A stretch of 46,302 nt of DNA from Gammaproteobacteria bacterium. GTDB lineage: Bacteria; Pseudomonadota; Gammaproteobacteria; JAHELT01. The stretch lies in the NCBI GenBank assembly GCA_029861595.1, contig JAOTYY010000002.1, forward strand, positions 1 through 46,302, read 5' to 3'. This document shows positions 1-46,302 of this stretch, piece by piece. Each line of letters begins with the position of its first letter. Position 1 is the stretch's first letter. The notes under the pieces are model-generated. The model did no database searches and was not told the origin of the DNA. It saw only the letters and a program-made list of their open reading frames with translations. The position numbers were made by a program, and so were the translations under genes.

Positions 1-41
1 AGAATTTCTTAATAATATTTGTTGCGCCTGGAGGCCAATCG

Positions 42-716
42 ATGAATATCCGTGCGTATTGCAAGCAGTTCGGTGTAGCGACGCTAGTGCTAGGGCTGGC
101 AGCGGGTTGTGCACAACAACAAGCTACCGTAAGCGAAGCGCCGCCGCCTGAAGACGAATGTCAGATGAGCGCTGCGGCCCGCAACGCGATCGATGCCGCA
201 AAAGCCGCCGCTGCGGAGGCGCAGGCCGTCGCCTATGCCTGGCGCGATACGGAAAAGCTGATCAAGCAGGCGGAAGCGGCCGCGAAAGAGCCCGATTGCG
301 ACAACGACAAGGCGATAGCGCTCGCCAACCAGGCGCGGCGGCAGGCGGAGAACGCCCTGCGTCAGTACCAGGCCGAGAACGCCAAGTTCATGCCTTCGGC
401 CCCGCCCGCCCCGATGGCGGCGGCACCGATGGAAGAAAAGGTTGGCCGCTATGAAGTCGAGTCCGGCGATTCGCTGTGGGCCATCTCCGGCATGGATTTC
501 GTCTATGGCGATCCCTACCGGTGGCCGCTGATCTTTCGCGAAAATACCGCCATCATCGAAGACGCGGACCTGATCTTCCCGGGGCAGTGGCTGGAGTTCC
601 GGCATAGTCCCAGTCAGTCGGAAGTGGATACGGCAGTCAATCACGCACGTAACCGCGGCGCCTGGGCACTGGGTGCGGTCGAAGCCAGCGATCTGGAGTA
701 TCTCTCAAACAACTAG
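42..716 (+). CDS. LysM-domain lipoprotein
   Basis: A 224-residue exported protein of unknown exact role, probably a peptidoglycan-associated lipoprotein. The N-terminus has a positively charged start, a hydrophobic stretch and a lipobox (LAAGC, Cys at about residue 23), so it should be lipidated. Residues about 45-115 are an Ala/Glu-rich helical region. Residues about 136-187 form a LysM-like domain (YEVESGDSLWAIS ... FPGQWLEF), a fold known to bind peptidoglycan N-acetylglucosamine. An AGGAGG-like ribosome site (GGAGG at 31-35) supports this ATG. The gene is followed by a strong intrinsic terminator, so it is probably a single-gene transcript whose promoter lies at or before the window edge. 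The Ala-rich region plus LysM layout recalls DUF4398/LysM proteins, but I cannot name a specific gene. Confidence 0.85.
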   Translation: MNIRAYCKQFGVATLVLGLAAGCAQQQATVSEAPPPEDECQMSAAARNAIDAAKAAAAEAQAVAYAWRDTEKLIKQAEAAAKEPDCDNDKAIALANQARRQAENALRQYQAENAKFMPSAPPAPMAAAPMEEKVGRYEVESGDSLWAISGMDFVYGDPYRWPLIFRENTAIIEDADLIFPGQWLEFRHSPSQSEVDTAVNHARNRGAWALGAVEASDLEYLSNN

Positions 717-755
717 CGGATCGTGAGGCGCGCCGTGGCGCGTCGATGTCACACC

Positions 756-780
756 AAAGAGGCCCCCAGGGGGCCTCTTT
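756..780 (+). terminator. Intrinsic terminator after the LysM gene
   Basis: Two 12-base arms, AAAGAGGCCCCC and GGGGGCCTCTTT, pair perfectly around a central A. The hairpin ends in TTT and lies 40 bases after the stop codon of the LysM gene. The A-tract on the other side makes it potentially bidirectional, but no minus-strand gene approaches it. Confidence 0.85.
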
Positions 781-969
781 GCGTTGCTACCGGCGGTAAC
801 GCTGGACGGCTTGTCCGAGATCAACTTGCCGCGCCCCGGCAGAGGCGAGAAATCCGCCCGAAGTCCCTGCGGACGACTCTCGAATTGGTCAACCTCGCTC
901 TCGAGCGCGGGTATTCGTCGGCGCCTCGGCCGGCATCGAGATTCCGTGATACCGGTCCCGGTAAGCACG

Positions 970-1260
970 ATGGTTAAACGTGACAATGGCGCGCGCTGTG
1001 TACTTTGCGTGGTGCGTGGACGCGTTCAAGGCGTGGCTTTTCGTGCCGCCACCCTGGCGATGGCACAAGGGTTGCACATTACCGGCTGGGTGAGAAACCG
1101 CCGTGACGGTGCGGTGGAAACGCTGGCCTGCGGCGATGCCGCGGCGCTGCACTCTTTTCAGCAATGGTTGCATCAGGGTCCGAGGTACGCCATCGTGAGC
1201 GAGGTGAACTGTACGTCGCAGCCCTGGGTAGATTTCTCGGAGTTTCGTATCAAAGTATGA
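970..1260 (+). CDS. acyP: Acylphosphatase
   Basis: A 96-residue small cytoplasmic enzyme that hydrolyses acyl phosphates. The family signature is plain: VVRGRVQGVAFR holds the phosphate-binding loop and the catalytic Arg (R25), and GWVRNRRDG holds the catalytic Asn (N43). Human acylphosphatase uses Arg23 and Asn41. Length matches the family (about 90-100). The open frame extends upstream to 784, but that extension is Arg/Ser-rich and lacks family similarity, so ATG 970 is chosen; no strong ribosome site is visible. The stop TGA overlaps the ATG of the PilB-like gene (ATGA at 1257-1260), which implies translational coupling. Confidence 0.9.
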   Translation: MVKRDNGARCVLCVVRGRVQGVAFRAATLAMAQGLHITGWVRNRRDGAVETLACGDAAALHSFQQWLHQGPRYAIVSEVNCTSQPWVDFSEFRIKV

Positions 1261-3041
1261 ATCCGGTTCTGGCAGATACCAAGTTCGAAGGCCGCCTGCC
1301 GGTCGGCGAGATTGTCGACGACCTCGTCAATGAAGGTCTGTTGGAGGCCGATGACGCACGCCTCACGAAAGCCGTGGCGAAGGGCGCCGAACACCGCGAC
1401 AAGCATGCCCTGATGTTTATTGCCGAGCGCAGTATTGCCGGCAATTCGGAGCAGACACTGACCGTGGATTTTCTCACTCAGTGGTATGCCGACAAATCGG
1501 GGTTGCCTTATCACCGTATCGATCCGTTAAAAGTCGATGTGCCGTCTGTGACCGCGGTCGTGTCTTACGCGTACGCTGCGCGTTTCCACATTTTGCCGAT
1601 CGATGTGACAGAGAAGGCGGTGACGTTCGCGGTTGCGGAACCGTACGTACGCGAGTGGGAGCAGGAGCTAGAAACCATACTGCGCAAGGAAATCGTGCGG
1701 GTTTTCGCCAGCCCCGACCAGATTCAGCGTTACCTCACCGAATTCTATTCGCTGTCACGCTCGGTGCGCAGTGCCAGCGAGGATGATGCCAACGCGGCGC
1801 CATCCGGTGTCCAGAACCTCGAACAGTTGGTGGAACTGGGTCGTGCCGGCCGGCTGGACGCCAACGATCAGCACGTCGTCAACATTGTCGACTGGTTGCT
1901 GCAGTACGCCTTTGACCAACGCGCCAGCGATATCCATCTGGAACCGCGGCGCGAACACGGTTCGGTGCGCTTCCGCATCGACGGGGTGCTGCACAACGTC
2001 TACGAGATCCCCGCGGCGGTGATGGCGGCGGTAACCAGCCGCATCAAGATCGTCGGGCGCATGGATGTCGCGGAAAAACGCCGCCCGCAGGACGGCCGGT
2101 TGAAAACGCGTGATCAGGAGGGGCGTGAAGTCGAACTGCGACTGTCTACCATGCCGACTGCGTTCGGCGAAAAACTGGTGATGCGAATTTTCAACCCGGA
2201 CGTGCTCGTCAAGACTGCTACGCAACTCGGATTCAGCCGTGCCGAGAACGACGTCTGGCAGGAACTGATCGACAACCCTCACGGTATCGTGCTGGTAACC
2301 GGGCCCACCGGCTCAGGCAAGACGACGACGTTGTATTCGACGTTGAAGCAGATCGCCGTGCCGGAAATCAACGTCTCCACGATCGAAGATCCGATCGAAC
2401 TGGTGATGAGCGAATTCAACCAGATGCAGGTCCAGCCCAACATCGGCCTGGACTTCGCATCCGGGGTGCGCACCCTGCTGCGCCAGGATCCCGACGTGGT
2501 GATGGTGGGCGAGATTCGGGACCTGGAAACCGCGGAGATGGCGACCCAGGCGGCGCTGACCGGGCATCTGGTGCTGTCCACGTTGCATACCAACGATGCG
2601 CCCTCGGCAATCACGCGCCTGCTGGAACTGGGCGTGCCGTCTTACCTGATCAACGCCACGCTGCTTGGCGTTGTCGCGCAGCGGCTCTCGCGCACGCTGT
2701 GTCCGCATTGCCGTGAGCCGACCGCGCTGGATGCGAACGTCTGGCGGGATCTGGTGCGTCCCTGGTCCTCCAAGGCGCCAGCCCAGATAAACAAGGCGGA
2801 CGGGTGCCTCGAATGCCGTAACACCGGCTACATGGGACGCACGGGAATTTACGAGATCTTCAAGGTCTCACCGTTGATCCGTGGCCTTATATCGGAATCT
2901 TCGGACATCGCGGACATTCGCCGCGCGGCGGTGCAGGAAGGCATGAAACCCCTGCGCCTGAGCGGGGCACAGAAAGTAGCCGCCGGCCAGACCAGCGTGG
3001 AAGAGGTGTTTCGCGTCACACCGCCGCCCTCGGGGGCGTAG
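1257..3041 (+). CDS. GspE/PilB-family secretion or pilus ATPase
   Basis: A 594-residue hexameric cytoplasmic ATPase of the type II secretion/type IV pilus class. Residues about 10-190 resemble the GspE N-terminal domain. The ATPase core has Walker A (GPTGSGKTT, about 349-357), an Asp box (STIEDPIE), Walker B (RQDPDVVMVGEIRD) and the His box (TGHLVLSTLHTND). A tetracysteine zinc element is present at C482, C485, C517 and C520 (CPHC ... CLEC). ATG 1257 is chosen because it overlaps the acyP stop; the frame is open further upstream inside acyP. No pilin, platform protein or secretin gene is in the window, so this is an orphan whose machine is elsewhere. PilB, GspE and MshE-type roles cannot be told apart from the sequence alone. 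Confidence 0.93.
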   Translation: MNPVLADTKFEGRLPVGEIVDDLVNEGLLEADDARLTKAVAKGAEHRDKHALMFIAERSIAGNSEQTLTVDFLTQWYADKSGLPYHRIDPLKVDVPSVTAVVSYAYAARFHILPIDVTEKAVTFAVAEPYVREWEQELETILRKEIVRVFASPDQIQRYLTEFYSLSRSVRSASEDDANAAPSGVQNLEQLVELGRAGRLDANDQHVVNIVDWLLQYAFDQRASDIHLEPRREHGSVRFRIDGVLHNVYEIPAAVMAAVTSRIKIVGRMDVAEKRRPQDGRLKTRDQEGREVELRLSTMPTAFGEKLVMRIFNPDVLVKTATQLGFSRAENDVWQELIDNPHGIVLVTGPTGSGKTTTLYSTLKQIAVPEINVSTIEDPIELVMSEFNQMQVQPNIGLDFASGVRTLLRQDPDVVMVGEIRDLETAEMATQAALTGHLVLSTLHTNDAPSAITRLLELGVPSYLINATLLGVVAQRLSRTLCPHCREPTALDANVWRDLVRPWSSKAPAQINKADGCLECRNTGYMGRTGIYEIFKVSPLIRGLISESSDIADIRRAAVQEGMKPLRLSGAQKVAAGQTSVEEVFRVTPPPSGA

Positions 3042-3763
3042 TTCACCAGCGGCAGATGTTGCGCGAGAATTCCGCCGTGGCGGTTCCTTTCAATGAAATA
3101 CGTCCTGTACAATTGTGACCGAGCGCCGTGTCAGTAGTTCCCTGGCCAACAGGCAGCTTGTCATCCGTCAGGGCCGTCGACGCAACAGTCCTGTAGACGA
3201 CATTTTTTGCCTTCCTCATAGCCCCAAAAGCCCAGGTGTGCGGGCCAGCCGTATGCAGGTCCCAGTCGATAGTGCCCGTTAGAAAGCCTACGCGGTGTTG
3301 TTTGTCGGTTGCCGGTGCGGGCAGCGCGATCGACGCGATCAGAAGCACAGCATTGTTGATGCGTTAACTTTGGTGATCATGGCGACACCTTTCCCTTTAC
3401 GGTGTGTTGCTGATTCTTGCAGGGTGCGCGAGCGGGGGAAATAGGACTGAGGTGCTAGCCCGCATGTCGCACGAAGGCGGCCAGAAATTGTCGAGTTCCC
3501 AAGCTGATTCAAGACGACAGGTGCGAAGTTACCCCCGGCGGCGAAGTTACACGCCGTGCCTGTTCACTTTCAGGAAAAATCTGGCGTCGGATATCGAACG
3601 ATCCCCCTTGAACCATAGCTACGGCTGTGCTTGTGTACGCGATCGTCCGATCTCCTTAGCCTGATTTTCCCTGAGAAGCGAACCCTTCGCGCGACATGCA
3701 GGCTAGCCCTAAAGGTCAGTGACAACGGTTTAGGGGCGGTGCCTAGACCCTGACAGGCGGCGG
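3042..3763. other. Gene-poor intergenic stretch
   Basis: I see no convincing gene here. A minus-strand frame (3043-3348, GTG start, 101 codons) begins with a short hydrophobic stretch but shows no recognisable domain and no ribosome site. A plus-strand frame (3404-3664, GTG start) begins with a lipobox-like LLILAGC directly after the start, with no charged n-region, so it could be the remnant of a lipoprotein. Both are left uncalled. A short direct repeat GCGAAGTTAC occurs twice near 3523-3552. Confidence 0.4.
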
Positions 3764-3887
3764 CCCCTCACCCCCGGCCCCTCCCAGGGGGAGAGGGGGA
3801 AAGAGCCTCACTCCGAGGGTCCCTCTCCCGAGTAGACCTTTGCGTAATTCGCTATTCCCTCTCCCCTCCAGGGAGAGGGGAGTACGG
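3764..3887. repeat. Palindromic repeat cluster 1 (CCCTCACCC/CCCTCTCCC type)
   Basis: Contains CCCCTCACCCCCGGCCCC followed by CCCAGGGGGAGAGGGGG, then a partial copy with GCCTCACTCC and CCCTCTCCCG, then CCCTCTCCCCTCCAGGGAGA. It has the same building blocks as the clusters at 12659-12868 and 21207-21304. It lies just after the 3' end of the minus-strand lipoprotein gene that ends at 3896. No coding function. Confidence 0.75.
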
Positions 3888-3895
3888 GCAGGACA

Positions 3896-4492
3896 TTAGC
3901 GGCTTGAGGTGAACTCCGCCCGTGCGGCTTGTTTCAGCCGGCGCTTCGCCTGCACTTCAGCCAGCGGATGCCACTGGTACTTGGTGTCTTCGCTGATTCG
4001 GGACCAGAATAGGCGGCCGGAATTGCGCCAGGGATCCAACACGATGCCGGTTTCCATGGATTCGCCGCGCACTGTGATGATGGCCGTGCTGTGTTCGATG
4101 AGGAAGGCGGCTTCGGAATTGGCCACGCCCCAGTGTGTTTTCAATGTGCTCAGGCGCAGCTCGCGCAACCGCACCAGCAGATCCCGGGTCCAGTCAACGC
4201 ATAACCCGCGTGGTTTGATGCCCAGATTGACTAAAGTGTTGTGCCACAGCGGTGGGGTAGTCAGCTCATATTGTTCGGCCAGTTTGAGCGGGTAGCGCAC
4301 CGCGACTTCGGCGGCTTGAAGCGCTTCGGCGGGATCGACCCGGTCTCCCAACGCGGTGATTGCCGCGCTTAACTCTGCAATTTTTTGTTCGTTTCCATAA
4401 GCATGCGCGGGCGCTGCAAATTGCTGCGCATCGCGCATTCCGGTGCACCCTGCCAGCAGCACGATCAGCATCGGTAAAAGGAGTCTGATCAT
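3896..4492 (-). CDS. Hypothetical lipoprotein
   Basis: A 198-residue predicted lipoprotein with a short signal sequence (MIRLLLPMLIVLLAGC) and lipobox LAGC. I do not recognise a named family. The middle part (GLCVDWTRDLLVRLRELRL) and the C-terminal part (GIVLDPWRNSGRLFWSRI) look like a folded domain rather than low complexity. An upstream TTG (4504) is in frame, but ATG 4492 starts one base after the proS stop and gives the better signal peptide. The gene is therefore likely co-transcribed and translationally coupled with proS. The transcript ends in repeat cluster 1, which may act as an mRNA 3' end. Confidence 0.75.
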   Translation of the reverse strand: MIRLLLPMLIVLLAGCTGMRDAQQFAAPAHAYGNEQKIAELSAAITALGDRVDPAEALQAAEVAVRYPLKLAEQYELTTPPLWHNTLVNLGIKPRGLCVDWTRDLLVRLRELRLSTLKTHWGVANSEAAFLIEHSTAIITVRGESMETGIVLDPWRNSGRLFWSRISEDTKYQWHPLAEVQAKRRLKQAARAEFTSSR

Positions 4493-4493
4493 G

Positions 4494-6200
4494 TCATTGT
4501 GCAATGCGTTCGCGAAGCGAAGACGCGAGTTCCGCCAATGGAATATCCTCGGTGGCGTCGCCGCCGCGTGCCTTGTATTCCACCGTGCCGGCGTCCAGGC
4601 CTTTTTCGCCGAGCACCAGGCGATGTGGAATGCCGATCAGATCCATCTCGGCAAACATCACCCCGGGACGCAGCGGCCGGTCGTCCAGCAACACCTCGTA
4701 ACCATCGTTCATGAGACTCTCGTACAGCGCCTCGACGGCTTCGCGCACGCGCTGCGACTTGCGCATATTGATCGGCACCAGGGCGATTTGAAACGGCGCG
4801 ATAGGGTCCGGCCAGATAATCCCGTGCTCGTCGTGATTCTGCTCGATAGCGGCTGCGACGATGCGCGTGACACCGATTCCGTAACAACCCATCTGCATCA
4901 TCACCGGCTTGCCGTCTTCATCTAGGACACTCGCCTGCATGCTCTGGCTGTATTTGTCGCCGAGCTGAAAGATGTGACCGACCTCGATGCCGCGCGCAAT
5001 TTGCAAGGTGCCTTTACCGTCGGGGCTCGGGTCACCGGCCGCGGTGTTGCGGATATCCGCGACCTGCGGCTCCTCCAGATCGCGTCCCCAGTTGACGCCC
5101 GTGTAGTGGTAGCCGTCGCGATTGGCACCGCACACCGCGTCGGCTACCTCGGCGGCTGCGTAATCGGCAATCACCGGGATCTGCAACCCGACCGGGCCAA
5201 CGGAACCGGGACTTGCACCGGTGGCGGCGCGGATCGCCGCCTCGTCAGCCATACGCAAGGGACTTGCAACCTCGGCCAGTCGCTCCGCCTTGATCGGATT
5301 CAGTTCGTGGTCGCCGCGCAGCACCAGGGCAACTACAGGCTCCTCGCTGCCCTGCACCAGCAACGTCTTCAGGCATGATTCGGCACTTACGTCCAGGAAC
5401 TCGGTCAGTGCCTTGATGGTGTGCTGCTCCGGTGTCGCGACCTCGTTCAGCTGCCGGCTGGCCGCGGGCCGTACCTGCCCGGGGCCGGTTGGCGAGCGTT
5501 CGACATTGGCCGCGTAATCGCTTTCGCTGGAGAACGCAATGGCATCCTCGCCGCTGTCCGCCAGCACGTGGAATTCGTGCGAGGTGCTGCCACCGATCGC
5601 ACCGGAATCCGCTTCCACCGCGCGATAGTGCAGTCCCAGGCGAGTGAAGATGCGGCTGTACGCCTCGTACATTACCTCGTAAGTCTGCTGCAGCGACGCT
5701 GCGCTGGCGTGGAACGAATAGGCGTCTTTCATGACGAATTCGCGCGCGCGCATGACGCCGAAGCGTGGGCGGATCTCGTCGCGGAACTTGGTCTGGATCT
5801 GGTAGTAGTTGACCGGCAACTGCCGGTAGCTCTTGAGGTCGCGGCGGGCGATGTCGGTAATTACTTCCTCGTGCGTCGGGCCGAAGCAGAAATCGCGCTC
5901 ATGCCGGTCGCGAAACCGCAGCAACTCCGGACCGAAGTGGTCCCAGCGTCCCGACTCCTGCCACAGTTCCGCCGGCTGTACCGCGGGCATGATCATCTCG
6001 AGCGCGCCGGCGCGGTCCATCTCCTCGCGTACCACTCGCTCGACTTTCCGTACCACGCGATAACCGAGCGGTAACCAGGAATACAATCCGGAAGCCAGAC
6101 GGTGAATCATGCCGGCGCGAATCATCAACTGGTGACTGACGATTTCCGCGTCCGCGGGCGTTTCCTTCAGGGTGATCAGGTGGAAGGCTTGAGCGCGCAT
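4494..6200 (-). CDS. proS: Prolyl-tRNA synthetase
   Basis: A 568-residue class II aminoacyl-tRNA synthetase that charges tRNA-Pro; it has the bacterial form with an inserted editing domain (E. coli ProS is 572). The N-terminus ([20 protein letters not shown]) is nearly identical in pattern to E. coli. Motif 2 region: [10 protein letters not shown] and [15 protein letters not shown]. Motif 3: [17 protein letters not shown]. The editing insert lies at about residues 225-400, and the C-terminal anticodon-binding domain contains LVPINMRKS. The lipoprotein gene follows after one base. Nothing is missing or truncated. Confidence 0.98.
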
Positions 6201-6269
6201 GCCGGGTCTTTACTAGCGAGTGAGAGTGGGATGTTACACCAGGTGGGCGGGCCGTGGTGCGGACAGCTG

Positions 6270-6734
6270 CTAGATGTCTGAGCAATGTTCCTGCAACTGC
6301 TGCTTGGCAAGCGCGATCCTTTCCTGGCGGCGTTCTTCGGTCATGCGTATGCGTGTGCCGTCTTCGCTTTCTTCCATCAGACGCGGATTGTTGCTCACCA
6401 CCGCGAGCTGCTCGCGAATGCGCTTGCAGTCCGCGGCGAGCTGTTCGCGATCCGCGCGTTGCGCCTCGGTTTCCTGTTCTGACCGCAACTCTTCTTCCTG
6501 CCGCTTGTTTAAAGCCTCAAGACGGTCCTGCAGGTCTCGGAGTTGCTCGGCAGGCGGGGCGCTGGGCGCCGCAGGCACGTTGACTTCCGTGGCACTGCCC
6601 TTGGGCGGCGGTTGCTGGGTGTACTGGGTGATACCGTTCTCGTCCACCCATTTGTAGATTTTCGCCTGCGCGATGCCGCTCGTTACCGCAAATAGCACAG
6701 CCAGGACGAGCGATCCGATCAGGTTCATACGCAT
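6270..6734 (-). CDS. DUF4124-domain exported protein
   Basis: A 154-residue small exported protein. It has a signal peptide (about residues 1-24, ending near GIAQA), then the short DUF4124 motif KIYKWVDENGITQYTQQPP, a Pro/Ala linker and a Glu/Gln-rich coiled coil up to the C-terminus. DUF4124 proteins are common in Gammaproteobacteria and their function is unknown. The frame is open upstream to 6872, but only the start at 6734 (or the second ATG at 6728) places the signal peptide first. No clear ribosome site. The gene sits between the EAL-HDOD gene and proS, all on the minus strand. Confidence 0.85.
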   Translation of the reverse strand: MRMNLIGSLVLAVLFAVTSGIAQAKIYKWVDENGITQYTQQPPPKGSATEVNVPAAPSAPPAEQLRDLQDRLEALNKRQEEELRSEQETEAQRADREQLAADCKRIREQLAVVSNNPRLMEESEDGTRIRMTEERRQERIALAKQQLQEHCSDI

Positions 6735-6893
6735 AGTAAAACCGATATTAGGCGATAAATTGTCATGCAAGCGCGAACCGTATAGCAAAAACGGGCGATA
6801 AAAAAGAGGTGAACCGGGAATCATCCGGAATGCCGGCCTGATGATGCCTACAGCGCGATAGGGTACGGGCACCGGCCTCCAGAGCGGTGACGC

Positions 6894-8096
6894 TCAATGC
6901 ATGGTCGCGGTCGTCTGATCCGCCCATTGCAGCGCTTCGAGGTACAGCTGCGAAACACGGTCGGACGACATAGTGCGAAAATGAGCACCGCTGGGTGCAC
7001 CCAACTCCAGTTCCTGGGCGCATAAAAGCGCTTCGCCGCGCTCGCCCGTGTGCTGCAACAGCGCTTTTTCCATCTCGTCGGAAAACGGCAGCGAATCGAG
7101 CAGCGACTCGGTAGTCACGCCCATCATCGCATCGACCAGCGAGAACATGCCGACCGTGAAAAATGAGTCTTTGCCGTCGAGATGGCATTCGCTGGCCAGA
7201 CTCTCGCACAGCTTGGCGCGGACGAACGCCGTAGTCACCAGCTCCGGGATGACGTCGTCGAGATTGGCGATCGTCAATAACATCACCCAGTTCTTGATGA
7301 TGTTCCGGCCGAGGAAGACCACCGCCTGGTGAATCGAATCGACTTCTCTGACCAGACCGCTGAGCGGTGAGTTCACGAAGCGCAGCACGCGCAGACTGAG
7401 CGATGCGTCCAGACTGATGAGCTTTTCCAGCTCTTCGATGTCGGTCGCGGGATCGCTGATTTTTGCGAGTAACTGCAGAATCGCCATCTTGTTGGTCGGC
7501 AGGCGTTTGGCGCTCATCACTTTCGCGCTTGCCAGATAGTGACCCTGGAAGTAGTCACAGCCGAATTCCTCCAGCTGCAAGCGCTGCTCGGTCGTCTCCA
7601 CCCGTTTCGCCATCACCATCACGTCCTGTCCGGCGAGTTTGTCCAGTTCGGCACGCAGCGTGGCCTCGTCAAGTGCGTGGGCATCAAGCTTTACGATGTC
7701 GGTGAAAGGATAGAGCGGTGCGTGGGGCGCGGCGCTGTGGTAACCGTCCAGTGCAATGGTGTAACCCAGGACCTTGAGCCGGCTTACCGCGGCGCGGATT
7801 TCATCGTCGGCGCCGGCCTCCTCGGGGATTTCCAGGACCACCTGCTCCGGCGGAAAACACATCAACTCGGGCGTCAGCAGGAACTGGCGGGTCATGTTAA
7901 TGAACGCGAGCCGATGCCCGACAATGTTTTCCAGGCCAATCTCGACGAACGCGTTCATGATCACCTGCGATGTGGCCACGTCGAGATCGATGTCGCCGGC
8001 GCTGTCTGTCTCGTGGCTGCGGTACAACAGCTCGTAGGCATAAACCTCGTCTTTGCGATTGAAAATTGGTTGTCGTCCGATAAAACAATCAGCCAC
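6894..8096 (-). CDS. EAL-HDOD signalling protein (degenerate EAL)
   Basis: A 400-residue protein with an N-terminal EAL-type domain (about 1-200) and a C-terminal HDOD domain (about 205-390), the YuxH-like architecture. EAL domains normally hydrolyse cyclic di-GMP. Here the ExLxR signature survives (ELLYR, E22), and VKLD is present. However, the usual DDFGTG reads LDGYHSA and the usual AEGVET reads AKRVET, so metal-binding or catalytic acids are lost. The protein is therefore probably a non-catalytic sensor or scaffold; related HDOD proteins affect motility and biofilm. It is transcribed away from the LysR gene across a 140-base divergent region. Confidence 0.9.
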   Translation of the reverse strand: MADCFIGRQPIFNRKDEVYAYELLYRSHETDSAGDIDLDVATSQVIMNAFVEIGLENIVGHRLAFINMTRQFLLTPELMCFPPEQVVLEIPEEAGADDEIRAAVSRLKVLGYTIALDGYHSAAPHAPLYPFTDIVKLDAHALDEATLRAELDKLAGQDVMVMAKRVETTEQRLQLEEFGCDYFQGHYLASAKVMSAKRLPTNKMAILQLLAKISDPATDIEELEKLISLDASLSLRVLRFVNSPLSGLVREVDSIHQAVVFLGRNIIKNWVMLLTIANLDDVIPELVTTAFVRAKLCESLASECHLDGKDSFFTVGMFSLVDAMMGVTTESLLDSLPFSDEMEKALLQHTGERGEALLCAQELELGAPSGAHFRTMSSDRVSQLYLEALQWADQTTATMH

Positions 8097-8171
8097 GGCG
8101 AGTCTCCAGCACAGTTACGGTGATATCCGTTAATCGGCATGGAGGTGTGCTCCTTTAGACTGTTTTGCGCT

Positions 8172-8186
8172 ATAAGAATTGTTTAT
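8172..8186. promoter_or_regulatory. Possible LysR box (T-N11-A) between divergent genes
   Basis: ATAAGAATTGTTTAT has ATAA/TTAT arms and the T-N11-A pattern typical of LysR-family operators. It overlaps a TATAAG (8171-8176) that could be the -10 element of the LysR gene starting at 8237, consistent with autoregulation. No good -35 is visible. Confidence 0.35.
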
Positions 8187-8236
8187 GTCCAGGCATCGAA
8201 CTGGTACCATTTTCGAATCGTATCCGGATCAAACAT

Positions 8237-9154
8237 ATGTCCGATCGGCGCATTCAAGTGTTCCACGCGGTGGCTCGTCTGCTGAGTTTCACCAAGGCTG
8301 CGGAAGCATTGAATATGACGCAGCCGGCGGTCACCTTTCAGATCCGGCAGCTGGAAGAGGATTTCAACACACGCTTGTTCGATCGCGGGCACAATAGAAT
8401 AAGTCTCACCGAAGCCGGCCAGCGGGTGTTCGAATTTTCCGCTCGCATAATTGCGCTCTATGAGGAAATGGAAGAATCCGTGCGCGAACTGACGGGTGAG
8501 ATAACCGGAGCGCTGACAGTCGGTGCGAGCACCACGATTGCCGAGTATCTGCTCCCCAGCCTGCTTGGCAGTTTCAAGGAGCGCTATCCGGAAATGAATA
8601 TTCGCCTTACGGTGACCAACACCGAAGGCGTCGTGCATCTGGTGGAGGAAAACGAAATCGATCTGGGCGTCGTCGAAGGCGGCGTCAGCAACAAGCAGCT
8701 GCTGGTCGAAACCTGCCTCATTGACGAACTTGTGGTAATTGCACCTCCGGCCCACGAATTCGCGGCATATACGTCGATAACGACCGAGCAACTCATCGGG
8801 CAGCCCTTCGTGTTTCGTGAAGCGGGCTCGGGAACCCGCGAAGTCGTGGCAAATTTTTTCGCCGCCCAGGGGCTGAGCGAGCGCGACCTGAACAAGTCGC
8901 TGGAGTTGGGCAGTCCGGAAGCCATCAAGGGCGCCGTCGAGGCGGGCATGGGCGTTTCCATCGTGTCGCACGCCATTATCGGCAAAGAGCTGAAACTTGG
9001 GACCTTGCTGGCGCGCAGCCTGGAGCCGCCGCTGCCGCGCCCGTTTTCGTTCGTCAGGCAACGGCAGAAATTTCGCCACGGCGTGATGGAGGAGTTTCTC
9101 GAGTTCGCGCGCCATTATTGCCAGGCTCAGGAACGCGCGAGCGCCAGCAGGTAA
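8237..9154 (+). CDS. LysR-family transcriptional regulator
   Basis: A 305-residue DNA-binding regulator. Residues 1-60 are the winged helix-turn-helix (FHAVARLLSFTKAAEALNMTQPAVTFQIRQLEEDFNTRLF, helix-turn-helix around 18-40). The rest is a periplasmic-binding-protein-like effector domain with the GSGTRE ... ANFF pattern typical of CysB/CbbR-like members. The inducer is not predictable. The open frame extends to 8165, but ATG 8237 matches the family N-terminus. The AI-2E permease gene starts two bases after the stop, so the two are likely co-transcribed and the regulator may control the permease. Confidence 0.93.
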   Translation: MSDRRIQVFHAVARLLSFTKAAEALNMTQPAVTFQIRQLEEDFNTRLFDRGHNRISLTEAGQRVFEFSARIIALYEEMEESVRELTGEITGALTVGASTTIAEYLLPSLLGSFKERYPEMNIRLTVTNTEGVVHLVEENEIDLGVVEGGVSNKQLLVETCLIDELVVIAPPAHEFAAYTSITTEQLIGQPFVFREAGSGTREVVANFFAAQGLSERDLNKSLELGSPEAIKGAVEAGMGVSIVSHAIIGKELKLGTLLARSLEPPLPRPFSFVRQRQKFRHGVMEEFLEFARHYCQAQERASASR

Positions 9155-9156
9155 AC

Positions 9157-10239
9157 GTGCTCGAGATCCTCAAATCCTGGTACCGCCGGAATTTTTCCGA
9201 CCCGCAGGCCGTTATTCTGGTGATTTTTCTCGTCGTGCTGTTTGCGATCGTGCTGCTGCTCGGAGACATTCTCGCGCCGGTACTGATCGCGATTCTGTTC
9301 GCTTATCTGCTCGACGGCGTGGTCAGCGTATTCGAGGGATGGCGCGTTCCGCGCACGCTGGCCACCAGCGTTGTGGTGCTGCTGTTCCTGCTTCTGTGCC
9401 TGTTTCTGTTTCTCGGCCTGGTGCCTTTGTTGTCGCAGCAGGTTACGCAGCTGATTTTTCAGATCCCCGAGATGGCCGCGCGTTTCCAGGAAGCGCTGCT
9501 CAAGCTGCCGGAGCTGTACCCTTCGCTGATCACCGAACCGCAGATACACGATATATTCGCCCAGATTCGTCTGCGTATAACGTCGCTGGGTCAGGCGATC
9601 GTTTCATTCTCCCTGACACACGCGGTCAATGTGTTCACCATCGCGATCTATGTGATCCTGATTCCGATACTGGTGTTCTTCTCACTCAAGGACAAACACC
9701 GCATTGTCGATTGGATGACGCAGTTCCTGCCCCACGAACGCGAGCGCGAACTGTCCTTTCAGGTGTGGGTGGAAGTGGACCAGAAAATCGCCAACTACAT
9801 ACGCGGTAAGTTCATCGAGATCGCGATCGTGTGGGCGGTGACCTATGTGACCTTCGCGCTGATGGGATTAAATTTTTCCCTGCTGCTGAGCTTTCTGGTC
9901 GGCATCTCGGTGATCATCCCGTTCGTCGGCGCGATTGCCGTCACCTTGCCGGTTGCGCTGATCGCCTACTTTCAGTGGGGCCTTGCCGCCCAGTTCTGGT
10001 ATCTGCTGCTGGCTTATCAGATCATTCAGGTCCTCGATGGCAACGCGCTCGTGCCGATTCTGTTTTCCGAAGTCGTCAATCTCCACCCGGTGGCGATCAT
10101 CGTTGCAGTGCTGTTCTTCGGCGGGCTGTGGGGTGTGTGGGGTGTGTTCTTTGCCATCCCTCTGGCGACGCTGGTGCAGGCCGTGCTCAATGCCTGGCCC
10201 AGGGATGACGACTTCGAGGAAACGCAGCCTCCCGGATGA
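9157..10239 (+). CDS. AI-2E family transporter (PerM/YdiK type)
   Basis: A 360-residue inner-membrane protein with about 7-8 hydrophobic segments: two near residues 17-60, one near 70-95, a soluble stretch about 100-150 and a C-terminal bundle about 160-345. It belongs to the AI-2E transporter family (PF01594), which includes TqsA, a proposed exporter of autoinducer-2, and PerM-like permeases of uncertain substrate. The start GTG 9157 (LEILKSWYRRNFSD) is preceded by AGGT in CAGCAGGTAAAC and follows the LysR stop after two bases. A TTG at 9118 would overlap the LysR gene by 37 bases and is less likely. The gene converges on the asparaginase gene with a 28-base gap. Confidence 0.88.
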   Translation: MLEILKSWYRRNFSDPQAVILVIFLVVLFAIVLLLGDILAPVLIAILFAYLLDGVVSVFEGWRVPRTLATSVVVLLFLLLCLFLFLGLVPLLSQQVTQLIFQIPEMAARFQEALLKLPELYPSLITEPQIHDIFAQIRLRITSLGQAIVSFSLTHAVNVFTIAIYVILIPILVFFSLKDKHRIVDWMTQFLPHERERELSFQVWVEVDQKIANYIRGKFIEIAIVWAVTYVTFALMGLNFSLLLSFLVGISVIIPFVGAIAVTLPVALIAYFQWGLAAQFWYLLLAYQIIQVLDGNALVPILFSEVVNLHPVAIIVAVLFFGGLWGVWGVFFAIPLATLVQAVLNAWPRDDDFEETQPPG

Positions 10240-10267
10240 TTCCATGCCGCGCCGACGATCAGGCGCT

Positions 10268-11281
10268 TTACAGACTGAACGACAACACCTGGGCGGCTTC
10301 TGTGCTGCCGACCGTCATACCCGCAACATTTTCGATGGGCGGACAGGCAAGTGGCTGCAACTGGTGCCATTCGTCGTCGTGCAGCGCATCGATCCGCCGC
10401 AGCACCGTTGCGATGGCACAATCGGCGGCACGCCTGTTGCCGTCGTCTATTTTCAGGGCAATACCGAGGCCGCTTGCTGGAACCGCGCCCGCGTAGACAC
10501 CCTCGGCGCCGGTTTTGATCAGTGCACGCCCCTGTGTCAGGTGTATGGTTTCGGTACACAATCGGCCGGTGCCGGCCATCATCAGCGGTTCCGCCGTCAG
10601 TGCCTGCTGAATGCGCACCACCGCCTCGCTGCGCACCGGGCCCAGGCCGCGCGGATCGGCGAACCGTGCCATCGCCAGCGCCATACTGCGCAACGGTATG
10701 CCGATAACCGGTATCCCGCAGCCGTCGACGCCGCGCGGGCGCACGCTCAGGTCATCGTCTGCCAGCTCGCGCAGCGTGTCGCGCCACGCCAGTTGCGCGG
10801 CGTGATCGCGTTCGATATAGCCGTCGATGGCCGCACCGAAATGTCTGGTCAGCGTCAGGAAACCGGCGTGCTTGCCGGAGCAATTGTTGTGCAGCGCGGT
10901 CGCCGATCGGCCTTGTGCGAGCAGCGCTGCCGCGGCCGGCGCATACAGAGGGGTGTGGGCGCCGCAGGCCAGATCGCTGCTGTCGAGGGAGAGGCTATGC
11001 AGCCAGTCCTGGACAGCCAGCACGTGCATCGGTTCGCCGCCGTGCGAGGCACAGGCGAGAGAAATCTGCGCGTCATCCAAAGCGAATCGGTGCGCCGCAC
11101 CGCTTTCCACCAAAGGAATCGCCTGCAACGGTTTTATGGCGGAGCGCGGGTAGATTGCCCGGTCCGTGTCGCCCAGCGCGACCAGCGTTTCGCCTGCACT
11201 GTTGAGCACTGCCAGCGCGCCGCGGTGCCAGCTTTCAATCGCGTCGCCGCGACGAATTTCGACAAGTACGGGATTAGTCAT
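10268..11281 (-). CDS. L-asparaginase II, rhizobial (ReAV) type
   Basis: A 337-residue cytoplasmic enzyme of the Asparaginase_II family (PF06089), unrelated to E. coli AnsA/AnsB. It hydrolyses asparagine to aspartate and ammonia. Residues known in Rhizobium etli ReAV all have counterparts: Ser47 and Lys50 (SAIK, ReAV Ser48/Lys51), Ser79 (ASHGG, Ser80), and the zinc ligands Cys134, Lys137 (NCSGKH) and Cys188 (DGCGIP), matching Cys135, Lys138 and Cys189. The one-residue offset along the whole protein supports this start. It lies downstream of the AI-2E gene in convergent orientation and may be co-transcribed after nothing obvious; 94 bases separate it from the TPR gene upstream. Confidence 0.92.
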   Translation of the reverse strand: MTNPVLVEIRRGDAIESWHRGALAVLNSAGETLVALGDTDRAIYPRSAIKPLQAIPLVESGAAHRFALDDAQISLACASHGGEPMHVLAVQDWLHSLSLDSSDLACGAHTPLYAPAAAALLAQGRSATALHNNCSGKHAGFLTLTRHFGAAIDGYIERDHAAQLAWRDTLRELADDDLSVRPRGVDGCGIPVIGIPLRSMALAMARFADPRGLGPVRSEAVVRIQQALTAEPLMMAGTGRLCTETIHLTQGRALIKTGAEGVYAGAVPASGLGIALKIDDGNRRAADCAIATVLRRIDALHDDEWHQLQPLACPPIENVAGMTVGSTEAAQVLSFSL

Positions 11282-11375
11282 CAGTGACCGTGACTGCGAA
11301 CTGTGTGCTCAGCGCAATCTTTCGATCTGCGGGGTGCATAGTGCGGCAAGCCGCGGAGTATCTGCGCGGCAACGC

Positions 11376-12554
11376 TCAGAATATCTGGTCTTCCAGCGTC
11401 GCGGTGTGCGCGGACAGAATAACCAGTCCACTGTCGTCGAACGTGCGCCGGGCGCGATCGAAATAATTCTGCGCCTGCTCTTTGGCAATGTTCGAGTTGT
11501 AAAGCACCGCGAGCACATCCGGCTGGCGGTGGTACATGGCGCGTTTGGAGGCTTTGGCAAGGGACTGCCCCGCCAGCAGGCGCAGCTTCCAGGCGCGCCG
11601 CTCATCGCCCTTGGCAAGGTAGTGGTGGTACAGCCGTTGGTAGTCGCGGGCGCGTTCGATCTGTTCGACGTTGTTCTGGAATTCGCTGTAGTTACGTTCG
11701 ATGTCCTCCTCGATCGCTGCCACCCGCCATTGTTCAATGCCAGCCAGGTTGTCCAGCAGTTCGCGTGCCCGATCCGGTTGACCCGATGAAGCATAGAGAC
11801 TCGCTGCCTGCATAACCGCCCGTTCGGCCTCGTACGTCGCGCCGGTTGCCGTGTGCAGACGGGCCAGCGTGTCGTAGGCGCTGGCGGCGGCACCGAAGCG
11901 GTTGATCGACAGGCTGTCTTCGATCACTTGGTGCAGGTTCTCCGCCGCACTCCCGTAATCCTGTTTGCTGAGCTGCCAGCGTGCCACCAGCAACCGGTCG
12001 TACGCGACGCCGGCCGTGCGTGCCATCTGTCGGGATTTCAGATGCACGCGCCCCAGCTGCATGTATACCTGCGCGGTACTGACCTCATCACCTTCGCTCT
12101 GCAGTACGTCCAGCGATTCGAACAGGTACACCTCCGCGGTATCCAGATCCTGTTCCTCGATGGCAACTTGACCGAGCAGCGACAGGACGCCGCCCAGCAG
12201 CACACGATCGCCGGATTCGACCGCATCGGCGGCGTACTGCAGTAAGCGTTCGCGCACCAGGCCGAACTCACCGAGTCGCATCAGTCCGGCGAGTTCCACG
12301 TCGATCTGCTCGATAGAAAGCAGCGTATCGCCGCGCAGCGATTGCTCGATGCTCTGGAGTTTGGCGGGATCGGGAAACGGCGCTAGGCCAAGCTCGGCAC
12401 GCGCGCGTTCGAATTCCTCCTCGGCGGTAGAGGGAGTCGGTTCCGGAGTGAAGGTTACGGACGGTTCCGGCGGATCGGTGAGCCAAACCTGGTAGCCCAG
12501 GAACGCCAGCGACAGCACGATCGCAATCGTATAGTTGCGTGTCGAACGTCTCAT
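11376..12554 (-). CDS. Membrane-anchored TPR protein, hypothetical
   Basis: A 392-residue protein with one N-terminal membrane segment (about 8-25, IAIVLSLAFLGYQVWL) followed by a Pro/Glu/Thr linker and a mostly helical region. TPR-like pairs are visible around residues 120-260 (GQVAIEEQDLDTAEVYLFES, QLGRVHLKSRQMARTAG, AYDTLARLHTATGATYEAE). The tail is rich in Arg, Tyr and Lys. The domain should face the periplasm if the segment is an anchor. I do not recognise a named family. It lies between the asparaginase gene and a repeat cluster, transcribed on the minus strand. Confidence 0.75.
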   Translation of the reverse strand: MRRSTRNYTIAIVLSLAFLGYQVWLTDPPEPSVTFTPEPTPSTAEEEFERARAELGLAPFPDPAKLQSIEQSLRGDTLLSIEQIDVELAGLMRLGEFGLVRERLLQYAADAVESGDRVLLGGVLSLLGQVAIEEQDLDTAEVYLFESLDVLQSEGDEVSTAQVYMQLGRVHLKSRQMARTAGVAYDRLLVARWQLSKQDYGSAAENLHQVIEDSLSINRFGAAASAYDTLARLHTATGATYEAERAVMQAASLYASSGQPDRARELLDNLAGIEQWRVAAIEEDIERNYSEFQNNVEQIERARDYQRLYHHYLAKGDERRAWKLRLLAGQSLAKASKRAMYHRQPDVLAVLYNSNIAKEQAQNYFDRARRTFDDSGLVILSAHTATLEDQIF

Positions 12555-12658
12555 AGCCGAAACCCCGCAGACCGGCTGTTAGCTGTAGGAAACCATGAGC
12601 GCAGCAGGCGCCGATGTCAACCGCCGTGGTCGGAGTTTGCGGTGTCAACGGTGTCTTG

Positions 12659-12868
12659 CCCCTCACCGCGGCCCTCTCCCGAGAGGGAGAGGGAGCAAGA
12701 TAAGGAGGGGCTGCGGAGAGCCTTTTTCACCCCTCTCCCTTGAGGGAGAGGGTTAGGGTGTAAGGTATTGATTAGATTCCCCCTCGCCCTGGCCCTCTCC
12801 CCCAGGGGAGAGGGGACAATTGATTTATGCAACGGTCTCCTTTGGGAGAGGGGCCAGGGAGTGAGGGT
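12659..12868. repeat. Palindromic repeat cluster 2, two head-to-head pairs
   Basis: Four units related to CCCTCACCC...CCCTCTCCC/GGGAGAGGG. Unit 1 (12659-12693) and unit 3 (12780-12816) run forward, for example CCCTGGCCCTCTCCCCCAGG. Unit 2 (12729-12760) and unit 4 (12835-12868) run in reverse, for example GAGGGAGAGGGTTAGGGTG. Each unit can form its own hairpin, and each forward/reverse pair a longer one, as in BIME elements. The cluster lies between the aapP stop and the start of the TPR gene and abuts the aapP stop codon, so it may form the 3' end of the aap mRNA. Confidence 0.85.
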
Positions 12869-13666
12869 CTAGTGCCGCAGAATCTGGCTCAGGAACAGCT
12901 TGGTGCGGTCGTGCTGCGGATTCTCGAAGAATTCCCTGGGCTCGTTCTGCTCGATGATCTCGCCGCCATCCATGAATATGACCCGGTTGGCGACCGCGGT
13001 CGCGAAGCCCATCTCGTGCGTGACGCACAGCATGGTCATACCGCTTTCGGCGAGCTCGATCATCACGTCCAGCACTTCCTTGATCATCTCGGGATCCAGC
13101 GCCGAGGTCGGCTCGTCGAACAACATGATATTGGGCGACATGCACAGCGAGCGCGCGATGGCCACGCGTTGCTGCTGCCCGCCCGAGAGCTGGCCGGGAA
13201 ACTTTGCCGCCTGCTCCGGGATCTTGACCCGCTCCAGGTATTGCATGGCGACTTCCGTGGCCTCGGCCTTGGGCATTTTGCGTACCCAGATCGGACCCAG
13301 GGTGCAGTTCTCCAGCACCGTCAGATGCGGAAACAGGTTGAAGTGCTGGAATACCATGCCGACTTCCGAGCGGATGATTTCGATGTGTTTCAGGTCACCC
13401 GTCAACTCAGTGCCGTCGACGGAAATCAGCCCCTGCTGATGCTCCTCGAGCCGGTTGATGCAGCGGATTAGCGTCGATTTGCCGGACCCGGACGGGCCGC
13501 AGATGACGATGCGCTCGCCGCTGGCCACTTCCAGGTTGATGTTTTTGAGCACGTGGAAAGCGCCGTACCACTTGTGCATATCCTTGATGACGATGACCGG
13601 TGGTTTTGAGGAATCCACGCCTGGCGCGCCGGTCGTGGAGGTACCTTGTTCTGTTGCTTCTGTCAT
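12869..13666 (-). CDS. aapP: Amino acid ABC transporter ATP-binding protein
   Basis: A 265-residue ABC ATPase that powers polar amino acid uptake. Walker A is GPSGSGKST (about 57-65), the Q-loop region follows in [18 protein letters not shown], the signature is [15 protein letters not shown], Walker B is [12 protein letters not shown] and the switch His is in CVTHEMGF. It has the close GlnQ/AapP pattern and the usual length plus a 20-residue N-terminal extension. It is the last gene of the aapJQMP order, 31 bases after aapM. Repeat cluster 2 follows its stop directly. Confidence 0.96.
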
Positions 13667-13697
13667 GGTGGGAACCCCTTTGCGGCCTCGAGTTTTC

Positions 13698-14822
13698 TCA
13701 ATAGCCGGTGTGCAGCTTGCGCTCGAGGTAGAGCGAATACCTCGACATCGAAAAGCAGCATATGAAAAAGAACAGCGCGACGAACAGGTAGACCTCTCTT
13801 GCCAGGCCTGCCCAGCTAGCGTCGGCCAGTGCCGCTTTGCCGATGCCCAGCGGGTCGAGCAAGCCGATGATGAGAACCAGCGTCGTGTCCTTGAACAGCC
13901 CGATGAAGGTGTTGACGATGCCAGGAATGGAGATTTTCAATGCCTGCGGCAGCACGATCAGGCGCTGCGTTTTCCAGTAGGTCAGGCCGATCGCGTCGGC
14001 TGCTTCATGCTGGCCCGTGGCCACGGCCTGCAACCCGCCACGCACGACTTCCGCAACGTAGGCGGCGGAGAACAGTGTCACCATGATCAGCACCCGCATC
14101 AGCAGGTCGAACGTGGTGCCCGGCGGCAGGAAGTAATTGAGCATCGTCGAGGCGACGAACAGCAGTGCGATCAGCGGCACGCCACGAATGAACTCGATGA
14201 AAGTGACGCACAGTATGCGCATCACCGGCATGCGCGACTGGCGTCCCAGCGCCAGCAGTATGCCGATCGGCAGTGAGAACGCAATGCCGGTTACGCCGAT
14301 GACCAGCGTCAGCAGGATGCCACCGATTTGATCGGTATCCACCGGCGTAAGCCCGAATCCGCCGACCAGCAGCCAGCCTGCTATCAGCGGGAACGCCGCC
14401 GAATACACCATGCCGTACTTGCGGTACGGGGTCTTGTCGTAGAGCACCGGCACGAGGGCAGCGATCAGCATCAGGAAAGCCAGATTCGGGCGCCAGCGCA
14501 ACTCTTCCGGGTAGAAGCCGTAAGTGAACAGCTCCAAGCGGCTTTGAACGAACGCCCAGCAGGCGGCGCCTTCCGGTTCGGCCATCTGGGCCCAGCAATC
14601 GTTGCGGTCCTCGGCGCTCCAGACCGAGTCGAACACCATCCACTCGAGCATGGGCGGAATGATGGTCCAGAGAAACCAGATCGCCACCACGGTCAGTATG
14701 ATGTTCAGCGGCGAAGAGAGGAGATTCGTCCTCACCCAGCCCACCACGCCGGTGGTAATTATCGGTGCCGGAAGATCGGGGTAAGTCCCGGGTGCATGTT
14801 CTTTGGTAGTGGTTTCGTTCAT
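13698..14822 (-). CDS. aapM: General L-amino acid ABC transporter permease AapM
   Basis: A 374-residue inner-membrane permease. The first membrane segments (about 40-60) precede a periplasmic insert with two Cys ([13 protein letters not shown]). The core is the His/Glu/Gln permease domain, with LRQSR-like [28 protein letters not shown] and the EAA-type loop [24 protein letters not shown] that contacts the ATPase. The long N-terminal part and the insert are typical of AapM rather than of shorter permeases. It is 12 bases after aapQ and 31 before aapP. Confidence 0.95.
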
Positions 14823-14834
14823 TTGTCTATCCCC

Positions 14835-16037
14835 CTACCGTTCCACGAGTTTCATGCGTTTGTTGAACCAGTTCATGAAGGCCGAGATCGACAGCGAAAA
14901 CGTCAGGTAGACGCCAATCACGATGATCATGGACTCCATTTCTTTACCGGTCTGCATCAGCGAGATGCCACCGATGGTCGCCACCACGTCCATGTAGCCG
15001 ATCGCGATCGCCAGCGAGGAATTCTTTGTCAGGTTCAGATATTGGCTGGCCAGCGGCGGCACGATGACTCGCAGCGCCTGCGGGACGATGATCAGCTGCA
15101 GAACACGATTGGTGCGCAGCCCGAGCGCGGAAGCCGCTTCGGTTTGACCGTGGCTGACCGCGAGGATGCCGGCCCGCACGATCTCCGCGATGAAACACGC
15201 CGTGTAGTAGGACAGTGCCAGCCACAGCGCGATGAACTCCGGTCTAACGGATAACCCGCCTTTGAAATTGAATCCCTTGAGCGCCGGCACCTCCCAGGTT
15301 AACGGCATGCCGGTCAACAGAAACATCAGCCCGGTAGCACCGACGATGACGCCCAGCGAAATCAAGAACACCGGGTAAATCTTGCCGGTCTCATCCTGAA
15401 CTTTGTGCGCCCAGCGGCGGAAAAAGATCACCGCCACGACGGCCACGATGAAAGTCGCGAAGACCAGACCGAAACCGCTCTCGAACACCGGCGAGGGAAT
15501 GAAAAAGCCGCGGTTGGAGATAAAAAAGGTGTCGCTGATATTGACCGCGCTCCTGGTCGGAGGCATCGTGGTCACGATGACCCCGTGGATCAGCAGAATG
15601 TGCAGCAGCACAGGCACGTTACGCGTGAATTCCAGGAACACGTACACCATGCGGTTGATCAGCCAGTTCTTGGACAGGCGCATGACGCCCATCAGGAAGC
15701 CCAGGATCGACGCCAGGATTATGCCGCAGACCGCTACCAGCGCAGTATTCATGATGCCGACGGCGGCCGCGCGCAAATGGGTGTCGCGCGAGGTGTATTC
15801 GATAAAGGGCGAAAACGTAATGTCGTAGGCGGCCGTCGAGCCAAGGTAGTCGAAGCTGAATTCCTTGCCGATCGCTTCGAGATTGATGGCCACGTTGCGG
15901 GCGATCATTGCGACGGCGAGAAACAGCGCCGCCATGGTGAGTATCTGGATGATGACCGAGCGGGTCTCCTGATTTCGCCACAGGCGCAGCAGCAGATTAC
16001 CGGCCTCAGATTGTTGAGCGGTGGGTACAGCAGCCAT
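14835..16037 (-). CDS. aapQ: General L-amino acid ABC transporter permease AapQ
   Basis: A 400-residue inner-membrane permease partner of AapM. It shows membrane segments near 35-55, the conserved FLEFTRNVPVLLHILL block, a long insert (VSRRS-like region about 175-260 with several membrane spans) and the EAA loop TEAASALGLRTNRVLQLIIVPQAL. ATG 16037 is chosen over an upstream in-frame start at 16109 because a G-rich ribosome site (GGGGGGG) lies just before it and the N-terminus (MAAVPTAQQSEAGNL) fits. It follows aapJ by 136 bases. Confidence 0.94.
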   Translation of the reverse strand: MAAVPTAQQSEAGNLLLRLWRNQETRSVIIQILTMAALFLAVAMIARNVAINLEAIGKEFSFDYLGSTAAYDITFSPFIEYTSRDTHLRAAAVGIMNTALVAVCGIILASILGFLMGVMRLSKNWLINRMVYVFLEFTRNVPVLLHILLIHGVIVTTMPPTRSAVNISDTFFISNRGFFIPSPVFESGFGLVFATFIVAVVAVIFFRRWAHKVQDETGKIYPVFLISLGVIVGATGLMFLLTGMPLTWEVPALKGFNFKGGLSVRPEFIALWLALSYYTACFIAEIVRAGILAVSHGQTEAASALGLRTNRVLQLIIVPQALRVIVPPLASQYLNLTKNSSLAIAIGYMDVVATIGGISLMQTGKEMESMIIVIGVYLTFSLSISAFMNWFNKRMKLVER

Positions 16038-16173
16038 TCGAGAACCCCCCCAGGTTTGGAACGACAGTGCCGGGAAGAGGCGGGCTGCACATCGGCGCGA
16101 TGGCAGCACGCCTTTCCCGGGCTATTTGTGTGTCACATCTACGTTTCTATCGACGCAGTTGACGGCTTGCGGC

Positions 16174-17191
16174 TTAGCGGAACGGCGGCGAATACTGCAA
16201 TCCGCCGTTGGTCCACAGGGCGTTCAGGCCGCGCTCCAGACCGATCGGGGTGTTCACGCCGATGTTGCGTTCGAAGATGTCCGCGTAGTTGCCGACCTGC
16301 TTTATGATCTGATAGGCCCAGTCTTTCGGCAGTCCAAGTTCTTCACCCTGATTGCCCTCGACACCGAGCAGGCGCAGGATTTCGGGATCCTTGGAGCTCT
16401 TCATTTTGTCTACGTTGGCTTGAGTGACGCCCTTCTCCTCGGCCGTGACCGTGGCGTAGTAGACCCAGGTGATGACATCCGACCACTGGTCATCGCCGTG
16501 ACGGGTTGCGGGGCCCAGGCTCCTTGGAGATGATCTCAGGCAGAATCGCGTGTGCCGATGGATCCGGAAATGTCGAGCGGGTCGCGGCCAGTCCCGATGC
16601 ATCCGTGGTGTACACGTCGCAACGGCCGGCAAGGTAGTTTTGCCGCGCCTCGTCATTGGTCTCGATCGGCACCGCCTCGTATTTGATGTTATTGGCGAAG
16701 AAAAAATCTGCCAGGTTGAGCTCGGTGGTAGTGCCAGTCTGGATGCACACTGATGCGCCGTCGAGTTCTTTGGCGCTCTTTACGCCCAGCGCGTTGGGAA
16801 CCATGAAACCCTGGCCGTCATAGTAGTTGACGCCGTGGAAGCGCAGCTTGACGCCGACATCGCGCGAAAAAGTGATTGTGGTGTTGCGCCACAGCACATC
16901 GCCCTCGCCGGAGTTGAGCAGGGTGAAACGTGTCTTACCCGTGGAAGTTACAGCCTTGATCTTGCTCGCATCGCCAAGTACCGCGGCGGCGGTCGCTCGA
17001 CAGAAATCGACATCGAAGCCGCGCCACTCACCCTTGTCGTCTGCATAGGCGAACCCGGCGACACCGGTACTGACTACGCAGTTCAGCGTGCCGCGCGCCT
17101 TCACGTCGTCCACAGTGCCCGCCTGGGCGCCGGCGGTCAGGCCGATCGCCAATGCGGCGGCGGACACGGTTAATGTGGTTTTGACAGTCAT
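16174..17191 (-). pseudogene. aapJ: AapJ amino acid-binding protein, interrupted by a frameshift
   Basis: The periplasmic binding protein of the Aap importer. The 5' part (17191 to about 16520) encodes a signal peptide (cut near AGAQA) and the domain with GTLNCVVSTGVAGFAYAD, GFDVDFCRATAAAVLGD and CDVYTTDASGLAATRS. The family continues as SKEPLGP-VRHGDDQW, but here the frame reads SKEPGPRNPSRR and stops at 16490. The expected continuation (LGPATRHGDDQWSDVITWVYYA ... QYSPPFR) is in the next frame down to 16174. One extra base in the GGGCCCC run (16510-16516), or two missing bases, explains it. A good ribosome site (AGGAG) precedes ATG 17191. Either a real mutation or an assembly error; both halves otherwise look well conserved. 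Confidence 0.9.
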
Positions 17192-17269
17192 CTCGTCTCC
17201 TCGCTTTAATCTTCAGTTGTTGTTCAATGGTGATGGGGTTCGCGGATCCCGCTACGCCATCTGCAGCAG

Positions 17270-17300
17270 AGTATAACGTAGTGACATAGCTATCACGCAA
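17270..17300 (-). promoter_or_regulatory. Predicted sigma-70 promoter of the aap operon
   Basis: On the minus strand TTGCGT (17295-17300) and TATACT (17270-17275) are 19 bases apart; TTATAC one base earlier would give 18. The predicted start leaves a leader of about 70 bases before aapJ. A short palindrome ATAGCTAT lies in the spacer and could bind a regulator. Confidence 0.4.
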
Positions 17301-17340
17301 CGGCAATTCGCCTGCCACGGGCCCCGCGGAGCGCCGTTTT

Positions 17341-17832
17341 TCAGCCCAGGACCAGCAGTTTCCGGTGGCGCTGCAGCCAGAGACCCTGAGCAGGCACCTC
17401 CGGCACGCTCGCCCCACGCGCTGCCGAAATCTCGGCGAAGGCCTCGGCAGGGGTGAAACCGCAGGCCACCAGTACACTTGCCGCCAGCAATCCCGAGCGG
17501 CCGATGCCGGCGCGGCAATGGATGGCGATTCCGGTGCCGGCCAGCAGCCGATCTTTCAGGGCGAGCGCAAGCTTCGCGAACGCCTCGCTGTCGGTGGGCA
17601 CCTGCAGGTCTTCGACCGGATGGGAGAGGTACTCGATACCCTGCCGGGCGCACAGGTGTCCGGTGTCGGCCAGGCCCAGGCTGTCGCGCTCGTGCGTTTG
17701 CAGCAGCGACACCAGCACGGCAACGCCGCGGCGACGCAACCCCGCTACCTGCTCGGGCAGCTGTGCAGCGTCCGGGTGGGGCATCACAGCCAGGTAGCCC
17801 TGGCTTTCCCTGCGCACAATGTAGAACTGCAT
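17341..17832 (-). CDS. Dual-specificity/tyrosine phosphatase-like protein
   Basis: A 163-residue Cys-based phosphatase. The P-loop HCRAGIGRSG (about residues 106-115) has the catalytic Cys and Arg of the HCxxGxxR signature. An upstream Asp for acid catalysis could be in the segment HPVEDLQVP. The substrate is unknown; bacterial relatives act on phosphotyrosine, phosphoinositides or sugar phosphates. The frame is open upstream to 18183 over the DAHP synthase gene, but ATG 17832 gives the normal domain start (MQFYIVRRES). It lies 26 bases after the DAHP synthase gene and is probably transcribed with it. Confidence 0.88.
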   Translation of the reverse strand: MQFYIVRRESQGYLAVMPHPDAAQLPEQVAGLRRRGVAVLVSLLQTHERDSLGLADTGHLCARQGIEYLSHPVEDLQVPTDSEAFAKLALALKDRLLAGTGIAIHCRAGIGRSGLLAASVLVACGFTPAEAFAEISAARGASVPEVPAQGLWLQRHRKLLVLG

Positions 17833-17858
17833 CGGCGCTATGCGGCTCCGGGAACCGG

Positions 17859-18923
17859 TCAGTCGCGGCGCGCAGGGAGAATTTCGCGCAGCCTGGCGCT
17901 CCAGTCCCGCAGCGAGGTCTGGGTCGTCGGCCAGTCGATGCAGGCATCCGTCACCGAGACACCGTACTGGAGCTGCGAAAGATCCTCCGGGATCAATTGA
18001 TTGCCCCAGTTTAGGTGGCTTTCCAGCATCAGGCCGATAATGGAGCGGTTGCCCTCCAGGATCTGATTGACGCAGTTTTCGCCGACCAGGGTCTGCAAGG
18101 CAGGGTCCTTGTTGGAATTGCCATGGCTGCAGTCGACCACGATGTTGCTGGCCAGGCCGGCTTTTTCCAGTGCCTGCTCGCACAGAGCCACGTTCACCGA
18201 GTCATAGTTGGGTCGACCCCCACCGCCGCGCAGAATTACGTGTCCGTACGCATTACCCCGCGTGCGTAACACGCTGATCTTGCCCTCCTGGTCGATGCCC
18301 AGAAAATGGTGCGGCTGCGAGACCGACTGCAGCGCGTTGATCGCCACATCCAGCGAACCGTCGGTACCGTTCTTGAAACCGGCCGGCATCGACAGACCGC
18401 TGGCCATTTCGCGGTGCGTCTGCGACTCGGTGGTGCGTGCGCCGATCGCCGCCCAGGTGAGCAGGTCGGACATGTACTGCGTCGAGATCGGGTCGAGGGC
18501 TTCCGTGGCCGTCGGCAGGCCCAGCTCGGCCAGCTCCAGCAGCAATTCGCGGGCGACGTACAGGCCCTTTTCGATGTGGAACGAATCGTCCATGAAGGGA
18601 TCGTTGATCAGGCCTTTCCAACCGACTGTGGTACGCGGCTTCTCGAAATAAACGCGCATGATCAGCAACAGTGTGTCGCTCACTTCGTCGGCCAGTTCCT
18701 TCAGTTTCCGAGCGTACTCGCGCGCCGCCTTCGGATCATGGATCGAGCACGGACCGACAACGATCAGGATGCGGTGGTCCTTACGATCGAGAATGTTATG
18801 CACGGACTTGCGCCCGGCAAGCACCGTGTTCCCGGCCGCCGGCGAGTTCGGTAAATCCTGTTTGACCTGCTGCGGTGTGGGCAGCAGCTCCTGCTTGACG
18901 ACATTGACGTTTTCGAGTTGCAT
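17859..18923 (-). CDS. 3-deoxy-7-phosphoheptulonate synthase (DAHP synthase, class I)
   Basis: A 354-residue first enzyme of the shikimate pathway, joining phosphoenolpyruvate and erythrose 4-phosphate. Class I AroF/G/H features: VVGPCSIHDPKAAREYA, MRVYFEKPRTTVGWKGLINDP, AIGARTTESQTHREMASGLS, GFKNGTDGS, LRGGG and VDCSHGNSNKD (metal-binding His). Length equals E. coli AroG (350). Which amino acid inhibits it is not decided here, so no letter is assigned. ATG 18923 (MQLENVNVVKQELLPTP) is chosen over an upstream frame extension. It is the first gene of a two-gene minus-strand unit with the phosphatase. Confidence 0.96.
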   Translation of the reverse strand: MQLENVNVVKQELLPTPQQVKQDLPNSPAAGNTVLAGRKSVHNILDRKDHRILIVVGPCSIHDPKAAREYARKLKELADEVSDTLLLIMRVYFEKPRTTVGWKGLINDPFMDDSFHIEKGLYVARELLLELAELGLPTATEALDPISTQYMSDLLTWAAIGARTTESQTHREMASGLSMPAGFKNGTDGSLDVAINALQSVSQPHHFLGIDQEGKISVLRTRGNAYGHVILRGGGGRPNYDSVNVALCEQALEKAGLASNIVVDCSHGNSNKDPALQTLVGENCVNQILEGNRSIIGLMLESHLNWGNQLIPEDLSQLQYGVSVTDACIDWPTTQTSLRDWSARLREILPARRD

Positions 18924-19034
18924 GTTGATGTCCGATTTGTGCCAATTCACCGCGTTGCTCCGGGTAAAACGCTGCGCGCCGTCGACCACGCGCACCACGA
19001 CCACCCGCGGCGGCACGGCCAGTACTTCTCAAGC

Positions 19035-19064
19035 CCGGTTCCCGCGCTCGAGCGCGGGAACCGG
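19035..19064. repeat. Perfect 30-bp palindrome
   Basis: Two 15-base arms, CCGGTTCCCGCGCTC and its exact complement, meet with no spacer at 19049/19050. It lies in the 329-base divergent region between the DAHP synthase gene (minus) and the TPR gene (plus). It is GC-rich, has no T-run after it and does not match the other repeats of the window. It could be an operator, a cruciform or a REP-like element. The rest of this region (18924-19252) shows no gene and no clear promoter. Confidence 0.85.
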
Positions 19065-19252
19065 ATAGTGTACCTGGGAAAAGACGCTCACGCCGGTCCA
19101 CCTGTTCCGCGCCGGCAGTGCCCTCACCGGGATGCCGGAAATACCCGGCGCAGTGCCGGGTGCCGAACGGGGTAACAGCAGCTGTCACGGCCGCGTTCCG
19201 GGGCGGCGGCGGGGTGCTTGGCAAGCTGTTGCCGAGCGGCCATACTGCAACG

Positions 19253-19801
19253 ATGCGTTTCCTGGTGTTGCTGTTTTCATTGCTGTTTGGGCCGCTCGGT
19301 ACGGCCCTGTCCGATCAGAAAGACGAGCGGCTGGACGGGTTGTTTGCGCAACTGCATGCCACCGCAGACGCGCAGTTAGCGCAGGGCATCACCCGGCAGA
19401 TCTGGGAGATCTGGTATCAGACGGACGACGTCAGAGGGCGCGAAATCTTCGTGCGCGGCGAGCAGCATATGCAGGAAGGCCGTTTCGACCAGGCGTTGAC
19501 CGCGTTTGACGAGCTGGTGAAGCTGACGCCCGGGTTTGCCGAAGCCTGGAACCGTCGCGCGACGTTGCTGTATCTGATGGGCGAGCACTCCGCGTCTATA
19601 GACGATATCAAGCACACGCTGGTGCTGGAACCGCGACATTTCGGTGCGCTGTCCGGATTGGGGCTGATCTACCTGCACAGCGAGCAGTGGGACGCTGCAA
19701 TCAGCGCGTTCCGCAAAGCACTGGAAGTCAACCCGCACCTGCCGGGGCCGAAGCTGAACATAGAGATGATCGAACAACACACACGAGGCAGCACGATTTA
19801 A
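19253..19801 (+). CDS. Exported TPR protein
   Basis: A 182-residue protein with a signal peptide (MRFLVLLFSLLFGPLGTALS) and a C-terminal block of about three TPR units (GEQHMQEGRFDQALTAFDELVKLTPGFAEAWNRRA, then LLYLMGEHSASIDDIKHTLVLEPRH, then GLIYLHSEQWDAAISAFRKALEVNP at about 80-175; motif order shown in parts). TPR proteins mediate protein-protein contacts; the partner is unknown. The frame is open back to 19118, but the signal peptide starts at ATG 19253. The FAD oxidase gene begins four bases after the stop, so they form a transcription unit. Confidence 0.85.
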   Translation: MRFLVLLFSLLFGPLGTALSDQKDERLDGLFAQLHATADAQLAQGITRQIWEIWYQTDDVRGREIFVRGEQHMQEGRFDQALTAFDELVKLTPGFAEAWNRRATLLYLMGEHSASIDDIKHTLVLEPRHFGALSGLGLIYLHSEQWDAAISAFRKALEVNPHLPGPKLNIEMIEQHTRGSTI

Positions 19802-19805
19802 GACT

Positions 19806-21200
19806 ATGGCTGTTGCGATCACACAGGTAGTAGATATCGATCCCACGCTGGAGCGTCTGGGCGCTTTGCTGGGCGATAGAATCACCACGTCGGCGGCGGT
19901 TTGCGAACGTCATGGCCGCGACGAGTCGTATCATGAAGGTGCGCCACCGCAGGCGGTGGTCTATCCGCAAAGTACCGAGGAAGTGGCCGAGATCGTCTCG
20001 ATTTGCGCAGCGGCAAAGGTGCCGATGATCCCCTACGGAACCGGCACGTCCCTTGAGGGACATGTGGCGGCTCTGGCCGGCGGTGTGTGCATCGATATGA
20101 TGCAGATGAATCAGATCATGCGGGTCAATGCCGAGGATCTCGACGTGGTGGTGCAACCGGGTGTCACGCGCAAGGAACTTAACAATTATTTGCGCGATAC
20201 GGGTTTGTTCTTCCCCATGGATCCCGGTGCCGACGCCTCGGTGGGCGGCATGACTGCGACACGGGCGTCCGGTACCAACGCCGTGCGTTACGGCACCATG
20301 CGCGAAGCGGTGATTGCGCTGACCGTGGTGCTTGCCGACGGGCGGATCATCAAAACTGGACGCCGTGCGCGTAAATCGGCTGCCGGCTACGACCTGACCC
20401 GCTTGTTCGTCGGCTCCGAAGGCACGCTGGGCGTCATCACCGAGATCACCCTGCGTGTATACGGCATTCCGGAGGCGATCTCGTCTGCGGTGTGCACTTT
20501 CGACACCCTGGCCGGCGCCGTCGACACGGTGATAATGACTATCCAGATGGGCGTGCCAGTAGCACGCATCGAGTTGCTGGACGAGCTGCAGATCGACGCG
20601 GTCAACAAGTACTCGGATCTTTCGCTGACGGTTGCGCCGACGCTGTTCCTGGAGTTTCACGGCAGCGAGGCGTCGGTCGCCGAGCAGGCACAAACGGTTG
20701 GCGAGATCGCCGCCGGCGAAGGCGGCAAGGATTTCGCTTGGACCACTAACACCGAAGAGCGCAACAAGCTCTGGCAGGCGCGCCACGATGCGGCCTACGC
20801 CAATAAAGCCGCACGCCCGGGCGCGCAGCTCTGGGCCACGGACGTATGCGTGCCGATTTCGCGGCTCGCGGAATGCATTCTGGAAACGCGCCGCGACATC
20901 GACGAAAGCAATCTGTTTGCGCCGATCGTCGGCCATGTCGGCGATGGCAATTTTCACCTGAGCCTGGTTATCGATCCTCGAGATGCCGATGAGCTCGCGC
21001 GGGCCGAGGCGTTGAACGAGCGTCTGGTAGCACGCGCGCTGGCGATGGAGGGGACCTGTACCGGCGAGCACGGCATCGGCTGCGGCAAGCTGCAGTTCCT
21101 GCACGATGAACTTGGCGATGCCGTGGATGTGATGCGCGCCGTCAAAAAGGCGCTGGACCCCTATAACCTAATGAATCCTGGCAAGATCGTCAGTCTTTGA
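19806..21200 (+). CDS. FAD-linked oxidase, D-lactate/glycolate dehydrogenase family
   Basis: A 464-residue flavoenzyme of the GlcD/Dld2 type. The N-terminal FAD-binding PCMH domain (about 45-220) has VPMIPYGTGTSLEGH, the glycine-rich FPMDPGADASVGGM and KSAAGYDLTRLFVGSEGTLG. The C-terminal FAD-oxidase domain (about 225-460) has GHVGDGNFHLSLVID and the ending GTCTGEHGIGCGKLQF ... LMNPGKI. The family oxidises D-2-hydroxy acids such as D-lactate, glycolate or 2-hydroxyglutarate and passes electrons to cytochrome c or the electron chain. No GlcE/GlcF partners are adjacent, which favours a single-subunit D-lactate dehydrogenase. It follows the TPR gene by four bases. Confidence 0.93.
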   Translation: MAVAITQVVDIDPTLERLGALLGDRITTSAAVCERHGRDESYHEGAPPQAVVYPQSTEEVAEIVSICAAAKVPMIPYGTGTSLEGHVAALAGGVCIDMMQMNQIMRVNAEDLDVVVQPGVTRKELNNYLRDTGLFFPMDPGADASVGGMTATRASGTNAVRYGTMREAVIALTVVLADGRIIKTGRRARKSAAGYDLTRLFVGSEGTLGVITEITLRVYGIPEAISSAVCTFDTLAGAVDTVIMTIQMGVPVARIELLDELQIDAVNKYSDLSLTVAPTLFLEFHGSEASVAEQAQTVGEIAAGEGGKDFAWTTNTEERNKLWQARHDAAYANKAARPGAQLWATDVCVPISRLAECILETRRDIDESNLFAPIVGHVGDGNFHLSLVIDPRDADELARAEALNERLVARALAMEGTCTGEHGIGCGKLQFLHDELGDAVDVMRAVKKALDPYNLMNPGKIVSL

Positions 21201-21206
21201 CGCGCG

Positions 21207-21304
21207 TCTGAGTGCCCCCATCTCGATCCTTCTCCACCAAGGGGAAAAGGGCTTTGATTGTTCCCTCTCGTTCTGCTCTGGGAGAGCGGCAGGGAGTGAG
21301 GGTT
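21207..21304. repeat. Palindromic repeat cluster 3
   Basis: A degenerate forward unit (TGCCCCCATCTCGATCCTTC then CCACCAAGGGGAAAAGGG) is followed by a reverse unit ending GGGAGAGCGGCAGGGAGTG-AGGG. The end matches the terminus of cluster 2 unit 4 (CAGGGAGTGAGGGT). It lies right after the FAD oxidase stop and is consistent with an mRNA 3'-end element. Confidence 0.7.
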
Positions 21305-21379
21305 CCATTTGGTCAAGAATTGCACCCGCCTGCCGATCTGTTGGTGGAACGTTTGACCGTAAGCACAGGTCAAACTACA

Positions 21380-21417
21380 GTAGCGCCGCACCGCCCCAAA
21401 AGGGCAAGGCGCGCTAC
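21380..21417. repeat. Imperfect hairpin in the FAD oxidase to dehydrogenase gap
   Basis: Arms GTAGCGCC and GGCGCGCTAC with inner CCGCCC/GGGC can fold into an interrupted stem. No U-run follows, so it is a weak terminator candidate. The remainder of 21201-21645 holds no gene that I can support. Confidence 0.45.
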
Positions 21418-21645
21418 GTCAACCAACCCCTTGCAGTGATCCTGCTGTGGAGAAACCGATGATCGATTCATCGTCCACCTCCGGCCGGCGTCGCCGTTGC
21501 GCTGCACACAACGAACTCTAGTAGACAGGCCCGTGCCGTTCCAAGCCGAGCATCGGTCTGACCGTCGCGAAACGGCAGACAACCGGCACTGGCGCGAATT
21601 CTGCAATTCCTTTTAACGGCCACGGCAGCGTGGGAGGTTTGCATC

Positions 21646-22725
21646 ATGAACGTTTTTGCGCACGCAGAATTCGACGCTCACGAGCAGGTGTGTTTCTGCC
21701 ACGACCAGGCATCCGGGCTGCGGGCTATTATCGCCATTCATAATACCGCCCTGGGACCCGCGCTGGGCGGTGTGCGCATGTGGCCCTATGCCGACGAGGC
21801 GGCTGCGCTGGCCGATGTCTTGCGACTGTCGCGTGGCATGACGTACAAATCGGCTCTCGCCGGTCTGCAACTGGGTGGTGGTAAATCGGTCATTATCGGT
21901 GATCCAGCCCGGGACAAGTCCCGTGCACTGATGATCGCCATGGGCGAGGCCGTGAACGGTTTGGGCGGCCGCTACATTGCCGCGGAGGATTCCGGCACCA
22001 CGGTCGAGGATCTCAAGGCGATGCGCGACGTGACCCGCCATGTTGCCGGCATCGCCGATAAACCGACAGCGCAGGGTGGCATGCGCACGGGAGACCCATC
22101 GCCAGCCACCGCTTACGGCGTGTACGCAGGCATCCGTGCCGCCGTTGCCTTTCGTTTGCAACGCGACGAACTCGATGGCGTGCGCGTGGCTGTGCAGGGT
22201 GTCGGCAGCGTCGGCTTCAAACTGGCGAAGCGTCTCGCCGCGCAAGGTGCCCGGTTGTGGCTGACCGATATAGATACGGACCGTGCGCGTCTGGCGTGTG
22301 GTGAAGTCAACGCGAAGCTGGTGACACCGGAAGAAATTTTCGCTCTGGACGTCGATGTGTTCGCGCCGTGTGCGATGGGCGCGGTGATCAATGACGACAC
22401 CGCCGCAACGTTGCGGGCGCGCATCGTCGCCGGCGCCGCCAATAATCAGCTGGCGCAGCCCCGGCATGCAGACGCACTCGCGGAGCGCGGCATACTTTAC
22501 GCGCCCGACTACGTGATCAATGCTGGCGGTGTGATTGACGTTGCGCTGGAACTCGAGTCGTTCGATGTCGATGCCGTGAACGAGCGCGTCGCGGGCATCG
22601 GTGCCACCCTCACGGAGATTTTTGAGCGTGCCGAGCGCGAGGGACGCAACACCAGCGAGGTCGCTGATCGGCTGGCCCGGGAAAAGTTACAGGGCAAACG
22701 TGATATGCGTGAGAGCGCGCGATAA
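21646..22725 (+). CDS. Leu/Phe/Val (Glu-family) amino acid dehydrogenase
   Basis: A 359-residue NAD-dependent enzyme that deaminates branched-chain or aromatic amino acids to 2-oxo acids. The N-terminal domain has the substrate Lys68 (GMTYKSALA) and catalytic Lys80 ([10 protein letters not shown]), at exactly the numbers used for Bacillus leucine dehydrogenase. Residues about 175-190 hold the nucleotide-binding [14 protein letters not shown]. The end part has GAANNQL and [14 protein letters not shown]. Substrate choice between Leu, Val and Phe cannot be read here. A strong ribosome site (GGGAGG) precedes the ATG. Fits with the Aap importer as part of amino acid use. Confidence 0.94.
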
Positions 22726-22741
22726 TGGGCACGAAAGCTCG

Positions 22742-23167
22742 CTACAACCAGTGCGCCATCAGCACGCGGTCCTCGATTTCATAGTCGAGCGAACGGTAAA
22801 AGTCGACGACGGCGTGGTTGTCGGGCCTCAACATGAGCATGACTTTGCCGACACCGCGCTCCGCCAGCCAGTTCTCGGCGGCCCGTACTACCTGCTGCCC
22901 GACGCCATGGCGTTGTAGATCCGGCGCCACAGCCAGATAGTACAACCAGCCGCGATGGCCGTCGCTGCCCAGCATTACGCTGGCGCCGAGCCCTTTGCGT
23001 TCGGGATGTTCTCTGACGAGAATCGTGCTCGACGGGTTCTCAAGGCAGCGGTCGATGTCTTTCTGCGGGTCGTTCCAGGGTCGCAGCAGATCGCAATCGG
23101 ACCAGAGCGTGGCCAGCGCCGCGAAATCGTTCGCGCCATACTCGCGCACCGACAGATCCTCTGTCAT
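22742..23167 (-). CDS. ypeA: GNAT acetyltransferase, YpeA type
   Basis: A 141-residue N-acetyltransferase, the same length as E. coli YpeA, and sharing LWSDCDLLRPWNDPQKDIDR near residues 20-40 and DGHRGWLYYLAVAPDLQRHG near 73-93. The acetyl-CoA loop is QRHGVGQQVVRAAE. The substrate is unknown. The frame is open upstream, but ATG 23167 matches the family. The gene converges on the dehydrogenase gene and is divergent from dapA; a short G/C hairpin (around 23277-23300) lies in the shared upstream region. Confidence 0.9.
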   Translation of the reverse strand: MTEDLSVREYGANDFAALATLWSDCDLLRPWNDPQKDIDRCLENPSSTILVREHPERKGLGASVMLGSDGHRGWLYYLAVAPDLQRHGVGQQVVRAAENWLAERGVGKVMLMLRPDNHAVVDFYRSLDYEIEDRVLMAHWL

Positions 23168-23355
23168 GTCCGGTAAGCACCTGCAACGGTCCTGCCGCGA
23201 TAGCCACTGCGTCTTTTTGCCAGCACGGGCCGCATAAATTCTCTCCCGGTTGGAAATGAGCGAGGGATGGTACACCACGCCACGGGGTTCCCCGCGTGGC
23301 AGGCGCGCGCCGGTGGACATATACTACGGGTTTCGGCGCGAACCGGTGAGAAGAT

Positions 23356-24231
23356 ATGTTCAAAGGTAGTATGGTTGCCATGGCGACGCCCATGCACGCA
23401 GACGGGTCGCTGGACGAGGATTCACTGGCACGCCTGGTGGAGTTCCATATAGAGAACGACACTGACGCGATCATCGCGGTCGGCACCACCGGCGAATCGG
23501 CGACGCTGGATATTCCCGAGCACAGCTACGTCATAAAACGTGTTGTCGACCTAGTCGCCAGACGCATCCCGGTCATCGGCGGCACCGGTGCCAATTCCAC
23601 CAGCGAGGCGATCGAACTGACACAAAACGCCAAGAATGCGGGTGTCGACGCCTGCCTGCTGGTCACGCCGTACTACAACAAACCTACTCAGGAGGGTCTG
23701 TACCTGCACTTCAAGGCAGTTGCCGAGGCGGTCTCGATAGACCAGATTCTCTACAACGTCCCCGGCCGCACTGCGGTCGACATGCTGCCCGATACCGTGG
23801 CCCGTCTTTCCGTGGTGGACAACATCATCGGCGTGAAGGAAGCCACCGGCAGCGTGGAGCGCGCCAGCGAGATCATTGCCAGTTGCGATGACAATTTCGG
23901 CGTCTATTCGGGCGAAGACCACAATGCGATGGAAGTGATTCTCGCTGGCGGTCATGGCGTTATTTCAGTGACCGCGAATGTGGCGCCTAGGTTGATGCAT
24001 GACATGTGCGATGCGGCGCTGGCGGCTGACCGTGCTGCGGCAACCAAGATCAACGACAAACTGATACCACTGCATCGCGAGTTGTTTTGCGAATCGAATC
24101 CGATACCCGCCAAGTGGGCGCTGCAGCAGATGGGCTTGATCGAAAAGGGCATTCGCCTGCCGCTGACCTGGCTTTCCGAGGCCAGGCATCAAAACGTGAG
24201 AGCAGCGTTAGAAACCGCTGGCGTGCTTTGA
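23356..24231 (+). CDS. dapA: 4-hydroxy-tetrahydrodipicolinate synthase
   Basis: A 291-residue (beta/alpha)8 enzyme, the first committed step to lysine and diaminopimelate; it condenses pyruvate with aspartate semialdehyde. The residues of E. coli DapA are found at identical numbers: Thr44 (AVGTTGE), Tyr107 (TPYYNKP), Tyr133 (ILYNVPGR), Arg138 and the Schiff-base Lys161 (GVKEATG). AGAAG-like bases precede the ATG. A TATACT at 23320-23325 may be the -10 box, with no good -35. bamC follows with overlapping stop and start, the order seen in many Gammaproteobacteria. Confidence 0.98.
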   Translation: MFKGSMVAMATPMHADGSLDEDSLARLVEFHIENDTDAIIAVGTTGESATLDIPEHSYVIKRVVDLVARRIPVIGGTGANSTSEAIELTQNAKNAGVDACLLVTPYYNKPTQEGLYLHFKAVAEAVSIDQILYNVPGRTAVDMLPDTVARLSVVDNIIGVKEATGSVERASEIIASCDDNFGVYSGEDHNAMEVILAGGHGVISVTANVAPRLMHDMCDAALAADRAAATKINDKLIPLHRELFCESNPIPAKWALQQMGLIEKGIRLPLTWLSEARHQNVRAALETAGVL

Positions 24232-25361
24232 GGCAGACCGCTTTCAAGACAGTCTGCCGTACGCTGGCGGCCGGTGGCATTGCCCTCGGCGTTACATCCT
24301 GTGGCATGTTAGGAAAGCACAGTGACGACCCGACGGTTGCCTACGTCTCCGCAGAGGAACGCGCGCTCCTGGAAATTCCACCGGATCTTTCCAGCAATGC
24401 GCGCGAGGCGCTGTTGCGACTTCCGGAGAGCGGCAAGAGTAAAATTGCTCACAGTACCTTGTTGCCCAGTCCCGAATCCGTGCGTCTGGTCCGCGATGGG
24501 TCCGCACGCTGGCTGGAACTGGATGCGGACGCGCGCGAGCTATGGCCGTCGCTGAAGGACTTTCTCACCCACCATGGCTACCAGATAGCCCGTGACGAAC
24601 CGTTGCTGGGCGTGATCGAAACGGAGTGGCGGAACGTGACCGAGGAGAGTTCGAGCGGCATCGGTGGCGCCGTCGCGGATCTCTTCTCCGGTCCTGCGGA
24701 CAAACCCAGAGAACGTTTTCGGCTGCGCGTGGAGCGCATCTCCGACGCCGACAAAACCGTGCGGCTGTTCGTCACCCAGCGGCGTATCGTACCGGCGGTT
24801 GTGGCCGACGCCCGCGGCCGGCCGACCGACGAGGGTGTTCTGATCAAGCGTCCACCGCAGAGCGAGCAGGAAACGGAAATGTTATTGCGCCTGCTGGTGT
24901 TTCTTGGCGTGCAGGAGCAGGTCGCCAGGGGCGTGCTCACGTCCGACGAAGTGGAGCAGCTGGCGGCGCGCGCGTACCTCGAAGAAAAGAGCGGCGAGTT
25001 GACATTGGTGGTGGCGGAAACGCATCACCGGGTATGGCCGCTGGCGGGCGAGGCGATCGAAGAGATCGGGCTGGACATCGAAAACACGGTCAAATCGGAA
25101 TCCCGATACGAGGTGCTGTTCGAGGGTGTTCCGCCTGCTGACGACACTGCGCAGGCCACGCAAGACGCCGGGGACAACGAGCAGCAGGGATTCTTCTTCG
25201 GGCTGTTCGGCGATGAGCAAAAGATCGAACAATACTATCAGGTGTACGTTCTGGAAGAGCCGGGCAAGACGCGAATCACGATTACTGATGCCACCGGGTC
25301 TTCCAAGCTGCCCGCGCTGGAGAAACAGATCCTGCAGCGCTTGCACGAGAAACTGCGTTGA
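24228..25361 (+). CDS. bamC: Outer membrane assembly lipoprotein BamC
   Basis: A 377-residue lipoprotein of the BAM complex that inserts beta-barrel proteins into the outer membrane. Signal peptide with lipobox VTSCGML (Cys about residue 24), then the unstructured N-terminal stretch with LLEIPPDLSSNAR, which in E. coli BamC binds BamD, then two helix-grip domains (about 85-215 and 245-370). The middle has NVTEESSSGIGGAVADLFSGPADKPRERFRLRVER (shown in parts: EESSSGIGG, RERFRLR). The best start is TTG 24228, overlapping the dapA stop TGA; no ATG or GTG fits the signal peptide and no strong ribosome site is seen, so the start is uncertain. Confidence 0.88.
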   Translation: MRQTAFKTVCRTLAAGGIALGVTSCGMLGKHSDDPTVAYVSAEERALLEIPPDLSSNAREALLRLPESGKSKIAHSTLLPSPESVRLVRDGSARWLELDADARELWPSLKDFLTHHGYQIARDEPLLGVIETEWRNVTEESSSGIGGAVADLFSGPADKPRERFRLRVERISDADKTVRLFVTQRRIVPAVVADARGRPTDEGVLIKRPPQSEQETEMLLRLLVFLGVQEQVARGVLTSDEVEQLAARAYLEEKSGELTLVVAETHHRVWPLAGEAIEEIGLDIENTVKSESRYEVLFEGVPPADDTAQATQDAGDNEQQGFFFGLFGDEQKIEQYYQVYVLEEPGKTRITITDATGSSKLPALEKQILQRLHEKLR

Positions 25362-25622
25362 ACTGTCGTTGCCGGCCACGAGACGCTACCTACTGCCCCT
25401 GGATAGACATCCCCATGATGCTTGCCGCCCGGATGTCGGAGGAAAAGCGGCGGAGCGGCTGATCGACTGAGCCGGGTTGTGCTTGGCAAGCGACCCTTGG
25501 AACATTTCAAAACAGCGAATGGAACGATCGCGCCGACGCAGTCTGTGGACCGCTGGGACGAAGGGAAGGGTGCCCGGCGTTATCCTTTCCAACCGTGGGG
25601 CGTGTATCAAGGGGGATCAATC

Positions 25623-26381
25623 GTGCGTTTTGCTTCACTGGGCAGTGGCAGTGCGGGCAATGCCACGTTGATCGCTGCGGCCGATACCTGCCTGCTGCTG
25701 GACTGCGGGTTCACGATCAAGGAAACGGTCAGGCGCCTGGCCAATCTCGGCGTCAGTCCGGAGTCGCTGACGGGCATCGCGGTGACGCACGAACACGCCG
25801 ATCATGCGGGCGGCGTAGGGCCGCTGGCGCGGCGTTTCGATTTACCCGTCTGGGCTACCTACGGAACGCTTGCTATGCTTCGCGACAGCGACCTGCCGCG
25901 GATCACTCCGATCCACGCACATCGCAGTCTGCAGATTGGTGACCTGGAAGTGCACCCGTTTCCGGTACCGCACGATGCGGCCGAGCCCTGTCAGTTCGTG
26001 TTCGCCTGCCGCGACGCACGTCTGGGGGTGCTCACCGACACAGGGTCCATCACCGCTCATATCGTGAGTCATCTGCGTGGGTGCCGCAGCTTGATCCTGG
26101 AGTGCAATCACGATGCCGACATGTTGCGCGCGGGGCCTTACCCACCTGCAGTGCAGGCGCGGGTAGCCAGCCCTTATGGTCATCTGGGCAATCACCAGGC
26201 GGCCGAATTGCTGCAAAAGCTCGCTACCGATGAGCTGGATACGTTGCTGCTCGCGCACATCAGCGGCAATAACAATACTCCCGAGGAAGCATTGCGCTGC
26301 GTCAGCGCGGCGCTTGGCTGCGCGCCGGACTGGCCAGGTGTGCTGCGGCAGGAAAGCGAATCCGACTGGTTCGAGGTGTAA
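25623..26381 (+). CDS. MBL-fold metallohydrolase, WalJ/YycJ type
   Basis: A 252-residue metallo-beta-lactamase-fold enzyme. Metal motif THEHADHAGG (about residues 56-65), later His in the segment FPVPHDA, Asp in LTDTG and a C-terminal LAHIS. The start RFASLGSGSAGNATLI is typical of the YycJ/WalJ group, which includes 5'-3' DNA exonucleases linked to repair. GTG 25623 has a strong ribosome site (AAGGGGGAT). The frame continues upstream to 25422, but that part is unlike the family. It is 261 bases after bamC; that gap holds no gene I can support. Confidence 0.9.
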   Translation: MRFASLGSGSAGNATLIAAADTCLLLDCGFTIKETVRRLANLGVSPESLTGIAVTHEHADHAGGVGPLARRFDLPVWATYGTLAMLRDSDLPRITPIHAHRSLQIGDLEVHPFPVPHDAAEPCQFVFACRDARLGVLTDTGSITAHIVSHLRGCRSLILECNHDADMLRAGPYPPAVQARVASPYGHLGNHQAAELLQKLATDELDTLLLAHISGNNNTPEEALRCVSAALGCAPDWPGVLRQESESDWFEV

Positions 26382-26398
26382 CCGCGTTACCGGGCTAT

Positions 26399-26468
26399 GG
26401 GGACATTCTTCTTTTCCGCAGTCCTCAACAAGTGGTGTTTCTTCGCGTCGAAGAAAAAAGAATGTCCC
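26399..26468. repeat. Long palindrome A (GGGACATTCTT), REP/RAYT-like
   Basis: Outer arms GGGACATTCTT (26400-26410) and AAGAATGTCCC (26458-26468) are exact complements. Inside them TTTCTTCG and CGAAGAAA (26438-26456) pair around CGT. The element lies between the convergent metallohydrolase and folE2 genes, 10 bases from the folE2 stop. The hairpin could also end transcription from either side. Confidence 0.8.
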
Positions 26469-26478
26469 TTTATTTGCC

Positions 26479-27318
26479 TTATTTCCCGCCGGCGTCATCC
26501 ACCTCGATCATCGCGTAAGCGGAATGATTGTGAATGGCTTCGAAGTTCTCCACTTCCAGCGTGTAGGCATGGATGCGCGGCTCCATGTTCAATTGTGCGG
26601 CCACATCGCGAATCACGTCTTCGACGAACTTGGGATTGTCGTACGCCTGCTCGGTGACGAATTTCTCGTCGTGGCGCTTCAAGAACGCATACAACTCGCT
26701 GGATGCCTGATCTTCCACCAGATCGATCAGGTCCTCGATCCACATGCTCGGCTCCACTCTGGCATTGACGGTTACGTGCGAGCGCTGATTGTGCGCGCCG
26801 TAGTCGCTGATTTCCTTTGAGCAGGGGCACAGGCTGGTAATCGGGATTACCGTTGTGACAGTCAGATCGAAGCGCTGTTCGGTCACCGACGCGGCCAATG
26901 TGACAGAGTAGTCCATCAGGCTTTCTACCCCGGACACAGGTGCCTGCTTGCGCAGGAAATAGGGGAAGGTCAGTTCGATATGCCCGGCCCGCGCGTGCAA
27001 CCGCTCGTTCATCATTTCTACCAGCGTCTGCAATCCGCGAATCGACAACGGTTCACGGCTTTCGTTCAGCAACTCGACGAATCGTGACATGTGCGTACCC
27101 TTGTATTCCTTGGGCAGGTGCACCGTCATGCTGGCGTGGGCCACTGTATTGACCGGCGTGCCGCTGCGGTCGACAAACGCCAGCGGATGGCGTAAGTCTT
27201 TGATGCCGACGCGCTGGATGTCGATTTCACGCACGTCCGTACTTGCCTGTACGTCCGGGATGTCGTGACGGTCGGGCGGCAGTGCAGCGACTTGGGATTG
27301 AGGTCGGCTGAGTTTCAT
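26479..27318 (-). CDS. folE2: GTP cyclohydrolase FolE2 (type IB)
   Basis: A 279-residue enzyme making 7,8-dihydroneopterin triphosphate from GTP for folate. It is the type IB form, unrelated in sequence to FolE and less dependent on zinc. Motifs: ASMTVHLPKEYKGTHMSRF and the catalytic-site segment SLCPCSKEISDYGAHNQRS (C164 and C166). The start MKLSRPQSQVAALP fits the family. It is the last gene after xseB-ispA-dxs, 101 bases beyond dxs, and has its own predicted promoter with an IscR-like operator in that gap. In other bacteria FolE2 is often under zinc control (Zur), but no Zur box is visible here. Confidence 0.96.
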   Translation of the reverse strand: MKLSRPQSQVAALPPDRHDIPDVQASTDVREIDIQRVGIKDLRHPLAFVDRSGTPVNTVAHASMTVHLPKEYKGTHMSRFVELLNESREPLSIRGLQTLVEMMNERLHARAGHIELTFPYFLRKQAPVSGVESLMDYSVTLAASVTEQRFDLTVTTVIPITSLCPCSKEISDYGAHNQRSHVTVNARVEPSMWIEDLIDLVEDQASSELYAFLKRHDEKFVTEQAYDNPKFVEDVIRDVAAQLNMEPRIHAYTLEVENFEAIHNHSAYAMIEVDDAGGK

Positions 27319-27334
27319 GGCCTGCGCTGGATAA

Positions 27335-27384
27335 ATATCCGACTAAAGAAGTCGGATATTAGCAGCCGCGGAGCGGCAGGTCGA
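27335..27384 (-). promoter_or_regulatory. Predicted folE2 promoter with IscR type 1-like operator
   Basis: On the minus strand TCGACC (27379-27384) and TAATAT (27356-27361) are 17 bases apart. A 25-bp inverted repeat (27335-27359) has halves ATATCCGACT and AAGTCGGATAT. It matches 21 of 25 positions of the published IscR type 1 consensus (half-sites ATASYYGACT and AGTCRRSTAT). It overlaps the -10 box and the predicted start site and lies 17-41 bases before the folE2 ATG, a position suited to repression. Confidence 0.6.
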
Positions 27385-27419
27385 TTGCGTGTGACGGTAG
27401 TACCCTGTTGGACAGGACA

Positions 27420-29327
27420 CTAGCTGGAGGCCGACAAGGCGCTCAACGGCGTGGCGCTCTCGAGATCGTGCAGCAGCTGCTGTACGCTGGCGAGCAGGCC
27501 GGCGCGATCAAGGCCGCACTCTGCCAGCATTTCCTCGCGTGAGGCGTGTTCGACGAATCGGTCGGGTAGGCCGAGGTTGTGCACGGGCACGGCGATGTTG
27601 TGCCGCATCAGGCTTTCGTTGACGGCACTGCCAGCGCCACCGGCGACCGCGTTGTCTTCTATAGTCACCAGCAGTGCATGTTCGCGTGCCGCCTGCAGGA
27701 TTGCCGCTTCGTCCAGCGGTTTTATGAAGCGCATATTGATCAATGTTGCATCAAGTTGCTCAGCGACCGCGTGGGCGTCGGGAACCACTGCACCGAATCC
27801 CAGCAGCGCTACCCGGCGACCGTGTCGCCGTACCTGGGCGCGGCCAATCGGTACGCCCGTCATCGGCGCCTGCACCGTCACACCCGGGCCGCAGCCGCGC
27901 GGGTAGCGAACCGATGCCGGGCCCGGATGCTGAAACCCTGTGTAAAGCATCTGCCGGCATTCGTTCTCATCGGCCGGCGCCATGATTACGATCCCGGGTA
28001 GGCAGCGCATGAAGCTGAAATCAAAACTGCCCGCATGGGTGGGTCCATCGGGACCGACCACGCCGGCCCGGTCGATGGCGAACAGGACGTCCAGGTCCTG
28101 TAGCACGACGTCATGCACCAGTTGATCGTAAGCGCGCTGCAGGAACGTGGAATAGATTGCCACCACCGGCTTGGCGCCATCTACCGCCAGGCCAGCGGCC
28201 AGGGTAACCGCGTGCTGCTCGGCAATGCCGACGTCGAAATAACGGTCCGGGTAGGCGCCCGAGAAATCGACCAGTCCCGAACCTTCGCGCATCGCCGGTG
28301 TGATACCGATCAATCGCTCATCGCGAGCGGCCATGTCGCACAGCCATTCGCCAAATACCTGCGTGTAACTGGGGCCGGAGGGTTTGCTGGTCGCGAGAGT
28401 CTTGCCGGTTTTCGGGTCCAGCGGACTGATGGCATGCAGGCGCAACGGGTTTTCTTCTGCCAGTTTGTAGCCCTTGCCTTTCTGCGTGACCACGTGCAGC
28501 AAACGCGGCCCGCGCAACTGGCGAAGATTTTTCAACATTTTCAGCAGATTCGGCAGGTCGTGACCATCCACCGGCCCGTAGTAGTTGAAACCGAGTTCCT
28601 CGAACAGGGTGCCTGGCACTACCATGCCTTTCATGTGCTCTTCGACGCGCCGCGCCAGCTCCCACATGGGCGGCATCTTGGAGAGTACTTTTTTGCTGCC
28701 TTCACGGGCACTGGAATACAGTCGCCCGGACAGGATGCGTGCCAGGTACTTGCGCAGTGCGCCGACGTTGGGCGAAATCGACATGTCGTTGTCGTTCAGA
28801 ATCACCAGCATGTCGGCTTCCGCGTCGCCGGCGTGATTGAGTGCCTCAAAAGCAAGCCCGGCGGTCATCGCGCCATCGCCGATCACCGCCACCACCTCAC
28901 GCCGTTCGGCGGTTCGCTGCGCGGCTATCGCCATACCCAGCGCGGCACTGATGGACGTGCTGGAATGGCCCACGCCGAAGGTGTCGTACTCGCTTTCCGA
29001 GCGTTTGGGGAACGGTGCCAACCCGCCCTTGCGACGTATCGTCGCCAGTCGATCGCGGCGCCCGGTGAGTACCTTGTGGGGGTAGGTCTGATGGCCGACA
29101 TCCCAGACCAGGCGGTCATGGGGCGTGTCGAACACTGCGTGCAGCGCCACTGTCAATTCCACCGCGCCCAATCCCGCGCCGAGATGGCCGCCGCTGCGGG
29201 CCACCGATTCGATCACGTACTCGCGAAGTTCATCCGCCAAGGCTACCAGCTTGGCTTCGCTGAACTCGCGCAGCTGTGCCGGCGAGTCCAGGTCGGACAG
29301 CAAGGGGAATTTGGTTTCAGTGCTCAT
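27420..29327 (-). CDS. dxs: 1-deoxy-D-xylulose-5-phosphate synthase
   Basis: A 635-residue thiamine diphosphate enzyme that joins pyruvate and glyceraldehyde 3-phosphate, the first step of the MEP isoprenoid pathway. Motifs in order: [19 protein letters not shown] (with the conserved His), [16 protein letters not shown], the ThDP signature GDGAMTAG ... [12 protein letters not shown], then the transketolase central domain ([15 protein letters not shown]) and the C-terminal domain (VRYPRG, TIEDN). Length is normal (E. coli 620). It follows ispA by 164 bases, in the usual xseB-ispA-dxs order. Confidence 0.98.
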
Positions 29328-29491
29328 GGTTGTTGTGTCGACTGCGCTCCGTCATCCACCATTCGCCGCGGTGTGTCCGCAGTGGCGACGGGATAACGTC
29401 CAGATTATCGGACCGGTTGCACCTGCGCAACACACGCTACACATCCAGCTCGTGTCCGTGCACTGCCAGTCTCGCGACGGGGAACAGGCAG

Positions 29492-30418
29492 CTAGTAATC
29501 CCGATGCACGATATAGGCGGATAGCTGGCGAAGTACGTCGAACTTCTCACCTAGGCCGTGCAGGGAGTCCAGTGCCTCATGGTGCATCTGCAAGGCGTGA
29601 TGCCGCGCGCCAGCCAGTGTCAGGATCGAGGGATAGGTGGGTTTGTTCAGCGTGCTGTCGGCGCCCGTCGTTTTGCCCAGGGTCTTGGTATCGCCGGTCA
29701 CGTCGAGAATGTCGTCGGCGATTTGGAAAGCCAGACCGATGGCTGCGGCATATCGGTCGAGGCGCTTCAGCAGATCGTCACTCAACTGTGGGTGGCTGTA
29801 GGCGGCAAAGGCAACGCAGGCACGAAACAGCGCGCCCGTCTTTCTGCGATGCATGTCTTCCAGTGCCTGCAGATCAAGCAGTTTGCCGACTGAATCCAGG
29901 TCGATCGCCTGACCGCCGGCCATGCCCTCGGAACCGCTGGCATGCGCCAGCGTTGCGATCATGCGCGCGCGCACCGCGTGCTCGTCCGAGATTGCCGGAT
30001 GTTGAGATAGAACCTGGTAGGCGAGGGCCTGCAGCGCGTCCCCGGCAAGGATGGCGGTGGCCTCATCGAAGCGCTTGTGGCAGGTGGGTTGTCCGCGGCG
30101 CAGATCGTCGTCGTCCATGGCCGGCAGGTCGTCGTGCACCAGCGAATACGCGTGCATGAACTCGACCGCGACCGCCGCGGCGTCCAGCCGCTCCAGATCG
30201 ATGTCCAGGGATTCGCCGGTCGCGTAAATCAGTACCGGTCTGACTCGTTTCCCGCCACCCATAACGGCGTAACGCATAGCCCTGTGCAGGCGCGAGGGTT
30301 CCTCCTCGGCACTCGGCAGCCAACGCTCGAGCTCAGCGTCGACGCGCTCGCGATAACTGCCCACACGATCCTGCAGAGCGCGCGTTTCAGCGGTGGTCAA
30401 ACGTGCTTCTTGGTTCAA
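29492..30418 (-). CDS. ispA: Farnesyl (polyprenyl) diphosphate synthase
   Basis: A 308-residue trans-prenyltransferase that builds geranyl/farnesyl diphosphate from IPP and DMAPP. The first Asp-rich motif is VHDDLPAMDDDDLRRG, the second is FQIADDILDVTGD. GGGKRVRPVL is the IPP-binding segment. It sits 29 bases after xseB and before dxs, so it is in the isoprenoid operon. The product length is inferred from the operon position. Confidence 0.95.
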   Translation of the reverse strand: MNQEARLTTAETRALQDRVGSYRERVDAELERWLPSAEEEPSRLHRAMRYAVMGGGKRVRPVLIYATGESLDIDLERLDAAAVAVEFMHAYSLVHDDLPAMDDDDLRRGQPTCHKRFDEATAILAGDALQALAYQVLSQHPAISDEHAVRARMIATLAHASGSEGMAGGQAIDLDSVGKLLDLQALEDMHRRKTGALFRACVAFAAYSHPQLSDDLLKRLDRYAAAIGLAFQIADDILDVTGDTKTLGKTTGADSTLNKPTYPSILTLAGARHHALQMHHEALDSLHGLGEKFDVLRQLSAYIVHRDY

Positions 30419-30447
30419 TGCGGCTGTATGTGCAGTCTGGCGCCCTG

Positions 30448-30705
30448 CTAATCTTGTCGTTCGTCGCTGACCAGGTCATCCAGCACCTGCTGCCCGTTTT
30501 GTTCCATCAGCACCTGGATTTTGTTTTCCGCATCACGCAGCGCGGCCTGGCAGTGGCGAGCAAGCTCGACGCCGCGTTCGAACATGCGCAGCGACTCCTC
30601 GAGACTGACATCGCCGCGTTCCATGTTTTCGACCAGCTTCTCGAGTTCCCCGAGCGCGGTTTCGAACGCCGGGGGCTGGGCGGCTTCGGCGTCTTTATCT
30701 TTCAT
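30448..30705 (-). CDS. xseB: Exodeoxyribonuclease VII small subunit
   Basis: An 85-residue acidic helical protein, the small subunit of ExoVII, which degrades single-stranded DNA together with XseA (absent here). Motif: FETALGELEKLVENMERGDVSLEESLRMFERG (in parts: ALGELEKLVE, SLEESL), then CQAALRDAENKIQVL. Length matches (E. coli 80). Starts the xseB-ispA-dxs cluster and lies after radA on the same strand, with palindrome B in between. Confidence 0.94.
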   Translation of the reverse strand: MKDKDAEAAQPPAFETALGELEKLVENMERGDVSLEESLRMFERGVELARHCQAALRDAENKIQVLMEQNGQQVLDDLVSDERQD

Positions 30706-30730
30706 TTCTCGTGCCGTTTAGTGAATTCTA

Positions 30731-30782
30731 AGGGGTCAGAGTACTTGAAACGGCCAATGTTTTTGCAAGTGCCCTGACACCT
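30731..30782. repeat. Long palindrome B (GGGGTCAGAG), REP/RAYT-like
   Basis: AGGGGTCAGAGTACTTG (30731-30747) pairs with CAAGTGCCCTGACACCT (30766-30782) at 14 of 17 positions, with inner AAA/TTT pairs. It lies between radA and xseB on the minus strand, 26 bases before the xseB start. GGGGTCAGAG-type ends are typical of palindromes linked with RAYT transposases. Confidence 0.75.
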
Positions 30783-30827
30783 GAGATCTCCAAGAGTACC
30801 GACTAAGGATGCTACCGGCAATGAAGG

Positions 30828-32177
<1,350 letters not shown>

Positions 32178-32192
32178 GGTGTGCGCGGCAGC

Positions 32193-33509
32193 CTACGAAT
32201 CGCTAGGCGACGGCGATTCTTCCGCAGCTTCCGCCGTATGCCCGGCGCGTGGGCGCACTGCCGGGTGTATGCGCACCGATTTTACGGCGTTGTCCTTGGT
32301 CTGCAGGATCTCCACCGGGTGATTCTGCAGTAAGAAAGTGGTGCCGGATTCGGGGATGATCTCGAGGTGCTCCAGAATCAGCCCGTTCAGGGTGCGCGGA
32401 CCCGTGGTGGGCAGACTCCACGTGAACGCTCGATTCAGTTCACGCACCTGGGTGCCGCCGTCTACGATATAAGTACCGTCGTCCTGCGGGTGAATGTCGC
32501 GCGAGGTGGTGACCCGCACCGTGGTGAACTCGCCGACGATCTCCTCCAGGATGTCTTCCAGCGCCGCCAGTCCCTGGATGTCGCCATACTCGTCGACCAC
32601 CAGGCCGATGCGCTCCTTGTGCTGCTGGAAGTTCAGCAGCTGACGTGTCAGCGACGTGCCTTCGGGAATGAAATACGGCTCGCGGATATGCTGTTCGAGG
32701 TTTTGTGGCTGCAGTTCGTCGTGCAGGGCGGCGTCTACCAGACGGCGCAGATGCAGGATCCCGACCACGTTACCGATATCGTCGCGAAACACCGGGATGC
32801 GGCCGTGGGCACTGGTGCTGATCTGCGCGATGATCTCGTCCCAGTCGTCGTCCAGGTCGATGCCGACGATTTCGTTGCGCGGCACCATGATGTCGTTAAC
32901 GGTGATTTTTTCCAGGTCGAGAATATTGACGAGCATGCGCTGATGACCCTTGGGGATCAGCACACCGGTTTCATTGACCAGGGTACGAAACTCCTCGGCC
33001 TCGAGACTGTCGTTCGGACCACGCACACCGCCCTGGCCGAACAGGCGCAATACACCGTGTGCCAGCACGTTGGCCAGCCATACCAGCGGGTACAAGACCT
33101 GGAGCAGCGGCTCGTAGACAAATGCAGCAGGGAAAGCGATGCGCTCCGGGTGCCGTGCTGCCAACGTCTTGGGCGCGACCTCCGCGAATATCAGTATTAC
33201 CAGTGTCAACAGGCCGGTGGCAATGGCGATGCCCGCTTCGCCGTACAGCCGCAACGTCATGACTGTGGCGAGCGCCGAGGCCGAGATGTTGACGAAATTG
33301 TTCCCCAACAGGATCAATCCTATCAGTCGATCGGGCCGTTCCAGCAGGCGTGCGGAGCGTGCCGCGCCACGGTTCCCGGTTTTTACCAGGTGCCGCAGCC
33401 GATACCGGTTCAGCGACATCAACGCGGTTTCCGAGCCCGAGAAGAAGGCGGAAAGTAGGATCAACACACACAGCGCGCCGCTCAGCGCGCTTAGCGGGAT
33501 TTCGCTCAA
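32193..33509 (-). CDS. corB: CNNM/CorB-type magnesium transporter family protein (YfjD)
   Basis: A 438-residue inner-membrane protein with the CNNM (DUF21) domain of three to four membrane spans (about 8-165), two CBS domains (about 205-335, holding VPRNEIVGIDLDDDWDEI and VDEYGDIQGLAALEDILEEIVGEF, cited in parts: NEIVGIDL, LEDILEEIVGEF) and a CorC_HlyC domain. Highly like E. coli YfjD (FFSGSETALMSLNRYRLRHL, GNNFVNISASALATV). CorB takes part in Mg2+/Co2+ export and resistance. The start is TTG 33509, aligned with the E. coli start; no ribosome site is obvious. It follows ypjD. Confidence 0.93.
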   Translation of the reverse strand: MSEIPLSALSGALCVLILLSAFFSGSETALMSLNRYRLRHLVKTGNRGAARSARLLERPDRLIGLILLGNNFVNISASALATVMTLRLYGEAGIAIATGLLTLVILIFAEVAPKTLAARHPERIAFPAAFVYEPLLQVLYPLVWLANVLAHGVLRLFGQGGVRGPNDSLEAEEFRTLVNETGVLIPKGHQRMLVNILDLEKITVNDIMVPRNEIVGIDLDDDWDEIIAQISTSAHGRIPVFRDDIGNVVGILHLRRLVDAALHDELQPQNLEQHIREPYFIPEGTSLTRQLLNFQQHKERIGLVVDEYGDIQGLAALEDILEEIVGEFTTVRVTTSRDIHPQDDGTYIVDGGTQVRELNRAFTWSLPTTGPRTLNGLILEHLEIIPESGTTFLLQNHPVEILQTKDNAVKSVRIHPAVRPRAGHTAEAAEESPSPSDS

Positions 33510-33618
33510 ATGTGGCTACCGAGTCGGCCCGATCTGGGTGCCGCACGACGCCGCGGCAGGGGTTGGATCATGAGAAGGTTTTACGATCATCAATAACTAG
33601 CCCGTGAGGTTTCCCCTG

Positions 33619-34425
33619 TCAAGTCTGCAACAGCAATTCAAGCACGAATTTGCTGCCGAAGTAAGCCAGCAACAGAAACACCAGGCCGGCGAGCGTCCAA
33701 CGTACCGCGCGCAGGCCACGCCACCCCCAGACGTAGCGGCCAAGCAGCACCACGCCGAAAACCGTCCACGCGACCAGCGACAGCACGGTTTTGTGCACCA
33801 GATGCTGGGCAAACATATCGTGCAGATACATAAACCCGCTGAGCAGGGCGATCGACAGCAGGGCGAAACCGATTGCCAGCAGTTGAAACAGCAGTTCCTC
33901 CATGCGGTTCAACGGTGGCAGGGCGCGCACAAATCCACCCGGTTGGTGGGTGCGCAGAAGGTGTGCCTGAATCCCTACCAGGATGGCCTGCATGGCACCG
34001 ACGCTGAGCACCCCGTAGGCGAGCAGCGAGCTGATCACGTGAAACTGCAGTTCGCCGCGCAACGGCATGCTGGCGAGGGAATCGCCCAGTAGCTCTCCCG
34101 CGATAACGCTGACGGCGGCGATCGGTAACAGGCCGATCCCCAGCATTTCAACCGGCTTCAGCGCCGAAAACAGCAACAGCAGCAGGACGATGGCAAAGGC
34201 AGCCAGCGACAGGGCGTTGAAGAAACTGATATCCAGGCCGCTGGATTGCGACACCAGGGCAAGCATCAACCCACCGTGCAGCACGAACCCCAGCACTGCC
34301 GGCGACAGGCGTCGCCATTTGCCGATTCGTGAATAGCTGGGGGCGCGCCACAGTTCGCCTGCCAGCAGGGCTGCGGAGACGGCGTACAACAACGTGACCG
34401 AGATATTGACGGAAGTGCCGAGCAT
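33619..34425 (-). CDS. ypjD: CcsA/YpjD-family inner-membrane protein
   Basis: A 268-residue protein with about eight membrane segments from the N-terminus to the C-terminus. It resembles the cytochrome c assembly protein CcsA/CcmC core family (HVISSLLAYGVLSVGAMQA; HLVHKTVLSLVAWTVFGVVLLG, cited in parts: HVISSLLAYG, HKTVLSLVAW), with His residues that in CcsA bind haem. YpjD itself has no settled function, though it sits next to corB in E. coli too and may act with it. ATG 34425 (MLGTSVNISV) is chosen; the frame is open to 34572. It is divergent from the metallohydrolase gene. Confidence 0.88.
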   Translation of the reverse strand: MLGTSVNISVTLLYAVSAALLAGELWRAPSYSRIGKWRRLSPAVLGFVLHGGLMLALVSQSSGLDISFFNALSLAAFAIVLLLLLFSALKPVEMLGIGLLPIAAVSVIAGELLGDSLASMPLRGELQFHVISSLLAYGVLSVGAMQAILVGIQAHLLRTHQPGGFVRALPPLNRMEELLFQLLAIGFALLSIALLSGFMYLHDMFAQHLVHKTVLSLVAWTVFGVVLLGRYVWGWRGLRAVRWTLAGLVFLLLAYFGSKFVLELLLQT

Positions 34426-34608
34426 CTGCGGATCATCATGACATACCCATCGGTGGGCTTGAAGTGCGTGCGTGCGAGTAGAGCCAAACAGCGGCCGCGT
34501 GGTAGCATGCGCCCACCTCGCCGACCTCCTCACCCGACTGTCTATGCGCGCAGATATACCGAGCCTTGCCACTCCAGTTGCCTACACGTCACCTGGGAGG
34601 CACTGACA

Positions 34609-35373
34609 GTGCAGGTCCGGGTGCTGGGCTGCAGTGGTGGAATTGGCGCCGATCGGCATACCACGTCATTTCTGCTCGACGACTGGCTGCTGCTGGATGC
34701 CGGCACCGGCACGGCACGCTTGACACTGCAGGAAATGCAGCCGCTGCAGCATGTGCTGCTGACCCACTCGCACATGGACCACATCGCCGCTCTGCCGCTG
34801 CTGCTGGATACGGTGTTCGGGACGCGTGAATCGCCGCTGCAGGTGCACGCCAGCGGCGCGGTATTGCAGATACTGCGTCAGCACATTTTCAACTGGCGGG
34901 TATGGCCGGATTTCTCCGAGCTGCCCGACGCTCGGCGTCCGGTGGTGCGCTTTGCCGAGCACAGTCCGCGGGCGGCCTTCGAATTGGGCGGCCATCGCAT
35001 CACCGGCGTCGAGGTCAACCACGTGGTGCCGTGCTGCGCGTACATCATCGAGACGGACGACGGCGTCTTTTGCTTCAGCGGCGACACCACGACTACCGAC
35101 GACTTGTGGGCAGCGCTGAATCGCCTGCCACGGCTCGATCTGTTGTTCGTGGAGTGTGCTTTCTCCGATCGCGAGGAGCAACTCGCTGGTGTGGCCAAGC
35201 ATTACTGCCCCAGTTCACTGGCGGACGATCTGCGCAAGCTGGAGCACGATCCGGTAATCGGCGTCTCGCACTTCAAGCCGGGCAGCGAGGAAGAAACGCT
35301 TGCGCAATTGCAGGACTTGCTGCCGCAGCGCAAACTGCACGCGCTGCAACCAGATCAGTTGTATACAGTGTAA
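34609..35373 (+). CDS. MBL-fold metallohydrolase, cyclic-nucleotide phosphodiesterase-like
   Basis: A 254-residue metallo-beta-lactamase-fold enzyme. Metal motif THSHMDHIAAL (about residues 48-58), FSGDTTTTD with the bridging Asp (about 155), and a C-terminal GVSHFKPG with the last His. The layout resembles class II cAMP phosphodiesterases and RNase Z-like enzymes, so the substrate is open. GTG 34609 is preceded by GGGAGG at a good distance; the frame continues upstream but is unlike the family there. It stands between ypjD and ffh, a place where E. coli has nothing. Confidence 0.85.
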   Translation: MQVRVLGCSGGIGADRHTTSFLLDDWLLLDAGTGTARLTLQEMQPLQHVLLTHSHMDHIAALPLLLDTVFGTRESPLQVHASGAVLQILRQHIFNWRVWPDFSELPDARRPVVRFAEHSPRAAFELGGHRITGVEVNHVVPCCAYIIETDDGVFCFSGDTTTTDDLWAALNRLPRLDLLFVECAFSDREEQLAGVAKHYCPSSLADDLRKLEHDPVIGVSHFKPGSEEETLAQLQDLLPQRKLHALQPDQLYTV

Positions 35374-35416
35374 TCCGGTGCGCGCTTACACGCTGGAACA
35401 ATAGACGGGATAAAAC

Positions 35417-36769
35417 GTGTTCGAGAGTCTCACACAACGCCTGGGCGGTGCACTGTCGCGGCTGCGCGGCCAGGGGCGGTTAAGCGAAGACAATATTCGC
35501 GACGCGCTGCGCGAAGTGCGCCTGGCGCTTCTGGAGGCGGACGTTGCGCTGCCGGTTGTCAAGGAGTTTATCGATCTGGTGCGCGAGCGGGCACTCGGTC
35601 AGGAAGTGCTGAAGAGCCTTTCGCCCGGTCAGGCGCTGGTCAAGATCGTGCACGACGCGCTGGTCGAGGTGATGGGCCAGGAGAATCAACGCCTCAACCT
35701 TGCCGCGCAGCCGCCCGCCGTGGTGCTGATGGCTGGATTGCAGGGCGCCGGCAAAACCACGACCGCGGCAAAGCTCGCCCGCCTGCTGCAGGATCGCGAA
35801 AAGAAAAAAGTCATGCTGGCAAGCTGCGACGTGTATCGCCCGGCCGCCATCGAGCAGTTGCGCACGCTGGCGGGGCAGGTGGGTGCGCACTTCCACAACA
35901 GCTCCAGTGACGATCCGGTGGGCATCGCCAGCGAAGCGGTAGCGCAGGCGCGCAAACTTCACAGCGACGTCCTGATTGTGGACACAGCCGGACGTCTGCA
36001 CGTCGATGCACAGATGATGGACGAGATCGCCGCCATCGATCGGGCCGTAAATCCGGTGGAGACGTTGTTCGTAGTGGACAGCATGACCGGCCAGGATGCG
36101 GCTAATACCGCAAAAGCGTTCGGTGATGCGCTCAGCCTGAGCGGCGTGATTCTGACCAAGGCCGACGGCGACGCACGCGGCGGCGCTGCGCTGTCGGTGC
36201 GTCGGATCACCGGTAAACCGATCAAGTTCCTGGGCGTGGGCGAAAAGATCGACGCGCTGGAACCGTTTCATCCGGACCGACTGGCGTCGCGCATCCTCGG
36301 TATGGGCGATGTGCTGAGCCTGGTCGAGGAAGCCGAGCAAAAGGTCGATCAGGCGAAAGCGAAGAAGCTCGCGAAGAAACTGAAAAAAGGCAAAGGCTTC
36401 GATCTGACCGATCTACGCGATCAGTTCGAACAGATGCAGAATATGGGCGGGATGGCCAGTCTGCTGGACAAGCTGCCCGGCGGCGCGGCGTTGCCGGCGG
36501 CCGCCAAGGTGCAGCTCGATGACCGGCAAACGGCGCGCATGATCGCCATTATCAATGCCATGACCCCGCAGGAACGCCGCTATCCGGCTGTCATCAACGG
36601 CTCACGCAAGCGCCGCATCGCCGCGGGCTCCGGTGTTCAGGTGCAGGACGTCAATCGCCTGCTGAAACAACATCATCAGATGGGCAAGATGATGAAAAAG
36701 ATGTCCAAGGGGAAAATGGCCAACATGATGCGCGGTATGCGGGGCCAGATGCCGCCCGGATTCGGCTGA
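35417..36769 (+). CDS. ffh: Signal recognition particle protein Ffh
   Basis: A 450-residue SRP54 GTPase that brings membrane proteins to the translocon with 4.5S RNA (not in the window). N domain (1-85), G domain with GLQGAGKTTTAAKLA (about 104-118), DTAGRLHVD and TKADGDARGG, and the Met-rich M domain (about 300-450) with MGKMMKKMSKGKMANMM. GTG 35417 start after GACGGGATAAAAC. Length equals E. coli Ffh (453). Precedes rpsP by about 150 bases as in many Gammaproteobacteria. Confidence 0.98.
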   Translation: MFESLTQRLGGALSRLRGQGRLSEDNIRDALREVRLALLEADVALPVVKEFIDLVRERALGQEVLKSLSPGQALVKIVHDALVEVMGQENQRLNLAAQPPAVVLMAGLQGAGKTTTAAKLARLLQDREKKKVMLASCDVYRPAAIEQLRTLAGQVGAHFHNSSSDDPVGIASEAVAQARKLHSDVLIVDTAGRLHVDAQMMDEIAAIDRAVNPVETLFVVDSMTGQDAANTAKAFGDALSLSGVILTKADGDARGGAALSVRRITGKPIKFLGVGEKIDALEPFHPDRLASRILGMGDVLSLVEEAEQKVDQAKAKKLAKKLKKGKGFDLTDLRDQFEQMQNMGGMASLLDKLPGGAALPAAAKVQLDDRQTARMIAIINAMTPQERRYPAVINGSRKRRIAAGSGVQVQDVNRLLKQHHQMGKMMKKMSKGKMANMMRGMRGQMPPGFG

Positions 36770-36809
36770 ACGGATCGTGGGCTGCCTCGCCCCCGGCTTA
36801 GCAACGGCC

Positions 36810-36837
36810 TTTTCTTTTACTCCGATTCGCGTAGAAT
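36810..36837 (+). promoter_or_regulatory. Predicted promoter of the rpsP operon
   Basis: TTTTCT (36810-36815) and TAGAAT (36832-36837) are 16 bases apart, followed by a GC-rich TGCGCGG discriminator typical of ribosomal promoters. The start site would lie about 80 bases before rpsP. Weak -35. A second -10-like TATGAT is at 36866-36871. Confidence 0.35.
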
Positions 36838-36921
36838 TGCGCGGTTTATCACCGGTCACACCCGGTATGATGCCAGCGACGCAAGCCGCTCCATGGTCCC
36901 TTAATAACTGACGGAAACATA

Positions 36922-37182
36922 ATGGTTACGATTCGTTTGTCCCGCGGCGGGGCTAAAAAGCGTCCCTTTTATCAGGTGGTGGTCACCGACAGCCGCAATC
37001 GGCGGGACGGACGCTATCTGGAGAAAGTGGGTTTTTTCAACCCCGTTGCCAGTGGCGGAGAAGAACGGCTGCGGCTGGATCTGGAACGTGTGGACTACTG
37101 GGCGGGCCACGGCGCGCAGTTGAGCGAACGGGTGGCTACTCTGGTCAAGGAGTACCGCAAGGCGCAACCTGCGAGCGAGTGA
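36922..37182 (+). CDS. rpsP: 30S ribosomal protein S16
   Basis: An 86-residue small-subunit protein needed for 30S assembly. The start [20 protein letters not shown] and [17 protein letters not shown] are family hallmarks. Length is normal (E. coli 82). First gene of rpsP-rimM-trmD-rplS, 27 bases before rimM. Confidence 0.98.
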
Positions 37183-37209
37183 CCCGATGGCCGCCGTTCG
37201 GGACGGCTG

Positions 37210-37713
37210 ATGGGCAGATTGTTAACCCTGGGCAGGGTGTCGGGCATATTCGGCGTCAAGGGCTGGGTACGAGTGCACTCCTACACCGAGCCGCGCGAGC
37301 GAATTCTCGACTACAAACCATGGATACTGCTTGCTGACGGCGAGCAGATGCCGGTCGAGTTACTTGACGGGCGCCGACACGGAAACGCGGTTGTCGCACT
37401 GCTGCCGGACAGTACGGCACCGGAGCAGGCGGCACGCTACGTCGGTGCGGAAATCGCGGTGGCACGCGAGCTTCTGCCGGCTGCCACGGACGAGTCGATC
37501 CTGTGGGCGGATCTGGAAGGCATGCAGGTGTCGACTGCCGACGGCTGTGATCTGGGAGTGGTGGATCATCTCCTGGAAACGGGCGCCAATGATGTGCTGG
37601 TGGTGAAGGGAACGGGGCGCGAGCGTTTGATTCCCTGGCTGCGGGATACGGTGATAAAGGGCATCGATCTGGCCGAGGGACGGCTGGTGGTGGACTGGGA
37701 CCCGGATTTCTAG
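37210..37713 (+). CDS. rimM: Ribosome maturation factor RimM
   Basis: A 167-residue factor that helps 16S rRNA head maturation and binds S19. The N-terminal barrel has LGRVSGIFGVKGWVRVHSYT and the C-terminal PRC-like barrel has DLGVVDHLLETGANDVLVVKG and ERLIPWLRDTVIK (parts: GANDVLVVKG, LIPWLRDTV). Length is close to E. coli RimM (182). GGGACGG precedes the ATG. Co-transcribed with rpsP and trmD. Confidence 0.97.
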   Translation: MGRLLTLGRVSGIFGVKGWVRVHSYTEPRERILDYKPWILLADGEQMPVELLDGRRHGNAVVALLPDSTAPEQAARYVGAEIAVARELLPAATDESILWADLEGMQVSTADGCDLGVVDHLLETGANDVLVVKGTGRERLIPWLRDTVIKGIDLAEGRLVVDWDPDF

Positions 37714-37820
37714 CGTCCTGTCGCCGCTGAGCGCGCCGGTCCCGCGTGCCGACAATTTGGGGCACACGGTCTGCGCTCGGTACGAACGCGGCGGTTGGGA
37801 CGGGACACTGGGATGAAGTC

Positions 37821-38585
37821 GTGGAAATCCACGCGATCACGCTGATTCCGGAACTGGTGACGGCAGTTACTGGGTATGGGGTAACCGGGCGCGCAGTGCA
37901 GCGCGGGCTGTTGAGCGTGGTTACCTGGAATCCGCGAGACTATACGGACGACGTTCACCGGACCGTCGACGATCGTGCCTACGGCGGTGGGCCCGGCATG
38001 GTTATGAAGGCCGAGCCACTGTCCGCAGCGTTGGCTGGGGCGAGAACTGCCGCGCCGATGGACAGCACGGTCGTGTATTTGAGTCCGCAGGGGCGGCCGA
38101 TCGAGCAGCAGATGCTGGTCACGCAGGGCCGCAAGCCGGGGCTGATACTGGTGTGCGGACGTTATGAAGGCGTCGATGAGCGGTTTGTCGAGACCGATGT
38201 CGATGAGGAATGGTCGCTGGGTGACTACGTGCTCAGTGGCGGCGAGTTGGCGGCGATGGTGGTGATCGACGCACTGGCGCGCCTGCAGCCGGGCGCTTTG
38301 GGTGATGCCCAGTCCGCCGAGCAGGACTCGTTCAGCGACGCGCTGCTGGATCACCCGCACTATACGCGGCCCGAGAATTTCTGTTCGCGGTGCGTGCCGG
38401 CGGTGTTGTTGAGCGGCGATCATGCCGCCATCGCACGCTGGCGCCGTCAACAGGCACTGGGCAGGACCTGGCAGCGGCGGCCGGAATTACTGGCGCGCTT
38501 GCGCCTGAGCGGCGAAGACGAGCGATTGCTGGAAGAGTACAAACGACAACTGGGGAATCGAAATCCCGGTGCAGGAGACGACTGA
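37821..38585 (+). CDS. trmD: tRNA (guanine37-N1)-methyltransferase
   Basis: A 254-residue SPOUT methyltransferase that makes m1G37 in tRNAs and keeps the reading frame. The knot region has [20 protein letters not shown] and [25 protein letters not shown] near the C-terminal linker is also typical. The GTG at 37821 is chosen ([11 protein letters not shown] follows); the frame is open upstream to 37746. GGGATGA is before it. The stop shares one base with the rplS start (TGATG), so the two are coupled. Confidence 0.97.
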
Positions 38586-38929
38586 TGAGTAACCTGATAA
38601 ACGAAATCGAAGCCGAACAGATGGACAAGCAGGTCCCCGAGTTTTCGCCCGGCGATACGGTTGTCGTGCAAGTGAAAGTGAAAGAAGGCAGCCGCGAACG
38701 CCTGCAGGCATTCGAGGGCGTGTGCATCGCAAAACGCAATCGCGGTCTGAACTCGTCTTTCACGGTGCGCAAGATGTCGCATGGCGAAGGTGTCGAGCGC
38801 GTGTTCCAGACATTCAGTCCCCTGCTGGCGGACATCAAGGTCAAACGCCGCGGCAAGGTGCGCCGCGCGAAACTCTACTACCTGCGGGGACGCACCGGAA
38901 AATCGGCGCGCATTCGCGAAAAATTGTAA
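38585..38929 (+). CDS. rplS: 50S ribosomal protein L19
   Basis: A 114-residue large-subunit protein at the 30S-50S interface. [49 protein letters not shown] and [20 protein letters not shown], cited in parts: [27 protein letters not shown]. Length equals E. coli L19. The ATG overlaps the trmD stop. The frame is open upstream to 38390 inside trmD, which is a shadow. Confidence 0.98.
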
Positions 38930-38980
38930 ATCCGGGTACGCCGTGCTGCGCTGGATGCCCGAGCGGATTCCAGCCCGTAA

Positions 38981-40771
38981 ATGACTGCTGAAATCCGCGT
39001 GCGTGCGATTGCGGGTCTGCCGCTGCTGGTGGCGGCACTGCTCGCACCTGTCTCCGGTCACGCGCAAGCACTGACAACGATCACCGAGATCGGCCGCTCC
39101 GGCGCGCCCGGTCTGGCGCTGCGCCTGATGGACAGCCAGCAGCCGGATTCCGCCAACGACCCTGCCGCCTGGTTCGAGTGGGAGCGCGCGCGCATCGCAA
39201 TGCTGGTTCAGTGGCGGCAGTGGCAACGCGGACTCGCACGCCTCGATGCGATTCCCGCGGGCATGCCACCGGCCACGCAGCGCTGGGCGGCCACACAACG
39301 TGCCTGGTTTCGTCTGGCGTTGGGCGATGCACCGGCCGCTCGCCGCGACCTGCGCCGACTGTTGTGGCACAACCCTTCGATAGATGCAGCGCAGCGCAGC
39401 GCCTGGCGACAGTTGATCGTGCGCAGCTACCTGCTCGAGGACGATTTCGACGATGCCGTGACGGCCATGCGTCGCTATCAGCAGGACTACCGGGACGCGC
39501 AACCAGCGTGGCGCGTGTTGCGCGCCCGCGTGCTGCTCAGCGCGGGGCAGACGGGCCGTGTCGAATCGATACTGGAGGGTATTACAACGCCGGAGGCCGA
39601 TGCGTTGCGGACGCTGGACCGCTTACGCCAGCGCGCGGCTTCGCCGGCGAAGGTGTTCGAAGAAACCAGGAAACGCGCGGAAAGTATCAAATCGCCACAG
39701 GACAAAGCCCGTGCCTGGGCGATAGCCGTGCACGCCGCCGAGGCGATGAGCAGCAGTGCATGGGTAGCATTGGCACTCGATCAGGGCATTCGCTACGCTG
39801 CGGCGCTGGATCGCAACGACAAACTTTTTGCCCTCGACGCACGGCAATTATGGGCTGCGTATCATCGTTACGGGCGCCTGGTAGGGAACAGCGTGCAATT
39901 GCTGGTGGGTAACGATCTGGCATGGATGGAGGAGGCGGAAAAATCGTTGCCTCTGGCGCCGATTCGCGCGCGGGCGCTGTTGTCAGTGGTGGCTTTCGAA
40001 GGCGCCAGCGCCGAGATCCGTGAGCTGGCTCACGGCCGCCTGGCCACCTTGCTGGCCAGGGAGCCCGGTGGATTTTTTGTCTTGCGAGAGTTGTATCTGG
40101 ATACCGACCGGTTTCCGGACATCGCCGACGTGCCAGCCTCGGTGCGCTACAGACTGGCGGATTTTGCGTTGAGCCGTGCGGACATCGAGCTCGCTACGCA
40201 GATCATGTCGACACTGGACTCTGCGCCGGCCGGTGCAGATGTGTTCGAGTGGCAGTTGCGCCGTGCCCGCATATTGACCATGGGTGGACGCAGCGATGCC
40301 GCAGCGGCAGCTTTACACACGCTGCTGGAGAGCAATCACCAACCGTCTGCGGCGGCACTGGATCGTCTGCTACAGGTGGTGTTCGATTTGCAGGCGGTTG
40401 GCGCGGACCAGGCGGTTGTGGGCGTGCTGGAGCGGGTGCTGGCACAGCCGATCACGCCCGAGCAGCGTCGGGAAATTCTATTCTGGCGCGCTGAATCGTG
40501 GAAAGCGTTGCACAAATACACGCTGGCGGCACACGATTTCATGCGCTCGGCGACCTTGCTGGATCCCCAGGCGGCAGATCCCTGGGGCCAGACCGCACGC
40601 TACAACGCAGCCGAGTCGCTGAGCGAAGCAGGTCTGGTCGACGATGCCGAGCGCATTTACCGGGCACTGCTGCGCGTCACCGAGGATGCAGATCGTAAAG
40701 GCGTGCTGCGTATGCGCCTGCAGCAGTTATGGTTGCGCGACGCGGCGCAAGACAATGTAGGCAGGGATTGA
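38981..40771 (+). CDS. Large exported repeat protein, hypothetical
   Basis: A 596-residue protein with a signal peptide (cut near GHAQA, residue about 30) and an almost fully helical body with TPR-like repeats (QWQRGLARLDAIPAG, AWRVLRARVLLSAGQTGRVESIL, AESLSEAGLVDDAERIYRALL). A periplasmic solenoid scaffold is likely. I do not recognise a named family. It follows rplS by 51 bases and may be transcribed with the ribosomal genes. ATG 38981 has no strong ribosome site. It precedes htpG by 57 bases. Base composition is like the neighbours. Confidence 0.78.
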   Translation: MTAEIRVRAIAGLPLLVAALLAPVSGHAQALTTITEIGRSGAPGLALRLMDSQQPDSANDPAAWFEWERARIAMLVQWRQWQRGLARLDAIPAGMPPATQRWAATQRAWFRLALGDAPAARRDLRRLLWHNPSIDAAQRSAWRQLIVRSYLLEDDFDDAVTAMRRYQQDYRDAQPAWRVLRARVLLSAGQTGRVESILEGITTPEADALRTLDRLRQRAASPAKVFEETRKRAESIKSPQDKARAWAIAVHAAEAMSSSAWVALALDQGIRYAAALDRNDKLFALDARQLWAAYHRYGRLVGNSVQLLVGNDLAWMEEAEKSLPLAPIRARALLSVVAFEGASAEIRELAHGRLATLLAREPGGFFVLRELYLDTDRFPDIADVPASVRYRLADFALSRADIELATQIMSTLDSAPAGADVFEWQLRRARILTMGGRSDAAAAALHTLLESNHQPSAAALDRLLQVVFDLQAVGADQAVVGVLERVLAQPITPEQRREILFWRAESWKALHKYTLAAHDFMRSATLLDPQAADPWGQTARYNAAESLSEAGLVDDAERIYRALLRVTEDADRKGVLRMRLQQLWLRDAAQDNVGRD

Positions 40772-40828
40772 AAGTTTGACACGCAGCGCCATATTCAGGC
40801 GTTGCACCGACGAGTACGAGGATCGATC

Positions 40829-42721
40829 ATGAGCGAGTCCGTTAAAGAAACGCACGAATTTCAAACCGAAGTCGCGCAACTGCTGCGACTGATGATCCAT
40901 TCCTTGTACTCGAACAAGGAAATCTTCCTTCGCGAGCTCATCTCAAACGCTTCCGATGCCTGCGATAAGCTGCGTTTCGAAGCGCTGAGTGACGATTCTC
41001 TGTTCGGTGGCGACAGTGAATTGGTCATCCACCTGGCGTTCGACAAGGATGCACGCACCGTCACGGTGCGTGACAACGGCATCGGTATGAACCGCGAGGA
41101 GGTTGTCGAAAACATCGGCACCATCGCGAGGTCCGGTACCCGTCAGTTTCTCGACAAACTGACCGGCGATCAGGCGGCCGATGCGCAGCTGATCGGCCAG
41201 TTCGGTGTCGGTTTCTACTCCTCGTTCATCGTCGCCGAAAGTGTCGTGCTGTATTCGCGTCGCGCCGGCGATCCGGTCGAAGCCGGCGTACGCTGGGAAT
41301 CGCACGGCGGTGATGGCTACACACTGGAAAACGTGGCGCGCGAGCATCACGGCACTGAAGTCGTGCTTGCTTTACGCGAAGACGCCGACGAGTTTCTGGA
41401 TGCATGGCGTCTGCGCGGCATCGTGAAGAAGTACTCCGACCACATCACCTTTCCGGTACGCATGCAGAGCACGGAAAAGGACGGTGAGGATGAAGCCACC
41501 GACGCGGGTGAGGAAACGGTCAATGCAGCATCCGCGCTGTGGATGCGTGCCAAGAAAGATATCAGTGACGAAGAATACCAGACGTTCTATAAACACCTGA
41601 GCCATGATTTCGAAGATCCACTGACGTGGACGCACAATCGTGTTGAGGGTAAATACGAGTATACGACGTTGCTCTACTTGCCGGCTCGTGCGCCGTTCGA
41701 CCTTTGGGATCGCGACCATATACACGGCATCAAGTTGTATGTGCAGCGCGTGTTCATCATGGACGACAGTGAGCAGTTGATCCCGCGCTACCTGCGTTTC
41801 GTGCGTGGCCTGGTGGATTCCAGCGACTTGCCGCTGAACGTGTCACGCGAGATCCTGCAAAGCAACAAGGTTATCGACAGCATCCGCTCGGGGTCGGTGA
41901 AAAAGATACTCGCCTTATTGCAGGATCTGGCCGACAAAGAGCCGGAAAAATATGCGTCGTTCTGGACCGAGTTCGGTCGTGTTTTGAAAGAAGGTCCGGG
42001 CGAAGACCACGCCAATCGTGAAGCCATCGCCAAATTGTTGCGCTTTGCCTCGACCCACAGCGACAGCGAGGAACAGACGGTGTCCCTTGATCAGTACATC
42101 GAGCGCATGGGTGAAGGCCAGGCGCATATTTACTACATCACAGCGGATGCGTTCAATGCGGCAAAGAACAGCCCGCATCTCGAAAGCCTGCGTGCTGAGG
42201 GCACCGAGGTGCTGCTGATGTATGACCGCGTCGATGACTGGATGATGTCGTTTCTGCAGGAATACGAGGGCAAGAAACTGGTCTCCGTGGCGAAAGGTGA
42301 ATGGCCCGATACGGCCGATGACGACGTGGATACATCCGCGCCAGAGGATGGTTCCGACAAAGAATTGACGAAGCGAATCGGCGATGCGCTGGGCGAACGG
42401 GTCGACGAGGTGCGCGTGTCCAAGCGCCTCACTACCTCACCCGCCTGTCTGGTATTCAAGGAGCACGAAATGGCACTGCACATGCAGGCGCTGTTGAAGC
42501 AGGCCGGACACGACGTGCCCTCCAGCAAGCCTACACTGGAAATTAATCCTGCACATCCGTTGCTGGTCCGAATGGACGGCGAGACTGACGACACGCGATT
42601 TGGCGAATGGGCCAGTATACTGCTCGACCAGGCGATACTCGCCGAAGGCGGGCAACTGGAAGATCCCGCCGGTTTTGTTAAACGGTTAAACGACGTGATG
42701 CTGGCAATGGGCGAGGATTAA
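40829..42721 (+). CDS. htpG: Chaperone protein HtpG (Hsp90)
   Basis: A 630-residue ATP-dependent chaperone. The GHKL ATPase domain has LYSNKEIFLRELISNASDA, VRDNGIGM, GTIARSGT and GQFGVGFYS. The middle domain has LPLNVSREILQ, and the C-terminal dimerisation domain ends the protein at about 540-630. The KFENLCK-like length and order match E. coli HtpG (624). ATG 40829 is chosen with GAGG seven bases upstream; an in-frame ATG at 40802 is less likely. No heat-shock promoter is evident. Confidence 0.98.
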   Translation: MSESVKETHEFQTEVAQLLRLMIHSLYSNKEIFLRELISNASDACDKLRFEALSDDSLFGGDSELVIHLAFDKDARTVTVRDNGIGMNREEVVENIGTIARSGTRQFLDKLTGDQAADAQLIGQFGVGFYSSFIVAESVVLYSRRAGDPVEAGVRWESHGGDGYTLENVAREHHGTEVVLALREDADEFLDAWRLRGIVKKYSDHITFPVRMQSTEKDGEDEATDAGEETVNAASALWMRAKKDISDEEYQTFYKHLSHDFEDPLTWTHNRVEGKYEYTTLLYLPARAPFDLWDRDHIHGIKLYVQRVFIMDDSEQLIPRYLRFVRGLVDSSDLPLNVSREILQSNKVIDSIRSGSVKKILALLQDLADKEPEKYASFWTEFGRVLKEGPGEDHANREAIAKLLRFASTHSDSEEQTVSLDQYIERMGEGQAHIYYITADAFNAAKNSPHLESLRAEGTEVLLMYDRVDDWMMSFLQEYEGKKLVSVAKGEWPDTADDDVDTSAPEDGSDKELTKRIGDALGERVDEVRVSKRLTTSPACLVFKEHEMALHMQALLKQAGHDVPSSKPTLEINPAHPLLVRMDGETDDTRFGEWASILLDQAILAEGGQLEDPAGFVKRLNDVMLAMGED

Positions 42722-42775
42722 TAGTCGTAGGCAAACGCGGGGGGCGGGTTGCCGTGGCTTGGGGGCCGAAAACGG

Positions 42776-43216
42776 ATGGACGAAGTGAGAATTATTCTGC
42801 TCGCGGAAGACAACGTCGACCATGCGGAGTTGTTGATGCGCAGCTTCGAGAATCATCGCGTGCCAAACAAAATCTACCACGTGCGCGATGGCGAAGAGGC
42901 CCTGAGTTACCTGTTCCGCCGCGGCGAGTTTGCCGATCCCGAGCTCAGTCCACGACCGCACCTCATCCTGCTGGATCTTAAAATGCCCAAGGTGAACGGT
43001 ATCGAAGTGCTGCAGCGCATCCGTGCCGCCGAGGAGTTCCTGGATGTACCGGTGGTGATGCTGTCCTCCTCGGACGCCGAACCGGATGTCGAGCAGGCCT
43101 ATGGACTGCACGTAAACAGCTATCTGGTGAAACCTCTGGATTTCGGTCAGTTCGCTCAGCTCATGGACGACGTCGGCTACTACTGGTTGAACTGGAACTA
43201 CCGTCCGAAACCGTAA
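42776..43216 (+). CDS. Single-domain response regulator (Rcp1-like)
   Basis: A 146-residue receiver-domain protein with no output domain. It has the acidic pocket (AEDN, about 10-13), the phospho-acceptor D67 (LLDLKMP), Ser/Thr position in MLSSSD and Lys119 (YLVKP). The insert DPELSPRPHL before the Asp and the LFRRGEF stretch are typical of Rcp1/CheY-like regulators linked with phytochrome-type kinases. No histidine kinase is in the window, so it is an orphan. ATG 42776 has GGGGG upstream. It follows htpG by 54 bases but need not be in its operon. Confidence 0.9.
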   Translation: MDEVRIILLAEDNVDHAELLMRSFENHRVPNKIYHVRDGEEALSYLFRRGEFADPELSPRPHLILLDLKMPKVNGIEVLQRIRAAEEFLDVPVVMLSSSDAEPDVEQAYGLHVNSYLVKPLDFGQFAQLMDDVGYYWLNWNYRPKP

Positions 43217-43383
43217 CCATTCCCCACAAGGGGGACACAGGCAGCCCGCACGGGAAACGCGTGCTGCGTGCAGCAGGCAGGCACCCCGGCCTTGAATAAG
43301 GGTGGCCTGCGAAGTACAGTTGCGTGCGCTTCGTTCCGCTCGAAAAAGCGGCTCAAGCTCATCCATATTATCGAGTGTTTCTA

Positions 43384-43695
43384 ATGAGACTAATATTCGC
43401 TTCTCTGCTGCTCAGCAGCTTGATCTTGCCCGCCGCCTGGGCCGCTGGCGACGCCGGCGCCGGCGAGCACAAGGCGCAAACCTGCATGGGGTGCCATGGA
43501 ACGCCCGGATACAGCAACGTATACCCAAGCTATCACGTGCCCAAGCTGGGCGGACAGCATGCCGAGTACATCGTTGCGGCGCTCAAAGCCTATGCCAGCA
43601 AGCAACGACCGCACGGGACCATGCACGCCAACGCGGTATCTCTAAACGATCAGGATATGGCCGATATCGCGGCCTTCTTTGCCAGTTTCGAATAG
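43384..43695 (+). CDS. Periplasmic class I cytochrome c (first of a pair)
   Basis: A 103-residue monohaem cytochrome. Signal peptide to about residue 20 (PAAWA), haem motif CMGCH (C34, C37, H38) and a likely axial Met80 in GTMHAN, with PxLxGQH-like PKLGGQHAEYI and DMADIAAFFA at the end. Belongs to the c553/c554-type family. Its stop precedes the second cytochrome by 11 bases, so the pair forms a unit and could pass electrons to a terminal oxidase. Confidence 0.9.
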   Translation: MRLIFASLLLSSLILPAAWAAGDAGAGEHKAQTCMGCHGTPGYSNVYPSYHVPKLGGQHAEYIVAALKAYASKQRPHGTMHANAVSLNDQDMADIAAFFASFE

Positions 43696-43706
43696 TGGAG
43701 CACCTC

Positions 43707-44033
43707 ATGAGATTGATACTGACCGTGCTGTTCAGCATCGCATTGGGGATGACGGCCGCCACCGTTTCGGCCGCCGGTGATGCGGACAAAGGCAAGGAGA
43801 AGTCCGCGGTTTGTGCCAGTTGCCACGGTGTCGACGGTAACAGCACCATACCCGCCAACCCGCGCCTCGCGGGCCAGCACGCCTCGTACCTGCTGCAGGC
43901 GTTGCATGACTACAAATCGGGCGCGCGCAAAAACCCGATAATGGCCGGTTTCGCCGGTACGCTGTCCGAGGAGGATATGCAGGATCTGGCGGCGTATTTC
44001 GCCAGTCAATCTGGCCTCGCGACGCCGGACTAG
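43707..44033 (+). CDS. Periplasmic class I cytochrome c (second of a pair)
   Basis: A 108-residue monohaem cytochrome. Signal peptide to about residue 22, CASCH (C36, C39, H40), NPRLAGQHASYLLQAL and a likely axial Met79 in NPIMAGF. DMQDLAAYFAS closes the fold. It resembles its neighbour (similar GQHA and AAFFA/AAYFA ends), suggesting tandem duplication or a two-domain cytochrome split in two genes. GGAG precedes the ATG. The frame is open upstream through the first cytochrome gene, which is a shadow. Confidence 0.92.
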   Translation: MRLILTVLFSIALGMTAATVSAAGDADKGKEKSAVCASCHGVDGNSTIPANPRLAGQHASYLLQALHDYKSGARKNPIMAGFAGTLSEEDMQDLAAYFASQSGLATPD

Positions 44034-44064
44034 CCTGCAACAAGCAGGCTGCCCCGTTTCGATA

Positions 44065-44322
44065 TCAGTGTGCGCTGTCGGGTGCCGGTCTCTCGGTATC
44101 TGGCATTTGCAGGTGGTAGCCCTGCGTGGTGAGATTCTGCAGCACGGCGGCAGCGGTTTCCTTCGCCAGTACCCGCCGCGCCGTCATTTCGAATTCCACA
44201 ACAAATTGCAACTCACCGAGCAGTTGCGCTAAACCCGGCGGCAGCCGGGTGAAATCGCCGCGGCGATCGAGGTAAACATAAACGTCGCGTTTGGCAAGGC
44301 TTTTGTAAACGTAACACTGCAT
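44065..44322 (-). CDS. ycgL: YcgL-family protein
   Basis: An 85-residue cytoplasmic protein of the YcgL family (DUF709). CYVYKSLAKRDVYVYLDRRGDF and LTTQGYHLQMP match the known pattern (E. coli YcgL: IYRSSKRDQTYLYV...). The function is unknown; it is mainly in Gammaproteobacteria. Start ATG 44322 or GTG 44325. Palindrome C begins at 44326, directly before the start, so no ribosome-binding site is visible and translation may be weak. It is convergent with the cytochrome genes. Confidence 0.85.
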   Translation of the reverse strand: MQCYVYKSLAKRDVYVYLDRRGDFTRLPPGLAQLLGELQFVVEFEMTARRVLAKETAAAVLQNLTTQGYHLQMPDTERPAPDSAH

Positions 44323-44325
44323 CAC

Positions 44326-44370
44326 GGGGACAGTTTACTTATTTTGCAAAAGAAATAAGTAAACTGTCTC
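44326..44370. repeat. Long palindrome C (GGGACAGTTTACTTATTT), REP/RAYT-like
   Basis: GGGACAGTTTACTTATTT (44327-44344) pairs with AAATAAGTAAACTGTCTC (44353-44370) at 17 of 18 positions around an 8-base loop. It abuts the ycgL start codon. This sequence type is typical of palindromes linked with RAYT (IS200-like) transposases. The window has no RAYT gene. Confidence 0.85.
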
Positions 44371-44423
44371 TGTAAGTCCTGGAACTTGGCGGAGCCAGTG
44401 TGGTCTGTTCGACTAGTTCGGCG

Positions 44424-44432
44424 TGTTATATT
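44424..44432 (+). promoter_or_regulatory. Predicted extended -10 promoter of the arsS-like gene
   Basis: TGTTATATT is an extended -10 element (TGn-TATATT) at 44424-44432, followed by a GC-rich run. The start site would be near 44439, giving a leader of about 17 bases that still holds the ribosome site GAGGGGG. No clear -35 is seen, as usual for extended -10 promoters. Confidence 0.4.
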
Positions 44433-44455
44433 CTGCGCCGTATGAGGGGGCCTGT

Positions 44456-45412
44456 ATGCACGCTACACTGCCGCGTTTGATAGAAAGTGATTTTCCGGCC
44501 ATCAGGCGCGCCGGGCTCGAGGTTCTGCAGATCAACCTGGGTTATCGTTGCAATCAGGCGTGCCTGCATTGCCACGTGAATGCTTCGCCCTATCGCAAAG
44601 AGGCGATGAGCCGGGCGACCGCCGAGCAAGTTGTGGAGTTCATGCAGGCGCGGGGTGTGGGCACTGTCGATTTGACTGGCGGGGCGCCGGAACTCAACGC
44701 CCAGTTCAGGTACCTGGTGGATGCCGCTGTCGGTGCCGGCGTGCACGTAATCGATCGTTGCAATCTGACTGTTCTGCAGGAGCCCGGCCAGGAAGAACTG
44801 GGCGAGTATCTGGCTGCACGCGGCGTGCACGTCATCGCTTCGCTGCCCTGTTACATGGAGGAAAATGTCGATGCGCAGCGCGGCGATGGCGTTTTCCAGC
44901 GCAGCATCGAGGGTTTGCGCAGACTGAACAAGTTGGGCTACGCTGGCGAGTACGGCGAACTGCTTCTGGATCTCGTTTACAACCCGCAAGGCCCGCAGCT
45001 GCCGCCGCCCCAGCAACAACTGCAGGTCGACTACAAGAAGCATCTGCGCGAGCACTTCGGCATCCGTTTCAATTCGCTGTTGACGCTGGCTAACCTGCCG
45101 ATCCAGCGATTCGGCAGCACACTGATTTCGCGGGGCCAGTTCGATGTTTACATGAGTTTGCTCAAGGGCGCACACCAGCCGGCCAACGTGCCTGGCGTGA
45201 TGTGCCGATCGCTGCTGAGCATCGACTACCAGGGGTACGTATACGACTGCGATTTCAATCAGATGCTGGGTGTTCCGCTGGGCGGTCAGCGGCGTCACAT
45301 TACCGATTTGCTCGCCACCCCGCTTGAGGGTGCGTCAATTGCAGTTGCCGATCATTGTTACGGCTGCACGGCCGGGCAGGGCTCCAGTTGCGGAGGCGCG
45401 CTCAGCGGTTGA
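44456..45412 (+). CDS. arsS: ArsS-type radical SAM/Cys-rich protein (arsenosugar biosynthesis family)
   Basis: A 318-residue radical SAM enzyme. The 4Fe-4S cluster binding motif is CNQACLHC (about residues 31-38). A Cys-rich C-terminal region follows: CRSLLS, YDCDFN and CYGCTAGQGSSCGG. This fold is known from the family that attaches 5-deoxyadenosyl to dimethylarsenite in arsenosugar synthesis; other members were first annotated as selenodomain proteins. All Cys codons here are TGC/TGT, with no internal TGA. ATG 44456 has GAGGGGG upstream. Adjacent to a glycosyltransferase; arsM, its usual partner, is not in the window. Confidence 0.87.
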   Translation: MHATLPRLIESDFPAIRRAGLEVLQINLGYRCNQACLHCHVNASPYRKEAMSRATAEQVVEFMQARGVGTVDLTGGAPELNAQFRYLVDAAVGAGVHVIDRCNLTVLQEPGQEELGEYLAARGVHVIASLPCYMEENVDAQRGDGVFQRSIEGLRRLNKLGYAGEYGELLLDLVYNPQGPQLPPPQQQLQVDYKKHLREHFGIRFNSLLTLANLPIQRFGSTLISRGQFDVYMSLLKGAHQPANVPGVMCRSLLSIDYQGYVYDCDFNQMLGVPLGGQRRHITDLLATPLEGASIAVADHCYGCTAGQGSSCGGALSG

Positions 45413-45501
45413 GCGGTTCCGGATACACGGTTTCGTCGCACCGGGATCGGACGGGCGGCACTGGACGCGTAGAGGCGTTGACGTGTGACCCCCGGATCCA
45501 T

Positions 45502-46188
45502 GTGAACAACTCACCGCTCGTCAGCGTAGTGATTCCCACCAGGAACGAGGCCGGGTGCATTGCCCAAACGCTCGCCAGCTTGCGATCGCTGCGCACTGCC
45601 GGGCACGAGGTTATCGTCGTCGATGCCGGCAGCACCGACGCGACGCAGGCACTGGCCAGCGGCGAATGCGACCGCATCATCACCAGTTCACCGGGACGCG
45701 CGCGGCAGCAGAATGCCGGTGCGCGGATCGCACGCGGCGACGTTTTCTGGTTTGTGCATGCCGATACGCAGATACCCAGCGCCGCCGCGAACGAACTCCT
45801 CGCGTGCGTGGCGAAACAGCCGAACTGCTGGGGTCGCTTCGACGTTCGCTTCACGTCGTCGCGGTTGGCGTTGCGCATAGTCGCCAAGTGCATGAACCTG
45901 CGCTCGCGGCTCACCGCTATCGCTACGGGAGATCAGGGATTGTTCGTGAGCCGTGAATATTTCCAACGCCTGCACGGGTTTGCAGACCAGGCGCTGATGG
46001 AAGACGTCGAGTTGACACGCCGCCTGAAGCGTATCGCGCCACCCCATTGCCTGAGTTCACCGATCGTGACATCGAGCCGTCGCTGGGAAACGCGTGGAAT
46101 TTTGCGCACTATCCTGCTGATGTGGTGGCTGCGCGCGGCGTATTTCTTCGGCGTGGATACCCAGCGCCTGGCGCGTTGGTATGCCTAG
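45502..46188 (+). CDS. GT2 glycosyltransferase, arsenosugar/selenodomain-associated type
   Basis: A 228-residue family 2 glycosyltransferase. VSVVIPTRNEAGCIAQTL (about residues 7-24) and VIVVDAGSTDAT form the nucleotide-sugar site, WFVHADTQIP has the DxD-like Asp, and ALMEDVELTRRLK the catalytic-region Glu/Asp. The last part is a short hydrophobic tail (TILLMWWLRAAYFFG). The family is often beside ArsS-type radical SAM genes, as here. GTG 45502 is the best in-frame start; a TTG at 45478 is possible, and an out-of-frame ATG at 45500 meets a stop at once. The gap from arsS is 89 bases. Confidence 0.85.
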   Translation: MNNSPLVSVVIPTRNEAGCIAQTLASLRSLRTAGHEVIVVDAGSTDATQALASGECDRIITSSPGRARQQNAGARIARGDVFWFVHADTQIPSAAANELLACVAKQPNCWGRFDVRFTSSRLALRIVAKCMNLRSRLTAIATGDQGLFVSREYFQRLHGFADQALMEDVELTRRLKRIAPPHCLSSPIVTSSRRWETRGILRTILLMWWLRAAYFFGVDTQRLARWYA

Positions 46189-46252
46189 CCCGCATGTTGC
46201 ACGCTGCTTGCGGTCGCCTTGTGGGAAAGGCGGTTGTCGAGGGTGTAAGATC

Positions 46253-46302
46253 GTGAGTCAAATCAATCCATTGGGATGTATGGCGGCGCAGATGCTCGGT
46301 GA
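46253..46302 (+). CDS. Possible start of the next gene (partial)
   Basis: GTG 46253 (preceded by GAGGGTG) opens a frame MSQINPLGCMAAQMLG that runs to the window edge without a stop. It follows the glycosyltransferase by 64 bases. Too short to classify. Confidence 0.3.
   Translation, partial: MSQINPLGCMAAQMLG

Follow-up and report, generated by a model that had tools for sequence, protein, structure and literature searches.

A candidate IscR type 1 operator precedes folE2 and recurs at folE2 loci of Beta- and Gammaproteobacteria

The window analysed here, meaning the whole stretch of 46,302 nucleotides from a gammaproteobacterial genome, contains folE2 downstream of the co-directional gene dxs (Table 1). 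A perfect 10-5-10 dyad, with 10-bp arms and a 5-bp spacer, is located between the two genes, and the minus strand at this position reads ATATCCGACTTCTTTAGTCGGATAT. folE2 is regarded as monocistronic, because the next downstream gene is convergent.

Table 1. Features around the start of folE2 (window coordinates). The operator and the promoter together occupy 27335-27384.
Feature	Position	Strand	Basis
folE2, GTP cyclohydrolase IB, 279 aa	26479..27318	-	NF010200, 292.4 bits (cut-off 215)
Candidate IscR type 1-like operator, perfect dyad ATATCCGACT-TCTTT-AGTCGGATAT	27335..27359	-	Consensus match, genome-wide best match, matrix score
Inferred -10 box TAATAT	27356..27361	-	Sequence; kept in same-genus relative L008
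Inferred -35 box TCGACC	27379..27384	-	Sequence; conserved block AATCGACCTGCCGC in L008
dxs, upstream co-directional neighbour, not target	27420..29327	-	TIGR00204, 897.7 bits

Of the 25 positions of the IscR type 1 consensus ATASYYGACTRWWWYAGTCRRSTAT, reportedly that of Giel et al. 2006, the dyad shares 21, while the runner-up 25-mer on either strand of the whole window scores 17. The preliminary description had read the inverted repeat as such a match, and this reading is confirmed. With a position weight matrix trained solely on iscR promoter sites from 27 other genomes, the dyad scores 21.6, which falls inside the range of the training sites (17.8-33.5), and the second best site in the window scores 6.7. 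Degenerate patterns, not the weight matrix, were used for the genome-wide scans. The 18-position core pattern ATANYYGACTNNNNNAGTCRRNTAT has a chance expectation of ~1e-5 per 46 kb and ~1e-3 per 4.3 Mb (arithmetic with uniform bases), and its one perfect match in the 4.33-Mb genome is the folE2 site. Next in rank, with 2 mismatches, comes a site immediately preceding an iscR gene on contig C83. The remaining matches with up to 3 mismatches are all inside long open frames, bar one doubtful case (L184), and a reversed control pattern gives no match in the genome even when 3 mismatches are allowed. The 25-base palindrome before folE2, whose product catalyses the first step of folate synthesis, is very probably bound by the iron-sulfur sensor IscR.

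The promoter proposed for folE2 consists of TCGACC and TAATAT at a spacing of 17 bp (each hexamer 4/6), with an extended -10 TG (TGC) preceding TAATAT. The -10 box covers the upstream edge of the dyad, with which it shares 4 bp. In L008, the only same-genus relative, AATCGACCTGCCGC and CTGCTAATATCCGAsTyCTTTAGTCGGATATT are conserved and the flanks have diverged, that is, the conserved parts are the TGCTAATAT-plus-dyad block and the -35 block. The call rests on this same-genus conservation, since the promoter is absent from the output of a simple promoter scanner (threshold 9/12). The overlap of the repeat with the -10 box of a predicted folE2 promoter, also described earlier, is suggested by the sequence and the same-genus footprint, for a predicted promoter that falls below the scanner threshold. 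Promoter hexamers adjoin or overlap the site in more than one way: Thiobacillaceae and Chitinilyticum have a TTTACT -35 box within the right half of the site, 17 bp from TATACT/TATAAT. Both layouts, with the -10 box at the left end or the -35 box in the right half, are compatible with repression.

A search for IscR and a matching promoter of its own finds two IscR-type genes in this genome, encoding IscR1 on G000:C83 (L001) and IscR2 on G000:C256 (L002), and one of them carries a site at its start. Both proteins have the CX5CX5C motif and a following histidine; the cluster-ligand stretch of IscR1 is RCSGLENCQDGERCLTH. Their scores against the IscR model TIGR02010 are 204.4 bits (IscR1) and 186.6 bits (IscR2), both below the NCBIfam cut-off of 207.55. 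TIGR02010 is the best family of IscR1 despite the score just under the cut-off, and IscR1 has a PDB match in E. coli IscR. The site just before the iscR start on C83, ATTCCTGACTGAATTAGTCGGGTAA, agrees with the type 1 consensus at 23 of 25 positions, and no type 1 site is found at the promoter of the IscR2 gene. The iscR gene on C83 lies beside a DUF1249-like gene and that on C256 beside trmJ and ndk, neither adjoining isc or suf. The suf genes are divided between G000:C237 (L258) and G000:C354 (L257), with sufB located 82 bp from a contig end and its promoter cut off.

We scanned the 600 bp preceding folE2 at 166 distinct beta- and gammaproteobacterial loci with the iscR-promoter matrix, taking a score of ≥15 as a site; relatedness was handled by removing near-identical upstream regions alone. 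Sites are present in 82 of the 166 upstream regions, so that conservation extends to about half of the relatives sampled, and neither shuffled regions (0/1660) nor regions downstream of folE2 (0/409) give any. The matrix remedied an undercount obtained in relatives with the E. coli-style consensus alone, which arose because Betaproteobacteria use GAGT...ACTC cores. The site-bearing lineages include Methylophilaceae, Thiobacillaceae, Hydrogenophilales, Sulfurimicrobium, Thauera, Oryzomicrobium, Chitinilyticum, and several gammaproteobacterial families. In one genome of a different family (G027), folE2 and iscR provide the only two matches at ≤2 mismatches.

Sub-threshold variant palindromes resembling the same operator, such as TAACCCGAGTTGTTTACTCGGGATT, are observed upstream of folE2 in L057, L072, L210, L214, and L226, and the site count is therefore probably too low. 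About half of the folE2 upstream regions have no recognisable site, though IscR is present in most of those genomes, and the link between folE2 and IscR would therefore be lineage-dependent. IscR is found in all 30 site-bearing genomes tested, and 5 of the 35 genomes chosen as site-negative have no convincing IscR, a weak difference (one-sided Fisher p = 0.04).

The position of the site relative to the surrounding genes varies. In the dxs-folE2 order common in Betaproteobacteria, the site overlaps the dxs stop codon. It is retained at folE2 where dxs is replaced upstream by ispA (L060, L045, and L056) or by fliR (L081). In the dxs-queD-folE2 arrangement, the site is located upstream of queD, at -420 to -475 relative to folE2, and none lies directly before folE2, suggesting control of a queD-folE2 unit. 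Several Gammaproteobacteria (L146, L144, L145, L136, L131, L078, L083, and L086) have the site before queD, 400-480 bp upstream of folE2. Because it tracks the folE2 (or queD-folE2) transcription unit through these rearrangements, the site is assigned to that unit. The connection to dxs and the MEP pathway drawn in the preliminary description is not supported, as the site lies downstream of dxs, persists without it, and travels with queD-folE2.

Besides folE2, two zinc-type folE1 genes are present in the genome, at G000:C27:2194-2727 (L148) and G000:C8:559-1092 (L149), and no IscR-like site is found upstream of either. folE1 is absent from 21 of 32 site-bearing genomes checked, many of them incomplete metagenome assemblies, and FolE2 would therefore be the sole GTP cyclohydrolase I there. 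At G188:C1:1737658-1738350, an intact folE2 is followed by C-terminal folE2 fragments in tandem, some of which contain stops.

The palindrome might instead form an RNA hairpin, as a terminator of dxs or a leader element of folE2. The predicted RNA fold of the dyad in this genome is good (-13 kcal/mol), and the dyad follows dxs, at whose stop codon it lies in Betaproteobacteria. However, the folE2 dyad shows no terminator, no T-run (a mean of 2.2 T in the 8 nucleotides after the sites), and no Rfam match, and the site also occurs where dxs is absent. Of the 82 sites, 40-50 have mismatches at pairs 4/22, 5/21, and 6/20, where a YY/RR operator pattern is kept instead, and conservation across these sites falls off at the edges of the 25-mer. 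A conserved RNA hairpin is ruled out because the half-site mismatches show that pairing is not kept, and we consider the hairpin explanation very unlikely. It is unlikely that the site serves another member of the Rrf2 family (RirA-, NsrR-, or SufR-like, or the second IscR paralogue) whose motif is similar. Such regulators are available, since the genome has two IscR-like proteins and many relatives have other Rrf2 proteins, but the matrix built from iscR promoters alone fits the folE2 sites, IscR1 and IscR2 fit the IscR model much better than those of RirA or NsrR, and the promoter of the second paralogue carries no type 1 site.

A role of the site in Zur binding, as at many folE2 genes, is scarcely conceivable. 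Zur is known to control folE2 (PMC2770081, PMC10882993), but the best match to the Zur box TGTTATANTATAACA upstream of this folE2 covers 8 of the 14 defined positions, and the best among 70 other folE2 upstream regions covers 10 of 14. A chance or non-functional repeat would be in keeping with a single site, but the genome-wide expectation for the core pattern (~0.001), the footprint of palindrome and promoter within the genus, and the frequency in relatives compared with shuffles (82/166 vs 0/1660) make this highly improbable. A terminator, an Rfam element, a Zur box (≤8/14 here), and chance were all rejected.

The preferred explanation, that [2Fe-2S]-IscR represses folE2 at this operator and that cluster loss derepresses it, is likely. 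The reading given in the preliminary description is supported: of its refuting conditions, the absence of iscR from the genome and the lack of conservation in relatives were checked by computation, and neither holds. Type 1 sites are bound only by cluster-bearing IscR and are released on cluster oxidation or loss (PMC12594620). With an ample supply of Fe-S clusters, [2Fe-2S]-IscR would occupy the dyad across the -10 box and the start region, giving repression of folE2. Cluster loss or oxidation under iron limitation, oxidative stress, or high demand would release IscR from its type 1 sites and allow folE2 to be expressed. More of a metal-promiscuous GTP cyclohydrolase would then be made, and the higher FolE2 level at low Fe-S status would offset poorer metallation, which we infer to be the physiological reason. 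A second benefit may be the supply of folate for YgfZ/IBA57-dependent Fe-S maturation and of precursor for queuosine. QueE and QueG, later enzymes of queuosine synthesis, are Fe-S proteins.

The folE2 site shares its 25-bp type 1 motif with the E. coli iscR/isc promoter, and the iscR gene of this genome likewise carries a type 1-like site, as in E. coli iscR autoregulation. The inferred overlap with the core promoter at folE2 also fits repression by [2Fe-2S]-IscR as at iscR/isc. Unlike iscR/isc, the target is an enzyme for folate and queuosine precursors and not Fe-S assembly, with one predicted site. The Zur-regulated folE2 genes of Bacillus, Pseudomonas, and Cupriavidus (folE_IB2) place the same enzyme family under a metal-homeostasis repressor. 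The regulator, motif, and signal proposed here differ (Fe-S status, not zinc), and site-bearing genomes, unlike in the Zur systems, often have no zinc-dependent FolE1 to be replaced.

In Cupriavidus metallidurans, the FolE_IB enzymes contain iron on isolation, Fe, Mn, and Co activate them, and sensitivity to H2O2 is greater for FolE_IB1 than for FolE_IA (PMC10882993). folE_IB1 of this species also encodes a metal-promiscuous FolE2 outside Zur control, with a regulator stated as unknown (PMC10882993). It differs in that chelators do not induce it: folE_IB1-lacZ shows no rise but a 31% fall with dipyridyl (PMC10882993). This non-induction would count against a universal rule. Proteome data for Burkholderia thailandensis show about equal drops of IscU and of a FolE2 (BTH_II0615) in stationary phase (PMC12322963), a parallel fall that is consistent with co-regulation and no evidence for it.

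A search of the open PMC literature found no paper naming both folE2 and IscR, and the titles and abstracts of papers on IscR with GTP cyclohydrolase, queD, or folate mention no such link. In the cited work, folE2 regulation is zinc-dependent (Zur) or unknown, and nothing else (PMC2770081, PMC10882993). The regulator and the type of site are already known, whereas folE2 as an IscR target appears to be new, and recurrence of the site at about half of the sampled folE2 genes points to a hitherto unreported connection of folate supply with iron-sulfur status.

In a wider proposal, for and against which we find the case evenly balanced, folE2 (with queD where present) would belong to the IscR regulon widely across Beta- and Gammaproteobacteria. 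Fe-S status would then set the committed step toward tetrahydrofolate and the queuosine precursor, often through the sole GTP cyclohydrolase I, and the purpose would be to keep up folate when iron-loaded FolE2 fails, feeding folate-dependent Fe-S repair (YgfZ/IBA57) and those queuosine-pathway enzymes that are Fe-S proteins. If this is true, folE2 induction is predicted under iron limitation and redox stress, and culturable methylotrophs and thiobacilli are among the site-bearers. One-carbon metabolism and the tRNA queuosine supply would be tied to Fe-S homeostasis, which would bear on why many species depend on metal-promiscuous FolE2 alone.
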